Below are positions 1 through 64,000 of a stretch of 64,000 bases of DNA, piece after piece (within the stretch, counting starts at the first letter, position 1; each line of letters opens with the position of its first letter). Made by a program: the position numbers and the translations under genes. This DNA is from Bifidobacterium sp. WK012_4_13. Its GTDB lineage: Bacteria; Actinomycetota; Actinomycetes; Actinomycetales; Bifidobacteriaceae. The stretch lies in contig NZ_CP129683.1 in the NCBI RefSeq assembly GCF_041080835.1, forward strand, positions 2,232,001-2,296,000. The letters run 5' to 3'. Under the pieces are notes generated by a model. That model was not told the DNA's origin and ran no database searches. It worked only from the letters and a program-made list of their open reading frames with translations.

Positions 1-222
1 TGTGAGACTGGATGCTTGTTAAGTGATCTCAAATCTGACTCAGTGGTTTACAGGTGGTCTGATAATCGCGAATTGGCTGAGTGAGTTTCGTGAGGATTGA
101 AGGTAGTTGTGTTTCTCAAGGAAGTCCCCATCAATTTCAATGCCTATCATGATATACGGGGCAGAACATTATTTACTAATCTAGCAGAGCAGATGTTTCT
201 GCCAAATTGACCAGATTCTATC

Positions 223-250
223 GTTCTGACGTATATAAATTTGTCAGAAC
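223..250. promoter_or_regulatory. Inverted repeat, possible operator in a gene-free left edge
   Basis: The first 352 bases hold no credible reading frame and are AT-rich. Within them GTTCTGAC (223-230) and GTCAGAAC (243-250) form a perfect 8-bp inverted repeat around an AT-rich 12-base centre containing TATAAA. Related TTCTG/CAGAA words recur nearby (around 195-202 and 280-300). This looks like a regulator site for a gene outside the window or for a promoter directed out of the window. The function is inferred only from symmetry. Confidence 0.3.
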
Positions 251-352
251 AGACCTAATTCGGTTAGCTGCATCTGACGAATAATGTTCAGAATTTCTGC
301 GTATCAGTGATGAATCATCTGTGAGATCAATGTTCAATCCTCTGGGGATTAA

Positions 353-1282
353 TCATAAATTCGTACTGGTGAGTTCCGTAAACGCAGAGCCTTTACGACA
401 ATAAATTCTGATGCTCAATTCTGAACACAACTCAACGAGATCCTGTTCTGGTGATGCAGGAAGAAGGAGCGCAGCTTTCACATGCGTATGCTCGCGGTTC
501 GTTGCCTGTTTACAGTGATTCACGTTATTCACGTAATCAAGAACCTGACCAATCGCAGTTCTCACATAGCCGCGTGTCTCAGAAGCCTTTGCTTCAATGA
601 TCTCTGCGTCTGTTGAATTGAAAATATCCGGTTTAATATCAACATTTGATACGCGAATGGTTAAGTCCTCGAGTTCTTTATGCTGTTGTATAAGCCATGC
701 TCCGAAATCTTTCTCGAGCACATGTTCCACCTGTTGTGCCTGTCGAGTTTCATAATGTTTCTCAGGAATATTTGCAAGATCCGTGGTCTTCGGAGTCCAA
801 GGTTGAGCATGCAGAGTTGTTCGAGTTGGCTCCGCTGTGGTATTCAATATTCGTACATCCGCGCCTTGAGAAACTAAACAGAATGTATACAGATTTGGGT
901 TTGTTGCAGTTTGGATGAATGGTTTGTCTGCCAATCCAAATGCCCCGACATATTGATAGCCCTGAGAATTATGAACGAACAAGCGAAGAATGCCGCCATT
1001 GTTAGCAGTCTCCAATACTGCTTTGTTGGCTCCTTTGGTGAGGACTTGATCGCCATTTGATCCTTGAGCCGCATACAGGTACGTTCCGTCCTCTTGCATG
1101 CCCTCCCGATCTGAATAGCCATATGTTTCTGCAGAAGTAGGATTTGAGAACAATAACACATCATTCTCGCCCTTTGGCCGAATAATTCCGCTTTGAAAAT
1201 TGCCACTGCCGATGATGACCCGAATATCTCGTTTGTGCTTAAAAACAGTGCCTTCAGTAATTGCCCATTTTGTTGTCCCCAT
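353..1282 (-). CDS. Putative modification-dependent restriction endonuclease (SRA-like + PD-(D/E)XK)
   Basis: 309 residues, starting at the ATG at 1282. The N-terminal two thirds resemble the SRA/YDG-like base-reading domain of ScoMcrA-type enzymes: a Y-S-D-R-E-G segment, then GSNGDQVLTKGANKAV, then a VGAFGLA strand (about residues 45-125). The C-terminal third carries a PD-(D/E)XK-like core, with Asp in KPDIF (about residue 218) and Glu-x-Lys in AEIIEAKA (about residue 230). The protein would bind modified or specific DNA and cut it. It heads an AT-rich cluster with two GIY-YIG genes. No methyltransferase is visible in the window, which fits a modification-dependent rather than a classical R-M enzyme. 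A plain NucS- or DUF4357-like nuclease is an alternative. Family assignment is by motif only. Confidence 0.6.
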   Translation of the reverse strand: MGTTKWAITEGTVFKHKRDIRVIIGSGNFQSGIIRPKGENDVLLFSNPTSAETYGYSDREGMQEDGTYLYAAQGSNGDQVLTKGANKAVLETANNGGILRLFVHNSQGYQYVGAFGLADKPFIQTATNPNLYTFCLVSQGADVRILNTTAEPTRTTLHAQPWTPKTTDLANIPEKHYETRQAQQVEHVLEKDFGAWLIQQHKELEDLTIRVSNVDIKPDIFNSTDAEIIEAKASETRGYVRTAIGQVLDYVNNVNHCKQATNREHTHVKAALLLPASPEQDLVELCSELSIRIYCRKGSAFTELTSTNL

Positions 1283-1712
1283 GCTGCTATTCTATGACGC
1301 TTTATTTGCATCAATATTGGGCAATTTGCGCGTCTTCAGATGTTCGATAAAACGTATCTAGGTCAGGGGAAGAATTATTGTTGTTGATTTGAGGTACGTG
1401 ATTCCGCACTAGACGTGATTTAGGAAGAATTTCTGGCAGATATTCGACAGAATTAGTTGTTCTAAGAGCAAAGTGCTGACCGGGGTAATTCGGACCTTGA
1501 GTATGGCGACACAGCCTATATGACAAGCATCTCACGAAGCTGCTCATCCGCGCCCGTGCCGATTCTGTCGCTTATTTCGCAATTACGCGTGGTGCAAATG
1601 CAAAATCGTAGACAAATAATTGCACGTTCGATAAGTGTTGATGCAAAACAGAGTGCCGTTAGGTGTATTTTGTAATCAATGACGTGATAGTTCTCCAGGG
1701 GGATGGCGGGAC
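1283..1712. other. Gene-poor spacer between divergent island genes
   Basis: This 430-base AT-rich stretch separates the leftward nuclease and the rightward helicase genes. A leftward open frame of 78 codons (1311-1547) ends just upstream of the nuclease start. It matches no family I know and has no convincing ribosome-binding site. It could be the tail of a lost gene. The stretch must also contain the two divergent promoters, but none stands out. Confidence 0.35.
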
Positions 1713-3541
1713 ATGTCGAATTTTGACATTCTAAAATTTGATGTAGAAAAAGATGGCACAATCAATGTCATCGGCGATGCTCAGAAAGCTCATATGTTCA
1801 TGTCGTCATATATGTCTGGCGAGCACTTCGAATCTCGTGATGTGATTTATTGGTATTGGTCGCCTACTGTGTCGTATATCGGGCAAACGAACGATCTCAA
1901 ACGTAGAAACGAACAGCATTTCAAAGCAAGGCCAGCGCTATTTTCGAGGTTTTCGACACTATTCGCAATTTATGGATCTGCAGTCACTGATGAAACCATG
2001 AATGCGCTCGAAGCTCAGCTCATACGGTTATATCGTCAAGACTGCAAAAAAAGGCCCTCGAGCGTCAAAGTGGAAGTTTCCAACAAGACTTTAGGCAACC
2101 TAAGTTCGAGCACAGCGAAGGTGCAACGCGATCTTATTCCCAAGATATGGGCAGCAATGCAGAACTTCGGCAGCAAAGAGAACGACGTTCATAAATATGT
2201 GTATGACGATGTACAGTCTGTTCTGAACAGTCTTCTTTATAAATACTCGGTTTTCAACAAGTTGTCTGCAGAACAGGAGAATATTGTCGACACTATTGTC
2301 ACGAACCCTGACAAGAACTTTGTAATTCAAGGACTTGCAGGCACCGGCAAGACAGCATTGCTGACAAATCTTGCTGTGAAGATTGCAGACACAATGAATA
2401 GTGGTTCGAAATCGCTTGCATCTGAAATACCTATGGGTCAGAAAGTTGCGGTAGTGGTTAAGGGAAACTGGATTGGCAACGCCAGAGATATCTTTTCAAA
2501 TTATGGCAATCCGGCTATAAGCAAGCCCAAGCGCCCTGACACACTTTGGGTTGAGCAAAAAGCGAGTGATGACAAATACGGAGTGGTAATCGTTGATGAG
2601 GCTCAACGGTTGGTTCGTGACTATCCCAGCGATCATATGTTCAAATCCTGGATGAGGGATTCGACATGCCCATATGATAACGAACTCGATATTGTTAGTA
2701 ATAGTGCGAGGCAAACCGTTCTGTTGTATGACTGCTTCCAGAGCATTCGGCCCGACGATATCCCAAAAGATCGTTTCGATAGTCTTACCAAGGGATTCGA
2801 GCGGCTGTACCTTACCGAGCAGTTCCGTGTAAACCCAGCAGATGCGAATCATAAATATTCCGGGAATGACTTTACCAATGGATAATCCATGCATTGGAAC
2901 TCGATCGTGGAGAAGAGCAACGGTTCACATTTGATACTGGGCTTTTCAATCCTTATGAAGAGCAAGATGCATATCCGTACTTTGGATTCGTGGATTCCAT
3001 CAAGAATCTATTCGATTACACCGATTGCATGCGCAACCTTCATCCACACGCGGTGAACAGAGTAATTGCAGGCTATGTCCGCAAATGGGCAAGCTCGAAA
3101 GACCCTCACGCCTATGATTGGCAAGAACAGAACGGGGATGTGCTAGATCAGTGGAAGTGGAACGATCACGCAGAAAACTGGGTTCGTCCACACGCGAGTT
3201 CATGGGAGAAAGAAAAGAAACTCGTTTCGCAGCATGATGAGGAAATCGGTTCCATCCATGCAATACAGGGTGAAGACTTCAACTATGTGGGTGCCATAAT
3301 TGGCCGGGATCTGGAAGTCGGCCCGGATGGGCATCTTCGTGGCAATAAAGACAATTACATGGACCGCAAGGGGACGCCATCAAAGCAAGAGTTCAACGAA
3401 GCAGAGTTCACGGAATATATCAAGCATATTTATTTCACGATTCTTATGCGCGGCATTGACGGCGTCCGCGTCTACTTCGAAGACCCGAAGGTCGAGGAAT
3501 TCTTTAGGGTGAGGCTGGGGTGCAGGGCGAGAAATTCCTGA
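1713..3541 (+). pseudogene. GIY-YIG nuclease / DUF2075 helicase-like gene, frameshifted
   Basis: Starts at ATG 1713 behind GGCGGGA. Residues about 45-115 look like a GIY-YIG nuclease core (VSYIGQTNDLKRRNEQH, then a Glu at ALEAQLIRLY). From about residue 200 follows a superfamily-1-like P-loop domain of the DUF2075 (Schlafen-AAA) type, with Walker A GLAGTGKT and Walker B VVIVDEAQR. The frame closes at 2883-2885 (TAA). The rest of the domain (QFR motif, then SIHAIQGEDFNYVG and a late Arg-Gly-x-D motif) continues in the -1 frame from about 2876 to the TGA at 3539-3541. Switching at 2874-2878 gives an unbroken F-T-Q-W-I-I-H reading. No canonical slippery heptamer is present, so a frameshift mutation or a sequencing error is more likely than programmed shifting. 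An intact protein would have about 609 residues. Confidence 0.7.
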
Positions 3542-3568
3542 ACAATAAGGCAGTTTGCTTGATGAATC

Positions 3569-4477
3569 TTAATTGTTGTAGCCATGAGGATGCAGATCAG
3601 TTTCCCGGTGCAACGAAGACAAGGTCTTCATCCACCAATGTTCTCTATTGATAATGTCCTGGCTCTTTGCATGCATGTCAAATATTTCGAGAATCGAGTA
3701 CTCGAAGTATTGCTCAATGTGAAAAGAGGCATTTGGAATAGCTTGCAGCAGTTTATTTCCACCGGTGTGGTCTCCACCCGCATACTCTTCCCAACGGGAT
3801 AATATGCCGATATGTTCTCCCTGCTGACTATAGGCGGATCCAACATAATGCCAGCCGTTTGACGTGTCTGTTTGCAAATACACACCTTGAACGTTGTCTA
3901 AAGCTGTGCGCCACTGACTGTTGTTGACGGCTGAAACCAGTTCAGCATGGTTGATTCGTACATTTGCATAGCCTGGGAAGGGCCGCGCAGTGAGAGGCGA
4001 AGCTTCGACGCTTTCAACCGTCATTGATTCCATAAAGCTCTTTGCATTCTCGACTTTATTGAGTCGAAAATCCATTCCCGTATAACCTGGTTTTCGAGGG
4101 TAGTTTACAACTAAGCGTCCAATAAAAGCATGATAGTCCGATATCTCTTGGCCGTGCCAGTCATAAATTGTGAATCCTGATCCCTTCTCTATGACGCTGC
4201 CAACATGATATGCTCCAGCAAAAACATACGATGAGCTGAACTTATCGATTTGCAAGAATTGAAGTACAATTTCGCCATGAATCCGGTGTGTCCTCCTGTC
4301 GCCCGGCCAACGATACCCGAACATGTGATTATTGAGCTCGTCTCTGGTTTCCCCATTGGAATTGAAGAAAACAGTCGTTGGATTGTAGCCGGGTAGAACC
4401 CTGCTCAAACGAACTGCATATTTGTCAATGTTCTGTTCGTTGATTCCAAGCAAAGGCAGGGCTTGAATCGTTTCCAT
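3569..4477 (-). CDS. GIY-YIG nuclease family protein
   Basis: 302 residues; ATG 4477 lies behind AGAAGGA. The C-terminal 130 residues match the GIY-YIG fold: VQGVYLQTD ... WHYVGSAYSQQGEHIGILSRWEEY, a late conserved Glu in NREHWWMKTL, and a helix between. The N-terminal half (about 160 residues) is unlike the nuclease and probably binds DNA or a partner. Eco29kI-type restriction enzymes and related DNA-repair-like nucleases share this C-terminal core. The gene is convergent with the frameshifted helicase gene (27 bases between stops), and with the other nuclease forms what looks like a defence island. The specificity cannot be read. Confidence 0.6.
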   Translation of the reverse strand: METIQALPLLGINEQNIDKYAVRLSRVLPGYNPTTVFFNSNGETRDELNNHMFGYRWPGDRRTHRIHGEIVLQFLQIDKFSSSYVFAGAYHVGSVIEKGSGFTIYDWHGQEISDYHAFIGRLVVNYPRKPGYTGMDFRLNKVENAKSFMESMTVESVEASPLTARPFPGYANVRINHAELVSAVNNSQWRTALDNVQGVYLQTDTSNGWHYVGSAYSQQGEHIGILSRWEEYAGGDHTGGNKLLQAIPNASFHIEQYFEYSILEIFDMHAKSQDIINREHWWMKTLSSLHRETDLHPHGYNN

Positions 4478-4593
4478 TTTTTCATCCTTCTCATATCAGG
4501 CATTGACCTGATGTCACTGTCCGACTTGGTGTTGGTTACTCAAGTCCTTTCGCTGATTCTGGCGGAAACGTTGAGCAGACTTATCTTTTCATC

Positions 4594-4609
4594 GTCAACG
4601 ATAGTTGAC
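4594..4609. promoter_or_regulatory. Perfect palindrome upstream of GIY-YIG gene
   Basis: GTCAAC-GATA-GTTGAC is a perfect 6-bp inverted repeat about 117 bases upstream of the GIY-YIG start, and TCAT/ATGA flanks extend the symmetry. A TTGAC lies inside it on both strands, so it could overlap a -35 box. A role as operator is inferred. Confidence 0.35.
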
Positions 4610-4723
4610 AATGATGTGAGAGGAACGCAGAGATCGTGGCTATAACTGATGTGGGCTCTGTTCTGAAGTTGGCCTCGTCTAAATATTTGTCATCAGCGGC
4701 GACCCAACAAGCAGCAGATTCCC

Positions 4724-5914
4724 CTACGCCGTTGCAGCGATCCCCACGGTCACAAGCAGGGAGAGCGCTGCTCCGGTGATTGCGAACGCCATCGTGATGC
4801 AGACCGCGCCTATCAGCGCTGCGAGGACGATTATGGGGATGACCATGCCGACATACCCCATCATGAAGAAGCCAGCCTGTGATGCGGCGGCGGTTTCGCG
4901 GTGCGAGTGTGCGGTCACGATGCGAGAGCCTTCAGCCAAGACTAGTCCTGACCCCAAGCCGAGCAGCAGACTGCCGACGATGAATACGGCAAGAATGTGC
5001 CCAGAAAGCGCAACGTACACCAGAGCAAACCCGGCGACGAAGAGCGCGATGCCGGTGATTCGTCTGTATGAAAGTTGCAGGCGCATGAGGATGAGCTGTC
5101 CTATGGCGCTGCATGCCATCACCGAACAATACAGTATGGGACCAGCGAGCGCGCAATGCATGGAGAAAGTGTCGTGCAGAATTCCGGGGCCCAATGATGC
5201 ATATACCGAGAATGCGGCGAATGATGCCAGCCCGCAAAGTCCGGCACCGAGATATGCCCGCAGATTCCCGCCAGGTACCTTAGGCAACCTCACGCGGAAG
5301 CTGAGCCGGTTCCCATCCCTGATTCCAAGCCGCGAGCAGGGTATCAGCGTTACGCAGAGCAGCACTGCGAATGCAAGGAACGGGGCGACGAATGGCTTGC
5401 CGACAATGGAAACCACGGTGGCTGAGAGGAGACTTCCAAAACCCAGGCCACCCAGGTTGGCGACCGTGGAGATCGAAGCCGTCAGCGCTGGATGCTTTTC
5501 TCCGTCATGCGACAGCGCTTCGCCGATTGCCGGTGGCGCCGAAGATACCGTGAGTGCCACGGCGCACCCTTGCAAGACTCGAGCCAGCAGGAGGGGCGTG
5601 AACCCTGGGATGAGCAGTGTTGCCGTTGCGAGGAGGTCGATGACGATGGCAATGCTCATCACACGGAATCTTCCCCATGCATCGGAGAGTCCACCAAGCA
5701 GCGGCAGCGCTATGAACACCCCCACTGTCATGGCCCCGAACGCCACGCTGACCCCTGTGGGTCCGAAGCCATATCGCTGTTCATAGTATTGCCATAATGG
5801 CGTGGTAACGGTTACGGATGCCATGATGACTGCGAAGCACCACGCGGCAATCCACGCCTTTCCGGATTCCTTCGAGTCATCTTGTTGCTTCATGACCTGC
5901 ATCCTTCTGCTCAA
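4724..5914 (-). CDS. MFS family drug efflux transporter
   Basis: 396 residues if the first start at 5914 is used; MKQQ at 5893 is an equally good start. About 12 hydrophobic segments are visible. The conserved loop-2/3 motif appears as GGLSDAWGRFRVM (about residues 75-87), as in DHA1-type proton-driven exporters. The gene overlaps the 3' end of the upstream MerR reading frame by tens of bases, so the two form one operon read from the MerR-type promoter at 6396-6426. MerR family regulators often control drug or aldehyde efflux, but no substrate can be named. Since the MerR gene is interrupted, expression of this transporter may have lost its inducer control. Confidence 0.85.
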   Translation of the reverse strand: MSRRMQVMKQQDDSKESGKAWIAAWCFAVIMASVTVTTPLWQYYEQRYGFGPTGVSVAFGAMTVGVFIALPLLGGLSDAWGRFRVMSIAIVIDLLATATLLIPGFTPLLLARVLQGCAVALTVSSAPPAIGEALSHDGEKHPALTASISTVANLGGLGFGSLLSATVVSIVGKPFVAPFLAFAVLLCVTLIPCSRLGIRDGNRLSFRVRLPKVPGGNLRAYLGAGLCGLASFAAFSVYASLGPGILHDTFSMHCALAGPILYCSVMACSAIGQLILMRLQLSYRRITGIALFVAGFALVYVALSGHILAVFIVGSLLLGLGSGLVLAEGSRIVTAHSHRETAAASQAGFFMMGYVGMVIPIIVLAALIGAVCITMAFAITGAALSLLVTVGIAATA

Positions 5915-6389
5915 TGAGGTGACGATAATAGAGGATTTTGCCGTCCACCAAATTCATGCTTTCGGCCAGCTCCTGCTGCATGCCAAGAAGCCTGTCACGA
6001 TGATCGAGAAGCATGTTCAGGCGCGCATCAGCCGTGTCTGGTCCCTGAGCCCGCAACCGGACGTAATGCACAATCTGAGACACGGGCATGCCGGTTGCGC
6101 GCAGGCGACGCGCGAATCCGATCCGTTCCACATCCAAGTCGCTCTAGACCCTATGTCCGCTGGAATCGCGCGCTATGTGATCTATCAAGCCGATTTTCTC
6201 GTAGTAGCGAAGCGTGTCAATGCTCAGATTGGTAAGCTCTCGCACCTCGCCGATGGACTTGTCGGGCACCACCTGCGCAGTAGGCACGTCAAGAAGCTTC
6301 GCTTTGGCTTCCAACTCGCTCTCGCTTGGTACGCGCTCGCTTGGTGCGCTCCGGCTGAGTGCGCTCATGTGTTTCGTTTTCTTCATCAC
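5877..6389 (-). pseudogene. MerR family regulator interrupted by an in-frame amber codon
   Basis: The reading frame runs from about 6389 (or ATG 6368) to 5877 and is broken only by TAG at 6144-6146. Before it lies the winged-helix DNA-binding half (LTNLSIDTLRYYEKIGLI ... SSGHRV). After it, in the same frame, comes SDLDVERIGF and then a normal MerR helix and coiled-coil dimer segment (RLRATGMPVSQI ... ALAE). In intact homologues this position is usually Tyr (RVYS), so a single TAT/TAC-to-TAG change explains the break. Unless suppressed, translation yields an 82-residue fragment or restarts at GTG/ATG 6137. The downstream MFS gene is intact. A sequencing error is possible but would need a specific substitution. 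Confidence 0.8.
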
Positions 6390-6395
6390 ACGTCG

Positions 6396-6426
6396 AGGAT
6401 ACGACCTGGAGTGCGCTCAAGGTAAA
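6396..6426 (-). promoter_or_regulatory. MerR-type promoter with 19-bp spacer and palindromic operator
   Basis: On the minus strand TTTACC (6421-6426) and TATCCT (6396-6401) are separated by 19 bases, the long spacing that is the hallmark of MerR-activated promoters. The spacer holds a dyad, ACCTTGAG-CGCA-CTCCAGGT (6404-6423), with one mismatch per arm pair. Transcription would begin at about 6389, directly at the regulator's start, so the message may be leaderless or begin translation at ATG 6368. Confidence 0.65.
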
Positions 6427-6820
6427 GCTGGAACACGCCCGATCTACCGTTTGCGGAGAGTCCATGAGATATTGCACAGAGCGGAGCGTCACAGTCATCA
6501 CAGTCATGGTGAAGACCATCTCGGAGTGGGGTATCGTAAGCTTTCATGTCAACGCCGAACACTGCGGGTTCTGGGACAAGGGTTGACGGTTTCGGAGGAC
6601 GATTGTTGGCGTTGCTGTTGGTGTTGCAAGGGGGCATGGCATTAGGATGCCGGCACCGCCGCTCTCACTTTTGAAGCGTCGGGACATCATGCTGACGCTG
6701 ATTTCATTGGCGAGTAGTGCAATCGTTCGGGGATGCACAACAGGTGAGAGTGCCCGCGCATGCGGATTCAACGTGAGATGAAGCACTAGAACACTCGGTT
6801 GCAGGCCGCACGGCAATAAT

Positions 6821-6877
6821 CGTGGGGTGCCTGGCGAAAAAACGGGGTGTTTGCCGAAAAATCACGCCCACCCCACG
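6821..6877. repeat. Stem-loop with 9-bp arms
   Basis: CGTGGGGTG (6821-6829) and CACCCCACG (6869-6877) are perfectly complementary. The loop holds two A-rich GCCGAAAAA-like words. It is followed by a T-rich run (GATTTTTTGG), so on the plus strand it could act as a terminator, although no gene precedes it on that strand. Confidence 0.4.
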
Positions 6878-6907
6878 CTATTCTTGCGATTTTTTGGCCA
6901 GACTCAT

Positions 6908-7009
6908 AAGATTGTGCACTCCACTAAGTATCCACGGAGGAAAACGGCATTCTCCCAACGCCATTTCAACGTTTTGAACCCCCATCTACTTGCAGAAGTG
7001 CACAATCTT
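6908..7009. repeat. Inverted-repeat element 1 of the dispersed AAGTATAA family
   Basis: Perfect 13-bp outer arms AAGATTGTGCACT (6908-6920) and its complement (6997-7009). Just inside them sit AAGTAT on the left and its mirrored counterpart CTACTT on the right. This is the same layout as the elements at 26224, 36125, 40423, 46588 and 51109, but with a different arm sequence. It is the most diverged member. Confidence 0.5.
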
Positions 7010-7507
7010 GTTTGCTCAGCGGTCATTCCTCTTTCAGTCGAAATATCGGAGGTTTCTCCGATATTTCTCCGAAGCCGCAGAACCGTTGCGAATAAAGGCT
7101 TCTCAACGATTTCGCCGCGGCATCGCCCTAAGGTGGCGTATGGTCCGATTCCCGCCGCTGAGACTCTGCCCCACAGCGACAAAGCTTCGGTCAAGACATG
7201 GTTGAATGTCATGCTTCAACACAAGAGCGATAATTCTCCAGACCTGCACGCCTGGATCAAGGTCAATGGTGTGATTGCCAAGCTCGGTGTTCACTTCGCG
7301 TGAGCGGCCACGCTTCGCGCAAGTACGTAGATTGCCAGCAGGGAAGCGGTGATGGCCGAGTGGGGTGGTGCTGTGGAGAACGTGAGCATACTGGTTGCCC
7401 TCGGCGTGCGTCTGGGCGGGCATCGCGAGGTGATAGGCGTGGCGCTTCACAAATTGCTTCATGGATGTAGCGAATACGAATAAGTTGCACCAATAAATCT
7501 ATTTCCC

Positions 7508-8434
7508 CTACCCCTCGTTCTGCCCGACTGCCCGCTTCGCGATCTGCCTGATCGAGGCGATGGTGGACTTGACGCTGGCTCGTGCGTATACGTCCGGCCG
7601 AGACAGCGCATCGATGTGGCGGGCTATGGTGAGATGTTCGATGGGGCGCAGGACCACGCGATCGCGGAATTGTGGCGGGAGTCCGGTATATCTCGGCAGC
7701 AGTCCGACTATGTGGGTCGTCGCGATGATGGCAGCAGCGACGTTGAACTCGTTGACCCGGTGCGCGATGGTGATTGCTCCGCCGGCGGTTGTAGCCATGG
7801 CCTGAAGCAGCAAGGGTTCCAGGGCGAAGCCCTCATGTGCGGCTATCCAGGTCTCGTGGGCGATGTCTTCCAGTTTCACGGTCGGGTGCTGCGCGAGCGG
7901 GTGGTCACGCGACAGAGCAAGGTCGATGGGTTCGGTCAGAATCGGCGATATGTGAACGCGCTGCTTCGGCCAGGGCGCAGAGTCCAGCGGGCGGTGGGCG
8001 ATCACCACGTTATAGTCGGCAACCAGAGGCACGAATTCCTCGACGGCTACGTCCTCGTCACGGCAGTGAACCTGAGGGCCGCCGGGATGCGACAGCGAAT
8101 ACCCGATCAGGGGCGGAAACCACGCCAGTCCCGCGCTGTGAAAGGCCGTGACGGTAACAATCTGATTCATGGCCTGCAGATAGTGGTCGACGGAGTCTCG
8201 CGCAATGGACAGGGATGCAAAGACCGCCTCGGACGCATCCGCGAGCCGTTCGCCTGTGTCCGTCAGCACGAGTACACGGCCCGACTGCCTCGTGAGCGGC
8301 ACATTCACCGTTCTCTGCAATGCCGCCAGCTGCTGGGATACCGCCGAAGGCGACAGATGCCGTGCCTTGGCCACAGCAGTCACCGATCCCCGGTCACGGA
8401 GTTCCCGAAGCGTACGCAGATACTCGACTTCCAT
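7508..8434 (-). CDS. LysR family transcriptional regulator
   Basis: 308 residues from ATG 8434. The N-terminal winged helix-turn-helix is clear (LRTLRELRDRGSVTAVAKA, then LSPSAVSQQLAALQ, about residues 5-45). It is followed by the linker helix and a two-lobed LysR co-inducer domain of normal length. It is divergent from the exporter gene, with 71 bases between the two starts, the classic arrangement for a LysR protein that autoregulates and activates its neighbour. Its inducer is probably the substrate or a related metabolite of that exporter. Confidence 0.88.
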   Translation of the reverse strand: MEVEYLRTLRELRDRGSVTAVAKARHLSPSAVSQQLAALQRTVNVPLTRQSGRVLVLTDTGERLADASEAVFASLSIARDSVDHYLQAMNQIVTVTAFHSAGLAWFPPLIGYSLSHPGGPQVHCRDEDVAVEEFVPLVADYNVVIAHRPLDSAPWPKQRVHISPILTEPIDLALSRDHPLAQHPTVKLEDIAHETWIAAHEGFALEPLLLQAMATTAGGAITIAHRVNEFNVAAAIIATTHIVGLLPRYTGLPPQFRDRVVLRPIEHLTIARHIDALSRPDVYARASVKSTIASIRQIAKRAVGQNEG

Positions 8435-8505
8435 GAAGATTATCTTATAGGTGGTTGAAGATAGTGGCCATTGTTCTTAATGGTCAACCTGGTCATACTC
8501 AAATC
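8435..8505. promoter_or_regulatory. Divergent LysR/EamA control region
   Basis: The intergenic stretch contains GGCCATT-GTTCTT-AATGGTC (about 8466-8485), an imperfect dyad with the T-N11-A character of LysR sites, placed between the two start codons. No clear ribosome-binding site precedes the exporter ATG at 8506. Confidence 0.4.
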
Positions 8506-9426
8506 ATGACCTACATCAAGACGAATTCCAACAAGAGCCATGTTACAGGAATCCTGCCCGACGTGACGCTGCTGATGGTAGCGGCAATATGGGGAGGCAG
8601 CTATCTCGCCGCCAAGGATTTGAGCGCTGCGTCGAGTCCCGCAGCAGTGATGTGCGCGCGCTTCGTCCCCGCAGCCGTGCTGCTGCTCATCGTGCAAGCC
8701 TATCGCCGGCCTCCTGGGCTGAGCAAGGCCCTCAGACCCGGTCTGATGCTCGGTGTGCTGCGCTCGTGCACCATCGCCTTGGAAACGGTGGGAGTGACCA
8801 TGACCAGCGCAACCAACGCCGGCCTCATCATAGGCCTGTCAGTACTGATCACGCCAATCATGGAATCGCTGGTAGCCAAAAGAAGACTCTCGGCACAGCT
8901 GATGGGAGCCGTGGCGCTCGCCGTTCTCGGCATCTCAGGACTTATCGGCAACACTGGGCTGAACGCTCCTAATCTGGGAGACCTGCTCATGATCGGTGCG
9001 GCGATCATCAGAGCCGCACTGGGTGTGGCCGAGGCCAGATTCACCGCTTCGGGAAGCACCGACGTCATGATGCTCACCACCATCGAGATCACCTTCGGGG
9101 CAGTGATGTTCTCCGTGTGGGGAGGCATCCCGCTCATCGAGCACATGCACGCTTTCAGCCCGACGCAATGGGGCGAAGTGCTCTTTTTGAGCATGGGATG
9201 CACGGTGGCGGCATTCCTCGGCCAGCTGTGGGCAACCAAGCTCACCTCAGCGTCACGGGCTGGCATGCTGCTGGGAAGCGAACCCGGATGGGCACTGCTC
9301 ATAGGAATGGCTCTCGGCGGAGAACGGATTGGCACGGTCGGCATCATCGGTGCGGCGATCCTGCTGGGGGCTCTCATCTGGGGCAGGTGCGCCGAACGGC
9401 AGTGGAGAACCGGTACGCGAGTCTAA
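8506..9426 (+). CDS. EamA/DMT superfamily exporter
   Basis: 306 residues from ATG 8506; an upstream TTG at 8455 would add 17 residues. Ten hydrophobic helices fall in two EamA halves (about residues 15-140 and 155-290), with the typical first-helix motif AAIWGGSYLAAKD. DMT members export amino acids, nucleosides or drugs across the membrane. The substrate cannot be deduced. The divergent LysR gene is the likely regulator. Confidence 0.85.
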   Translation: MTYIKTNSNKSHVTGILPDVTLLMVAAIWGGSYLAAKDLSAASSPAAVMCARFVPAAVLLLIVQAYRRPPGLSKALRPGLMLGVLRSCTIALETVGVTMTSATNAGLIIGLSVLITPIMESLVAKRRLSAQLMGAVALAVLGISGLIGNTGLNAPNLGDLLMIGAAIIRAALGVAEARFTASGSTDVMMLTTIEITFGAVMFSVWGGIPLIEHMHAFSPTQWGEVLFLSMGCTVAAFLGQLWATKLTSASRAGMLLGSEPGWALLIGMALGGERIGTVGIIGAAILLGALIWGRCAERQWRTGTRV

Positions 9427-9540
9427 GGGGTTGCAAACACGCAAGCGCGGGAACATAGATCGCGGGTATGATGCAGCACTGCCTTGTGGCTTTCGAGGTG
9501 CAATGAGAAGAATATGAACCGCAATGCGATAACTAGTGTC

Positions 9541-9568
9541 TTGAAGTGCAATGTTGAATACTTATAAT
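9541..9568 (+). promoter_or_regulatory. Near-consensus sigma-70 promoter upstream of abiE
   Basis: TTGAAG (9541-9546), a 16-base spacer and a perfect TATAAT (9563-9568). The nearest gene start is 125 bases downstream (AbiEi). It could drive that operon with a long leader, or a small RNA. Confidence 0.45.
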
Positions 9569-9645
9569 GCCCGGATGCTTGCTTGCATACGATGCGTTTG
9601 ACGCACGAGGACAGTGACGGATAATATATTTCTCTCTCTCTTGAG

Positions 9646-9692
9646 ACAACTCATTGTGCTTGAGTTGTGTCATCATAAGATACAATTCAAGC
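9646..9692 (+). promoter_or_regulatory. AbiEi operator: three half-sites and overlapping promoter
   Basis: Three alternating copies of an ACAAyTCAAG-like word occur: ACAACTCA (9646-9653), its inverse within GCTTGAGTTGT (9658-9668), and ACAATTCAAGC (9682-9692). The last two form an 11-bp dyad with one mismatch, and its right arm abuts the ATG at 9693. TTGTGC (9654-9659) and TAAGAT (9676-9681), 16 bases apart, give a promoter inside the dyad. No ribosome-binding site precedes the ATG, so the transcript is probably leaderless. AbiEi antitoxins of this family are known to repress their own operon at inverted repeats. Confidence 0.6.
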
Positions 9693-10604
9693 ATGAACAA
9701 AGTCGCTAAGCTCGCATCACTCACGGCCGGTCAGTGGGGTTTGGTGACGACCGCGCAGGCGAAGGTTCTGGGTGTATCACGGCTTGATCTGTCACGCATG
9801 GAACGGGATGGCGTCATTGAGCGTCTGGCTCAGGGGGTCTACCGGGATGCGGGTGTTCCGAGTGACGGTTTCGAGGGCATCCGTGCGGCCTGGCTGTCCA
9901 TCGATCCGAAACGCACCGCGGAGGAGCGTCTGCGAAAGGTCCCGGACGAGGCCGTCGTTTGTCTTGAAAGCGCGGCCTGGATGCTTGGGGTTGGTGACTT
10001 TGTGCCCGAACCGTACCGGTTTTCCACACCTCGGCGACGGCAGACGCAACGACCTGATCTCAGACTGCGCACGCGACGCTATCCCAGCCGGTCTGTGCAA
10101 ATAATCAGCGGTCTGCCGGTGACGACATTCGAACAGACAGTGGCCGACTTGGTTGAGGGTGGAACCGACGTTTCCTTGATTCAGGACATGCTGCTGGAAG
10201 AGTTTATGCGACGATCCGGGAAGCTTGACAGGAAACAACTCGCCAGACTTCTGGCACCGCTGGCGAAGCGTCACGGCTTCGCCCCCGAGGACGGAAAGGC
10301 GATGGTCGCGGAATTGATAGGGCCGGTGGATGATCGTATCGGCGAAACGCTCCGGAATGCGCTCCAAGTGCTCAGTGAACGCTTTGAGCCCCTGAGGAAT
10401 CTCATGCAAAATTCGCCTGCAAACATTAACGCTGATGCGATCGCGGATGCCCTCATGCAGATCCCAGAATCCACGCAATTGTTCGTTGAACGCGTGCAAT
10501 CAGAGAAGGAGAATCCGGGCACCAGCGGTCCAGTTCCCGCAGACACTTCAGATGGTGCTCATTCCGAGGAGCCGTCAACCCCAGAAGAAGGGACAGCATC
10601 ATGA
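9693..10604 (+). CDS. abiEi: AbiEi family antitoxin (type IV toxin-antitoxin)
   Basis: 303 residues from ATG 9693. The N-terminal winged helix is typical of AbiEi (GLVTTAQAKVLGVSRLDLSR ... GVIERLAQGVYR, about residues 15-50) and is followed by the domain that opposes the toxin (LPVTTFEQTVADLVEGG, about residues 145-165). The C-terminal 60 residues are polar and rich in Ser/Pro/Glu. The stop overlaps the toxin ATG by four bases (10601-10604), so the pair is translationally coupled. Known role: it represses the operon and neutralises AbiEii, giving plasmid or island stability and phage abortive infection. Confidence 0.85.
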   Translation: MNKVAKLASLTAGQWGLVTTAQAKVLGVSRLDLSRMERDGVIERLAQGVYRDAGVPSDGFEGIRAAWLSIDPKRTAEERLRKVPDEAVVCLESAAWMLGVGDFVPEPYRFSTPRRRQTQRPDLRLRTRRYPSRSVQIISGLPVTTFEQTVADLVEGGTDVSLIQDMLLEEFMRRSGKLDRKQLARLLAPLAKRHGFAPEDGKAMVAELIGPVDDRIGETLRNALQVLSERFEPLRNLMQNSPANINADAIADALMQIPESTQLFVERVQSEKENPGTSGPVPADTSDGAHSEEPSTPEEGTAS

Positions 10605-11521
10605 CCGACGATACCTATGCCTACTCGTCTGGTGGCGCGGTCGAGGCCGCCATTAAAAGCGCCGCGAAAGCCGAGCATGCGCATCATCCGGAACGACAGG
10701 TAGGCGACCTCATTAGACAAGCCCACTACGACCGGTTCCTCAGCAGGATCTTCAGCGAGGGAGAGGAGAGCACCTGGGTGCTTAAAGGAGGTAGCGCGAT
10801 GCTCGCCCGCATCCCTTCGACCCGACGAACTCTCGACGCTGACCTTTTCAGTAATGGCTACGACATACAACGTTCACTCGATGAACTGAAAAACCTAGCG
10901 GGTATCGACCTGCACGATCACTTCGTCTTCGAATTCAGGTCCGTGACGCCAATTCTCCAGACGGACAATCAGCCGTACCAGGATGGCTACCGCGTGACGT
11001 TCGACACAAGACTTGGAGTCAAGCTTCTCAGCCCGATACACGTGGACCTCGTTGCCCATCAGGGGACCATGCCAAGGGCCGACGTCATGACACCCGTCAA
11101 CCGTCTGCCAATCGACAGGCTGGCTACCTATCCATACCGACTGTATCCGGTCATCTGTCAGTTCGCGGATAAGGTGTGCGCCGTGGTGCAGAAGATCAAC
11201 GGCAGAGATTCCAGCCGTATTAAAGACCTAGTTGATCTGGCAATCATCGCCGTCACTCAACGCTTCGAAGCTGGGGCACTCGAAGAATCCCTGAGAAGCG
11301 AATGTGGCCGACGCCAATTACGGTATCCCATCGATTTAGCAATACCTAAATCTTGGACGCCTGTGCAGTTCCGTAAAACAGCACAGGCAACCAAAGTGGA
11401 CAACATGACCATCGGGCAAGCGTACGCCCTAGTTCAAGGACTGCTGGAAGACTTGTATGCGCGCGACACCATGACATCACTCGAATGGGATCCAGCATCG
11501 TTGTCCTGGGCAGAGCGGTGA
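10601..11521 (+). CDS. abiEii: AbiEii/AbiGii family nucleotidyltransferase toxin
   Basis: 306 residues, with its start overlapping the AbiEi stop. The nucleotidyltransferase signature is present as WVLKGGSAMLARIPSTRRTLDADLF (GGS then DxD, about residues 48-72). A second conserved block, YPYRLYPVICQFADKVCAVVQ ... SSRIKDLVDL, matches the (K-D-L-x-D) motif of the family. AbiEii toxins transfer nucleotides to RNA (tRNA acceptor ends in studied homologues) and stop growth. The protein appears full length and intact. Confidence 0.87.
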   Translation: MTDDTYAYSSGGAVEAAIKSAAKAEHAHHPERQVGDLIRQAHYDRFLSRIFSEGEESTWVLKGGSAMLARIPSTRRTLDADLFSNGYDIQRSLDELKNLAGIDLHDHFVFEFRSVTPILQTDNQPYQDGYRVTFDTRLGVKLLSPIHVDLVAHQGTMPRADVMTPVNRLPIDRLATYPYRLYPVICQFADKVCAVVQKINGRDSSRIKDLVDLAIIAVTQRFEAGALEESLRSECGRRQLRYPIDLAIPKSWTPVQFRKTAQATKVDNMTIGQAYALVQGLLEDLYARDTMTSLEWDPASLSWAER

Positions 11522-11670
11522 AACCTCGTTGGTAAATATCCTGCGGTTAATAATCAGACATGTCTGGATAATGAAGCTATTTGAGGCGTTGAGAAGAGAG
11601 AATGACCTGATTGCTGCTCAGCGGTGCTGGGCAATTAACCCGAGCATTCATCCCGAGCTTTCCTCTCGAC

Positions 11671-11770
11671 TGTCATTCCGAGCGGGCGGAGCGAATCAAG
11701 GGATCTTCTCTGTTCGATTTCAATGCAGTGAGATCTCTCGACTACGACTACGCCTCCGCTCGAGATGACG
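11671..11770. repeat. Imperfect palindromic intergenic repeat overlapping the TIR gene end
   Basis: The left arm begins TGTCATTCCGAGCGGGCGGA (11671) and runs to GGATCTTCTC. The right arm (about 11730-11770) is its imperfect inverse, from GAGATCTCTCGACTACG to CGCTCGAGATGACG. This is the widespread TCATTCCGAGCGGAG-type bacterial intergenic repeat. Its right arm encodes the last residues (about NSSSRAEA) and the stop of the leftward TIR-domain gene. Confidence 0.6.
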
Positions 11771-12803
11771 AGTTGGGAAAGCTCCCAACCGCTCCACCCA
11801 GCAAGGCATCAAGACCACGAATCTTTGCTACCTCGGTTGCTAGTTCGATGTTCGCCGTAAATCCGGGTTGTTTGGTTGCAAGTTTGAAAGCCAACTCAGC
11901 ATATGGGTCGCGCTCTTCTCGGCCCAATTGGTCGGCTCGGCCGGATTTGCTAGCTCTGGTGGCTCGGTAGACTTGATCGTTGTCTCGAATGGCGCTGAGT
12001 AGGCTGGCAACGGAATCTTTTCCAAGATCTTTCGCGTTTTGTAGCCGGTCCCAAACCTTGTCTGTTTGTCGGAAGCAATCCGAGTTTTTTAGCGCCTCAA
12101 CCAGGGAAGCGGCGAATCCTGTCGTCAATTCTGGTTTCTGAGAGATCCATCTAATGATTTCTTCTCCGACGCTTGCGGCCGTCATCCCATCGGTGACGTT
12201 GTAAGCTTGCTTTTTGCCAAGTGGACCGTAGGGTGTTTCATTGTTGAACCTCAGAGAATAACAAGGCACTTGTCTTCCCATGAGCCACCCAACTTCCTGG
12301 TCGCACCAGCGACTCTCGATGAATTTTGGTGAGAAAAATACTACGCCGGCATCGCAACTATCTAGAACCCGTTCGATTTCCCTCTGCCATTCCGTGTCGG
12401 GTTCGATGGACGTATGGGCTACGAACAGGCTGACGCCCCACTTATGTAAGTATTCGCCAACTTGCCCAACTAGAGCTTTTTGAGTTGTCAGATGTGAAGC
12501 AAAAAGCTGCAGGGGAGCGGTGGCTCTTTTGGATTCTACGGAAATGACGATTCCAAACAGTTCTCGAACGCTATGTGCGAGATCATCGATTGCAGAGGGT
12601 GATAGATCGCGTATTTTCTCTATGACGATGCATGTGCGGCTACCTGTTGCGGAGCTTGAAGACCTCGACTCCCACGCCTCGGCCGTAATTTCTACAATCT
12701 GCAATTCATGCAGAATGAGATTGACGTCATAAAGACTCTGTTCGGCAAGAGTCCTTGCAATGTTTCTTATCAATGCGAGCTTTTCTATGTTCAAAGGTTG
12801 CAT
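11748..12803 (-). CDS. TIR-domain protein, putative NAD-degrading defence effector
   Basis: About 351 residues from ATG 12803; a GTG at 12812 adds three. The TIR domain spans about residues 125-245: a SLFVAHTS first strand, a GVVFFSPKFIESRWCDQEVGWL segment with the S-x-W-C-x-x-E pattern whose Glu is the catalytic residue in NADase TIRs, and a final WISQ helix. The first 110 residues form a separate alpha/beta region resembling small effector-associated domains, and the last 100 residues are unassigned. It sits directly behind AbiE, convergent with it, in a defence block. No Thoeris, CBASS or Argonaute partner is adjacent, so it may act alone. The C terminus ends inside a dispersed repeat and may be altered. 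Confidence 0.78.
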   Translation of the reverse strand: MQPLNIEKLALIRNIARTLAEQSLYDVNLILHELQIVEITAEAWESRSSSSATGSRTCIVIEKIRDLSPSAIDDLAHSVRELFGIVISVESKRATAPLQLFASHLTTQKALVGQVGEYLHKWGVSLFVAHTSIEPDTEWQREIERVLDSCDAGVVFFSPKFIESRWCDQEVGWLMGRQVPCYSLRFNNETPYGPLGKKQAYNVTDGMTAASVGEEIIRWISQKPELTTGFAASLVEALKNSDCFRQTDKVWDRLQNAKDLGKDSVASLLSAIRDNDQVYRATRASKSGRADQLGREERDPYAELAFKLATKQPGFTANIELATEVAKIRGLDALLGGAVGSFPNSSSRAEA

Positions 12804-13046
12804 GGTTCTCACTTACGTTGCTGGTATTAAAATGAACATTACGTATAAAATACGATATTCATTGGTATTGACCGGTGCTTCTGCTTGGACGGCCATAGAT
12901 TCAGAATCTGCTGACCGGACTGATCAAAGATGAGAGATGTCACTGTTCTGGCTTTGGATAGCAACGTTGAATGCCTTGAGTCATTGAACAAGAAAGCAGT
13001 CATTCGAAAGCAGAATATGGGACCAAGCCCAAAGAACTCATCCAGG
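12804..13046. other. Upstream region of the TIR gene
   Basis: 243 AT-rich bases with no gene. A short dyad (CGTAT-TTT-ATACG, near 12843-12855) lies about 40 bases upstream of the TIR start and could be part of its promoter. No clean -35/-10 pair stands out. Confidence 0.3.
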
Positions 13047-13523
13047 TCAATTATTCGGGTTGCGAACCGCCAGGGTCACCCGTTCGAGTGACAACATTCG
13101 GTGCGTCCATGGCAAAGAGCAAATCCAATTGCTTGCGGGTGGCTTCCAGTCAGATGGGGCGTTCAATGGTGCGGAGATGATAGAAGATGGCAAAAAGCGG
13201 CTCATTTCTTTGCTGAACGCCGATGGTGTGAATGTCGATGGTGTGAATGTCGATGATGTGATAGCCGAGGGTGCGAATGCAGCGTCAAGTTTCTCGCCGA
13301 TTGTGCTCAGTCGTTCCCCACGCATATCGACTTCGACATAGTCCATGGCCTTTAGCTCGCGCAGAGCGCATGCATGATCCAGATCGATGCCTGGTGAGCG
13401 CGATAGCCATGACATGTCCCATGAATCTCTGCCAGAACCAAGGTCAAGCAGCATTGCAACAAGTCCGAATATTTCTTTCGGCAGCCGCTCAACGGCCCCA
13501 CTGTCTGATCCCTGAACTTCTTG
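13047..13523 (-). pseudogene. Fragment of a winged-helix regulator-like gene
   Basis: A leftward frame, closed upstream by a TAG near 13525, reads through VERLPKEIFGLVAMLLDLG, then CALRELKAMDYVEVDMRGER. The latter looks like the recognition helix and wing of a winged-helix (MarR/ArsR-like) domain. An ATG at 13454 gives 135 residues. Its second half contains a run of Ser/Thr/Pro encoded by 15-base direct repeats (GTGTGAATGTCGATG units, about 13220-13260), and nothing recognisable follows. It is probably a remnant of a larger gene; a small real protein is possible. Confidence 0.35.
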
Positions 13524-13770
13524 CTATAGCGAGCGCCACTTGCAATTCGATTGTTCCTTCCCTGGGAAAAGTAGGAGAGAAATCGTTCCAAATAATGAAT
13601 TCAAAAATATCATGGAAGAATAGCACTCATCATGTTAAAGTAAAATATAGCGGCACTTGCTTTTACAAAACAATGCCTGCATTGGGGGATTTCGCGTGAG
13701 ACGCGGGATGTTAATTTAGCGCGCAACTATGCAACTATGCAAAGTTACGTGCCAATTTGAGAGGGGATCT

Positions 13771-16700
13771 ATGTCCTTAGGGAAGAAAAAAATGGATTCC
13801 GGAGTGGCTTCCATCAAGAAGCATGGAGCGGCGGCTAAAATCGTCGCACTCGTCGTGGCGTTTTTGACGCTGTTCTCCGGAATACCCAGCTCGGCTCAGG
13901 CAGACACTGCCGCTGCGTGCACTGCACCGTCGGCAACAGCGCCAGAGTCGTCGACCGTGTATAGGGATTTGACTTATAACATTTCCTTGAGCAAAGAAGC
14001 ATCAGCCCAGCCGGATGTTACGGTAGTTCTCGATTCCAATCTGAAGCTCAATGAAAGCAGTATCCCTGTTGATGCGAAGAACGGTCCAATCACAGGCTAC
14101 ACATACGACGATGCGACGAAGACCGTCACTCTGCAACTGCATGCAAGTCAGCAGGCCGTGCAGTTCAGCTTCGGCGTGACCCCGATCAATACCACCAATG
14201 CCGACTCCTCCACCGTCTATAATTCCACGGTTCAGGCGTGCGGTCAGAGCATCCCATTGTCGACAAAGGTTACCGGGGATCTCAAATATAACGTAGACAA
14301 GAATTACGAGGTAATTCCAGGTTCGGATAACCGTCAGGTCCGCTATTATTTCCAATACGGAACGGTCAATCCAAACAGTGACACCCAGACATTCTCCACT
14401 TGGAAGCAGACCTTGGTGGATGTATTGCCCAAGGGCGTCACGGTAACGCCTTCACCAGCCTCAAGCGATGGTTCGTGGACCAGCGAGGACAATCCAGACG
14501 GTACGGCCACTTGGACGTGGACGAGAGACAAGGTCTATTCTCCCAGCTGGACGAGCATCGGCCAGGATGGGAAAGACATTTATCTTGACGTTACCTATGG
14601 CAGTGATGATTACAAGGCGGGCGACGTTCCTCCGGCCAATGTGGTGACTTTGAACACAACATCAAAAACCGGAAAGGACAGCGGTCAAGCCACTGACAGC
14701 GTACAACCCCCGGCAATCACCGGTGGAAGCGCAACCAAGGAAGTCGCGATCATCAAGACGACCTCCGCTGGAGATACGCCAACGGTCTCCAATGGCGAGT
14801 ACTGGACATCCGGCACCACGGTAAACATCACCGGGAACTATATCAATACTGAAGACAACGCTCAGCTTACCGAAATGACGCTTCAGGATGTTTCAAGCTA
14901 CAAGAGCAACGCCGATTATTTCAAGCACAACTCAGTGGTCCGTATCGCCGCAAGCTTCAACAGCGTGATGCAGGCCGGCAAGTATCCATACACTTTCCAA
15001 TACAAGACCAATAAGCAAAGCGACTGGATAAGCTACGATACCTCCGGTGCGACTACTGCAAGCGGTCCTTTGCAGGTCGTGCCCGTGCAGAAGGGCTCGA
15101 GTGATGCATGGCGGTGGAGTGGCTACGATCGCATCGACCTCAATCGTGGTGAATACATCACCGATTGGAAGATAGTCGTTACGCCAACTGCTGGCAGCAC
15201 CATTCCGAGTGGAGCGCAGATCAAGGTAGCTCTTAATACCATTGCTTCATACCGTGAATTGACCGCTGGCAGCGACACCTCGTCTGATTCCGATGGCACC
15301 ACACCTTTGAAGACAGTGAATACCGGACAGATTCTTGCCACAACCAATGACAGCACTCCGGTGGACTTGACGAACGATGACGCTGAAACAACGACCATCA
15401 AGGATGCCGTTCCGATTCAGACCAGTATTTCTGCACCGAGCAACATCACCATGTCGAATGGTTCGGGAACTGCGACATACAAAGCATGCATTGCCAACTA
15501 CGACCCTTCGGGCAAGGCCTACAAGAACAGCAAGCTGCAGGTCGTTCTTCCTGCTGGCGTTCAGATTGATGCCTCGAAGGCGATCACGGCTATCAGCCAG
15601 GCTACAGACAGCACTGTGACAGCTCCGGCCATCGGCGATGACGCAGAAGTGTCTACCCAGCTAATCAATGACGGGACGCAACAGCTGGTTACCATCAACA
15701 TCGATAACCTGCAGTCCCTGCGCTCCCCGGAGACTGCTTGGGACGGATCATTGTGTTACGAGCTGCCGACTGTGATATTGCCTCAAGCATTCATCGCCGC
15801 TGCAGGCAAGGCAATAACAGCGACCTCATGGGCCTGGACCGCGGATGAGTCTGCACAGGGCAAGCCAATCACTCAGACCTGGGACAACAAGATCCAGACA
15901 GATACCTACAAGCTTTCAGATGGGATTACCCCAGATGGAAAGATTGCGAAGTCTTCGGGCGATAGCACGGTAACGGCTTCCGGCGGTCTGCTCATTGGCA
16001 AGAGTGTGCGTGCCACAAGCGCTGATGGATGGCAGGTATCCACCGACGTCGAATCGCCAAGCACACCTGACTGGCAGATCACCGTACTCAATGCCTTTAC
16101 ATTCCAACTGAGCAATGTGACGATTTTTGATCGGCTTCCCTACAAGGGCGATGCTAATAATAGTAAGTTCGATGTCAAGCTCACGGGTGCGGTCACCGGA
16201 CTGCCGGACGGTTCCGAGGTGCTGTATTCGAAGGACGCCACAAGTGCAGATACGGGTACATGGTCCGATGATCCTACGAATGCCACGGCATTCAAGGTAA
16301 CGACACCGACTCTGGACGCATATCAGAGCTACAGCTTGGTCGCTCCGACCTCTGTCCCTAGCGGTCTGGCATATGGTTCCGAAGCTAATAACATCACTTT
16401 GGGAACTGCCCAATATGATAACGATGGAACGCCAGCAAATCTGAGTTTCGAATCCAATCTGGCCCACATCGTCTCGAAGGATGTGGGTAGGTTCTCGGTG
16501 ACGAAGAGGGTCACTGGCGATGGCGCTTCGCTGGTGGGCAAGGATGTGGTGTTCTCGGGCACGTATTCGTATCCTGCGGGTGATTCGTTTGCCGCGGGTT
16601 CGGGCACGTGGTCCGCGAAGGATGGGCAGACCTGGACTTCGGGGGATCTGCCTGTGGGCGCGGTGGTGACGGTGTCGGAGGACAAGGCCGCTGACGTCGC

Positions 16701-17340
16701 TGGTGGCACGTGGTCCGATCCGAAGGTGTCGGGCGTGGCGAAGATCGGCAGGGATTCCACGGTCGCGGTGACGGTGGAGAACCCGATCTCGAAGGATGTG
16801 GGTAGGTTCTCGGTGACGAAGAGGGTCACTGGCGATGGCGCTTCGCTGGTGGGCAAGGATGTGGTGTTCTCGGGCACGTATTCGTATCCTGCGGGTGATT
16901 CGTTTGCCGCGGGTTCGGGCACGTGGTCCGCGAAGGATGGGCAGACCTGGACTTCGGGGGATCTGCCTGTGGGCGCGGTGGTGACGGTGTCGGAGGACAA
17001 GGCCGCTGACGTCGCTGGTGGCACGTGGTCCGATCCGAAGGTGTCGGGCGTGGCGAAGATCGGCAGGGATTCCACGGTCGCGGTGACGGTGGAGAATCCG
17101 ATCTCGAAGGATGTCGTTCCTCCGGTTCCTGACAGCCCAACGACTCCTGACAGCCCAACGACTCCGAGTAGTCCTGCAACTCCAAGCAGCCCCAACAGCC
17201 CGAGTAGTCCGAGTAATCCCAGTAATCCGCTTGCCAAGACGGGTACGGATATTGCTGTGTGGAGTTTTGCCACAGTGCTCTTACTCGTAGCGGGTGCTGC
17301 AACGATCACGTTTGCACGGCGTAGGCATAATCGCGAATAA
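13771..17340 (+). CDS. Large LAKTG cell-wall-anchored protein with duplicated DUF5979-like domains
   Basis: 1189 residues from ATG 13771 behind GAGAGGGG. A signal peptide ends near SSAQA-D (about residue 45). A long Thr/Ser/Asp-rich region of beta-sandwich type (about residues 50-900) looks like an actinobacterial adhesin stalk. Two consecutive 105-residue copies follow, beginning SKDVGRFSVTKRVTGDG and resembling the DUF5979 fold; they differ by one silent base. Next come a Pro-Ser-Asn-Thr spacer of SPTTPD/SPSNP repeats and the sorting signal LAKTG (1154-1158), a hydrophobic helix and RRRHNRE. LAxTG motifs are typical substrates of class E sortases. Codon use in the two copies is more GC-rich than in the rest, suggesting a separate origin of that module. 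Confidence 0.8.
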   Translation: MSLGKKKMDSGVASIKKHGAAAKIVALVVAFLTLFSGIPSSAQADTAAACTAPSATAPESSTVYRDLTYNISLSKEASAQPDVTVVLDSNLKLNESSIPVDAKNGPITGYTYDDATKTVTLQLHASQQAVQFSFGVTPINTTNADSSTVYNSTVQACGQSIPLSTKVTGDLKYNVDKNYEVIPGSDNRQVRYYFQYGTVNPNSDTQTFSTWKQTLVDVLPKGVTVTPSPASSDGSWTSEDNPDGTATWTWTRDKVYSPSWTSIGQDGKDIYLDVTYGSDDYKAGDVPPANVVTLNTTSKTGKDSGQATDSVQPPAITGGSATKEVAIIKTTSAGDTPTVSNGEYWTSGTTVNITGNYINTEDNAQLTEMTLQDVSSYKSNADYFKHNSVVRIAASFNSVMQAGKYPYTFQYKTNKQSDWISYDTSGATTASGPLQVVPVQKGSSDAWRWSGYDRIDLNRGEYITDWKIVVTPTAGSTIPSGAQIKVALNTIASYRELTAGSDTSSDSDGTTPLKTVNTGQILATTNDSTPVDLTNDDAETTTIKDAVPIQTSISAPSNITMSNGSGTATYKACIANYDPSGKAYKNSKLQVVLPAGVQIDASKAITAISQATDSTVTAPAIGDDAEVSTQLINDGTQQLVTINIDNLQSLRSPETAWDGSLCYELPTVILPQAFIAAAGKAITATSWAWTADESAQGKPITQTWDNKIQTDTYKLSDGITPDGKIAKSSGDSTVTASGGLLIGKSVRATSADGWQVSTDVESPSTPDWQITVLNAFTFQLSNVTIFDRLPYKGDANNSKFDVKLTGAVTGLPDGSEVLYSKDATSADTGTWSDDPTNATAFKVTTPTLDAYQSYSLVAPTSVPSGLAYGSEANNITLGTAQYDNDGTPANLSFESNLAHIVSKDVGRFSVTKRVTGDGASLVGKDVVFSGTYSYPAGDSFAAGSGTWSAKDGQTWTSGDLPVGAVVTVSEDKAADVAGGTWSDPKVSGVAKIGRDSTVAVTVENPISKDVGRFSVTKRVTGDGASLVGKDVVFSGTYSYPAGDSFAAGSGTWSAKDGQTWTSGDLPVGAVVTVSEDKAADVAGGTWSDPKVSGVAKIGRDSTVAVTVENPISKDVVPPVPDSPTTPDSPTTPSSPATPSSPNSPSSPSNPSNPLAKTGTDIAVWSFATVLLLVAGAATITFARRRHNRE
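16474..17103 (+). repeat. Two near-identical 315-bp tandem copies inside the LAKTG protein gene
   Basis: Copies 16474-16788 and 16789-17103 agree at every base I compared except one C/T near the end. A partial third start (TCGAAGGATGT) follows at 17104. The period is 105 codons, so gain or loss of a copy keeps the frame. Recent duplication, or homogenisation by recombination, is implied. Confidence 0.9.
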
Positions 17341-17377
17341 CATGACAAGCAGTCATGGTAATTGGTGATTAATCAGC

Positions 17378-17416
17378 AAGGGCCAAGGAACTCAGCAATG
17401 GAGTTCCTTGGCCCTT
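17378..17416 (+). terminator. Strong hairpin terminator
   Basis: A perfect 16-bp stem (AAGGGCCAAGGAACTC, 17378-17393, with its complement 17401-17416) and a 7-base loop, 37 bases after the LAKTG gene stop. There is no long T-run, only a short TTCGCT. The remaining bases to 17749 are AT-rich and hold no gene. An imperfect TTGAC/GTCAA dyad at about 17568-17590 may belong to the promoter of the next gene. Confidence 0.75.
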
Positions 17417-17749
17417 CGCTATGCCCGGCCCCAGATAGGCTCGGTGATGATAATCGACCAATGATGAATGAATCACTTCATGTGCGCTGGTATGTATTAG
17501 CCCTGGGAATTTCAAGATTGTATGCTCTCTGAACCTCGATGAACTTTTTCTGTGTTCTTGTGACTGAAAATTGACGTAATTCTGAAGTCAAAATTTCAAA
17601 TCTGAGTCGAACTAAGCCCTTCGAGTTCGCAATATGGAAGCTCTAGAACCGAAAATACTATACAAATACCTACATGCTGTATGATGTTGTACGGATTGTT
17701 TTTCGGACGGTAGAAATGTCGCGGACTGAGTGAGATGAAGATCTGAGGT

Positions 17750-20700
17750 GTGATGGTGAGACATGAGTGGGGCCGATGCGTGGATCAACGGCGGCGTGAG
17801 TGCAGTGCGAAGCGACTCGATATGGACCGCGCGCAATTCGTTCAATCCCAACCCCTTGAGTCTGCATTGCGTCTCAGTCGATCATCGTCATCTCCCATGA
17901 GCTTGGTGGCAGCTTTCCTATTCGCCTCGCATAGAGGCCGCCACGCAGCCAGGACCCGGCACATTTCAATCCTTGCATCGTTGTTCCTCGCAGTCCTTGC
18001 GCTCGTCACCAGCATCACGATGGCTAATCTGCAGGAATCGAAGGCTGTCGAAACAGAAAATCCCTACGGCCCGGACGGCTATTTCAGCAGCCTCGCTGCA
18101 GGGGAGCGACCTGTCTATGACAATGGCTGGGAGAATACGCCGACCATATTGTTCGGCACGCAAGAAACCGACAAAACCGGCCAAACCGCCGAAAACGACG
18201 AAACCGACCAAACTGACGAATCGAAGACTCCCGGCAGATACAGAACGCTCGCGAAGGGGCAGCTATTCGGCAAGCTTGATTCGAGTGTTTTAGAAGCATC
18301 GCCGAACGCTTCGTCGTTCACATCGGTGGGACAGAACGAAGCCCTGCTGTTTTCCGAGGATACTGTCACCGAGCCGTTCGGCTTCGACACTTCCGAGACA
18401 GCCAGCAATACATTCGACAATGCGGAAGACTCCTACAAGTCAAATCTTGCGAAAGTCTCCGAGAAGACGACAAGTACGGACTTTTCAGAATTTGAGCAAA
18501 AGCAACTTGTCGCATCCCCATTGGAGGGGACCTGCACTGAATCGCACGATTCCAGCTGCTCGCAACCGAGCACGGAGCCCGAAGGCGGGAGCTCTTCGGT
18601 CAACGCATACGCTGCGTTCCCACTCGCCTACGGCGACATCACACAATATTTCCCGAAGCAGAGCAATCTGCTGACTGGCAACGGCTCAACCAGCAGCGGG
18701 GGAATCGCTGGCCTAGCTTGCCCTAACGCAGCGTGCTCGAAGCAGTCAGCTGGCTATTGGCTGCGCTCGCCGTTATGGGGGAGCGCAGATCTCGTATACT
18801 CAGTTGACCGGAATGGCTTAGTTGAGACGACGGCAGCGAATGGCAAGCGAGCACTGCGCCCTGCTGTGCGTCTCGACCTTTCGAAGCTGCTGCTCACCTC
18901 GTCGGCAAAAGATCAAAGCCAGGATCCTGAAGCCGATCAGCAGCTTACCTTCGTTGACGAAACAAAAAGCTTCACGCTCACCAAGCTGGAAGTCAAGGAC
19001 GGGAAGCTTGTCATCGATGGCACGACTGATATGGAGGATGCGACTGGTTTCGGCTGGAAGCTCGTCGACCCTAAGAATCCTGACAAAGTCGTCTCGTCTG
19101 GTAATACCAATGGCAATATGTCGCATTCGCTGAAAGAGGACGATTCCAATACCTATCATCTTTATATTTGGGCGCAGCGGAACGAAGCATCAGAAGTCGG
19201 TATAAGCGGCTCCGCCAGCAAGTTCCAAAATGTGAATTTTTCTGTTAATGGATTGACGACAGGTATTCACACTAGTTCCACCACCACACTTCGAAATACA
19301 GTATCTTCCACGCCCTTGGCAGGCGCGCAGCCGAGGGCTCTCCTCAATTGCAGCATAGGCTTTGGCGGAAACCATACGACATCCCCTAGCGAGACCCACA
19401 ACAATATACGATGCAGCGAAGGCATCGTCGCCCCCACCAGGGTCGCTGCCCATCCAGCGCCGTCCGACGCTAAACACATCGGATGGTCTTCAGACGACGG
19501 GACTTACTGGTACGCTCCCGGAGAAGTAATACACGAGAGCACAGGGTGGCTGTACGCACAATTTACCTACGAAGTTACCTACGACTGCTTGGGTAGCGGT
19601 ACAAACATCGTGCTCACCGTGCCCTATCCGGGGAGCTACACAAGCCCACCGAGTACCGCATGCAACCGCGGTGGTGCAGGTGTAGCCAAATGGGGTTCCA
19701 GACAAGGGAACGTAACAGGATACCAGACTTTCCTATTCGATCCAGGCAAGACAGTTGCTTCCAACGGGGAGTTAAGATACTATGCGTTCTTCGAGGGGGT
19801 CGCCGAACAAACCACACTGCGAATTCTGTTAGACCGAGGTGTGCACTCTAGGTTTACGGATTCTGGAATAACGCTAGTCGACACTTCTGGGAAGTCCTAT
19901 TCGGGGACCCTCAGCGGAGGAACGTTTACATACATGTGGCTTCCGTTTGGACAATACACAGTTATGAGTTCGACCTATGGTGCCTTAACGACCATTACTG
20001 TTTCCGAGGCCTACCAGAACCATATCGTTAACTATTGGACTGTGCGCTACAACTTAGGTGGGGCAGACGAGCCTGTCCCTCCCGACAAGTACGATTCAGT
20101 TGAGGTTCTATCCGGCACGGTAGTGAATAGATTGGATGGTGATCCAAAACGGCTTGGGTACATCTTTGACGGATGGTATACGAGTCGAGCGGGAACTACT
20201 GTGTATGCTTTCGGGCCAATAACGGATACGACTACCATATACGCGCACTGGATAAAATCAACGGAAACTGTCAATGTTACGGTTACAATCCATAAAGACA
20301 ACTCGTCTTGGGCCGATCATGGGAAGAGCGGCTTCGAGCTTAGGTCATCTGACGGGGCAGTTATCGGCGGTGCAGTCAATGGAGATGTCGTTACGTTCAA
20401 CGACGTTACTGCAGGGAATTACGACATCTACAACGCCAGCGAAGGAAGGCTGAAGCAGCTAACTGTAACAGATGCGGACACAGAATTCTCCCTTGATTAC
20501 TACACAACATCGTTTGATACTCACGGGGCGGACACTCCTACGCCTGACGATGTAATCACCTTTTCTGGTCGATTCATATCTGCCTATCCGCCCGTACCCG
20601 AAAAAGCGGGACATACGTTCAACGGATGGATGACCGCTGAAGACAGTTCAACTTACTTTTTTTTCTTTTCTATTACTACTTCAGGCACAGCACATGCGCG

Positions 20701-23700
20701 GTGGATTGCCGATAGTCCATCGTTGTCGACAGTAACGGTGACGCTGCAGAAGGACGGTTCGGCCTGGATTGGTCATGCCAAGACCGATTTCGCCCTGACT
20801 CCGGACGATGGACTGCCAATCTTCGGAACGGTGAGCGGAGCGAGCGTAACGTTCGCCGATGTGCCTGACGGCAGCTATACACTCTCGAACACACCTGACG
20901 GCATGCTGAAGAACATCACGGTGAGTTCCACGGCGACGACGTTCACCGTAGACTATTACACGATCAGCTTCGATACGCATGGTGCGGATACCCCGCCTCC
21001 CGAAGGCCAAATCGTGCTGTCAGGCTCGGATGTCTCACCTCCCGCCGCCCCGACAAAGTCCGGCTTCACTTTCCAGGGGTGGAAAACCGCAGATGGTGGT
21101 TTGACAGCGTTCACGTTCACGAACATCACGGCCACTGCCACAGCTCATGCGGCGTGGAGCACGGGCGGCTCTGGTTCTGAAGACCAAGACTTCGTTACGG
21201 TGACGGTGCGCAAGGACGGTTCCCCATGGACGGACCACAATAAGACATCCTTTGTGCTTACTTCTTCTGAGGGAACGGCCATCGACGGTTCGGTGAGCGG
21301 TGCTACCGTCAGCTTCACAGACGTTCCGGATGACACCTATGACCTCTCGAACACCCCAGACGGCATATTGAAAAGCATTACGGTCAGTTCCACGGCGACG
21401 AGTTTCACGGTGGACTATTACACGGTCAGCTTCGATACGCATGGGGCAGATACCGCGACTCCGGCGAACCAGATTATTCTTTCAGGGAAGAACGCATCTC
21501 AACCAAGTGATCCCACGCGATCTGGCTATACCTTCGAGGGTTGGATGACCACTCATGGTGGTTCTTCAGGGTTTAACTTTTCCAATATAACTGGTAGTGG
21601 TACCGCTCACGCTAGATGGAATGGTGATCTGAGTCCGCCGCCACCCGGCCCAGACACTGGCTACGATTGTGATCCTCCCGAGGCAATCTATGATGAGGAA
21701 GGGATTCAAATTGGCTGGGAAGAACCGGTATGCACACCACAGACATTCACCATCTATCTGAACAACGACGGAGGATCCACGTCCCCTCCCTCGTTCATCG
21801 CGACATACGACGCCGCTGCACCCAGCATTCCTTTGGCGACATTCGCCGGATACACCTTCCAGGGGTATTACACGGCATGCGGCGGCGGTGGCCAACAGGT
21901 TCTGACATCATCACGATCCTATGTGAGCTCGTCGGCATACACGTCCGGGGGCAAGTGGACGAGCACATCCAGTTCACTGACATTCTGTGCGAAGTGGACG
22001 CGCGTGGTGAACCTGGACTACGACGACGGGGGCTCCGCTCCGGACAGCAGCTTCACGGCCACGTACCATTCGTCGGCGATCAGCGGCATGCCCGGCGCAC
22101 CGAGCCTGACGTATTACATCTTTGCCGGTTTCCGCAGTGCGAAGAATGGTGGCGGCACGCAGGTGCTAACGACTGGCATGGGGTATATCAGCTCCGCAAG
22201 CGGATTCACATCTGGCGGTCAATGGGTGTATACGGGAGCGAGCCAGCTGACGCTTTATGCTCACTGGACCTTTACCGTCACCTATAACGGAAACGGCCAG
22301 TCCTCGGGAACCGTTCCCGGCAACGCGACGGTCACCCGCTATGATTCGTATGATCTCAAGGCATCCAGTCCGAAATTAACGAAAAATGGCTTCACTTATC
22401 GTGGCTGGAATCTCGCGGCTGACGGAAATCGGAAAAGCTATTTCGAAACCGAAAACGACGTCTATTTCAGCCCTCCCGACATGTCCACCAGCGGTGTGGT
22501 GACGCTATATGCGCGGTGGACGCGGTCAGTCGTCACGCAGACGGGCGGCCTGTTCGAATACAAGGTAACGTTGTCGTCGTCGATGGACGTCATCGTCCCG
22601 ACCAACGGGTGGGGAACCACGGCCGCGCCTGGGGTCGGCTATTCCTGGCGCGTCTCCATATCCACTGACAACCGTTCGACGTGGACGGTTCTCGATTGCG
22701 AGATGCAGGATCGCGATACCAAAGGCAGCCGTTGCGATGCCGGAGTCGATTCCGACGCATACAAGGGAACGTCGGCGAACTCGAACAGCAGCGGGCCGCG
22801 TCTGGGGTCGCGTTCGGGAACGTTCTGGGTACGACTCACTCCTGCGCTGAACACCGCGAGCGTTGGTTGGCTGCGCGCCTTCGCAACCTCGCAGGGAAGC
22901 GATGCAAGCTTTCACAGCCAGGCCTCGACCATCGTGCAGGTTGCGGACATTCCATTCCGAGGCTTGGACGGTGATGCGAGCGATGCATCCGCTGGCAACA
23001 ACGTGGGAGCGAACTTCCTGAACGGAACCATCAATCTCACCGAAATAGGCAGGGTGTTCGACTCGACGGACACCACGTATTGGACGAAGGCGACTTCGGC
23101 GGGCAATAACTTCGCATACCGCATGTTCTCCGGGGACGCGAAGCTGACCACGCTTGCAGCGGGTTCGTTCTCGACTGGGAAACTGACCAGCGCCGGAGAC
23201 GGCTTCTTCGAGCGCTCCTTTGCAGGAACGACCGCGTTGGCGACGCTTCCTGCCGGGTCTTTCGACACCAACGGCCTGACGACTGTGGGTGGCAGCTTCT
23301 TCGCTTTCGCGTTCCTGGGGGATACCGGCCTTCCATTGTTGCCGGACGGTTCGTTCAAGCTGTCGAATATCGAGATGGGCGGCAACCTGTTCTTCGATTC
23401 GGCGTTCAAGGGGGCGAACAAGCTCGAAACCCTTCCCACGGGATCGTTCAACCTGTCCAAGCTCGCAATTGTCGGGAATCGTTTCTTTGCCGAAGCGTTC
23501 AGCGGAGCGACCAAGCTTGGCGCCACTTCGATCCCGCTTCCCTCGGACGCGTTCAGGCTGATCTCGACATCGCTGGCAATCGGCGATGAATTCTTCGCCT
23601 CCGCGTTCCAAGGCGCCACGAGCCTGGCGGCGCTTCCATCGGGATCGTTCAACCTGGGTGCCATAACGAACGCGAAGAACGCCTTCTTCCAGGATGCGTT

Positions 23701-26044
23701 CAGTGGGGATAACAAGCTCACCACGCTTGCCACCGACTCATTCAACCTGTCGAACATCACCACGTCGGGCAACTCGTTCTTTGCGCGTGCGTTCAGGAAT
23801 GCGGCGGTGCTGAACGATCTGCCTGCTGACTCGTTCAAACTTTCGAATGAAGAGCTCTCGGTGGGCAATGACTATTTCGCAGAGGCGTTCTACAACAATG
23901 AGTCACTCACTGATGTTCCTGCTGACTCGTTCGAGGTAGGGCAGGCCACCACTGCGGGGACGGGCTTCATGAAGCTGATGTTCGCCGGCGAGGATATTTC
24001 TCATGCTCCGAAGTTCAAGCGCAATACCGTTGCCAGAATGGTGGTCACGTGGTCGTTGAATGCTTCGAACGTGAACAAGGAAGGCACGTTCGAAGACACG
24101 TTCAGGAACGTGTTCACCGCCATCGGCCATCTGCTCATCGATCCGCATACCGAGTTGACGCTCGATCCCACCATCTCCGCGGCCCAGCCCAGCAAGAACA
24201 CCTTCACCGACACGCGACTGTGCACGGATTCGAAGTACTTCGTGGAGTGGGGATTGAAGCAGTGCGAGTTCTTCGAATACACCATTCAAGATTCGGACCT
24301 GTCTGTGCCTCTGGTCGTTCCCGCGAACGGTCGCTTCAATGCCGAGGATGCGTATGGCGCCCAATACGATTGGGAGGTCGAATGGAAATGGAAGAGTGAG
24401 GATTCGGTCGAGTACCGCACGCTTGACTGCGATCCTCTGATTCTGAATGCAGTCGCTGCCGTGCAGACCTGCGAGCCGAACACCGATACCGTATACAGCG
24501 GAAAGTCACGCGCGGGCACGGACGTCGGTCCGCAGTTGGGTGCGCCAATCGACTGGCCCGGCTTTGTGGAGGCAGCTACGGAGGGCGAGATAGACATTCG
24601 TCTGCGCTATGCAGCGAAGACGCACGATCCGACCGAAGCGACTGGCTGGCTGCGCGCCTTCGCCACCTATGGCGATGATGCCCCTCACCAGAGCGCCGCC
24701 ATGATCACGGCCATCAAGGACGTGCCGTTCTTCGGGATCACTTCGGTGATTTCGGATACGTTCTCGGGTGATTTCGTCGGCCAGTTCATGTTCAAGGAGT
24801 GCGTGAACCTGGCCCGGACGGGCAGGATCCTCTACCTCGACGTTCCAATTGAAGGCTGGCCCATTCCCGACAAGGACTGGCGTGGCATAACGACGATTGG
24901 AAAGAACTTCCTGCTGAAAATGTTCGAAGGCGACTTCAATCTGACCACCATTCCAGACGGGTCGTTCAACCTGCGTCAGATCACCACGGTGGACGACAGA
25001 TTCCTCGATTCGCTGTTCAAGGGCGCAGCCGCGCTGCCATCTCTTCCGGTCGGAGGGTTCAACATCTCCGCCCTGACGAGCGTAGGCTCTTCATTCCTGG
25101 CAGAGAGCTTGAGCGATACCGCCATCGTCGGCTCGCCAGTGGGCTCGCTGAACATGGCCAACATCGTGAGCGCATCTGACAAATTCCTCTATCAGACCTT
25201 CCTCGGCGCGACAAAACTGCGGGGACTCGCACAAAAGTCATTCCACTTCAACGACGCTCTCGTCTCGCTTGGCGAAGACTGCTTCTATCAGACCTTCTAT
25301 GGCGCCGAGTCGATGATCGCGATACCAAAGTGGTCGTTCAACACGGCGAACATCACTACCGTCGGCGTCAACTATTTCTATCAGACCTTCGCGAGCAATC
25401 GTGAGAACGATCCAGAGGCGAGTGGAAGTCCGCAGTTGGACCTGCACGCCATCAAGCAGGTGATGTCGGCATGGAATCTCGTTGACCCGTACCTGAACCT
25501 GGATGGGGTGTTTTTCGAGACCTTCGTCTTGAACACGGTCGCCCACGGCGACATCAACATCGAGGCAGCCAGGCAGCTGGAGCTCGATCCAGGAGAGTTC
25601 ACGGACACGCTGCGCACCGTGCGGGTATGCTCCAACTCTCCATACCGGGAGCATTGGGGTATCAAGGAATGCCCGCCATTGTATTCCCTTCCGTTCACCG
25701 GGAGCCTGCCCATCATCATGATTGCAATAGCCGCTGGCGGGCTGCTGATGATGCTGGCAATCGAACTGCACAGAAGGCAGACGCAGCTTGCGACGAGTTC
25801 CGGTGTCGGGCGCGGGGGCGGGCTTGGTGGTGGGCTTCGACCCATCCGCCATCTGCGGCCAGAGGAAGCGAGTCGCTGGTGGAACCGTGGTTTGGGCGGC
25901 AGGGGTGGCTTGGGCAGGCAGGGCAGTTTGGACAGACATGGCAATGCAGGCAGTGCGGGTCACATTGGAAGTCCGGGCAGTTTAGGTGGCGCAGGCAGTG
26001 CGGGCAGGCCGGACAGTGCGGGCAGGCCCAAACGGTGGGAATAA
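17750..26044 (+). CDS. Giant LPFTG surface protein with InlB-type and BspA-like repeats
   Basis: 2764 residues; GTG 17750 or ATG 17753 follows GAGG, giving a long pre-sequence before a signal helix at about residues 73-95. Domains in order: a DUF6273-like segment (YWLRSPLWG ... ALRPAVRLDLS, about 337-380); InlB-B (Listeria-Bacteroides) beta-grasp repeats ending in GWYT/GWMT ... AHW (about 765-1595), including three 150-residue composite repeats; a beta-sandwich module with W-L-R-A-F-A-T (about 1600-1735); about a dozen BspA-like repeats of the type FF-x3-F-x-G-A-x-x-L-x-x-L-P-x-G-S-F (about 1745-2105); then a second sandwich plus repeat block (about 2180-2620). LPFTG (2647-2651), a membrane helix and HRRQ follow. 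Unusually, about 90 further residues rich in Gly, Arg and Ser come after the helix. It is probably an adhesin. Confidence 0.8.
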   Translation: MMVRHEWGRCVDQRRRECSAKRLDMDRAQFVQSQPLESALRLSRSSSSPMSLVAAFLFASHRGRHAARTRHISILASLFLAVLALVTSITMANLQESKAVETENPYGPDGYFSSLAAGERPVYDNGWENTPTILFGTQETDKTGQTAENDETDQTDESKTPGRYRTLAKGQLFGKLDSSVLEASPNASSFTSVGQNEALLFSEDTVTEPFGFDTSETASNTFDNAEDSYKSNLAKVSEKTTSTDFSEFEQKQLVASPLEGTCTESHDSSCSQPSTEPEGGSSSVNAYAAFPLAYGDITQYFPKQSNLLTGNGSTSSGGIAGLACPNAACSKQSAGYWLRSPLWGSADLVYSVDRNGLVETTAANGKRALRPAVRLDLSKLLLTSSAKDQSQDPEADQQLTFVDETKSFTLTKLEVKDGKLVIDGTTDMEDATGFGWKLVDPKNPDKVVSSGNTNGNMSHSLKEDDSNTYHLYIWAQRNEASEVGISGSASKFQNVNFSVNGLTTGIHTSSTTTLRNTVSSTPLAGAQPRALLNCSIGFGGNHTTSPSETHNNIRCSEGIVAPTRVAAHPAPSDAKHIGWSSDDGTYWYAPGEVIHESTGWLYAQFTYEVTYDCLGSGTNIVLTVPYPGSYTSPPSTACNRGGAGVAKWGSRQGNVTGYQTFLFDPGKTVASNGELRYYAFFEGVAEQTTLRILLDRGVHSRFTDSGITLVDTSGKSYSGTLSGGTFTYMWLPFGQYTVMSSTYGALTTITVSEAYQNHIVNYWTVRYNLGGADEPVPPDKYDSVEVLSGTVVNRLDGDPKRLGYIFDGWYTSRAGTTVYAFGPITDTTTIYAHWIKSTETVNVTVTIHKDNSSWADHGKSGFELRSSDGAVIGGAVNGDVVTFNDVTAGNYDIYNASEGRLKQLTVTDADTEFSLDYYTTSFDTHGADTPTPDDVITFSGRFISAYPPVPEKAGHTFNGWMTAEDSSTYFFFFSITTSGTAHARWIADSPSLSTVTVTLQKDGSAWIGHAKTDFALTPDDGLPIFGTVSGASVTFADVPDGSYTLSNTPDGMLKNITVSSTATTFTVDYYTISFDTHGADTPPPEGQIVLSGSDVSPPAAPTKSGFTFQGWKTADGGLTAFTFTNITATATAHAAWSTGGSGSEDQDFVTVTVRKDGSPWTDHNKTSFVLTSSEGTAIDGSVSGATVSFTDVPDDTYDLSNTPDGILKSITVSSTATSFTVDYYTVSFDTHGADTATPANQIILSGKNASQPSDPTRSGYTFEGWMTTHGGSSGFNFSNITGSGTAHARWNGDLSPPPPGPDTGYDCDPPEAIYDEEGIQIGWEEPVCTPQTFTIYLNNDGGSTSPPSFIATYDAAAPSIPLATFAGYTFQGYYTACGGGGQQVLTSSRSYVSSSAYTSGGKWTSTSSSLTFCAKWTRVVNLDYDDGGSAPDSSFTATYHSSAISGMPGAPSLTYYIFAGFRSAKNGGGTQVLTTGMGYISSASGFTSGGQWVYTGASQLTLYAHWTFTVTYNGNGQSSGTVPGNATVTRYDSYDLKASSPKLTKNGFTYRGWNLAADGNRKSYFETENDVYFSPPDMSTSGVVTLYARWTRSVVTQTGGLFEYKVTLSSSMDVIVPTNGWGTTAAPGVGYSWRVSISTDNRSTWTVLDCEMQDRDTKGSRCDAGVDSDAYKGTSANSNSSGPRLGSRSGTFWVRLTPALNTASVGWLRAFATSQGSDASFHSQASTIVQVADIPFRGLDGDASDASAGNNVGANFLNGTINLTEIGRVFDSTDTTYWTKATSAGNNFAYRMFSGDAKLTTLAAGSFSTGKLTSAGDGFFERSFAGTTALATLPAGSFDTNGLTTVGGSFFAFAFLGDTGLPLLPDGSFKLSNIEMGGNLFFDSAFKGANKLETLPTGSFNLSKLAIVGNRFFAEAFSGATKLGATSIPLPSDAFRLISTSLAIGDEFFASAFQGATSLAALPSGSFNLGAITNAKNAFFQDAFSGDNKLTTLATDSFNLSNITTSGNSFFARAFRNAAVLNDLPADSFKLSNEELSVGNDYFAEAFYNNESLTDVPADSFEVGQATTAGTGFMKLMFAGEDISHAPKFKRNTVARMVVTWSLNASNVNKEGTFEDTFRNVFTAIGHLLIDPHTELTLDPTISAAQPSKNTFTDTRLCTDSKYFVEWGLKQCEFFEYTIQDSDLSVPLVVPANGRFNAEDAYGAQYDWEVEWKWKSEDSVEYRTLDCDPLILNAVAAVQTCEPNTDTVYSGKSRAGTDVGPQLGAPIDWPGFVEAATEGEIDIRLRYAAKTHDPTEATGWLRAFATYGDDAPHQSAAMITAIKDVPFFGITSVISDTFSGDFVGQFMFKECVNLARTGRILYLDVPIEGWPIPDKDWRGITTIGKNFLLKMFEGDFNLTTIPDGSFNLRQITTVDDRFLDSLFKGAAALPSLPVGGFNISALTSVGSSFLAESLSDTAIVGSPVGSLNMANIVSASDKFLYQTFLGATKLRGLAQKSFHFNDALVSLGEDCFYQTFYGAESMIAIPKWSFNTANITTVGVNYFYQTFASNRENDPEASGSPQLDLHAIKQVMSAWNLVDPYLNLDGVFFETFVLNTVAHGDINIEAARQLELDPGEFTDTLRTVRVCSNSPYREHWGIKECPPLYSLPFTGSLPIIMIAIAAGGLLMMLAIELHRRQTQLATSSGVGRGGGLGGGLRPIRHLRPEEASRWWNRGLGGRGGLGRQGSLDRHGNAGSAGHIGSPGSLGGAGSAGRPDSAGRPKRWE
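20657..20664 (+). repeat. Eight-T homopolymer in the coding sequence of the giant surface protein
   Basis: T8 followed by C and T4 encodes Y-F-F-F-F-S at a position where sister repeats use mixed codons (for example AFTFTNIT). Slippage by one base would truncate the protein before its LPFTG anchor. This could give phase variation. It is inferred from sequence only. Confidence 0.45.
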
Positions 26045-26223
26045 CGTGGGCGCCGAGCGGCCTAAGCCACGGCAAAACGACCAGAAGGCGACCGAGAGTC
26101 AACTAGAACGCGACAAAGTGACCGACAGTCGACCGAAAGGGATCAGAACGTGACCAGAAGGCGACCAGAATCCCGTGTTTTTCCGCTTTGAATGGGTCTG
26201 AACGTCACTGAACGCGCCAGATA
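26045..26223. other. Degenerate CGACCAGAA/GTGACCGA-type direct repeats
   Basis: After the giant gene, words such as AACGACCAGAAGGCGACCG recur in degenerate form (about 26070-26170), without a reading frame. They may be decayed coding repeats or a slippage product. No gene is visible between here and the stop of the reductase gene at 26442. Confidence 0.4.
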
Positions 26224-26331
26224 TCAAGTTTTTGGCACTAGTGAAAGTACAAACGCTGTTTTTTGGCTTCTTTTGGAATCAATTTCCGCCATTTTTGGGC
26301 TTTGATACTTTTGCAAGTGCCAAAAACTTGA
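26224..26331. repeat. Inverted-repeat element 2 of the dispersed AAGTATAA family
   Basis: Perfect 16-bp outer arms TCAAGTTTTTGGCACT (26224-26239) and complement (26316-26331), with inner AAAGTACAA and, mirrored, AAAGTATCA. 108 bp long, between two convergent genes, so it could end transcription on both strands. It shares arm sequence with the elements at 36125 and 46588. Confidence 0.8.
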
Positions 26332-26441
26332 ATTCTCGATCAATCAGGTCGCTCGAGCGGGTCAGATGGGTCATGTCGCTCGAGCGGGTTGCATTGTTGA
26401 TGCGATTCGAGCTGCTCAAGCGACCTGTCTCACCGGCGAAC

Positions 26442-27273
<832 letters not shown>

Positions 27274-27413
27274 CAACACCCCCAGTATAAGGCGCTTTTG
27301 CTGCAATCGTGATACGCAAATCGCCTATTTCTGCATTTGTGGGTGAGGTGGGTGGGGCTCGTTGAATGAGGGGTGCGTTGTTCTGGATTTCGAAGCAATG
27401 CGAACATATCTAT

Positions 27414-27468
27414 TTGCGCGCGTCAAAGATCGTGATATATTGGTTTCTGCGCTTCAATGTTGACGCGC
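27414..27468 (+). promoter_or_regulatory. Promoter with paired inverted operators for the sugar locus
   Basis: TTGCGC (27414-27419), 16 bases, then TATATT (27436-27441). GCGCGTCAA (27418-27426) overlaps the -35 box and its exact inverse TTGACGCGC (27460-27468) lies just past the expected start point. The centres are 42 bp apart, close to four helical turns. This fits repression by a LacI protein, for which the gene at 33397-34410 is the natural candidate. Confidence 0.55.
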
Positions 27469-27489
27469 ATAAATTAGAAAAGAGGAAGT

Positions 27490-28731
27490 ATGAGCTTCAA
27501 GATGCAATCTCGGTGGTTGGGCGCCATAGTCGCTGCGACAACCATGATCGTTCCCTTGGCTGCCTGCGGATCGTCAAGCAGCGGCCAGACCGAAATTTCC
27601 TTCTATTCCTACTTTGGAAAGTCACAGCTCGGCTCATTGATCACTGATTTCGAAAAGAAGAACCCAGACATCAAGGTCGATGTGTCGTATGGACAGAGCC
27701 CTTCGCAATATGTGCAGACGCTGCAGACCCGCCTCGCAGGTGGCAAGCCGCCAACGATCTTCAACCTGACGATGGATAACCGCACCGATGTGATGTCTTC
27801 CGGAGCGGCGCTTGACCTGAGCGGAAAGAGCTTCCTGAAGGGCATCTCGGCGAGCAACTACAAGCTCTTCCAGCAGGATGGAAAGACGTATGGCATGCCT
27901 GTGACCGCCTGGTTCAGCGGCATGTTCTATAACAAGAAAATTCTTGCAGCGGCAGGATACAAGACCTTCCCGACGAACTGGGATGACTTCATCGCCATGT
28001 GCAAGAAGATCAATGCACAGGGGAAGACCGCCTATCTCGAGGACTTCAACTCGCAGCCTTCGCCTTCGTTGGCAGGTCTGATCGGCTCGTGGTATGGCAA
28101 GGAGAAGTCGAGCGCCCCTGACTTTGACATCTGGGATGGCAAGGCAACATTTGCAACCAATTGGAAGACAGCCGTCGATGAATGGAACAAGGGCATCAAG
28201 GATGGTGCAATTCCACAGAAATCCATTGGCATCTCTGGCGATCAGATCAAGAACGAGTTCGTCAGTGGATCGCTTGCCGTGTATCGTTCCGGTCCCTGGG
28301 ACCTGAGCGATCTGAGCCAGGCGGGCATTGACTATGGCGTCGCTCCGATGCCAGCGGTCAAGGGTGCGACCCCTTGGATCACCGGCGGACCAGATCAGGG
28401 CTTCGCCATCGCGGCGAAGGCAAGCACTGCCCAGCAGAAGGCCGGAGAGAAGTTCCTTGCCTTCCTGAACAGCGAGCAGGGGCTGAAGGATTTCTCGACC
28501 GCAGCGGGAACGGTTTCGATCTCGAGCAAATACACTTCCACGCCGAATGCCAAGGTTGCGGATCTGGTCAACAACTATCTCGACAAGGACGAGGCGTATT
28601 GGATCAATTGGGGCAAGTCGCCGACAGCCATGTCCACCACGATGATCTCCGAGCAGCAGCAGCTCGTTCAGGGCAAGATCACCACGGCCCAGTTCCTCAA
28701 GGCCCTTGATGACAAGTGGAGCACACTCTGA
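27490..28731 (+). CDS. Sugar ABC transporter substrate-binding lipoprotein
   Basis: 413 residues, ATG 27490 behind GAGGA. The lipoprotein signal ends VPLAAC, with the lipid-bearing Cys at residue 26, followed by a Ser-rich linker. The body follows the family-1 solute-binding protein pattern (ISFYSYFGKSQ at the first strand, NLTMDNRTDV, YGMPVTAWFSGMFYNK, WPTNW-like hinge, FALAA/GFAIAAKAS). It captures a sugar outside the membrane and delivers it to the two permeases that follow. The ligand is unknown; the neighbouring glycosidases suggest an oligosaccharide. A hairpin at 28914-28955 may favour its expression over the permeases. Confidence 0.9.
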   Translation: MSFKMQSRWLGAIVAATTMIVPLAACGSSSSGQTEISFYSYFGKSQLGSLITDFEKKNPDIKVDVSYGQSPSQYVQTLQTRLAGGKPPTIFNLTMDNRTDVMSSGAALDLSGKSFLKGISASNYKLFQQDGKTYGMPVTAWFSGMFYNKKILAAAGYKTFPTNWDDFIAMCKKINAQGKTAYLEDFNSQPSPSLAGLIGSWYGKEKSSAPDFDIWDGKATFATNWKTAVDEWNKGIKDGAIPQKSIGISGDQIKNEFVSGSLAVYRSGPWDLSDLSQAGIDYGVAPMPAVKGATPWITGGPDQGFAIAAKASTAQQKAGEKFLAFLNSEQGLKDFSTAAGTVSISSKYTSTPNAKVADLVNNYLDKDEAYWINWGKSPTAMSTTMISEQQQLVQGKITTAQFLKALDDKWSTL

Positions 28732-28913
28732 ATCAAAGTGTCGATTTCAGATGACGATTTCAGATCTCGATTTCAGATGACGGTGGCGAATGGCAACGCT
28801 GCATGGGCACAGATTCCAAGGGCTCAGTTGTCATGGGCAGCGCTGCATGGGCACTGTTCCCGTCCGATGACCGTCGGAACTGAGCTCAGTCTGAGCGCAT
28901 GAAGGACCTGCAT
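28732..28913. other. Short direct repeats after the binding-protein gene
   Basis: Three copies of CGATTTCAGAT(GA/CT) lie at about 28741-28785, and two copies of a GCTGCATGGGCA-type word lie further on. No gene is seen. Confidence 0.4.
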
Positions 28914-28955
28914 CTTGTCAGACAGGACGGGCGATGTCCCGTTCAGTCTGACAAG
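28914..28955 (+). terminator. Hairpin between binding-protein and permease genes
   Basis: CTTGTCAGAC pairs with GTCTGACAAG and ACGGG with CCCGT around a short loop. There is no T-run. Such intercistronic hairpins commonly stabilise or attenuate, making the binding protein more abundant than the permeases. Beyond it (28985-29100), GCGTCCGGAAGCGAACCGA-type words repeat in degenerate form. Confidence 0.55.
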
Positions 28956-29154
28956 GCCTGGTCACAGTCATGTCATCATCGTCGAACCGGTAGCCGTCCG
29001 ACAGGCGTACGGAAGCGAACCGACAGGCGTCCGGAAGCGAACCGATAGCCATCCGATAGGCGTCCGACAACCATCCGATAACCATTCGAAAGCGAAGCGA
29101 ATCATGGCAGAAGTACCGTCCCCACAAATCCGCAATCAACGATAGAAGCACATA

Positions 29155-30078
29155 ATGATAGCAATAAGCACCGCGAAGACCAGCAGAAGGAAAAAGAACA
29201 ACGCGTTCTTGGAGAATCTGCCCTCTGCATGGTTTCTGCTCCCCATATTCATCGTATTCGCAATCCTGACGGTGATTCCGCTGTGTCAGACACTGTTCTA
29301 TTCGATCACCGACTACAACGGGTATTCAAGCAACTTCCATTTCATAGGCTTCAAGAACTATTCGACGATCTTCGCCGACCCATCGCTGCTGCAGGCGTTG
29401 AGCTTCACCCTGCTCTATGCGATCGTGACCACACTGCTCATAACCCTGCTGGCCATCCCGCTTGCGGTCACGCTGAACAGTGCGATGTGGGGCAGAAGCT
29501 TCGCGCGTTCGCTGTTCTTCTTCCTTGGCGTGCCATCACAGGCGATCATCGGCCTGGTGTGGAAGTTCATATTCTCGCCCCTCGATGCCGGAGTCATCAA
29601 CAAGATTCTGGCAAGCGTCGGACTGCATTCGGTGCAATGGCTCTCGCAGGATGGAACCGCAAAGTTCTGTGTCATCATCGTGGCAGTCTGGATGCAGGTC
29701 GGCTGGCATGCGACGCTGTATCTGGCATATCTGCAGACCATTCCCCACGACCTGTATGAGCAGGCCAAGGTCGATGGCGCCAATGCGTGGGATCGCTTCG
29801 AGCATATCACGCTGCCGCAGCTCGTTCCCGGAATCTCGGTCTCGATGTTCCTGCTCATGACCGGTGGCTTGAAGATCTATGACCTTCCCTATACATTGAC
29901 CGGCGGCGGGCCTGGAACCTCGACGAACACGATCACGCAGGCAATCATTCTTCGAGGAATAGACCAGTCGAACTATGCGCTTGGATCAGCGCTCGCATCG
30001 CTGTTCACGATTGCGTGCATCGTCGTGATCGCACTGCAGATGAAGGCTACCGACGCACTTGGAAAGAGGTTCGCATGA
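29155..30078 (+). CDS. Sugar ABC transporter permease (MalF/UgpA type)
   Basis: 307 residues; ATG 29155 has only a weak site (GATAGAAG). Six membrane helices are visible. The EAA cytoplasmic loop that contacts the ATPase reads EQAKVDGANAWDRFEHITLP (about residues 202-221). It is a CUT1-type permease and pairs with the following gene, whose ATG overlaps its TGA. No ATPase gene is present in the locus, so a shared MsmK-like ATPase encoded elsewhere is likely, as usual in bifidobacteria. Confidence 0.9.
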   Translation: MIAISTAKTSRRKKNNAFLENLPSAWFLLPIFIVFAILTVIPLCQTLFYSITDYNGYSSNFHFIGFKNYSTIFADPSLLQALSFTLLYAIVTTLLITLLAIPLAVTLNSAMWGRSFARSLFFFLGVPSQAIIGLVWKFIFSPLDAGVINKILASVGLHSVQWLSQDGTAKFCVIIVAVWMQVGWHATLYLAYLQTIPHDLYEQAKVDGANAWDRFEHITLPQLVPGISVSMFLLMTGGLKIYDLPYTLTGGGPGTSTNTITQAIILRGIDQSNYALGSALASLFTIACIVVIALQMKATDALGKRFA

Positions 30079-30908
30079 ACACGACACGACGTATGATGGC
30101 GGGAAAGATAACACGAACGGTCGTGGTCCTCGCCTTGGCCCTGATATGCGCATTGCCCCTGTGGTACATCCTCATCAGCTCGTTCAAGTCGTCGATCGAC
30201 ATGATCGTGAACCCTATGGGATGGCCGAAGCAGTGGACCTTCTCGAACTATGCCGATGCGTTCCAGGACGGCACGATCATCCGTTCGTTCTTCAACACCC
30301 TGATCGTGACCTTCTTCGGTGTGCTGATTCAGGTGATCATCGGTTCGATGGCGGCATTCGGCGTCATCTATAAGAAGTCGGCGTTCACCCGGATCACCGG
30401 CTCGGTTCTGATGATCGCATTCGCCATACCGCTTCAGGCAACCCTGCTGCCGCTGTTCAAGATGGAGGCGAGCTTCAACCTCGTTGACTCGCTGCTTGGT
30501 CTGATCGTGCTGTATGCGGGCTCAAGCGTGTTCTGCTACTTCCTGATCGTCGGATACATGTCGTCGCTGCCGATGGAGCTCTTCGAGGCTGCCAAGATCG
30601 ATGGCGCGGGCGCCGGAAGAATCTATATGAAGATCGTGCTGCCGCTGATTCGGCCAATCCTGACGACGGTTGTCGTGTTCCAGACGATGTCGACATGGAA
30701 CGACTTCCTGCTTCCAAGCGTGTTCCTTTCGTCGACGAGCAACGAGACCGTGGTGTTGCAGGTATATAACGCCGTGCAGAAGTTCTCTACCAACTGGCCG
30801 CTGTTCATGACCATCACGGTTATCGCGCTGGTCCCAGTCTTCGTATTCTTCTTCTTCTGCCAACGATGGATCGTCTCCGGCCTGGTCGCAGGGTCGGTGA
30901 AGGGATAG
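30075..30908 (+). CDS. Sugar ABC transporter permease (MalG/UgpE type)
   Basis: 277 residues; the ATG overlaps the previous stop by four bases, so translation is coupled. Six helices are visible, with the N-terminal pattern ALPLWYILISSFK typical of MalG-type subunits and the EAA loop FEAAKIDGAGAGRIYMKIVLP (about residues 172-192). It forms the membrane heterodimer with the preceding permease. Confidence 0.9.
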   Translation: MNTTRRMMAGKITRTVVVLALALICALPLWYILISSFKSSIDMIVNPMGWPKQWTFSNYADAFQDGTIIRSFFNTLIVTFFGVLIQVIIGSMAAFGVIYKKSAFTRITGSVLMIAFAIPLQATLLPLFKMEASFNLVDSLLGLIVLYAGSSVFCYFLIVGYMSSLPMELFEAAKIDGAGAGRIYMKIVLPLIRPILTTVVVFQTMSTWNDFLLPSVFLSSTSNETVVLQVYNAVQKFSTNWPLFMTITVIALVPVFVFFFFCQRWIVSGLVAGSVKG

Positions 30909-30950
30909 AAGGAAGAAACGTGCCCGGCCATGAGTGGGCGGGACGCGCAA

Positions 30951-31054
30951 GGAACTCACTGAAGTCTGAAACTCACCGAAGTCTTGGAATCCACGGAAGT
31001 CTTGGAACTCACTGAAGTCTGAAACTCACGGAAGTCTGAAACTTACGGAAGTCT
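30951..31054 (+). repeat. Six 17-18 bp tandem repeats
   Basis: The unit is approximately GAAACTCACGGAAGTCT. The six copies differ at a few positions, and GAAGTCT is invariant. They lie between the second permease and the next gene, replacing any clear promoter, with the last copy about 20 bases from the next ATG. Confidence 0.85.
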
Positions 31055-31073
31055 GGAATAGTTAGGTAAAGAA

Positions 31074-33152
31074 ATGACAATGCAAGAACGAACCATGCCC
31101 GAAGTCGATCGGACGCTCAGACAACTCACCTTTGGCCACGGCATGGCTGAGATCGATCCGCAGACGGGAGCCATCGCAGGCTTCTCGAACGTGGATTCGC
31201 CGAAGCGGGAATATCTGATCGATGCCGACATTCCCTGGCATTCGCCCGATTTCTATTGGGGCACTGGAATGGTCGTCACGTCAAAGGGGAGCTGCTCGTG
31301 GATCACGCCGACCACCTTCGATGTGACGAGCAATGTCGAGACGCTTCATTTTGACATGGGCCAGGCGGGTCTGGAACTTGATGTGACGAGAAGCGGCGGC
31401 GATGCGCTCACCGAACGCTATGTCTGGCGCAACGTCTCCGGCGGGCCGCTCACCATCTCGCAGCTGTCGATCGAGGCTCCGTTCAACAACTATTATCCGT
31501 CCGCGCAGAAGGCGCTTGACGAGTGCGTCAACGCGCACATCTTCGCCGGAGGAAGCTGGGCCTGGTGCTACGCCGAACCGATGGACGGATCCTCGCCTTC
31601 GCTTGGCATGATCGTGCGCAAGGGCGCCCTGCATTCGTATTCGTTGCAGACACAGAACGAGTCGGTGTTCTCGAATGTGCGCGGTCACATCGTGCTGAAC
31701 GTCACCGACCATGCGATATCGCCCGACTCCTTCGGTGGCCAGCCGATATTGCATCTGCAGGCCGATGACAGCTATGAGCTGGTCAACCAGGTCGGATGGT
31801 ATGCGTCGCGCGATGCCTTCGAAGATGATGTGGATGCGCCTGCCTCGTTCTCGGCGCTGTCGAGTCCGCTCGGCGAAGGCATCGATGTCGAGACGGCGCT
31901 CGATGTCAACGCTGACAACGCCCATCTGAGCATCGAGGCGACAGATCGCGGCTATCGGATAGGCGCAGACGAAGCGGGAAGCTATTACATCCATCTTTCT
32001 GGTGAGGACTACTCGGCATGTACGGAAGTGCTGTTCTATGCGCCTCTTGAAGAGACGGTCGCCAGCCGGGTGCATTACATACTGGACCATCAGGTCGCGT
32101 CGTATCGTCCGGGAACGCTTTCGGCGGCCATAGTCTCGGTGGACACGCGCACGAAGCTGCAGATCATCGACCCGTTCTGGAATGACTGGACCGATGGTTC
32201 CGAGCGAATCTGCATGCCTGTTCTGCTGCAGAAGGCCTTGAACCACGGCTATCTTGACGATGGCGACAGCATTCGGGCGCAGCGCGAATGCGACGCTTGG
32301 CGCGACTTCGCCGAAAGCAACCTGCTCGATGCGAGTGGGGCGTCCCGGCGAGGTTCGTCGCAGCCGGAGTCATCGTTCGGCAAGCGGCTGTATGACATGC
32401 CCTGGATCGCGCAGTTCTATTGCGAGCATTTCCGCGCGAGCGGCGACATGCATGACCTTGACATGGCCTCACGGATCCTGAACCGGCTCACGGAGCTCGG
32501 TGGGCAGCACTTCCTGAGCATCGAATTCGCGGAGACCTGCGAATGCACTGCCAGACTGCTGCGCGAACAAGGCAGGGGTGCCGAGGCCGATGGAATTCTT
32601 GACCATGTGCTGTCGAGCGCCGACTTCTTCCTGGGGCTTGGACGCAACCTTCCACCGCACGAGGTCGCCTATGAGCAGTCGGTGGTCGCACCGCTGATAA
32701 GCCTGCTGATCGGCGCCTATCGAATCACGGGCGAGTCGAAATATCTTGACGGAATACGCTCAAGACTGCCCTGGCTGCTGTCATTCAGCGGATTCCAACC
32801 CGATTGCAGGCTCAACGGCGTTGCGATACGGCATTGGGATGGGCATTGGTTCGGCATCTATCGCTCGTTTGGTGATACCTTCCCGCATTACTGGTCGGCG
32901 CTCACCGCCGAAGTGCTGCTCAGACTGCCCGAGCAGATCGCTAACGATGGCACGCTCGCCCTGGCTGCGAGGATCCTGCGCGCGAACATGGCCAACTACG
33001 ATGCCGATGGGGGAGCGACCTGCGCCTACATCTTCCCGTCGTCGGTCGATGGCCGTGCGATGAACAGGGCCGACCCCTTGGCCAACGACCAGGACGAGCA
33101 TCTCAACATCTGGCTTCGCATGATCGAGGAGGAGCATCTGAGCATTCGCTGA
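31074..33152 (+). CDS. Putative six-hairpin glycosidase-type protein of unknown specificity
   Basis: 692 residues from ATG 31074, no signal peptide, so cytoplasmic. The first 330 residues look like a beta-sandwich (LTFGHGMAEIDPQTGAIAGFSN ... YVWRNVSGGPLTI). The last 340 are helical with the spacing of an (alpha/alpha)6 barrel: YDMPWIAQFYCEHFRASGDMHDLDMA, YEQSVVAPLISLLIGAYRITGESKYL, HWDGHWFGIYRSFGDTFPHYWSALTAEVL. This two-part build occurs in several glycoside hydrolase, phosphorylase and polysaccharide lyase families. I cannot place it in a numbered family. Conserved acids in the RHWDGHWFG and GDTFPHYW stretches are candidate catalytic residues. Its position after the transporter genes suggests it cleaves the imported oligosaccharide. 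Confidence 0.6.
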   Translation: MTMQERTMPEVDRTLRQLTFGHGMAEIDPQTGAIAGFSNVDSPKREYLIDADIPWHSPDFYWGTGMVVTSKGSCSWITPTTFDVTSNVETLHFDMGQAGLELDVTRSGGDALTERYVWRNVSGGPLTISQLSIEAPFNNYYPSAQKALDECVNAHIFAGGSWAWCYAEPMDGSSPSLGMIVRKGALHSYSLQTQNESVFSNVRGHIVLNVTDHAISPDSFGGQPILHLQADDSYELVNQVGWYASRDAFEDDVDAPASFSALSSPLGEGIDVETALDVNADNAHLSIEATDRGYRIGADEAGSYYIHLSGEDYSACTEVLFYAPLEETVASRVHYILDHQVASYRPGTLSAAIVSVDTRTKLQIIDPFWNDWTDGSERICMPVLLQKALNHGYLDDGDSIRAQRECDAWRDFAESNLLDASGASRRGSSQPESSFGKRLYDMPWIAQFYCEHFRASGDMHDLDMASRILNRLTELGGQHFLSIEFAETCECTARLLREQGRGAEADGILDHVLSSADFFLGLGRNLPPHEVAYEQSVVAPLISLLIGAYRITGESKYLDGIRSRLPWLLSFSGFQPDCRLNGVAIRHWDGHWFGIYRSFGDTFPHYWSALTAEVLLRLPEQIANDGTLALAARILRANMANYDADGGATCAYIFPSSVDGRAMNRADPLANDQDEHLNIWLRMIEEEHLSIR

Positions 33153-33396
33153 GGCTGCCTTGCTTCCGGACGTGGTGGAATCCAAGCTTCGCGCCGGGAT
33201 CATTCAGGTCGGGGAACCGTGAGGCATTGCGTATGCCTATGGTTCCTCGACCTCTTTGCTTTGTTTCGCTGGGTTTTGCTGGGTTTTGCCAGGCGGGGGG
33301 CGATGGCTTTGGCAGGCAGGCGTTCATGCCAGACATGGCCTATGGCCTTCCCGCTGCTTCGCAACGATGAAGAGGCCTGCCACACATCCGCCCGCT

Positions 33397-34410
33397 TCAG
33401 GCGAAGCAGTCGTATGCCGTGCTCATTCTGCGCTTGAGCTGCGGGGTTATCGAGGTGCGAAGTTCGGGCTTGTGAGCGTCGTCCATCATCGAGAACAGCA
33501 TCGAAACGGCTGCCTGCGAGCATTGCTCGGCTAGCGGGTCGATGTTGGTGATGGGGATGGGCTGTGAATCGGCGAAATCGTCGGCGCATACGGCAACGAG
33601 AGGCAAATCCTTTCCCAACGACAGCCCGTGGTAGCGCAGTGCAGCCGTCATCAGGTCGAGGATTCCGGGCGTTCGTATGGCAATGCCCATCCTGCGTTCC
33701 CTCCACGTATCTATATCGGTCGTGGCCGAGTCGATGCCCTGCCAGTGCCTGTTCTCAATGAAGCGGGTCGTGCAAGCGATTCCCTTGGATTTGCAGTATT
33801 GCGGGCCATCGATGCTGAAGGCCTTGGCGAAGTTGTAATGATCGGCATCCGAAGCCTTGTTGTCGACGAAGAGAATCTCCTTCGCGCCGACACGCAGCAA
33901 TTCATCGATCTGATGCCTGACGATCCAGGCATAGTCGATGTCTACGCTTGGCAATGTCGTATGCCTGGCCGTGGTGCCGACCATCACGCAGGGGAGGTCC
34001 ATGCGTTCCAGATCTTCGATTCGTTCATCGTTCAGTTCGACATCGAACAGCAGCAGACCGTCGATGGTCGACTGTCGGGCGACTTTCTCGATGCTGCCGA
34101 CGCCCTCCTGCCCGGGAATCAGGATCACGTTCGAATTATGCTGTTCGGTTTCCGCGATGATGGTCGACAGATGCGGCGACAGCTCGACGATGCTGGTATT
34201 CGAATCGATGCGTATCGCGACACCGACAAAGCCCATCTTTCCGCCTGCCAAGGCGCGTGCGGGAAGATTCGGGCGGTATCCCAGCTTCCGCACTGCCTTC
34301 ATGACCTGCTTCTTGGTGGGTTCGGATATGAGATTGCTGCCATTGATGACGTACGACACCGTTGTGCGTGAAACGCCCGCCAGGTCCGCAACATCTTGTG
34401 CAGTAACCAT
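33397..34410 (-). CDS. LacI family transcriptional repressor
   Basis: 337 residues, ATG 34410 behind GAAGGATCC. The N-terminal helix-turn-helix and hinge are canonical (TAQDVADLAGVSRTTVSYVINGS ... RPNLPARALAGG, about residues 3-57), followed by a periplasmic-binding-type effector domain. It is convergent with the six-hairpin gene and divergent from the GH13 gene, so it probably controls the whole sugar locus in response to the imported sugar. The paired GCGCGTCAA operators upstream of the binding protein are candidate targets. Confidence 0.9.
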   Translation of the reverse strand: MVTAQDVADLAGVSRTTVSYVINGSNLISEPTKKQVMKAVRKLGYRPNLPARALAGGKMGFVGVAIRIDSNTSIVELSPHLSTIIAETEQHNSNVILIPGQEGVGSIEKVARQSTIDGLLLFDVELNDERIEDLERMDLPCVMVGTTARHTTLPSVDIDYAWIVRHQIDELLRVGAKEILFVDNKASDADHYNFAKAFSIDGPQYCKSKGIACTTRFIENRHWQGIDSATTDIDTWRERRMGIAIRTPGILDLMTAALRYHGLSLGKDLPLVAVCADDFADSQPIPITNIDPLAEQCSQAAVSMLFSMMDDAHKPELRTSITPQLKRRMSTAYDCFA

Positions 34411-34471
34411 AGGATCCTTCTCAGAATTTTGGCATGTGAAACTCAGGCCATGTCTGTATTATCAAGTTTTT

Positions 34472-34500
34472 ACAGTACTATCGATTACGATGCAAGTCAA
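34472..34500 (-). promoter_or_regulatory. LacI-gene promoter
   Basis: On the minus strand TTGACT (34495-34500), a 17-base spacer, then TACTGT (34472-34477), about 60 bases upstream of the repressor ATG. Confidence 0.5.
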
Positions 34501-34622
34501 TTACCGTAGGGGCCAGAAACGTTGATATTCTAGGGATATTGAGAGGTGTGAGCTAGAATTTCGATACTCCGGGCAAGGTTGTTCGGCCATTGGAAGGTCG
34601 AGGGTTCGAGTTGGGAGACATC

Positions 34623-36065
34623 ATGACGCAGAACATCGCCGAACAAGGGCATCTCAGCGATTCGTCCGAGGCGAATGGGAGGACTGAGGCTCTGAGGATG
34701 GAGACTGGGACTGGGACTGGGACTGGGACTGGGACTGGAACCGGGACAGAGACGGCGACAGAGACGGAGACGGACGATCGGATTGCGGCGGGTATATCCA
34801 TCGAGCATATTGAGAACATTGAGAATATTGAGAATACGGTGTGGTGGCATATATACCCGCTGGGGTTTCTTGGTGCGCCGATACGTCCATCGTCTTCGCA
34901 TGAGCGCAGGCTCGAGCACCGCCTACTCAGGCTGATTCCCTGGCTGGACTACATGACCGAGCTTGGGACGGATGGTCTCTTTCTGGGACCCATCTTCGAT
35001 TCGCAGACGCACGGCTACGACACGGTCGACTATTACTCGATCGATCCGCGACTTGGAGATCTTCACGACTTCGATGCCCTGATCGGAGCATGCCGCGAAC
35101 GAGGAATCAAGGTCATGCTCGATGGTGTCTTCAACCATGTCGGCACTGAGTTTCCAGAGTTCAGGCGCGCCATGGCGGGCGAGGGCGACGAGGACATGTT
35201 CACGATATCCCATGATGAGCAGGGAACGCCGGATTACGTGAAGTTCGAAGGGCATCCAGGGCTTCCAGAGCTGAATCACCAGTCGCCTCGGGTCGCGCGG
35301 CTGGTTCAGGACGTCATGGAATTCTGGCTGGATCGCGGCATAGACGCATGGCGGCTGGATGCGGCGTACACCACCGACACGCATTTCTGGCGGCATGTGC
35401 TTCCACAGGTGCGAAGCAGTTTCCCCAAGGTCTGGTTCATGGGCGAGGTGATCCAGGCAGACTATCCGAAGGTCATCGCCGAGACGGGATTCGACTCCCT
35501 GACGCAATATGAACTGTGGAAGGCCATATGGAGCTCGTTGAAGGATGGTAATTTCTTTGAACTTGACTGGTCGATTCGACGCAACGACGAATTCATGGCC
35601 GATTTCACGCCTCAGACATTCATCGGGAACCATGACGTCACGCGGATTGCCAGCAAGGTGGGGCTCGGGAAGGCGGCACTCGCCGCGGTCATCGAATTCA
35701 CGCTTGGAGGCATTCCGTCAATATACTATGGCGATGAGATTGGCGTCACCGGTGTCAAGGAGGAACGTCATGGCGGTGACGATGCGGTTCGACCTGAGTT
35801 TCCGGCGACTCCCGAGGCGATGGGAATGCGTGCGGGCTCTGAGAGGGAACTCTTCGAGCTGTATCGGAGCCTGATCGCCATGCGCAAGGCCAATCCCTGG
35901 CTCGTCCATGCCACGACGGCATCGGTATCGTTGGAGAACCGACGCTATTCGTACGAATCCGTCGGCAAGCACGGTGAGAGGCTGCTGGTGGAGCTCAATC
36001 TCGATCCGAATCCAACCGCAACCGTGTCCAAGGACGGAACAACCCTGATTCGCGCTCATATCTGA
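34623..36065 (+). CDS. GH13 alpha-amylase family glycosidase
   Basis: 480 residues from ATG 34623 behind GGGAGA. The first 70 residues are low complexity: Thr-Gly and Thr-Glu runs from in-frame GGGACT hexamers (about 34703-34735) and an E-N-I repeat (about 34806-34835). The barrel starts at WWHIYPLGF. Conserved regions are present: DGVFNHVG, AWRLDAAY (nucleophile Asp), FMGEVI (acid/base Glu) and FIGNHDVTR (transition-state Asp). No signal peptide, so intracellular. It is shorter than classical amylases and lacks an obvious C-terminal beta domain beyond about 80 residues. It likely hydrolyses alpha-linked oligosaccharides imported by the preceding transporter. The linkage is not deducible. Confidence 0.85.
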   Translation: MTQNIAEQGHLSDSSEANGRTEALRMETGTGTGTGTGTGTGTETATETETDDRIAAGISIEHIENIENIENTVWWHIYPLGFLGAPIRPSSSHERRLEHRLLRLIPWLDYMTELGTDGLFLGPIFDSQTHGYDTVDYYSIDPRLGDLHDFDALIGACRERGIKVMLDGVFNHVGTEFPEFRRAMAGEGDEDMFTISHDEQGTPDYVKFEGHPGLPELNHQSPRVARLVQDVMEFWLDRGIDAWRLDAAYTTDTHFWRHVLPQVRSSFPKVWFMGEVIQADYPKVIAETGFDSLTQYELWKAIWSSLKDGNFFELDWSIRRNDEFMADFTPQTFIGNHDVTRIASKVGLGKAALAAVIEFTLGGIPSIYYGDEIGVTGVKEERHGGDDAVRPEFPATPEAMGMRAGSERELFELYRSLIAMRKANPWLVHATTASVSLENRRYSYESVGKHGERLLVELNLDPNPTATVSKDGTTLIRAHI

Positions 36066-36124
36066 GCCATACGGTCATCTGCCGGCCGATTTGTGCCCGG
36101 ATTCTCGTTATTGAGCTCGAGCAT

Positions 36125-36232
36125 GCAAGTTTTTGGCACTTGCTGAAGTATAAATGGCTGTTTTTGGCTTCATCCCGGTCGATTTTTCAGCGATTGCGGG
36201 CAGTTATACTTTGGCAAGTGCCAAAAACTTGC
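36125..36232. repeat. Inverted-repeat element 3 of the dispersed AAGTATAA family
   Basis: Perfect 19-bp outer arms GCAAGTTTTTGGCACTTGC (36125-36143) and complement (36214-36232). The arms are themselves partly palindromic (GCAAGT ... ACTTGC). Inner motifs are GAAGTATAAA and, mirrored, AAAGTATAAC. 108 bp, between convergent genes. Confidence 0.85.
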
Positions 36233-36255
36233 AAATTGAATCGAATGAGGCCTTT

Positions 36256-37758
36256 TCAGGCTATGACGAAGCCTCTGAGAGCGTATGCGCAGAGGCAAAT
36301 GAATATGAGCGTGAGCATATTGACGACGTTGTTGCTGGTGTATGCGATGCCGACCGCGGCGCGCTGCCGAGGATAGGCGGGGGCATCCATGAGCTGGCCG
36401 CTTTCGTCGGCGAAGCGCTGCTGAATGGTGGATCCAAGTGCACTGTCGACCAGAGTTCCTGCGAAGCCAAGCGCGCACACGAATACAAAGCCCCGGATTC
36501 CATATTGACCGGCACTTGGAATGGCGAGCAGCGCGCTGCCGGCGATTCCGGCAATCACGCCAAGCAAGGTCACGCCGCCCGATGTGCCGTTGGGAACCGG
36601 TTTGAGATTGATGAGATTCAAGACCTTGCCATGACTGAGCATGCCGATTTCCGAAGAGAATGTATCGGCGCATGCCGCGGCAAACACGCTGAAGCAGATC
36701 AACGCTCCCGTGTTCGTGCTCTGCGAGAAATGGGAGAGCCAGACAGCCACGCATGCAGGAAGCGAATTGCACAGGACCTGCTTCCAATTCCTGGCTCCGA
36801 CATCGCCCTGTCTACTTTCGCCCTTTCGCTTGGAACGGTTGCTGATCTTCGACACGAGCGATCCTGCGATGAAGAACAGTAGCAGACTGCCAGCAACCCA
36901 GATCGAAGAGAATGCATACAGCGTCGCGGCCGTCAATTCAGCGGCGACGATGCCATCGGTGGTGATTGCCGATCTGCGATATGCATAGATGAGGATGCCC
37001 AGGGCGACAAGCAGATAGATGGTCATGCCGATGGAACCATAGCGAAGCAGCAGCGATGCGAAGATGCCTGTCGAAATGGGAAGCGAGAGATTGTCGCACC
37101 CATTCGTGCCCGTCAGCTCGACGAATGCTGCGAATGCTCCGGTGACAAGAGCTATCAGAACGGATTCCAATAAGAAAATGGCCGTGGACACTGCCTCTCC
37201 GGCGTACCATGCGTTGGCCATGGTCAGTGAATCTGCATGCAATTCGGGGAATGCGAAGACGCATGCGAGCGTGGTCAGGAACGCGACGATGGCAACGCAA
37301 AGGCTGCCCTCAAGTGACTTGTCCCGTGCAAAGGCGAAGGGATGGTGCCGGCCCCAGCGTCCGCCGACAAGTGCGGCAAGACCGTCACCATAGGCCATCG
37401 TCAGCAGACCGATGAACGAAAGCTCATGCCATCCGAATTCGAAGGCGGCGGAGCTGAGCACGCACATGCTGAATGCGTAATAGACGGTTCCGAGGTTCTC
37501 GTGCTCCCTCACGATTGCAGGAAACAGATGGAACCGCGAATTCAACGCATTGATGATGATGAACAGAAAGGGAACAAGAGCCACAGCCCACAGCGATGTG
37601 AAGTATGGCGTGATGAAAACCCAGTTGCCGACCATGATATGCACGAACTTGCGTGAATACTCGCTTCTTCCGCCCTGATGGTGTGCAATAAGCGTCGCAA
37701 GCCCGATCACGAGCAGTATGTAGGCCAGTGAAATTGCCAGACTTACGATATTTTCCAT
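36256..37758 (-). CDS. Fused prenyl-alcohol kinase (VTE5/SEC59-like) - DUF92 (VTE6-like) protein
   Basis: 500 residues, all membrane. The N-terminal half (about 1-215) has the phytol/dolichol kinase and CdsA-like pattern: SRKFVHIMVGNW (about 35-46), then MAYGDGLAALVGGRWG and KSLEGSLC. The C-terminal half (about 265-500) is a DUF92 domain: ARNWKQVLCNSL, ACADTFSSEIGML, PNGTSGGVTLLG, GTLVDSALG. In plants and cyanobacteria VTE5 phosphorylates phytol and VTE6, a DUF92 protein, makes the diphosphate; here both lie in one chain. The gene is the last of an overlapping operon with a carotenoid synthase and desaturase (start overlaps the synthase stop by 16 bases). I infer conversion of a prenyl alcohol such as farnesol or geranylgeraniol to its diphosphate. 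A polyprenol kinase role in cell-wall lipid recycling is the alternative. Confidence 0.75.
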   Translation of the reverse strand: MENIVSLAISLAYILLVIGLATLIAHHQGGRSEYSRKFVHIMVGNWVFITPYFTSLWAVALVPFLFIIINALNSRFHLFPAIVREHENLGTVYYAFSMCVLSSAAFEFGWHELSFIGLLTMAYGDGLAALVGGRWGRHHPFAFARDKSLEGSLCVAIVAFLTTLACVFAFPELHADSLTMANAWYAGEAVSTAIFLLESVLIALVTGAFAAFVELTGTNGCDNLSLPISTGIFASLLLRYGSIGMTIYLLVALGILIYAYRRSAITTDGIVAAELTAATLYAFSSIWVAGSLLLFFIAGSLVSKISNRSKRKGESRQGDVGARNWKQVLCNSLPACVAVWLSHFSQSTNTGALICFSVFAAACADTFSSEIGMLSHGKVLNLINLKPVPNGTSGGVTLLGVIAGIAGSALLAIPSAGQYGIRGFVFVCALGFAGTLVDSALGSTIQQRFADESGQLMDAPAYPRQRAAVGIAYTSNNVVNMLTLIFICLCAYALRGFVIA

Positions 37759-38816
37759 GGTGCTTTCTCCCGTAGCTGTATTTCGGTGACGATGCGGATG
37801 CGTGTGGCCTTGCTGGTGTAGCAGCGCCTGGTGAAGCAGTCATGCCCGTGGTCGCGGACCGCCTGCTCGATGGCCTGATACAGCTTTGCCGCTGTGATGA
37901 GCGGGATACGGGCGGATGCGTGGAACTGATCAAGATAGTGCTGATATGGAAGGTACAGACTGTCGGCAAGCGTCGCAAGCTGTTCCCAGAGCACGATGAA
38001 GTTTCTTGGAATGGAAGGGGCATAGCCTTGCCGTGGCTCCGTGCGTTCCTTGAATGAGGCTGCGTCGGCATGGGCAAGCCCTTGCAGCGCCTCTCTCGAG
38101 ATGCCATGGCTTTTCAGCAGATCTCGGGGAATGTACACGCGGTCGCGCTCGCGGATGTCTTCGCCGACATCGCGCAGAATGTTGGTGATCTGCATCGCAA
38201 TGCCGAGTTTCTCGCACGCCTGCATGAAGTCTTCGTTCTCTATCATGGCGCGATCCCTGACCAGAATCGGCACAAGAATCCTGCCGACGGATCCGGCGAC
38301 AAGACGCGCGTATTCGATCAGGTCATCGGTGGACTCGATGTCATGAAAGTCGGCGTCGCTTCGCTGTCCCTGAATTTGCATGAGCAGGCCACGTTCCTGA
38401 ACGCCGTATCGGTGCACGCTTGCGGTGAAGGCTGGCCACCAGGGGAGTGTCGGCGCGAAAGTCGAAGGCGCGTCGCCGGCGGGGCCCGTGCCGTCCTCGA
38501 ACAATGCCCGTATCGAACGTTCCAGGTCATCGAGCTGTGGCAACGCGGAGCTGCCGCCTTCGTCGACGACATCGTCCGCATATCGGCAGAATGCGTAGAC
38601 GGCGGTGACCGCCATGAACCGTTCCTTGGGAAGCCCCTTGAACGCCTGATAGAAGCTGACGGCCTGTGTCTTCATGATTTCCAGAGCCGAGGCGAAGGAC
38701 TGCTCAAGATCGACGACATTGGTATCAGAGTGGGAAAAGTCACCAAAAGCAGGTGTTCCTAGATTTTTAGATTGACTTGCCGTCGCATCGTGACTGCCAT
38801 CTTGGCCTTCACTCAA
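37743..38816 (-). CDS. Phytoene/dehydrosqualene synthase (CrtB/CrtM-type)
   Basis: About 357 residues from TTG 38816, which follows AAAGGTG and overlaps the desaturase stop; a GTG at 38855 would add 13 residues. Both Asp-rich motifs of head-to-head prenyl synthases are present: FCRYADDVVDE (about residues 75-85) and RDVGEDIRERDRVYIP (about 220-235). It condenses two prenyl diphosphates to phytoene (C40) or dehydrosqualene (C30). The pairing with a CrtN/CrtI desaturase and the absence of a lycopene cyclase gene are compatible with a linear pigment, but chain length cannot be decided. The N-terminal 45 residues are polar and unlike homologues, supporting a later start or a lineage-specific extension. 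Confidence 0.87.
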   Translation of the reverse strand: MSEGQDGSHDATASQSKNLGTPAFGDFSHSDTNVVDLEQSFASALEIMKTQAVSFYQAFKGLPKERFMAVTAVYAFCRYADDVVDEGGSSALPQLDDLERSIRALFEDGTGPAGDAPSTFAPTLPWWPAFTASVHRYGVQERGLLMQIQGQRSDADFHDIESTDDLIEYARLVAGSVGRILVPILVRDRAMIENEDFMQACEKLGIAMQITNILRDVGEDIRERDRVYIPRDLLKSHGISREALQGLAHADAASFKERTEPRQGYAPSIPRNFIVLWEQLATLADSLYLPYQHYLDQFHASARIPLITAAKLYQAIEQAVRDHGHDCFTRRCYTSKATRIRIVTEIQLREKAPWKIS

Positions 38817-40320
38817 AGGAATCACCTTTCTCGTCGCGTCGCAGCTCTTCTGCACAAATCTTACCGCTCTGCATTACGATCGGCACTCCTGCGCCAGGAT
38901 GCGTGCTGCTTCCCGTGAAATACAAACCCTCGCAGTGCTTGGCTTTCGCCTGTGGACGCCAGTGATTGCTTTGAAGCAAGGTTGGCTGAAGGCCGAAGGT
39001 CGCCCCACGATACGCGTTGAATTCCTGCTTGAAATCCTCGGGCGTGAAAACCCGTTCAAAGACGATGCTCTCCTTCAGGTTCTCAAGTCCGGGGAGTCGG
39101 GTCAATGCCTGCAAGACCTTGTCTCTATACAGCTTCACCGTCTGTTCATTCCAGGAATATTTGGCCGTACCAAGTTCCGAGATCGGCAGAAGCGCATAGA
39201 ATGCGGACTGTCCCTGGGGAGCCATGCTTGGATCGGTCTGCGTCGGAATGTGAAGATAGATGGATGGGTGCTCAATCTCGCTTCCATCGAAGATGCTGCG
39301 CAGATTGTCGTCATATTGCGAAGAAATGACGAAGTTATGTGTCGAAAGGTGGTCGTATGTGCCCTTCACACCCCAGTAGAAAACAAGGCAGGAGCATGAA
39401 TAGTCCATACTGTCGATTTTTTTGGGTGAGTATTTTCCCCTGATCCTTGGGCTTTCGACGAGCTCTTTCATCGCATAGGGGAAGTCTGCGTTGCAAACGA
39501 CGTATGGAGACTCGATGAGCCTGTCATCGACCTGTATGCCCTGGACTCTGCCATCGGTGGCAACGATTTTCCGAACCTGGGCATTGTAATGGATCTTGCC
39601 GCCTATCTCTTCGAAGAGCCTTGCCATCTGTTCGGCCATCGTATGCATGCCGCCCTTGATGCACCAGATTCCATAGAGCAGCTCGATCATCGGAATGATG
39701 TTATAGAGCGACGGTCCATTTGTCGGAGACACGCCAATATATAAGGTCTGGAAGCTCAGCATGCGTTGCAGGTCCTTGTCGGGCATGAACTTCGCCATCA
39801 TCCTGTCAGCGCTGCCGAAGGTTTTGAGCTTCATCGCCTGGACGAGCATGTACGGATTGTATATGTCTCGTCGGTGGCGGAAGGGGCGGGTTATGAAATG
39901 CTGGTACGCGACCTGGTATCGCGTATACATTTCGCTCAGATAATCGAGGAATCCCTTGGCATTGCGAGGCCCCTTGGCTTCGACCATCCTCATCAGATCG
40001 GGAAGGTTGTTGCCAATCGTGTAATGGCGTATCGGATCGCCTTCGAAGAAGACCTCGTACATCGGGTCGAGGCGGGTCATTGGGATGTAGTCATCGGGAT
40101 CGCGGCCGCAGAGACGAAAGATGTCTTGGTATATCGAAGGCATCATCACGATGGTCGGACCGACATCGAAAGTGAACCCCTGCTCGCGGATCTGATGCAT
40201 CTTGCCACCGGGTATGCTCTGCTTTTCGTAGATTTCCACTGAATATCCGGCATGCTGCAGACGGATGGCCGCTGATAGGCCGCCAATTCCGGCCCCAACG
40301 ACCACGACTTTCTTCCCCAA
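38809..40320 (-). CDS. Phytoene/diapophytoene desaturase (CrtI/CrtN-type)
   Basis: 503 residues from ATG 40320. The N-terminal FAD-binding Rossmann motif VVVVGAGIGGLSAAIRLQ (about 5-22) is followed by YEKQSIPGGKMH. The C-terminal carotenoid-oxidoreductase signature is FTGSSTHPGAGVPIVMQSG (about 472-490). It introduces conjugated double bonds into phytoene or dehydrosqualene at the membrane. It is the first gene of the operon, and its stop overlaps the synthase start. Carotenoids would protect membranes against oxygen and light, useful for an aerotolerant bifidobacterium (inference). Confidence 0.88.
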   Translation of the reverse strand: MGKKVVVVGAGIGGLSAAIRLQHAGYSVEIYEKQSIPGGKMHQIREQGFTFDVGPTIVMMPSIYQDIFRLCGRDPDDYIPMTRLDPMYEVFFEGDPIRHYTIGNNLPDLMRMVEAKGPRNAKGFLDYLSEMYTRYQVAYQHFITRPFRHRRDIYNPYMLVQAMKLKTFGSADRMMAKFMPDKDLQRMLSFQTLYIGVSPTNGPSLYNIIPMIELLYGIWCIKGGMHTMAEQMARLFEEIGGKIHYNAQVRKIVATDGRVQGIQVDDRLIESPYVVCNADFPYAMKELVESPRIRGKYSPKKIDSMDYSCSCLVFYWGVKGTYDHLSTHNFVISSQYDDNLRSIFDGSEIEHPSIYLHIPTQTDPSMAPQGQSAFYALLPISELGTAKYSWNEQTVKLYRDKVLQALTRLPGLENLKESIVFERVFTPEDFKQEFNAYRGATFGLQPTLLQSNHWRPQAKAKHCEGLYFTGSSTHPGAGVPIVMQSGKICAEELRRDEKGDSFE

Positions 40321-40422
40321 GTTCCCTGCCCCTACTGTTGTCCTTATTGTAGACCTTCGCTGTCAAACCGATAACGACTCTACCGAGAAATAGGCCCAAA
40401 CGCACTCATTGAAACAGGGAAA

Positions 40423-40552
40423 AAGGTGAGATTGTGAGTTTTGCGACAATTGCAGAGTATAAACTTCAATTTTCGTTGATTTCGCGACCGAGGTCATGCG
40501 GAAAATCAGTGGCTGTACTTTGCAATTGCCGCAAAACTCACAATCTCACCTT
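40423..40552. repeat. Inverted-repeat element 4 of the dispersed AAGTATAA family
   Basis: 32-bp outer arms (40423-40454 and 40521-40552) with a single mismatch. Their core is GTGAGTTTTGCGGCAATTGC. Inner motifs are AGAGTATAAA and, mirrored, AAAGTACAG. 130 bp, between the desaturase start and the end of the leftward reductase gene. Confidence 0.85.
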
Positions 40553-40590
40553 GAATGAGACAATATGAAGCTCACCGTGCCTCAAGAACT

Positions 40591-41493
40591 CTAGAATTCT
40601 TCGTACCATTGTGGATTTTGCGCGAATGAGCGGCCTTCGGGATTGTCAAGGGCGGCTATCTGCTTCATATCGTCACCGTCGAGTGTGAAACTGGTCAGAT
40701 CGATGTTTGCGCGCTGACGTTCCGGATTCATGGACTTTGGAATCGAAACATCGCCAATCTGGACATGCCAGCGAAGAATCGTCTGAACGACTGAGATGCC
40801 GTGCTTCTTCGCGATCGCCGTCAAGGTGGTGTCCTTGAGCATCTGGTTGGCCCTGCCCAGTGGGCTCCAGGCTTCGGTGATGATTCCATGGGTGTTGTCA
40901 TAGGCGCGCTGCGCCGACTGCTGGAAATATGGATGGAGCTCAATCTGGTTGACCTCTGGAGCAACGCCGGTCGAATGGATGAGCATGTCGATATGGCCCG
41001 GAAGGAAGTTGCTCACGCCGATATGCTTCACGATGCCCTGCTTCTTCGCATCGATGAGCGCACGCCAGGCATCGGTGTACTTGCCCTTGGATGGGTTGGG
41101 CCAATGAATCAGGTACAGATCGATGTAGTCGAGGCCCATGCGGGCGACGCTTTCCTCGATCGTTACGCGTGCGGCATCGTAGTCCTGATGCCGACCAGGA
41201 AGCTTGCTCGTTACCGTAACGTCTTCACGAGGAATGTCGGACTCGCGAATCGCACGGCCGACGATGCCCTCGTTCTCATAGTTATATGCGCTGTCTATGA
41301 GTCGATACCCGACTCGCAGCGCGGACTCAATCGCACCGATTCCATCGAATCCATTGATCTTATAGGTTCCGAATCCGATCGCCGGAAGTTCGAATCCGCT
41401 GTGCGACTTTCTGACAGGAATATCGGGCGGATTGAGAATGCCCTGATTCGATGCGTCTTGTTCGCTCCTATGTTCGCTGTTCTGATCGCTCAC
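40591..41493 (-). CDS. Aldo/keto reductase (AKR, 2,5-diketo-D-gluconate reductase-like)
   Basis: 300 residues from GTG 41493, AGAGG upstream. The AKR catalytic tetrad is visible: Asp in RLIDSAYNY, Tyr in YNYENE, Lys in VTSKLPG, His in LIHWPNP. The C-terminal NADPH-binding stretch is IPKSMNPERQRANID. It belongs to the AKR5-like small-carbonyl or keto-sugar reductases. The substrate is unknown. Its first 25 residues (Ser/Glu/Asn-rich) are an extension. It is divergent from the TetR gene, 169 bases apart. Confidence 0.87.
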   Translation of the reverse strand: MSDQNSEHRSEQDASNQGILNPPDIPVRKSHSGFELPAIGFGTYKINGFDGIGAIESALRVGYRLIDSAYNYENEGIVGRAIRESDIPREDVTVTSKLPGRHQDYDAARVTIEESVARMGLDYIDLYLIHWPNPSKGKYTDAWRALIDAKKQGIVKHIGVSNFLPGHIDMLIHSTGVAPEVNQIELHPYFQQSAQRAYDNTHGIITEAWSPLGRANQMLKDTTLTAIAKKHGISVVQTILRWHVQIGDVSIPKSMNPERQRANIDLTSFTLDGDDMKQIAALDNPEGRSFAQNPQWYEEF

Positions 41494-41662
41494 TATCGAA
41501 ATCCTCTCACTCAGTCTGAAAATCCATATGCCATGGCCTTCCTTATAACATTACGCATGAGGCTTTCGATAAGTCACTTTGTGCTGAGAGATAGATTCAG
41601 GCGAAAAAGAAATCTGAACATTTCATATGTGCTGCTCAGCTCCTTGATATAACATTGTTTGA

Positions 41663-42565
41663 ATGACGAAAAAACGTGGATCTTATTCCAAGGGAGTGCT
41701 TAAGCGCCAGGAAATTCTGAGTCAGGCGCTCAAGCTCATTGCGGAAAATGGCTTTGAATCAACCAAGCTTCGAGAGCTCGCAGAATCCGTCAATCTGTCT
41801 GAGGCTGGCCTTTTGCATTACTTTGGAACGAAGGACGACCTATATGTTGAAATTTTGCGCGAAAATGACAAGAACGAGCTGTATGAATTGTTCAGACTGA
41901 ACATCGAACATGGTGGTTCGGGGCCCTTCGAGTCAGAGAAGACATGCAGAAAGGCAGAATCCGGCGATAGCAAATCGGGCGATGATGACGCGGACGAGAG
42001 CGATCGTCCTGCGGGCAGCGACTCCCAAGAATCCGAATCGGAGAAGCATGCCGAAAGAGAATCATCCCGAGAAGGCAAGGCCGGGGAATTCTCGTTGAAG
42101 CTTTCCGGAAATGCCATCAAAATGATCGACGAGCGTGCCGACCTTTTGCCTGCGCAGCCACGCGAACACGTAGGCATACTGTCGCGCCTGGTACAGATCA
42201 TGGCTCATAAGGCCCAGGTGCCGGGTCTTGTCGAATTGTATTCGTACATGTCGGTTCGTGCTGCTGACAAGAACAATCCGGCACACGCGTACTTCATGGA
42301 AAGGCGCAGCATATCTTCGGCGATCTCGGTTCCCATGCTCAGACGTCTCCAGAAAAGAGGCATCGTGAGCGCCAAGCTTGCGCCGAGCGATCTCGATAGA
42401 ATCTTCAACGCCGTTACCGATGGTCTGCTGGTTCAGCGACTGATCGATCCGGATCTGGATATCGAGCGATTGCTGCTTGAGCTGTGCACGATCATCGATT
42501 GGACGCGCGACCCGAACGGCAACCCGGATATCGAGACCATCAAGAAGCAGAATCTCATGCCCTGA
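41663..42565 (+). CDS. TetR family regulator with acidic low-complexity insert
   Basis: 300 residues from ATG 41663. The DNA-binding domain is canonical (QEILSQALKLIAENGFESTKLRELA ... LLHYFGTKDDLY, about residues 14-57). Between helices of the ligand domain there is a roughly 60-residue Ser/Asp/Glu/Arg-rich stretch (about 77-135), absent from usual TetR proteins of about 200 residues. The rest (IMAHKAQVPGLVELYSYMS ... TDGLLVQRLIDPD) resembles a normal TetR C-terminal domain. Possible targets are the divergent aldo/keto reductase or the downstream glycosyltransferase genes. Confidence 0.83.
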   Translation: MTKKRGSYSKGVLKRQEILSQALKLIAENGFESTKLRELAESVNLSEAGLLHYFGTKDDLYVEILRENDKNELYELFRLNIEHGGSGPFESEKTCRKAESGDSKSGDDDADESDRPAGSDSQESESEKHAERESSREGKAGEFSLKLSGNAIKMIDERADLLPAQPREHVGILSRLVQIMAHKAQVPGLVELYSYMSVRAADKNNPAHAYFMERRSISSAISVPMLRRLQKRGIVSAKLAPSDLDRIFNAVTDGLLVQRLIDPDLDIERLLLELCTIIDWTRDPNGNPDIETIKKQNLMP

Positions 42566-42635
42566 TCGGGCCTTTCCGGCAACGTTTTCAGCGATGTCAT
42601 CGGCTGCACTGCCCGTCTGAGCAGTTGGCGAAGGC

Positions 42636-43712
42636 TCAGTCTCTGTCGCGAATCATCGAGCCTGCCATCATCCGCATCTCGCGCGGGGAAGTGGCTTCCG
42701 TGCGCTCGCCGCTTTCCTTGGCGGCAGTGGTTTCTGTGGCAGTCTTGTTCTTGGTGGCGTTCCCGGTCCCGTCCTCGGTCACATCCTCACTCTGGATGTC
42801 GTCATTGAAACCGCCAGCATAGATTCCCGAGGTTTCGGCGTCTTCCTCGTCGCGCTGCATCATGTCCATCTGCTCGCGCACCCAGACGCGTTCGGCAGGA
42901 TTGATGTCTCGAAGCCCTAGATATTTCTGGTATGCAGGGTAGAAGGTTCTCAAGATCGGGTAGAGCGCAAACAATGTGTGCTCGGGTTTCTCGGTGCGCC
43001 AGTGCTGCGGGTGAGCATCGAAGGTGTTGCGGAAGCGTTTCATGTAACGGCGGAAGGAGGACAGGGAGGTGTCGATTCTGCGCGCGCTCATGCCGGCGAT
43101 CATGCGGGGTGAGTAGACGGTTTCGAACCCTTTGCCAAGCAGATGCAGGGATACGTCGACATCCTCGTGCATGACGTCGGATTCGTCGCGGCACACTTCC
43201 TTGGAAATCGCATTCCACGCCGTGGCCCGCAGAGCCATGTTGGAGCCGAAGAGCAGATAATGGCCGCCATCCGCACGATAGATGTTTCTTCTGATGCGGT
43301 TGTCGCCCTTCAGGCCGATTCGTCTTGCGGGCATGTCGTAATACACCACGGGGCCGGTGGCACCCATGGCGTCCGGATCCTCGGTGAAGATTCCTGAAAC
43401 GACCTCGACCCAATCCGGTTTGAGCATGCAGTCGGCATCGACTCGGCCGAGAACCTCGCCCGTGGCATGGTTCAGACCCCAGTTGCGCGTGGGGATGAGT
43501 CCCTGCTCCTTATTCTGATGGAGCAGACGTACCTTTGCCTCGGGGTGCTCGTGGATGAATTGCTTCACGACCTTGACCGTGTCGTCGGTGGAACGGTTGT
43601 CAACGACTATGACTTCGTGTGGCATCACTGTTTGACTTGTGGCATTCTGCAAGCAATCAGCGATGCGTTCCTCTTCGTTCCATGCAGGGATGACAATCGA
43701 AACAGTCAGCAT
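42636..43712 (-). CDS. Family 2 glycosyltransferase
   Basis: About 358 residues from ATG 43712 (MLTVSIVIPAWNEEE); the frame stays open to 43829, but the added residues are not family-like. GT-A fold signs: SIVIPAWNEE, DNRSTDDT, RVDADCMLKPDW (DxD-type metal site), and EDVDVSLHL as the second acidic motif. No membrane helix is obvious, so it is cytoplasmic or membrane-associated. The C-terminal 65 residues are Thr/Glu/Ala-rich and disordered. It is divergent from the AI-2E gene, 97 bases apart. The acceptor could be a glycolipid or an exopolysaccharide. Confidence 0.82.
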   Translation of the reverse strand: MLTVSIVIPAWNEEERIADCLQNATSQTVMPHEVIVVDNRSTDDTVKVVKQFIHEHPEAKVRLLHQNKEQGLIPTRNWGLNHATGEVLGRVDADCMLKPDWVEVVSGIFTEDPDAMGATGPVVYYDMPARRIGLKGDNRIRRNIYRADGGHYLLFGSNMALRATAWNAISKEVCRDESDVMHEDVDVSLHLLGKGFETVYSPRMIAGMSARRIDTSLSSFRRYMKRFRNTFDAHPQHWRTEKPEHTLFALYPILRTFYPAYQKYLGLRDINPAERVWVREQMDMMQRDEEDAETSGIYAGGFNDDIQSEDVTEDGTGNATKNKTATETTAAKESGERTEATSPREMRMMAGSMIRDRD

Positions 43713-43809
43713 AGGCACTAGAATACGTGCAAGCCCATACAGGTCTGATTGGGTGAATCTCACATAAATCGGAAGCGGCGAACCGAGCTTGTCGTTTTTG
43801 ATGTGGATA

Positions 43810-45258
43810 ATGGAGCATATGACTTCCAAAGACGACGAACAATTCGACCTTGCCTCGGTGTTTCCAGCAAAGGGAGATCCCAGGCGACCCCCTGAATGGT
43901 ACGGGCGAGCGTTGCTCTATACGGCCATAGGCGTGTTCGCTGCATGGTTCGTATACAAGTCTTGGGGGAAGATAGAGTTTCTCGTACTCGATGTCGTCAT
44001 TTCCATCTTCATCGCCCTGGCATTGGAACCACTGGTGAAGATGATGATTCGACATGGCTGGAGACGCGGGGCCGCATCGGGCGTGTCCATCGTGCTTTTC
44101 ATAGTCATCGTGCTTGCCTTGATGGCCACATTCGGCAGCCTGTTCGTGCAGCAGGCGACCGCCATGATCTCGGGCATTCCAAAATATTATGAGGACATAG
44201 CCAATACGGTTGCTAGCAAGACTTCATGGAAGCTTCCTGCAATAGGGGATTTGGGCAATGAGATACTCGGCAGCATACAGACTTCCTGGGTGCGCGATTT
44301 CGCAGGGCAGGCCATTTCGACGACCATGAGTTTCCTGAGCGCCGTGCTGAACCTGCTCACCGTGCTGCTGGTGACCTTCTACATTTCAGCCTCTGGCCCA
44401 AAGATGCGTCGAAGCGTCTGTCAGTGGATGAGCCCCAGGTCACAGCGAAAGTTTGTGCTCGTCTGGACCGTGGCACAGGATCAGATTTCGAGCTTCCTGT
44501 TCAGCCGCACCATTCTTGCAATCATCAACAGTGGCTGTCTCGCAGTCTTCCTGGTGATCCTTAATGTTCCCTACTGGCTGCCTCTGTCGCTGTTCTGCGG
44601 CCTGGTATCGCAATTCGTTCCCACCATAGGAACGTACATAGGAGGCGCGTTGCCAATCGTGGCTGCCTGGGCAAGCGTCGGTCTGACGCAGGCGATCGCG
44701 ATTCTCGCATACATCATCATCTATCAGCAGATCGAGAACCTGATCTTTGCGCCAAAGATATCCCAGCGCACGATGGATCTGAACCCCGCCGTGGCGTTTC
44801 TCTCGGTGCTCGGGATCGGTGCGGTATTCGGCGCTCTCGGGGCATTCCTCGCACTGCCCGTCGCGGCCAGCTTCCAGGCCATCTTCAAGGCGTATACCAA
44901 GCAATATGACTTGATTGATTCGCCTTTGCTCAACGATCCGAAGCCGGTCAAGAAGTCCAAGGTAATCGAGGGCGCCGAGGCATTCAACGAGCACGTCATA
45001 CGACCGGTCGCCCAGCGCATCCCACGTGCGGCGCGTGGATCGAGCTCACGCATTCACAGCGAGTCAGAGAGCAAGTCGACGCAGCAAGAATCCTCGCAGA
45101 TACCGACCTCGCATGATTTGGACACATCGCAGACAGTTGCGATTCCGCAGAGGAAGAACAAGAATTCAACGCTGAAGACGGGGTCGAAGGACCTGAATGC
45201 ATCGTCGGAGGCTGATAATGGTTCAGACCTTGAAAATCCTCGGAACAGGTGGCGTTGA
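43810..45258 (+). CDS. AI-2E family transporter-like membrane protein
   Basis: About 482 residues from ATG 43810; ATG 43819 with GGAG upstream is equally possible. It has the eight-helix AI-2E/PerM layout, with the conserved central segments LLVTFYISASGPKMRR and GGALPIVAAWASVG ... YIIIYQQIENLIFAPKI. The family includes Na+/H+ antiporters and proposed autoinducer-2 exporters. Function should not be taken from the name. The last 115 residues are Ser/Lys/Gln-rich and cytoplasmic. Its TGA shares a base with the next gene's ATG, so the pair is coupled. Confidence 0.83.
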   Translation: MEHMTSKDDEQFDLASVFPAKGDPRRPPEWYGRALLYTAIGVFAAWFVYKSWGKIEFLVLDVVISIFIALALEPLVKMMIRHGWRRGAASGVSIVLFIVIVLALMATFGSLFVQQATAMISGIPKYYEDIANTVASKTSWKLPAIGDLGNEILGSIQTSWVRDFAGQAISTTMSFLSAVLNLLTVLLVTFYISASGPKMRRSVCQWMSPRSQRKFVLVWTVAQDQISSFLFSRTILAIINSGCLAVFLVILNVPYWLPLSLFCGLVSQFVPTIGTYIGGALPIVAAWASVGLTQAIAILAYIIIYQQIENLIFAPKISQRTMDLNPAVAFLSVLGIGAVFGALGAFLALPVAASFQAIFKAYTKQYDLIDSPLLNDPKPVKKSKVIEGAEAFNEHVIRPVAQRIPRAARGSSSRIHSESESKSTQQESSQIPTSHDLDTSQTVAIPQRKNKNSTLKTGSKDLNASSEADNGSDLENPRNRWR

Positions 45259-46484
45259 TGGCGATTCTTGGAGTTCTGGACTGGATGCTGTGGATCTTGG
45301 GAATAGTCAGCATCATATATCAGGCAGTGTGCATCCTTACCTCCTTCGTTTCGAAGCCGGTGACATTCAAGGATGTTCCGATGGACAAGCATTTTGCGGT
45401 GCTGATATCGGCTCGTAACGAGGAGCTTGTCGTCGGCAATCTGATCCGCTCCATTCACGCGCAGTCGTATCCGATCGACCTGATCGACATCTGGCTGGTT
45501 GCGGACAATTGCACCGATGATACGGCGGGATTGGCGCGAAGCATGGGATGCCATGTCGTCGAACGTGACGACCTGGATCAGATCGGCAAGGGATATGCGC
45601 TCACCTTCCTGCTGGATCAGATCAACAGGTCCGAGATGGCGAAGGTCTATGACGCATACTTCGTCTTTGATGCGGACAACCTTCTGCACCCGAAATACAT
45701 AGAGGAAATGAACAAGGCATTCCAGTCAGGATTCAAGATTCTGACAAGCTACCGCAATTCCGTGAACTTCTCAGAGAACTGGGTCTCATCGGGTTCGGCG
45801 CTCTGGTTCATCCGCGAATCGCGATTCCTGAATTCATCTCGCATGGTCTTCGGTTCCAGCTGCCACGTTGGTGGGACGGGATTCATGTTCTCGAGGGAAA
45901 TCATGGAACGCAACAATGGGTGGAAGTTCCATCTGCTGACCGAGGATCTCGAGTTCACGATGGATTCGATCCTTCACGGAGATCGCATTGGATATTGCGG
46001 CACCGCCATCCTCTATGACGAGCAGCCTGTGACCTTCAAGCAGAGTTGGCGTCAGCGTGTGCGCTGGAGCAAAGGATTCCTGCAGGTCTTTCGATACTAC
46101 GGACCGAGTCTGATGCGTCGAGCGATCCAGGAAAGGGATTTTTCAGCGGTGGACCTGACCTTGCTCATATGCCCGTTCACGGCTTTCGGAGCCATTCGAG
46201 TGGTGCTGTCGATGATTTTCGTACTGTGCGGATTCACCACGCTTTCGACCCAGCTCAGCGCAGTCTCGGGATATTTCTCGGGCATCGTGGTGAGCATGCT
46301 TTCGATGATGGCGCTCGCGGCCATGACGATCATCGCGGAAAGGAATCGCATCGGTGCCTCGAACAAGGAACTGTTCGCCTATTGCCTGAGCTTTCCGGTG
46401 TACATGCTGAGCTATATTCCGATTTCATTCCAGGCGATCTTCTCGAAGCCGGAGTGGAAGCCGATCGAGCATCACGGGCACTGA
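45258..46484 (+). CDS. Membrane-bound family 2 glycosyltransferase (QxxRW type)
   Basis: 408 residues from ATG 45258, with AGG eight bases upstream; GTG 45249 is possible. One N-terminal helix precedes the catalytic domain (LISARNEELVVGNLIRSI, ADNCTDDT, FVFDADNLL), then EDLEFTM and QRVRWSKG. The last is the QxxRW motif of processive synthases such as cellulose, hyaluronan or poly-GlcNAc synthases. Three to four C-terminal helices follow. It is coupled to the AI-2E-type gene, suggesting that the polymer or lipid sugar made here and the neighbouring membrane protein belong to one envelope pathway. Confidence 0.85.
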   Translation: MAILGVLDWMLWILGIVSIIYQAVCILTSFVSKPVTFKDVPMDKHFAVLISARNEELVVGNLIRSIHAQSYPIDLIDIWLVADNCTDDTAGLARSMGCHVVERDDLDQIGKGYALTFLLDQINRSEMAKVYDAYFVFDADNLLHPKYIEEMNKAFQSGFKILTSYRNSVNFSENWVSSGSALWFIRESRFLNSSRMVFGSSCHVGGTGFMFSREIMERNNGWKFHLLTEDLEFTMDSILHGDRIGYCGTAILYDEQPVTFKQSWRQRVRWSKGFLQVFRYYGPSLMRRAIQERDFSAVDLTLLICPFTAFGAIRVVLSMIFVLCGFTTLSTQLSAVSGYFSGIVVSMLSMMALAAMTIIAERNRIGASNKELFAYCLSFPVYMLSYIPISFQAIFSKPEWKPIEHHGH

Positions 46485-46587
46485 TGGCTTAGGCGCTGAT
46501 GGTAGGGGCGCTGATGGTACGGCGCTCAATCTCGACATGCGATACTTTTCATCTCGGAATGCGGAATTCGATCTGAGCATTCCGCGG

Positions 46588-46703
46588 GCATGCAAGTTTT
46601 TGGCACTAGCCAATGTATAAGCTGCTGAAATCAAGCCGATGGCGACCGAACTGACACCGTTTTTGGGCGTTTGTACTTGGACAAGTGCCAAAAACTTGCA
46701 TGC
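46588..46703. repeat. Inverted-repeat element 5 of the dispersed AAGTATAA family
   Basis: Perfect 20-bp outer arms GCATGCAAGTTTTTGGCACT (46588-46607) and complement (46684-46703), with inner AATGTATAA and, mirrored, AAGTACAAA. 116 bp, between the glycosyltransferase and the ABC ATPase genes, both read rightward. Confidence 0.85.
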
Positions 46704-46758
46704 TCGCAGGCGACGCTGAGAACACGCTGAGCATCTGAAGGCACGTTATGCTTGGAAT

Positions 46759-47760
46759 ATGAACGATACACCCAGTGGTGCAGGTCCAGAGCCAATCGAA
46801 ATCCAACAGGCACGCGGCAGTGCCGAATCGTATGGAGGCGGAGCAATGGGGGATTCACAGCAGGCCTATACGCAGCAGGCTCACTCACAGTCTGCCCACT
46901 CACAGTCGGCTTATCCGCAGGAGACGTCAGGTCCCGGCACTCCTCCCGAGCGGCAAGGTGGCAATGACTATCTCGCTCCCAATGAAGGTGCGGCAATGTC
47001 GCTTCGCGGTCTGGCAAAATACTATGGCAACAAGGTCGCCGTCAACGGGCTGTCCCTCGACATTCCGGTGGGTTCGTTCTATGGAATCGTAGGCCCGAAC
47101 GGGGCCGGGAAAACCACCACGCTCACCATGGCCACCGGCATGCTCGTGCCTGACGCAGGCGTTGCGACGGTGCTCGGCGTTGACGTATGGCGGGAGACTG
47201 GCCGTGTAAAGCGCATGATCGGCGTGATGCCTCAGCCATCCCAGATCTTCGACAGGCTTACTGGGCTACAGCTGCTGCTGTATTCAGGCATGCTGCGTGG
47301 CATGAAGCGAGAGGAGTCGCAGCAGAGGGCCAACGATCTGCTCCTTGCATTCGACCTGGAAGAGGCCCGCAATCTGATGGTCGCCGAGTATTCCTCGGGA
47401 ATGATGAAGAAGATATGCCTTGCATCGGCCATGATTCACAGTCCACGCGTGCTCGTCCTCGATGAGCCCTTTGAATCCGTCGATCCGGTTTCGAGCGCAA
47501 ACCTCAAGGACATCCTGATCGAATATGCACAGACCGGCGGCACGGTCATAATCTCTTCGCATGTCATGGCACTGGTGGAGAAGATGTGCACGCATGTCGC
47601 CATCATTGCGAATGGACAGGTCCAGGCTGACGGCACGATAGCCCAGGTAGCCGCCGGGGAGGACCTCGAGGACCGCTTCCTGCAGTTGGTGGGCGGCAGG
47701 CATCAGGCCGCGCACATCGCGTGGCTGCAGGGCGGGGGAACCGCTGCAGCGCAAGGATGA
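46759..47760 (+). CDS. ABC transporter ATP-binding protein
   Basis: 333 residues from ATG 46759. The first 75 residues are Gln/Ser/Ala-rich (QQAHSQSAHSQ-type repeats) and precede the ATPase domain. That domain has Walker A GPNGAGKTTT, signature YSSGMMKK (a variant of LSGGQ), Walker B VLVLDEPFESVD and the switch His in ISSHVM. It pairs with the membrane protein 177 bases downstream. It resembles ATPases of drug- or peptide-exporting ABC-2 systems. The weakened signature motif is typical of this subfamily. Confidence 0.88.
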   Translation: MNDTPSGAGPEPIEIQQARGSAESYGGGAMGDSQQAYTQQAHSQSAHSQSAYPQETSGPGTPPERQGGNDYLAPNEGAAMSLRGLAKYYGNKVAVNGLSLDIPVGSFYGIVGPNGAGKTTTLTMATGMLVPDAGVATVLGVDVWRETGRVKRMIGVMPQPSQIFDRLTGLQLLLYSGMLRGMKREESQQRANDLLLAFDLEEARNLMVAEYSSGMMKKICLASAMIHSPRVLVLDEPFESVDPVSSANLKDILIEYAQTGGTVIISSHVMALVEKMCTHVAIIANGQVQADGTIAQVAAGEDLEDRFLQLVGGRHQAAHIAWLQGGGTAAAQG

Positions 47761-47937
47761 GCCAATGCCGAGGCTGGGGCCAAAGCCAAAGCCACGGCTG
47801 GGGTCAAGGCCGAGGCTGGGGCGGGCTCGCGATGACGATGTGCTGAGTGGTCTGGGACGCTGACGTCGCATCAGTCGGAGGAACACGCGCGGCGAAGTGA
47901 GATCGATGAAGTTCTTGATTGAGGGAAGAGGGTTCTT

Positions 47938-49566
47938 ATGCGTACTGCAATGCTGATAGTGCGACTGCGGTGGTCATTGACCTGGGCGTATCTGCGAAAA
48001 TCCTCATGGCAGACGATAGGATTCGTCATCGGCGCCATCTTTGCCGTCGGCTGTGTGGCAGGCGTCGCCAGAGGAGCGTGGGAGATTGGCTCGCTGCTTG
48101 GGCGCAGCCCTGATGGGAATGCGCTGCATGCGACGAACACGGTGATGATCGTTGGCGGCACCTTCGCATTTCTGCTGACCGCGATTCTGCAGCTGATGCT
48201 TTTCGGCCAAGGGTCGACCCTGAGCGCCGATCGCTTCGCGCTCTTCGGCATGCGAGACCGCGAACTTCAATTCGGTCTCACTCTCTCAGGATTGTGCGGG
48301 ATTCCTGGCATCGCAAGCCTTGCGGTCTGCTTCCTCATATCGCTCATGTACCGTTCATACGGCGGGGTCATGGTGGTCGCTGCCTTGGTCGCAGCGCCTC
48401 TGACGCTGGTCACGATTGTGAGCGTCTCCAAGCTGATCATGTCGGCTGCCACGAGCCTGCTTCGGTCAAGGCGTAGCCAGAGCATCCTCTACGTCGTGAT
48501 AATCCTGGTGTTCATCCTCGTCGCGAACGGGCCGAACATCGTGATCAATTCCTTTGGCATCGAGCAGCTTCACCTTGAACTTTTCACCGGCATCGCTTCG
48601 ATGCTTGCATGGACTCCGTTCGGAGCTGGATTCCAGCTTCCATTCGATGCGCTGGCTGGCCACTGGCTGTTCTTCGTCATTCGCGTCGCGATGCTGCTGC
48701 TGACCTGGCTGCTGTGCTTCATCGCCTCGATATGGCTGATGCGGCGTGAACGGCTGGTTGCAGGAGCTTCCGAAAAGGTGGTTCTTCGCAAGGGCATCGG
48801 ATCGTTCTCACGGATGCCCGACTCGGTCTCGGGTGCGATTTCCGCGCGATATCTGACATATCTGCTGCGAGATCCCCGGCAGACGATGGTGCTGCTCATG
48901 CCAATCGTCTTTTTGGGGCTGTTCGCGATCCAATCCGCATCATTCCCGGAACTGGTGTTCATGGCACCGCTGATGTCGGCGCTGTTCATGATGATGCCGG
49001 AATCGAATGGCCTGGCATATGACGGGATGGGACTGACCATGCACGTCCAGATCGGCGTTCGTGGCATCGATGACAGAGTCGGGCGCGTGCGCGTCCTGGC
49101 GTTTATGGGCTGCGTATACCTGGTGCTGATAGGGATAGTGAGCCTTGTGGTGTATGACCTTCGTGGCGGCCGGTTTGTGACGATAGGACTCGTGTGCATA
49201 TTGTGCGGCGTGGGCATATATCTTGCAAGCCTGGGAGTCGCGGAGGTGTGCTCCTGCCTGTTCATGTATCCCGTGGCAAGCCTGGCCAAGCCGTTCTCCT
49301 CGCCTCAGGGGCGGGCGGTCTCTCAGGGATTCCTGCCATTCATACCCATGCTCGCTTCGGGTGTGGTGATGATTCCCACGGCACTTGCCGTCATCCTGAT
49401 CGTCGTGCTTTCGGGGATGACATTGCTCTGGATCGCAATTCCCGTGGCGTTGGTCAACGGACTGCTTGTTTTATGGCTGGGCATAGTCCTGGGGGGTAGA
49501 ATCATGGATGCACGTCAGTTGAAGATCGTCGAAACGTTGACGCATTTCGCGGAATTGCAACGATAA
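47938..49566 (+). CDS. Large integral membrane subunit of an ABC-2-like exporter
   Basis: 542 residues with about 12 hydrophobic segments and no recognisable catalytic motif. Gene order places it as partner of the preceding ATPase. Its substrate is unknown. An in-frame valine-rich start near 47938 follows GAGGGAAGAGG, a good site. Confidence 0.75.
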   Translation: MRTAMLIVRLRWSLTWAYLRKSSWQTIGFVIGAIFAVGCVAGVARGAWEIGSLLGRSPDGNALHATNTVMIVGGTFAFLLTAILQLMLFGQGSTLSADRFALFGMRDRELQFGLTLSGLCGIPGIASLAVCFLISLMYRSYGGVMVVAALVAAPLTLVTIVSVSKLIMSAATSLLRSRRSQSILYVVIILVFILVANGPNIVINSFGIEQLHLELFTGIASMLAWTPFGAGFQLPFDALAGHWLFFVIRVAMLLLTWLLCFIASIWLMRRERLVAGASEKVVLRKGIGSFSRMPDSVSGAISARYLTYLLRDPRQTMVLLMPIVFLGLFAIQSASFPELVFMAPLMSALFMMMPESNGLAYDGMGLTMHVQIGVRGIDDRVGRVRVLAFMGCVYLVLIGIVSLVVYDLRGGRFVTIGLVCILCGVGIYLASLGVAEVCSCLFMYPVASLAKPFSSPQGRAVSQGFLPFIPMLASGVVMIPTALAVILIVVLSGMTLLWIAIPVALVNGLLVLWLGIVLGGRIMDARQLKIVETLTHFAELQR

Positions 49567-49615
49567 TCGGCTTCTGGCACATCCGGTGGTTATCTAGGCA
49601 ACGAATTGAGGTTAG

Positions 49616-51076
49616 GTGTTAGGTCACAGCACAAGCGTGCCCGGCGGACAGATGCGCTCGCATCGCAAGGCGTGGAGGATCGCTGTCACTGCATTCGTTA
49701 CGGTTGCTGTTTCGGCAGGATACATCGCGGGTGACATTCTCGGCGTCGTTCCCGGCGTGCTGACCAATACCACATACTCCCACTATTCGGCCCCTCAGAC
49801 GCGTGAGGTGTATCAGGCGGCAAGCATTGACGGCACGCTTGAGACCGGTACGGCGATTAGCGCGAAGCAGGCGTCGAGTCTGCTGAACACCTTGAAGAGC
49901 GCCGAAGGCGTCGGATCGGACGTGTCGGCGATCATTCGTGATTCATCAGGAACGACGGTCGCCCAGGTCAACGCGTCCACCGCCCGGGAGCCGGCTTCGA
50001 CGCTGAAGACGCTGACAGCATATGCGGCAGCATCTACCTTGAACATGGGATCGACCTTGGATACCAAGGTGTATCTTGTGCAGCCGGTGAATGGACTGGC
50101 TCAATTGGTGCTGGAGGGCAGCGGGGACATGCTGCTGGGAACGGGGCAGAACGACACGAGCCATGTGAATGGTCGCGCGGGTCTGGCAACGCTTGCTGCA
50201 AAAGCTGCTGCGGCATTGAAACAGCGAGGCATCACGCAGGTCACGCTCAGCTACGACGATTCGTTGTTCGGCTCTGATCGCATTCCTTCCGGAATACAGG
50301 AAAATGATGCCGAATGGCGCTATTTCACCCCTGTCTCGTCGATGGCGGTCGATGGTGGAAAGCAGTGGGACGGAAGCGTCGCGAAACCTTCCGACCCCGA
50401 TAACGATGAGGTATATCCGACTCGATCGACCACCACGGCATCCGATACCGCGAAGGCCTTCGTCACAAGTCTGTCAGCTGCCGGAATCAAAGTAAGCGGT
50501 TCCGCAACCAGCGGTTCCGCTCCTTCGCATTCCTCGCCCATCGCTTCGGTGAGCTCCGCAAAGCTGAGCGAGATAATGGCATACATGCTTCGCAATTCGG
50601 ACAACACCGAGGCGGAGTTGTTCGGGCGACTTCTTGCCTTGAAGATGGGCCAGGCCAACTCAACCGCCGGCGCGACTGCGGCCACGCAATCGGTTCTGAA
50701 AAAAGATGGGATCAATGTCACCGGTCTGCATATGGCCGATAGCTCAGGGCTGAGTCCTGGTTCGACGCTGACGGTCAGCACCTTGACCGATGTCCAGGAG
50801 AAACTGCTTGCCAAGGGTTTGGCGGCGGCGGAGGCAGAGGGTCTCTCGGTAGTCGGCGTTGTCGGAACTGCGGAAAGTCGAAGTGCGGACAACTCCATGA
50901 ATGGACTGATACGTGTCAAGACCGGAACGCTGTCGACTGCCACCGCGATGACCGGGAATGTCTCCAGAATCCATGGCGGTGCGCTGACTTTTGCAGTCAT
51001 CATCAACAACGGTTCCAATATGTGGTCTGCGGAGCAGGCCGTGAACCAGTTTGTCGCGAAATTGCCGAAACTGTGA
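49616..51076 (+). CDS. dacB: PBP4-type D-alanyl-D-alanine carboxypeptidase/endopeptidase
   Basis: 486 residues if GTG 49616 is used; ATG 49652 is an alternative. One N-terminal membrane helix (AWRIAVTAFVTVAVSAGYIAG). The three class-C PBP motifs are present: STLK (active-site Ser in EPASTLKTL), SDN (LRNSDNTEAE) and KTG (IRVKTGTLS). It acts outside the cell on peptidoglycan stem peptides. It sits just upstream of tilS, as in other actinobacteria. Confidence 0.88.
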   Translation: MLGHSTSVPGGQMRSHRKAWRIAVTAFVTVAVSAGYIAGDILGVVPGVLTNTTYSHYSAPQTREVYQAASIDGTLETGTAISAKQASSLLNTLKSAEGVGSDVSAIIRDSSGTTVAQVNASTAREPASTLKTLTAYAAASTLNMGSTLDTKVYLVQPVNGLAQLVLEGSGDMLLGTGQNDTSHVNGRAGLATLAAKAAAALKQRGITQVTLSYDDSLFGSDRIPSGIQENDAEWRYFTPVSSMAVDGGKQWDGSVAKPSDPDNDEVYPTRSTTTASDTAKAFVTSLSAAGIKVSGSATSGSAPSHSSPIASVSSAKLSEIMAYMLRNSDNTEAELFGRLLALKMGQANSTAGATAATQSVLKKDGINVTGLHMADSSGLSPGSTLTVSTLTDVQEKLLAKGLAAAEAEGLSVVGVVGTAESRSADNSMNGLIRVKTGTLSTATAMTGNVSRIHGGALTFAVIINNGSNMWSAEQAVNQFVAKLPKL

Positions 51077-51108
51077 ACTTTATCCGGTCCTGAGGCCCAT
51101 ATTTTTTG

Positions 51109-51229
51109 CGAGATTCCGAGTTTTGCGGCAATCTCTCAGTATTAATGCCGAAAATTGTTGATAGTCCGACGGTATTTTGCCGAAATTGTTCTTTTATACT
51201 TAGAGATTGCCGCAAAACTCGGAATCTCG
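51109..51229. repeat. Inverted-repeat element 6 of the dispersed AAGTATAA family
   Basis: Perfect 28-bp outer arms (51109-51136 and 51202-51229) containing GAGTTTTGCGGCAATCTCT. Inner motifs are CAGTATTAA and, mirrored, TAAGTATAAA. 121 bp, between dacB and tilS. Confidence 0.85.
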
Positions 51230-51299
51230 TCAGAATAGGACGCCTTGAATCGAGAAAATGAGTTTTCCGGGGTTCACAAGGAGAGTCGGAGATGGATTC

Positions 51300-52400
51300 A
51301 TGTATTCCGCAATCATGAAACGTGCGATCGGTGAGATGCGAAGAAGCTTGGAGGGACAGGGCTTCCGCATGCAATCCAGGATCTTTTCGCAGCATGGAAG
51401 ACATGAGGCCGCCGAAGACGCCCCGCTCATGCTCGTTGCCTGCTCAGGTGGGAGGGATTCGCTCGCCCTCGCATACTGCGCATCCATAGTCTGTCCAATG
51501 CTGGGACTTCGCTGTGGAGCCGTTATCGTCGATCACAACATTCAACGTGGTTCCGGAGCCGTTGCACAGAAGGCAGCCGATCAATGCACCTCGATGGGTC
51601 TGACCCCTGTGTCAGTCGTATCCATCAGGGTCCAGAAGTCAAGGGCGGGGGAAGAGGCTGATGCCCGCGACGCACGGTATGCGGCCATCGTCGAATGCGC
51701 GAAGCGGACAGGGGCGTCGGCTGTGTTGCTCGCGCATACCCTTGACGACCAGGCGGAAACGATCATCATGGGACTGATGCGCTCGACCGGCACGCAGGCG
51801 CTTGCCGGCATGCCTGCTGTTTCGATCAAGGGCGATGTTCGGTTCATTCGTCCTCTGCTGAAGCTGAGACGTGCCGACACGACACAGCTGTGCACGGTTG
51901 CAGGGCTTGAGTGGTGGGATGATCCCACGAATGGCGACGGTGTCGCGTTCTCGCAGCGATTGCCCCCCGAATACCCGCTGAGGTCTCGGATTCGTCACGA
52001 TCTTGTGCCCTTTCTTGATGACTTCGTCGGAGGCGACGCCACTGCGCTTTTGACTGGCAACGTCAGGCAGGCGCGCGAGGATACGGAATTTCTTGATGCG
52101 AGTGCCAGGGACCTTGCCGCAAGGTCATTGCATGAAGCATCGTGCGATTGCGATCGGAAAACGCTGGAACTCAGCGTGGAGCCGCTCAGGACGCAGCATG
52201 CCGCTCTGCGCAAGCGAGTGATCGTCATCGCCCTGAATCGTCTGGGAATTCCCGTATCCAGCAGGAACGTCGAGTCGATTGACGGACTTATCGCAGATTG
52301 GCATGGACAGGGAGAAGTGAATCTTCCGCTAGGATTCTCAGCAAATCGTCAGAGTAACGTCATTCATCTATGCAAAGATGGTGGACATGCAAATCGCTGA
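51300..52400 (+). CDS. tilS: tRNA(Ile)-lysidine synthase
   Basis: 366 residues from ATG 51300, eight bases after GGAGA; an earlier ATG at 51258 lacks a site. PP-loop ATP motif VACSGGRDSLAL (about residues 46-57), then VDHNIQRGS and AHTLDDQAETI, as in TilS. It converts C34 of the CAU anticodon of tRNA-Ile2 to lysidine, so the tRNA reads AUA. The C-terminal half is short, as in other actinobacterial TilS proteins. The hpt start overlaps its 3' end. Confidence 0.93.
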   Translation: MYSAIMKRAIGEMRRSLEGQGFRMQSRIFSQHGRHEAAEDAPLMLVACSGGRDSLALAYCASIVCPMLGLRCGAVIVDHNIQRGSGAVAQKAADQCTSMGLTPVSVVSIRVQKSRAGEEADARDARYAAIVECAKRTGASAVLLAHTLDDQAETIIMGLMRSTGTQALAGMPAVSIKGDVRFIRPLLKLRRADTTQLCTVAGLEWWDDPTNGDGVAFSQRLPPEYPLRSRIRHDLVPFLDDFVGGDATALLTGNVRQAREDTEFLDASARDLAARSLHEASCDCDRKTLELSVEPLRTQHAALRKRVIVIALNRLGIPVSSRNVESIDGLIADWHGQGEVNLPLGFSANRQSNVIHLCKDGGHANR

Positions 52401-52950
52401 TATTAAATCCGATATTGACCATGAACTGGTCTCGAAAGAGCAAATTGAATCCAAGATCGAAGAGGTCGCCGAACAGGTCAGCAAGGATTATCAAGGGAAA
52501 TCCCTGCTGCTTGTTGCCGTCTTGAAGGGTGCGGTCAATACGCTCACAGCCTTCTCGCAGGCGTTGAGCATTCCTGTTGAGATGGATTTCATGAGTCTGT
52601 CATCGTACGGTCTGGGCACCAAATCAACGGGCACCATCACCATTCGTCAGGATTTGAGTACTGACATCACAGGTCGCGATGTGCTCATCGTTGAAGACAT
52701 CGTGGATTCGGGGAACACGCTGCAGTGGCTCGTCGGAGACTTGAAACGCCGAGGGGCTGCTTCTGTAGAGGTTTTCGCGCTCTTGGAGAAGCCGTCACGT
52801 AGAGAAGTGGAAGTTGACGTAAAGTACCGAGGATACGACATTCCAGATGAATTCGTAGTTGGATTTGGTTTGGATTTCGGTGAAAAGTATAGAAATCTCG
52901 ATTCCATCGCAGTCCTCAAGCCAGAGGTGTATCAAGGAGAGCAGGCATGA
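52378..52950 (+). CDS. hpt: Hypoxanthine phosphoribosyltransferase
   Basis: 190 residues; ATG 52378 overlaps tilS by 23 bases. The PRPP-binding motif [14 protein letters not shown] (about 101-114) and [16 protein letters not shown] near the C terminus identify it. It salvages hypoxanthine (and guanine) to nucleotides in the cytoplasm. The tilS-hpt-ftsH order is widely conserved in Gram-positive bacteria. Confidence 0.95.
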
Positions 52951-55043
52951 GTTATCCCCAAGGTCCGCAAGGCCGTCCGCCGTTGGGCAACAACGGTAAC
53001 AAGCCGAACAACAATGGCAACATGAATCCTTTCAATAATCATTCGCAGGATGATCCCAACTCAGGAGCGAATGGGAAGCGGCCATTCTGGCAAACGCCGT
53101 GGGTGTGGATCGTTGTTCTGGCAATGCTCGCGATAGCGGCTTTCCAACTCTTCTCGATGAACGGCACCCAGACCATCGATACCAAGGATGGCCTCGCGCT
53201 GCTGCGCGACAACAAGGCGAACTATGCCGAGATCACGGAAACCAAGCAATTGGTGACGCTTGAGCTGAAGAACGACTTCAGCAAGAAGGATCCAGACACC
53301 GGGCGCACGCGCGATTACGGCAAGAACGTTCAGTTCTATTATGTCTTCGCACAGGGCGGCCAGGTGGTGAAGGCCGTCGAAGACAGCACCCTTTCCAAGG
53401 GATACAACTCAACCGTGCCGCAGACCAGCATCCTAAGCTATCTGATTACGTCGATGCTGCCGCTGCTGATAATCCTTGGCCTGTTCTGGTTCTTCATGAG
53501 CCGCATGCAATCGTCAGGCGGAGGGCTTTTCGGCATGGGTGGCAAGAAGAACGCAGGCCGCCTGCTGGATGGCGAAACGCCGAAGACCAAGTTCGCCGAC
53601 GTGGCCGGCGAGCAGTCTGCAGTCGAGGAAGTCGAAGAGATCAAGGACTTCCTCAAGGACCCCTCGAAATATAAGGCATTGGGTGCACGGATTCCTAGGG
53701 GAGTACTGCTCTATGGCCCTCCAGGAACAGGTAAGACGCTGCTTGCACGAGCAATCGCCGGTGAGGCTGGCGTGCCCTTCTATTCAATGGCAGGATCCGA
53801 CTTCGTCGAGATGTTCGTGGGCCTTGGAGCATCGCGAGTTCGTGACCTCTTCGACGAGGCGAAGAAGAATGCACCTGCAATCATCTTCATCGACGAGATC
53901 GATGCCGTCGGACGCCGCCGTGGCTCTGGCATGGGCGGTGGCCATGACGAGCGTGAGCAGACGCTGAACCAGCTGCTTGTCGAGATGGATGGCTTCAACA
54001 ACGATACGAATCTGATCATCATTGCGGCGACGAACCGTCCGGATGTGCTTGATCCTGCGCTGCTGCGTCCTGGCCGTTTCGACCGTCAGGTGGGCGTCGA
54101 GGCTCCTGATCTGGAAGGCCGCGAGGCGATCCTCAAGGTCCATGCGAAGGGGAAGCCATTCGTGCCGGACGTCAACCTGCATGTCGTGGCAGTCCGCACG
54201 CCGGGCTTCACCGGCGCAGATCTCGCCAACGTGCTGAACGAGGCCGCGTTGCTTACCGCACGTTCGAACGCCCAGCTCATCGACAACCGCGCGATAGATG
54301 AGGCAATCGACAGAGTGCAGGCCGGCCCGCGCCGTCAATCCAAGGGCATGGCGCTTAACGAGCTTCGTAATACGGCGTACCACGAGGGCGGGCATGCGCT
54401 GGTCGCAGCTGCCCTGCACAACACCGATCCCGTGACGAAGGTGACGATCCTTCCACGCGGACGAGCTCTTGGATACACGGCGGTGATGCCGACGGAGGAT
54501 CGCTATTCCCAGTCGCGCAACGAACTGCTTGACCAGATGGCCTATGCGATGGGAGGCAGAACGGCCGAGGAGGTCGTGTTCCACGACCCTACGACCGGTG
54601 CTTCGAACGATATCGAGAAGGCAACGAAGATCGCGCGGAAGATGGTCGTCGAGTTCGGGTTCTCGGCCAAGCTTGGCGCGATCAAGTGGGCCGATGACGA
54701 CGATGACCAGACGACCGTGATGGATGGTCTGCAGCCTCGAAAGTATTCGAACGAGACAGCGCAGATCATCGATGACGAAGTCCGCAAGCTCGTTGAGAAC
54801 GCACATTCCGAGGCTTGGGACATCATCAACCAGAATCGTCATATCCTCGATGAGCTCGTGCGTCAGCTTCTGGTCAAGGAGACGCTGAACGCAAAGGAAC
54901 TGAAGCAGGTCTTCTCCGGAATCGTGAAGGCTCCGGTGCGTGATGTCTGGCTTTCCGACAGCACACGTCCGGACTCGAACATCCCACCCGTAGAGATTCC
55001 AGAGTCACTCAAGCGTGGCATTGGCATGAACGCGGGCGAGTGA
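52947..55043 (+). CDS. ftsH: ATP-dependent zinc metalloprotease FtsH
   Basis: 698 residues; ATG overlaps the hpt stop by four bases. A Gly/Asn/Gln-rich cytoplasmic start, a first helix (about 53-72), an extracytoplasmic domain, a second helix (about 170-190), the AAA+ domain (Walker A GPPGTGKT, Walker [15 protein letters not shown] with [18 protein letters not shown]) and the protease motif HEGGH (about 476-480). It degrades damaged membrane and regulatory proteins. All key residues are present. Confidence 0.96.
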
Positions 55044-55087
55044 TCGACGACCATACGGGTCATCATAGAGGGTCATAGAGGTCATAG

Positions 55088-56368
55088 ATGGATGTGATGA
55101 GACTTACCGGCATCAGACCGGAGCGGCGAGGTGGTGGCTCGACATACGATGGGCCTGATTCCTCCAGCGTCAGCTCCGGCCTTCGGAAGCCTTATGCCTC
55201 TGGTGCCGATCGCCGCAATGAGGTGAGCGTCGATATCGTCGCCTACTGCGACCTCCATCAGGCCGGTGTGTCCGCTGACATTACGCAGACCGTGGACTAT
55301 GAGCAGCTGGCGCATCGTGCGGCGTCCGTCATCGAAAGCGAGGGCAATGGTCTGCTCGAGGCTCTGGCATATGCAGTAGCTCAGTCGGTCCTGCTTTCTC
55401 ACCGCATTTCGCTTGTGGAGGTCACGGCGCACAGGGTACGTTGCATTCGGGGGGTTCATGTCGATGATGTCTCGGTCACGATTCAGTGTGGTTCGAGTCG
55501 CGAAGACTCGTTGAAACACGTCGATGACGCTCAATCATCAGAAGACGTGAACGGGATGACAGGGCATTCCCCGGCACAAACGAGACAATCAACGGAGGAA
55601 TGCCGGACGGTACCTATGTTGAAATCCACGTTGAAATCCGCGTTGGAACCTCACGTGGAACATACCGTGGAATCCGCGTCTGGACTCACAGCGGGGTCAG
55701 CGGCTGCGGCTTCCTCGCATCGCTCGACTGACTCGGATTCCGCCGTGGGCCGGGATGGCAGGTCCGTGCACACGAGGCAGGCGGTGATCGCCTTGCAGAC
55801 CCCTGTGGCGCCGAACGGTGCGGACGAGGCTCAGCACGCTCTGCGAATGGCAGTGGTGGGAATCGATAGCGTTCCGGGAAACCAGGTGCTCGGCATCTCT
55901 CCTCTGTATAGGTGCATCGCAGTCACTCAGATGGATTCGTTCCATGCGGTGGTGATGGTCGAGACGACGCTGGACGATGCCGGCATTCACTCATCGCTGG
56001 CCTTGCTGCAGTCCTCCCACCTGCGAGGTGGGCGATCGGCCGGGGATGTCTCACAGACTCGACATGGGATCCGCGCGACCTTGCTTGATCTTCGGTCAAG
56101 GAACCATGGTGTCGGGTCGGATGCTTCGTCACCCAGTGGCGACTTTGCCGAAAACGTTGGGCTTTCCGAACATGCTGAGTCTTCCGAACACGCCGGTTTT
56201 GCCGAACATGCTGAGATTCTTGCACCGTGGAATGACTTGAATGCATCGATCCGGCGGCCTGATTCGATCGAGATCGGCACCATGCTCAAGGATATGTTGC
56301 GCGATGCCCCGAACAGGCGCAATATCAATAAAGTCTCGGATACCTGGATTCTCGGAGGTGCAGTATGA
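55088..56368 (+). CDS. folB: Degraded dihydroneopterin aldolase-HPPK (FolB-FolK) fusion
   Basis: 426 residues. Residues 1-115 follow FolB (DVMRLTGI ... VDIVAYCDLHQAG ... VDYEQLAHRAASV ... LLEALAYAVAQSVL ... EVTAHR). The usual G-H-H-G-x-x-x-x-E-R segment is replaced by RGGGSTYDGPDSS, and the C-terminal Lys-Pro after the HK position is missing. Residues about 230-415 resemble FolK (ISPLYRC, FHAVVMVETTL, ILAPWNDL). However, the GSNLGD start is PVAPNGADEA, and the catalytic R-T-L-D-L-D-L is RATLLDLRS, with one Asp lost. The HPR block is a SEHAE-type repeat. Between the two domains lie short codon repeats (about 55618-55680). The gene is therefore probably non-functional in folate synthesis. folE and folP are absent from their usual place after ftsH. 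Confidence 0.65.
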   Translation: MDVMRLTGIRPERRGGGSTYDGPDSSSVSSGLRKPYASGADRRNEVSVDIVAYCDLHQAGVSADITQTVDYEQLAHRAASVIESEGNGLLEALAYAVAQSVLLSHRISLVEVTAHRVRCIRGVHVDDVSVTIQCGSSREDSLKHVDDAQSSEDVNGMTGHSPAQTRQSTEECRTVPMLKSTLKSALEPHVEHTVESASGLTAGSAAAASSHRSTDSDSAVGRDGRSVHTRQAVIALQTPVAPNGADEAQHALRMAVVGIDSVPGNQVLGISPLYRCIAVTQMDSFHAVVMVETTLDDAGIHSSLALLQSSHLRGGRSAGDVSQTRHGIRATLLDLRSRNHGVGSDASSPSGDFAENVGLSEHAESSEHAGFAEHAEILAPWNDLNASIRRPDSIEIGTMLKDMLRDAPNRRNINKVSDTWILGGAV

Positions 56369-56904
56369 AGGCCAGACGCACGCCGTGGTGGTATTATCTC
56401 GTGGCCATCGTCATTGGCGCGGCGGCAGGGTTTGCAGTCACCGCTCTGACCGTGTCCAGCGAGTTCTCGATGATGGGCGCTCCCTGGGTGGTGCCTGTGC
56501 TGCTCGTCGCGCTTGGCATCTATGTGTTCTTCGAGGCATATCAGGTTCATCTCTATGTCAAGGGCGACCGTGATGATATCGATCCGATCAGGGCGGTGAA
56601 CACTCTGGTCATCTCCAAGGCATTGGCCTTGGCAGGGGCTGCACTGGCTGGTTGGTATGGCATGCAGCTGGTCATGAGTCTGTCCCATGCAGAGGCCCAG
56701 TACTACCGTACGGTGATAATCGAATGTGCGATATGCACTGTGGTCTCGATCGCTGACATGGTAGTCGGCATCATCAGCGAATGGCTGTGTCAGCTCCCGC
56801 CGAGAGAGGGGCCGGAGCATCCGAAGACCATGGAACGCGAACGCAAACGCAAGCTGGCGCAGTCGCGTGCAAACAAGACATACAACAAGCTGCACAGAAG
56901 CTGA
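56365..56904 (+). CDS. DUF3180 membrane protein
   Basis: 179 residues; the ATG overlaps the previous stop by four bases. Four hydrophobic segments are visible (about 10-30, 40-60, 85-105, 115-140) and a basic C-terminal tail (MERERKRKLAQSR). DUF3180 proteins follow folK in many actinobacteria; the function is unknown. Its retention beside a degraded folBK gene suggests a role independent of folate. Confidence 0.85.
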   Translation: MKARRTPWWYYLVAIVIGAAAGFAVTALTVSSEFSMMGAPWVVPVLLVALGIYVFFEAYQVHLYVKGDRDDIDPIRAVNTLVISKALALAGAALAGWYGMQLVMSLSHAEAQYYRTVIIECAICTVVSIADMVVGIISEWLCQLPPREGPEHPKTMERERKRKLAQSRANKTYNKLHRS

Positions 56905-57138
56905 TTCGTTGGTGAGACCGTCTGCATGCGCTCTGCGAGGAGATGGAATTCGACGTGGCCGTCTCTTGCTGGGTGTGCGTCCCACATTCGGACGAGTTAT
57001 CGAATCTGTGAGCTTGAGGACTGTCGATGAACCGGCATGCCGGTGTGCGACATTCCTGCGCTGAAAGTTCTGCCGCTTTGGTAGTATGAGAAAGTTGCCA
57101 TGCGCAGGCGTGCTTGTGATGCATGTGTTCTTGGCACA

Positions 57139-57212
57139 GGGGGGCCTTAGCTCAGTCGGTTAGAGCAAACGACTCATAATCGTTCGGTCCAGGGTTCAAG
57201 CCCCTGAGGCCC
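57139..57212 (+). tRNA. tRNA with CAU anticodon (elongator Met or Ile2)
   Basis: A 74-base cloverleaf: acceptor GGGGCCT/AGGCCCC, D stem GCTC/GAGC, anticodon stem AACGA/TCGTT with loop CTCATAA, T stem CAGGG/CCCTG with TTCAAGC, and discriminator A. CCA is not encoded. The 1:72 pair is Watson-Crick and the anticodon stem lacks three G:C pairs, so it is not the initiator. Met and Ile2 (the TilS substrate) cannot be separated safely by eye. Confidence 0.92.
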
Positions 57213-57240
57213 CACCCGTGAAATCCCAGTTGGGAGTAAG

Positions 57241-57272
57241 AATGGTCGGAGGTCGCAAGACTCCCGGCCATT
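57241..57272 (+). terminator. Hairpin downstream of the tRNA
   Basis: AATGGTCGGAGGTC and GACTCCCGGCCATT pair over 14 positions with one mismatch around a GCAA tetraloop. There is no T-run. It may protect or end the tRNA transcript. Confidence 0.55.
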
Positions 57273-57433
57273 CAGACGATTGATGCGTTAACGATCGGCA
57301 ACGCGGAACACTACGATCCTTGCTTAATTCACGATGCTTTTTAACACGCATTCCCTTCTTAACTCATAATCCTGAATCTTTCGATACGAACTGATATCCT
57401 CGTGCTGTTGGTTCTAAAGAAAGAGGTACAACA

Positions 57434-58702
57434 ATGTCGTTGAAAAAACAGACCAATGCCGAGGCATACAGGCTTGGGACCGAAGAGAACCGTGAATTCC
57501 TGCGCAATGTGCGCGAGGATCTTTTCGGATTCGGACATGACTTTCCCGCCCCGCAGGGAGGGGCATACTGGCTTGACGATGTGGGGAATCCAGATCCAAG
57601 CGAAGGAATTCAGACGTGGATCACGTGCCGCATGGCGCATGTGTATGCCCTTGGGGTCATCGCCGGTCATGAGGGTTCCACGGAGCTTGTGGATGCGGCG
57701 TTGAAGGGCTTGACGGGAATCCTGCATGACGATGCCAACGGAGGCTGGTACCCATCGGTCTCACAGGACGGAGTTCCCGAATCTGGAAAGATCTGCTACA
57801 CGCATGCTTTCGTGATGCTGGCAGGTGCATCCGCCACGCTGATCGGTCGACCCGGGGCGAAGGAGCTCCTTGATGAGGCGACCGGCACATTCATGGAACG
57901 ATTCTGGGACGAGAAGGAAGGTCTCGCAGTCGATACATGGAACACCGAATTCACCAAGCTTGATTCATACCGTGGCGTGAATGCCAACATGCATACCACG
58001 GAGGCGTTCCTTGCACTGGCCGATGTGCTTGAGGACGAGATATGGCGCAAGCGTGCGGGCCGCATCGTGGCCCACGTCGTTGCATGGTCAGAGCATAACG
58101 ATTGGCGGATTCCGGAGCATTTCGAATCCGACTGGACTCCCGATCTCGAATACAATGCCGACAAGAAGGACGACCAGTTCAAGCCCTATGGCGCGACGCC
58201 CGGCCATGGCATCGAATGGGCGAGGCTGATCTCACAGTATGCCTTGAGCGATTCCACCATCGATGGGGCCTACAGACAGCGCCTTATCGATGCGGCGAAG
58301 CACCTGTTCAGACGCGCCGTCGAGGATGGCTGGGCGACGACTCCAGGTAACTGGCCTGGACTTGCCTATACCACCGACTGGAGTGGCAGGCCCGTCGTCA
58401 CCGACAGGATGCATTGGACGCTCGCGGAAGGTGTGAACACGGCGGCGACCCTGTCTTCGTTGGATGACGACGCGGACTTCGCAGCATGGTATTCGCGATT
58501 TTGGGCCTACATCGACGAATATCTCATCGATCATGAACATGGATCGTGGTTCCATCAGCTGGATTGTGAGAACAGAGTCATTGGCACGGTCTGGCCAGGG
58601 AAGTCGGATCTGTATCATGCCCTGCAATGCACCCTTATTCCATATCTGGAGCCCTCCGTCTCGGTGGCTCCTGCCTTCAAGGCGTATCAGGAGCGAATCT
58701 AG
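57434..58702 (+). CDS. AGE-family sugar isomerase/epimerase (mannose isomerase-like)
   Basis: 422 residues, ATG 57434 behind AAAGAGG. An (alpha/alpha)6-barrel protein of the N-acylglucosamine 2-epimerase superfamily. Key parts: WLDDVG near residue 45, WITCRMAHVYALGV (about 57-70), the conserved RGVNANMHTTEAFLALADV with its catalytic-type His (about 180-198), PGHGIEWARLI with a second His (about 258), and HGSWFHQLD with a third (about 375). This pattern is closest to D-mannose isomerases of the AGE family, which interconvert mannose and fructose. A cellobiose 2-epimerase is the main alternative. It has its own transcript, flanked by a tRNA and a terminator. Confidence 0.82.
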   Translation: MSLKKQTNAEAYRLGTEENREFLRNVREDLFGFGHDFPAPQGGAYWLDDVGNPDPSEGIQTWITCRMAHVYALGVIAGHEGSTELVDAALKGLTGILHDDANGGWYPSVSQDGVPESGKICYTHAFVMLAGASATLIGRPGAKELLDEATGTFMERFWDEKEGLAVDTWNTEFTKLDSYRGVNANMHTTEAFLALADVLEDEIWRKRAGRIVAHVVAWSEHNDWRIPEHFESDWTPDLEYNADKKDDQFKPYGATPGHGIEWARLISQYALSDSTIDGAYRQRLIDAAKHLFRRAVEDGWATTPGNWPGLAYTTDWSGRPVVTDRMHWTLAEGVNTAATLSSLDDDADFAAWYSRFWAYIDEYLIDHEHGSWFHQLDCENRVIGTVWPGKSDLYHALQCTLIPYLEPSVSVAPAFKAYQERI

Positions 58703-58807
58703 GCGTGAATCGCCGATGGAGTGCAGGCTCGTCGCAATCGTATGCTTGGCAGACCTGACGACGCCCCGCACCGTACGATTCAGATGGGCTGCAAGCCTGC
58801 AGCAATG

Positions 58808-58837
58808 TGCCGGCATCGAGTATGTTCGATGCCGGCA
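58808..58837. terminator. Bidirectional terminator between convergent genes
   Basis: A perfect 12-bp stem TGCCGGCATCGA (58808-58819) with its complement (58826-58837) and a 6-base loop, between the isomerase and glycerate kinase genes, which converge here. Confidence 0.75.
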
Positions 58838-58907
58838 TTCTGTTTGATTCCATAGGCACCGTCAGTGTCTCGTTCGATCCGCGCCGCTGCCCGAACTGTC
58901 GCGAATG

Positions 58908-60113
58908 CTATAGGGTTGCGTCATGCGGGTCGGTGATCTCGCCGGACTTGCTTGCTGATACCGCCGAGACCAGGCCGGCTATCGAGAAGCATGTGGATTC
59001 GATGTTGGCCCGTGCATCGGCCAGCAGCGTGGGCAGCGTCGCCGCACCGGGTGCGATTGCGAATGTGGCGACTATTCCAGCGGATCGAAGATCCTTTCGC
59101 TCGTCGGCGCTGAGCTTGATGGTCCCTCCGACAGCAATCGTCGGCTTGCCGCAGGATCGTGCCAGACGAGCGATTCCGCTGGGAACCTTGCCATGGGATG
59201 TCTGCCCGTCGATCGAACCTTCGCCGGTTATGACGATGTCGGCCCAATCGCATCCCTCCTCGCCATGGACCAGTTCGAGCACCAGATCGATGCCTGGAAC
59301 GGCGTGCGCGTTGAAGAGCCCGAGCAGACCCGCACCGGAGCCTCCTGCGGCTCCCGCGCCTGGGGCATCCTGCACATCACGGCCATTGAGACGCCCGATG
59401 GCATCGGCGAATGCAGTCAGAGCCGAGTCAAGCTCCCTGACCTGGCTGGGCGAGGCTCCCTTCTGAGGGCCGAATATCTGAGCGGCACCATTGCTGCCAT
59501 GCAGTGGATTTGTGACATCGCTCGCCATGATGATAGGAATTGACGCTGCGCGCGCATCGGCATCCTGCGCAGCGATATGGTCAAGCTGGTTCAATGCGCC
59601 ACCGCCCTCGGGTATGTCGCTGCCGTGGGCGTCGAGAAAGCGGAAGCCGCATGCCCGTGCCAGGCCACTTCCACCGTCTGTGGTTGCGCTGCCACCAAGG
59701 CCGAGCACGATGCGGTCCGCTCCCGCGCCGATCGCATCCATGATGAGTTCGCCGGTGCCAAAGGTCGAAGCGAGGGTCGCCCTGCGCTCGTCAGGGGCAA
59801 TGAGCTCGATGCCGCTTGCCGCAGCCAGCTCGATCACTGCTGTGCGAAGCTGCTTCGTGCCCGGCTGAGGGCCGAGGAACCCATATGTGGCGGTGATTGG
59901 TCTGCCGAGTGCGTCATGGGCCTGAGCCGTGCGAAGCGAACCATTCGTCGCGTTCACCAATGCAAGCGTCAGCCCCTCGCCTCCATCGGAAAGAGGCAGC
60001 AGCCTGGTTTGCGCGCAAGGGTCGCTGGCGACGATGCCGCGCTGCATCGCCAACGCGACTTCGGTGGCGTCGGCGGATTCCTTGAATGAATCAGGAGCAA
60101 GAAGATAGCGCAT
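58908..60113 (-). CDS. Glycerate kinase
   Basis: 401 residues from ATG 60113. Typical GarK/GlxK-family protein: MRYLLAPDSFKESADATEVA at the N terminus, LPLSDGGEGLT (about 42-52), LGLGGSATTDGGSG (about 135-148), MASDVTNPL, and GEGSIDGQTSHGKVP. It phosphorylates D-glycerate with ATP, feeding lower glycolysis. Length is normal to slightly long because of an Ala/Gly insert (DAPGAGAAGGSGAG). Confidence 0.92.
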   Translation of the reverse strand: MRYLLAPDSFKESADATEVALAMQRGIVASDPCAQTRLLPLSDGGEGLTLALVNATNGSLRTAQAHDALGRPITATYGFLGPQPGTKQLRTAVIELAAASGIELIAPDERRATLASTFGTGELIMDAIGAGADRIVLGLGGSATTDGGSGLARACGFRFLDAHGSDIPEGGGALNQLDHIAAQDADARAASIPIIMASDVTNPLHGSNGAAQIFGPQKGASPSQVRELDSALTAFADAIGRLNGRDVQDAPGAGAAGGSGAGLLGLFNAHAVPGIDLVLELVHGEEGCDWADIVITGEGSIDGQTSHGKVPSGIARLARSCGKPTIAVGGTIKLSADERKDLRSAGIVATFAIAPGAATLPTLLADARANIESTCFSIAGLVSAVSASKSGEITDPHDATL

Positions 60114-60376
60114 GGTCGTCCTTAACTAAGGTGAAAGCATCGTATGCCCAGCATAGTGGCACACGTCAATGATATGGCTGGAACGGGCCATCTCCGTGGC
60201 TGGGGCCGAATCACTGTGCAACCGCAAAATCACGGTGTAACTGTCGATCTCATGGTCCCTCGTGACGCGCCGATCTCTGCGAAGGTCTTCGGATGGATTC
60301 GGCGGCATTGAGATGAGAGTTTCCATGCCGAATACCGATCAGGGACACTTGTGGAATCATTCGAGACACGGGTTCT

Positions 60377-60414
60377 GTCAATCGTTTGACGTAAAACGAT
60401 TGACGTACTATTGT
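60377..60414 (+). promoter_or_regulatory. Promoter overlapped by an 11-bp inverted-repeat operator
   Basis: GTCAATCGTTT (60377-60387) and AAACGATTGAC (60394-60404) are perfect inverse copies, 6 bases apart. TTGACG (60386-60391), a 17-base spacer, then TATTGT (60409-60414) gives a promoter covered by the dyad, about 130 bases before the binding-protein ATG. A LacI- or GntR-type sugar repressor is expected; its gene is not in the window. The rest of 60114-60545 contains no credible gene. Confidence 0.6.
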
Positions 60415-60545
60415 GAATGATGCATCCCGGCATTGAGGCTATCGGACTCTCAGAACGTCGCGAGTTCGTCAGGGAAGCAAGGGGCTTGTCGCATCGGAGA
60501 AGGCGATGTGGCAGACGAAGATGCATAGATGAAAGGAACAAGATT

Positions 60546-62153
60546 ATGGCACGACGAGGTGCTCGGCAACGGATACTGGCATTTGTATCTGCTGCAGCGG
60601 CAATGACGATGGCATTATCAGGCTGTGGAAATTCGAGTAACAGCACTGCGACTGTTGACGCGAATGGAAAGCCAATAGTCAAGATTCTTATAACAAGGTA
60701 TTCGACCGATGTCGCGATGAAGACGATGGGCTGGACCAAGGACATCGAGGCTGCCTGCGATTGCACGATCAAGTGGGACGATGTCGCGGATTCCTCATGG
60801 AGCCAGCAGAAGTCGGCGGTTCTCGCTTCCGGGGACGTCCCAGACGTGTCGATCTTCACCTTCGACCCGACGGATGCCGCCCAGTATTCATACTTCGAGG
60901 ATCTTTCCAAGCACATGTCCGCCATGCCGAATGTCAAGAAATTCTTCGAGACGCAGCCAAGCGCGAAGAAAATGGTCGCCGACAAGAACGGCCAGGTCTA
61001 CGTTCTGCCATCGGATCGCGGCGAAACCTACCGCGTCTCGTCAAACCACATGTTCATCAACAAGACGTGGCTCGACAAGCTTGGTCTGAAGATGCCGACG
61101 ACATGGGACGAGCTGACCAAGGTGCTCGAGGCGTTCAAGACCGAGGATCCGAATGGGAATGGCAAGGCCGATGAAGTCGCCTTCAACATGCGTCGAATCG
61201 ACACCACCGGCTTCACGCTGTGGAATCCCTTCGTGCTTCTGAATTCTCTTGGCATCACGACCAGCTTCGCCGGCACATCGCCGTCGTTCCAAGGAATCTA
61301 TGTGAAGAACGGCAAGGTCGGGAACTTCCTGGTCAGCGATGAATACAAGCAGGTCGTCGAATATCTCCACAGCCTGATGCAGAAGGGTCTGATTCCTGCA
61401 GATGCGCTCACCAGAGAGGACTCTGCGATAACCGCCGACACCGTAAGCGACGGAAAGACCGCGAAGAGTGGCATGATCGTCGGTTGGTCCAAGACGGACT
61501 TTGGCACGCTCGCCGATCAATATGTCGCGCTGCCGTCGCTGAAGGCGACGGCATCTGAATCTTCTTCGGATGTCACCTGGGACTCTTCGCAGGAACTGAC
61601 TGAGCTGCAGAACCATGCGATTGCCGTTTCAAAGAACGCGCCGAACAAATCCGCGATCTACAAGGTCGTCAACGCACTGTATAGCAAGAAGATCTCGGTG
61701 GAGCAGTACTACGGCGACATTCCGGACGATGTGACCCAATCCGGCAGCACCTTCACCGTGAGCGACCGCTGTGCGGATTCAACCACCAAGAACCCCTGCA
61801 AGGCGACCGCCGACCGTTTCGCCGGATGGATTCCCGATACCGCGACGATCAAGAACGACAAGGCGGGAGAGGCTCTTCGCGAGGCTGACACGGCCTATGA
61901 TTCGGCATACAAGAACGTCGACACGACGAAGGACGTCATGCCGATCTATGTGCGACCGGATGCCGACGACCAGACGACCATCACGAACAACAACACCGCT
62001 GTCATGAACTATGCCCTTACCAAGACCGCGACCTGGATACAGAAGGGTGGCATCGAATCTGACTGGAGCGCATATGTCTCGAAGCTCAACAGCGTCGGAC
62101 TCAAGCAGAACGTGCAGCTCTGGCAGAAATACTACAACCAGTACACCAAGTAG
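60546..62153 (+). CDS. ABC transporter substrate-binding lipoprotein (LplA/YtcQ-type)
   Basis: 535 residues from ATG 60546 with AAAGGA upstream; an open frame extends to 60417 but the lipoprotein signal fixes the start. Lipobox LSGC, Cys at residue 27. The large size and the FEDLSKHMSAMPNVKKFF, VYVLPSDRG and EDPNGNGKADE features match the long binding proteins that work with LplB/YtcP-type permeases, often for complex or charged oligosaccharides. The ligand is unknown. Confidence 0.88.
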   Translation: MARRGARQRILAFVSAAAAMTMALSGCGNSSNSTATVDANGKPIVKILITRYSTDVAMKTMGWTKDIEAACDCTIKWDDVADSSWSQQKSAVLASGDVPDVSIFTFDPTDAAQYSYFEDLSKHMSAMPNVKKFFETQPSAKKMVADKNGQVYVLPSDRGETYRVSSNHMFINKTWLDKLGLKMPTTWDELTKVLEAFKTEDPNGNGKADEVAFNMRRIDTTGFTLWNPFVLLNSLGITTSFAGTSPSFQGIYVKNGKVGNFLVSDEYKQVVEYLHSLMQKGLIPADALTREDSAITADTVSDGKTAKSGMIVGWSKTDFGTLADQYVALPSLKATASESSSDVTWDSSQELTELQNHAIAVSKNAPNKSAIYKVVNALYSKKISVEQYYGDIPDDVTQSGSTFTVSDRCADSTTKNPCKATADRFAGWIPDTATIKNDKAGEALREADTAYDSAYKNVDTTKDVMPIYVRPDADDQTTITNNNTAVMNYALTKTATWIQKGGIESDWSAYVSKLNSVGLKQNVQLWQKYYNQYTK

Positions 62154-62192
62154 CAGCCTCGGTTAGAACACGATCATCGGAAGGGAAGCGCA

Positions 62193-63251
62193 ATGAGTGC
62201 AAGCGCAACTGTTGCCAGCGTATCCGCTGGGCAGACACAGGTAAATCCTGGACTGCAGAATGAAACACAAATCGTTCCAGTGGCGGCAACGGCCGAATCC
62301 AGAAAACGGACCCGCAGACCCCGTCGAACGGATCCGGGATACCGCAGGAATGCTGGGCCTTTCGCGAGATTGGCCGAACACTTCAGGCGCTATTGGCAGC
62401 TGTGGCTTATGGTCACGCCTGCAATCTGCTTCATCGGGCTCTTCGCCTATGTCCCCATGTATGGCGTTCAGCTCGCCTTCCGAGATTTCGTACCCAGCAA
62501 GGGCCTCGCAGGAGGCCCTTGGGTGGGGCTGAAGTATTTCAGGCAGTTCCTGGAATCTCCGATGTTCGGCAACATCATGAAGAACACGATTTCCATCAGT
62601 CTGTGGACCATGGTGATGGGTTTCATAGCGCCGATCATCCTCGCACTGCTCATCAACCAGATCGGCAGCAAGAAGATCAAGGGATTCGTCCAGACGATCA
62701 CCTACATGCCGCATTTCATCTCGACCGTGGTGATCGTGGCGATGATCAGCATTTTCCTTACACCGGACACGGGTCTGCTGGGAAGATTCTTTGGAGACAC
62801 AAGCCTGCTCGGCAATCCGGACCTGTTCACGCCGATCTATTGGATTTCCGAGGTCTGGCAGCACGTCGGCTGGAATTCGATAATCTATCTGGCGGCATTG
62901 TCAAGCGTCGACACCTCTCTCTACGAGGCGGCCAAGGTCGATGGCGCCCGCAGGATGCAGCTGATACGCTACGTCGATTTTCCAACGATCATGCCAACCT
63001 GCGGCATTCTCCTGATCCTGAACATGGGAAGCATCCTCAACGTTGGATTCGAGAAGGTTTTCCTGATGCAGAACGCCTTGAACCTATCCGCATCCGAGGT
63101 CATTTCGACCTATACCTACAAGATCGGCATCGTCTCGAATCAGTTCTCGTATTCGACGGCCATAGGTCTGTTCAACACGTTAATCAATTTCGTATTCCTC
63201 GTCATCGCCAACGCGATTTCGAAGAGGGTTTCCGAAACCAGCATCTTCTAA
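62193..63251 (+). CDS. ABC transporter permease (LplB/YteP type)
   Basis: 352 residues from ATG 62193 behind GGAAG. The first 65 residues are polar and basic. Six helices follow, starting LWLMVTPAICFIGLFAYVPMYGVQLAF. The EAA loop reads YEAAKVDGARRMQLIRYVDFP (about 248-268). It forms a heterodimer with the next permease. No ATPase gene is seen before the edge. Confidence 0.9.
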   Translation: MSASATVASVSAGQTQVNPGLQNETQIVPVAATAESRKRTRRPRRTDPGYRRNAGPFARLAEHFRRYWQLWLMVTPAICFIGLFAYVPMYGVQLAFRDFVPSKGLAGGPWVGLKYFRQFLESPMFGNIMKNTISISLWTMVMGFIAPIILALLINQIGSKKIKGFVQTITYMPHFISTVVIVAMISIFLTPDTGLLGRFFGDTSLLGNPDLFTPIYWISEVWQHVGWNSIIYLAALSSVDTSLYEAAKVDGARRMQLIRYVDFPTIMPTCGILLILNMGSILNVGFEKVFLMQNALNLSASEVISTYTYKIGIVSNQFSYSTAIGLFNTLINFVFLVIANAISKRVSETSIF

Positions 63252-63263
63252 AGGGGAATGGAT

Positions 63264-64000
63264 ATGTCAATGGCAGCTACAAGCAAGAATACCGGTTCCA
63301 GGCAGCCGCAGAAGGTCAGCGGCGATGAGATACCTTGGAATCGCAAGCATGGTCAGAGCAAGACGATATCCGACCACGTCGCGGACATAGTCATCGGCCT
63401 CGTGGTGCTGGCGATCGTCATCGTCGTGCTCTATCCGCTCTGGTTCATAGTCATAGCGTCGTTCTCCGATCCCACGAAGGTCGCAATCGGGCAGGTCGTG
63501 GCCTTGCCGCAGGGCACGAACTTCACGGGCTACACGAGAATATTCGAGGATTCACGCATCTGGAACGGCTATCAGAACACCCTGCTCTATGCAGTCGTGG
63601 GTACGGTCCTCAACATGGTCGTCACGCTTCCGGCGGCGTTTGCGCTGTCTCGATCCGAGTTCAGGCCGAGAAGGATCATCATGTTCCTGTTCACCTTCAC
63701 GATGTTCTTCGGTGGCGGGCTGATTCCAAGCTATCTGCTGTACAAGCAGATCGGCATTCTCAATTCGATGTGGGTGTTCATTCTTCCAGGAGCCGTGAGC
63801 GTCTACAATCTGATCATCGCTCGCTCATTCTTCGAGACGTCGATTCCGGAAGAGCTCCACGACGCAGCGCAGATAGACGGCATGTCATATTTCGGCTACT
63901 TCATGAGAATCGTACTGCCGCTTTCGAGCGCCATCATCGCCGTGATTGCGCTGTATTATTTCGTCGGCCATTGGAACGACTACTTCACCGGTCTGATCTA
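63264..64000 (+). CDS. ABC transporter permease (YtcP/CarB type), cut by the window edge
   Basis: At least 245 residues from ATG 63264, seven bases after AAAGGGG; the frame is still open at 64000. Typical features: VVLYPLWFIVIASFSDP near the first helix, GGGLIPSYLLYKQIGILNSMWVFILP, and the EAA loop PEELHDAAQIDGMSYFGYF. About 50-60 residues are missing at the C terminus compared with the family. Confidence 0.9.
   Translation, partial: MSMAATSKNTGSRQPQKVSGDEIPWNRKHGQSKTISDHVADIVIGLVVLAIVIVVLYPLWFIVIASFSDPTKVAIGQVVALPQGTNFTGYTRIFEDSRIWNGYQNTLLYAVVGTVLNMVVTLPAAFALSRSEFRPRRIIMFLFTFTMFFGGGLIPSYLLYKQIGILNSMWVFILPGAVSVYNLIIARSFFETSIPEELHDAAQIDGMSYFGYFMRIVLPLSSAIIAVIALYYFVGHWNDYFTGLI

Follow-up and report, generated by a model that had tools for sequence, protein, structure and literature searches.

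The closest described system is the pair VTE5 and VTE6 of plants and cyanobacteria, two consecutive membrane kinases of which the second is a phytyl-phosphate kinase tied to COG1836 (PMC9782597). PfPolK, the farnesol/geranylgeraniol kinase of Plasmodium, has eight helices and the clamp Arg29/Lys30/His33 (PMC10849223). Both this enzyme and FOLK of Arabidopsis are described as making the monophosphate; they are eukaryotic and carry no fused second kinase. According to these two sources, the characterised prenol kinases prefer CTP, only plants, a cyanobacterium and Plasmodium have firmly identified genes for salvage of a prenol to its diphosphate, and separate enzymes are described for the two steps (PMC9782597, PMC10849223). 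On the carotenoid side, crtM and crtN lie adjacent in Staphylococcus, Lactiplantibacillus and Eubacterium limosum. Our literature search, conducted mostly outside subscription journals, found no report that ties DUF92/VTE6-like genes to carotenoid operons. The work of vom Dorp 2015 reportedly may mention fused VTE5-VTE6 sequences, and we know of no activity for any bacterial fusion of this type.

The window analysed here is a stretch of 64,000 nucleotides from Bifidobacterium sp. WK012_4_13 (positions 2,232,001 to 2,296,000 of contig NZ_CP129683.1), whose genome (G000) comprises 2.47 Mb in two contigs and is 99.57% complete. It contains, as the first-pass annotation had claimed, three overlapping genes, which run on the minus strand from 40320 to 36256 in the order desaturase, synthase and membrane fusion protein (Table 1). 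The synthase and the fusion overlap by 16 nt, while the overlap of desaturase and synthase is at most 47 nt, the annotated synthase start being a GTG and the real start possibly lying further in. In base composition the operon is ordinary (0.53-0.58 against 0.55). The SQS_PSY synthase and the crtI-family desaturase stand together in one operon, as in a C30 cassette, and are of the same two enzyme families as the known crtM and crtN, which are adjacent where the genes of the window overlap. The window adds a third gene, presumed to encode both phosphorylation steps. Unlike VTE5 and VTE6, the two putative kinases form one polypeptide here and lie beside a C30-type synthase, away from tocopherol use. 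The aldo/keto reductase gene upstream, a neighbour common to genomes G005 and G006 when synteny is read from the open reading frames, is probably a separate unit, and the divergent TetR-type gene is a possible candidate for the regulator of the trio.

Table 1 Features of the carotenoid-type operon and its neighbours, in window positions
Feature	Position	Strand	Details
CrtI/CrtN-family desaturase	38809..40320	-	503 aa; TIGR02734 crtI_fam 454.9 bits (cut-off 238.1)
Squalene/phytoene-synthase family enzyme, CrtM-like	37743..38855	-	370 aa; PF00494 182.2 bits (cut-off 26)
Membrane fusion protein, VTE5-like half and DUF92/VTE6-like half	36256..37758	-	500 aa
Fusion first half, residues 1-240, predicted eight-helix prenol-kinase-like domain	37039..37758	-	
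Arg36-Lys37-x-x-His40 clamp	37639..37653	-	kept in 90/90 aligned fusions and 47/47 first-half rows
Fusion second half, residues 251-486, DUF92 (PF01940)	36301..37008	-	182.4 bits (cut-off 27.5)
D365-T-F-S-S-E-I-G372 motif of the DUF92 half	36643..36666	-	D, T, S369, E and G invariant
Aldo/keto reductase upstream of the trio	40591..41493	-	PF00248
TetR-type regulator, divergent	41663..42565	+	PF00440

The domains proposed earlier for the two halves of the fusion stood on different grounds. Membership of the second half in DUF92, the VTE6/COG1836 family, is confirmed by its PF01940 score, and the same profile matched all 90 aligned fusions. Across 11 diverse rows, including Prochlorococcus and archaea, the D, T, S, E and G of the DT..SE.G motif and two glycines of the G.SGG-type motif are invariant. 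NCBIfam TIGR00297, which describes one DUF92 branch, gave 103.5 bits, under its threshold of 205.85 bits. For the first half, which we liken to VTE5-type kinases, the assignment came from motif and topology. The window's protein has no Pfam match of its own in this region; PF01148 (CTP_transf_1), to which we take Sec59 to belong, is matched by 6 of the 90 aligned fusions, at best with 2e-6, and by none of 28 first-half rows. AlphaFold2 modelled the whole fusion with a mean pLDDT of 92.4 and a pTM of 0.91, and the first half with eight helices at a pLDDT of 89.8. Alignments of the fusions show E33, R36, K37, H40, D125, G126, G132, E214, D222 and N223 to be invariant in this half, and the spacing of Arg36/Lys37/His40 is identical to that of the PfPolK clamp (PMC10849223). 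Because of the PF01148 matches among the relatives, these three invariant residues and the predicted eight-helix fold, we regard the first half as a putative prenol-kinase-like domain, for which use of CTP would be expected as for PolK. Foldseek searches of the PDB with the whole model and with the first half returned nothing at E <= 0.001, and a direct sequence search of solved structures with the fusion profile gave no match at E up to 1. A Foldseek search of a viral library gave one match, to a giant-virus protein. Alignment of the two halves against each other with hhalign (probability 85, E = 6.2e-6, 142 columns) is suggestive of a shared ancestry.

The system had been put forward as undescribed in bifidobacteria, and as a peculiarity of this genus it does not hold. 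A search of 5.8 billion proteins, with 8000 candidates scored, yielded at least 174 relatives of the fusion at E <= 1e-5. Seven of the best 120 of these 174 are 65-100% identical to the window's protein; the rest, at 38-53% and mostly full length, rule out a novelty confined to Bifidobacterium, and Catonella, Tissierella and Treponema are among those named. The fusions of B. aquikefiri and B. aquikefiricola are 80-81% identical to that of the window. In a genome collection 78 loci were matched, of which 32 have both halves (L011-L022, L024-L040, L068, L079 and L086). A crt gene lies directly upstream on the same strand in 16 of the 32, in L020 as a crtN fragment only; the other 16 have no crt neighbour, three of them (L015, L027 and L068) with less than 1 kb of upstream sequence. 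PF00494 was found in 13 of 31 tested kinase genomes and in none of the other 18 (G027-G057, including the partial loci L023 and L041 and leaving out L011, L017 and L068). The scattering of fusions without carotenoid genes, which the first-pass annotation named as evidence against its proposal, is present in part, in half of the loci and in 18 of the 31 genomes. The synthase adjoins the kinase in all 13 PF00494 genomes, with a second, weaker copy elsewhere in G027. The Mollicutes metagenome-assembled genomes (MAGs) of L079 and L086 have crtM followed by two separate half genes, with a 4-nt ATGA or GTGA overlap at each junction. A crtI-family gene over the cut-off is present in 12 of 35 genomes, including the four bifidobacteria; that of G028 is interrupted by a contig end. 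Since G027, G048, G056 and G057 have synthase and kinase with no crtI-family gene over the cut-off, the constant pair is synthase and kinase, not the desaturase.

The linkage was also followed through samples drawn with less bias. Among 391 Clostridia (390 without the centre genome G031), PF00494 scored over its cut-off in six (G031, G121, G221, G353, G404 and G442) and under it in G367. All six have both kinase halves adjacent to the synthase, fused in G031 and as tandem unfused genes directly behind crtM in the other five. The desaturase gene is divergent in G121 and G221, in the latter behind transposase-like genes. Any match to the kinase model, weak and first-half-only ones included, was found in 31 of the 391; G278, G108 and G319 have both halves and no synthase, and G265 has a first-half gene only, with just a sub-threshold SpoIIM match. 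With the centre left out, both halves occur in 5/5 synthase-positive Clostridia versus 3/385 others (Fisher p = 7.6e-10), a value that is too optimistic given the relatedness of the genomes, the five falling in about three tree lineages. Within Bifidobacterium, the fusion is found in 4 of 27 congeners and the synthase in the same four, the genes being adjacent. Of 396 Actinomycetota, 40 had any match, and full fusions occur in the window's genome and in four genomes of another family (G887, G1016, G1091 and G1109); all five show the order crtN-crtM-fusion, with PF00494 confirmed in two of the four clusters outside the window. The 299 Bacilli differ: 149 have a synthase, and 128 have some match to the kinase model, among the matches listed mostly DUF92 alone. 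Among the matches listed, G053 (fused) and G589 (tandem) are the only genomes with the two halves side by side, neither by crt, and by eye the other listed Bacilli with both halves have halves and synthase far apart. The linkage of synthase and kinase is real and recurs in Actinomycetota, Clostridia, an Erysipelotrichaceae MAG and Mollicutes MAGs, fused and split, which bears out the proposed link to carotenoid genes as far as the synthase is concerned. Open frames of 781-799 codons in an actinobacterial family (f27) that resembled a triple crtM-kinase-kinase fusion were rejected because the synthase lies in another frame. A 448-codon gene of G410 with a weak first-half score has no DUF92 match and so was not counted as a fusion; genes like it exist in G200, G141 and three Bacilli genomes, the G410 copy being the one scanned.

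The absence of a prenyl synthase from the operon had been taken to favour salvage. The two PF00348 genes of the window's genome do lie outside the operon, but as an argument this is weak: PF00348 genes, as a rule two per genome, occur in each of the 27 congeners sampled, whether or not the operon is there too. In the relative G016 a prenyl synthase gene even lies within the crt cluster (L121:7373-8476), some 0.9 kb ahead of crtN. Because prenyl synthases are present elsewhere in the genome, and one in the G016 cluster, salvage would supplement de novo synthesis and not replace it. As to the source of IPP, a search for ispH (PF02401) did not find the gene in the window's genome, 10 of 14 control genomes being positive in the same search.

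From this arrangement we infer a salvage pathway. The first half would phosphorylate a prenyl alcohol dissolved in the membrane, and the DUF92 half would convert the resulting monophosphate to the diphosphate, with CTP as the probable phosphate donor of both steps. The product, most likely farnesyl diphosphate (FPP), would be taken up by the co-translated CrtM-like synthase, which would condense a pair of C15 units into a C30 backbone for the desaturase to turn into a coloured C30 carotenoid. Such a route might top up or recapture precursor, whether farnesol drained off by phosphatases or prenols taken up from the surroundings. That the fusion is a bifunctional enzyme of this kind, serving a C30 synthase, is the explanation we favour, at about even odds. 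The broader proposal is a tentative one, to which we give slightly under an even chance: that many anaerobes and some actinobacteria possess a hard-wired module from farnesol through FPP to a C30 synthase, with both phosphorylations done by one protein or a tandem pair, that scavenged or recaptured prenol thereby ends up in carotenoid or dehydrosqualene, and that here are the missing bacterial prenol-salvage enzymes. The fusion would be a compact bacterial candidate for both salvage steps in one polypeptide; the adjoining synthase names a likely end use of the product, and the split versions let each step be assayed alone. Confirmation would assign a function to the gene pair found by crtM/crtN in genomes of Eubacterium, Lachnospiraceae and actinobacteria, and the protein could then serve as a ready part for isoprenoid production from fed farnesol.

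Counted against the salvage reading are the 18 of 31 kinase genomes without a synthase, the Bacilli synthases (149/299), unlinked to paired halves among the matches listed, the prenyl synthases of the genome and of the G016 cluster, the lack, for the first half of this protein, of a Pfam match and of a PDB fold match at E <= 0.001, and two published observations considered below, the white colonies of B. aquikefiricola and the E. coli result with E. limosum genes. A rival reading is general isoprenoid recycling, in which the pair salvages prenols or polyprenols for all uses, such as undecaprenyl or quinone chains, and merely travels with carotenoid genes in some lineages. Half of the two-half loci have no crt neighbour, and ten fusions form a no-crt clade (support 100/99) in which four follow ispH (L026, L028, L033 and L038), three of these with miaA as well. 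In a Bacilli genome a free first-half gene (L232) lies ahead of murB, a sign of wider polyprenol roles for the family. The isoprenoid company of family members without crt, however, we count in favour of the salvage reading: ispH in the four loci just named, and dxs, which follows free first-half genes at L044, L052 and L072 (3 of 33 loci with a first half only) and in G265 (L177). We nevertheless consider general recycling unlikely, as every over-cut-off synthase in the sampled Clostridia has kinase halves beside it, every sampled Actinomycetota fusion has a synthase beside it, and fused as well as split genes keep the linkage, whereas mere hitch-hiking should leave it more often broken. It is more improbable still that the protein is no kinase and instead forms some activated lipid, such as a CDP-lipid, by CdsA/CarS-like chemistry, for instance for modification or anchoring of the pigment; the resemblance of the DUF92 half to that CTP-transferase fold is weak, at noise level, and the reaction is expected to differ.

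The nature of the alcohol bears on the chain length of the product. The window's synthase stayed below the cut-off of every named NCBIfam synthase model that it matched (best HpnD, 138.4 of 278.6), and the solved chains nearest to it are named CrtM, phytoene synthase and dehydrosqualene synthase. The aligned synthases, 14 in number, all have Phe where CrtM has Phe26, while the Trp38 position, which in CrtM-type synthases presumably has a role in specificity, is Thr in the window's enzyme. Replacing Phe26 lets CrtM accept GGPP, according to one report (PMC13304436). G442 has a synthase identical to a protein cluster named Eubacterium callanderi, an organism of which we take E. limosum to be the sister species. 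The crtM/crtN of E. limosum yield 4,4'-diaponeurosporene in E. coli, and its crtN was assayed there beside crtM of L. plantarum; the text available to us names no kinase gene on the plasmids, to which an IDI gene had been added (PMC11611032). Since these genes work from plasmids for which no kinase is named, the kinases would not be needed when FPP is at hand, which suggests that they are dispensable once FPP is supplied. A C15 substrate is favoured because Phe26 is kept and the Eubacterium cassette is biochemically C30; the Thr at the Trp38 position counts against it. That residue would fit a use of geranylgeraniol or environmental phytol, giving GGPP or phytyl diphosphate and a C40 or mixed product, and so would the extra prenyl synthase of the G016 cluster, a tocopherol-cyclase-like gene behind the tandem pair of G353, and the acceptance of geranylgeraniol and its phosphate by VTE5/VTE6 (PMC13415981). 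In view of the conserved Phe and the C30 product of the like Eubacterium cassette, however, we find this distinctly unlikely. Colonies of B. aquikefiricola are described as white, in a passage that states no atmosphere (PMC11500810), but under strict anaerobiosis no carotenoid was formed by E. limosum either, nor by two lactic bacteria that have crtM/crtN (PMC11611032).

As to the history of the cassette, a 38-row tree, rooted at its midpoint and with some long branches, nests the bifidobacterial fusions in a clade of 14 (support 95/97). Its other members are Bacillota, and 13 of the 14 are labelled crt. Because the fusions are nested in this way and the split, crtM-linked pairs branch outside the clade, the tree suggests an old linkage to crtM, a later fusion and an acquisition of the cassette by the bifidobacteria.

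Carotenoid genes and kinase relatives occur together outside Bifidobacterium. The Clostridia genome G353 carries crtN-crtM, then the two kinase halves as a tandem pair of separate genes, and then a gene of the tocopherol-cyclase family. Because the last adjoins the kinase pair, three VTE-like genes are found together in this one genome. In the operon-bearing relative G016, the crt cluster additionally holds an antisense remnant of a second crtN. A search of the whole genome of strain WK012_4_13 did not find ispH (PF02401), even though this genome contains two polyprenyl synthases.

The kinase fusion or pair has a divergent branch, found at L173 and L178 (Clostridia genomes G108 and G319), with genes for an M50-type peptidase and a DUF5685 protein nearby and no crt genes in its neighbourhood. 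The VTE5-like first half also exists as a free gene in Bacilli. Weak matches to it were obtained with a membrane-protein-like gene of 444-454 codons at L143, L144, L145 and L179 (Clostridia genomes G410, G200 and G141), for which a Pfam scan of the G410 copy gave no match. The fold of the first half is shared with an unnamed protein of the giant virus Yasminevirus (BFVD A0A5K0U9N6; Foldseek E 3.1e-4, TM 0.59-0.66).

The operon is bracketed by two long, almost perfect hairpins, both of which carry AGTATA close to the inner stem end. As the ends of the fusion and amylase genes are only ~30-40 bp apart in the operon-bearing relatives G005 and G006, hairpin 1 looks like an insertion. A similar hairpin is found at L123, and the flanking pair possibly represents a family of palindromic mobile elements.

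Features of the operon borders and of the compared loci
Feature	Location	Details
Hairpin 1	window 36124-36233	arms 33 nt, 91% complementary; RNA fold z -6.3
Hairpin 2	window 40423-40552	arms 52 nt, 83% complementary; RNA fold z -11.8
Similar hairpin	L123:7631-7735	
Second crtN, antisense remnant	L121:8435-8845 (G016)	between prenyl synthase gene and intact crtN
Tocopherol-cyclase-family gene	L174:7791-8768 (G353)	PF14249, 58 bits
Free first-half gene	L232:6310-6960 (Bacilli)	neighbours DUF1836 gene and murB
Free first-half gene	L233:6721-7368 (Bacilli)	neighbour DUF1836 gene
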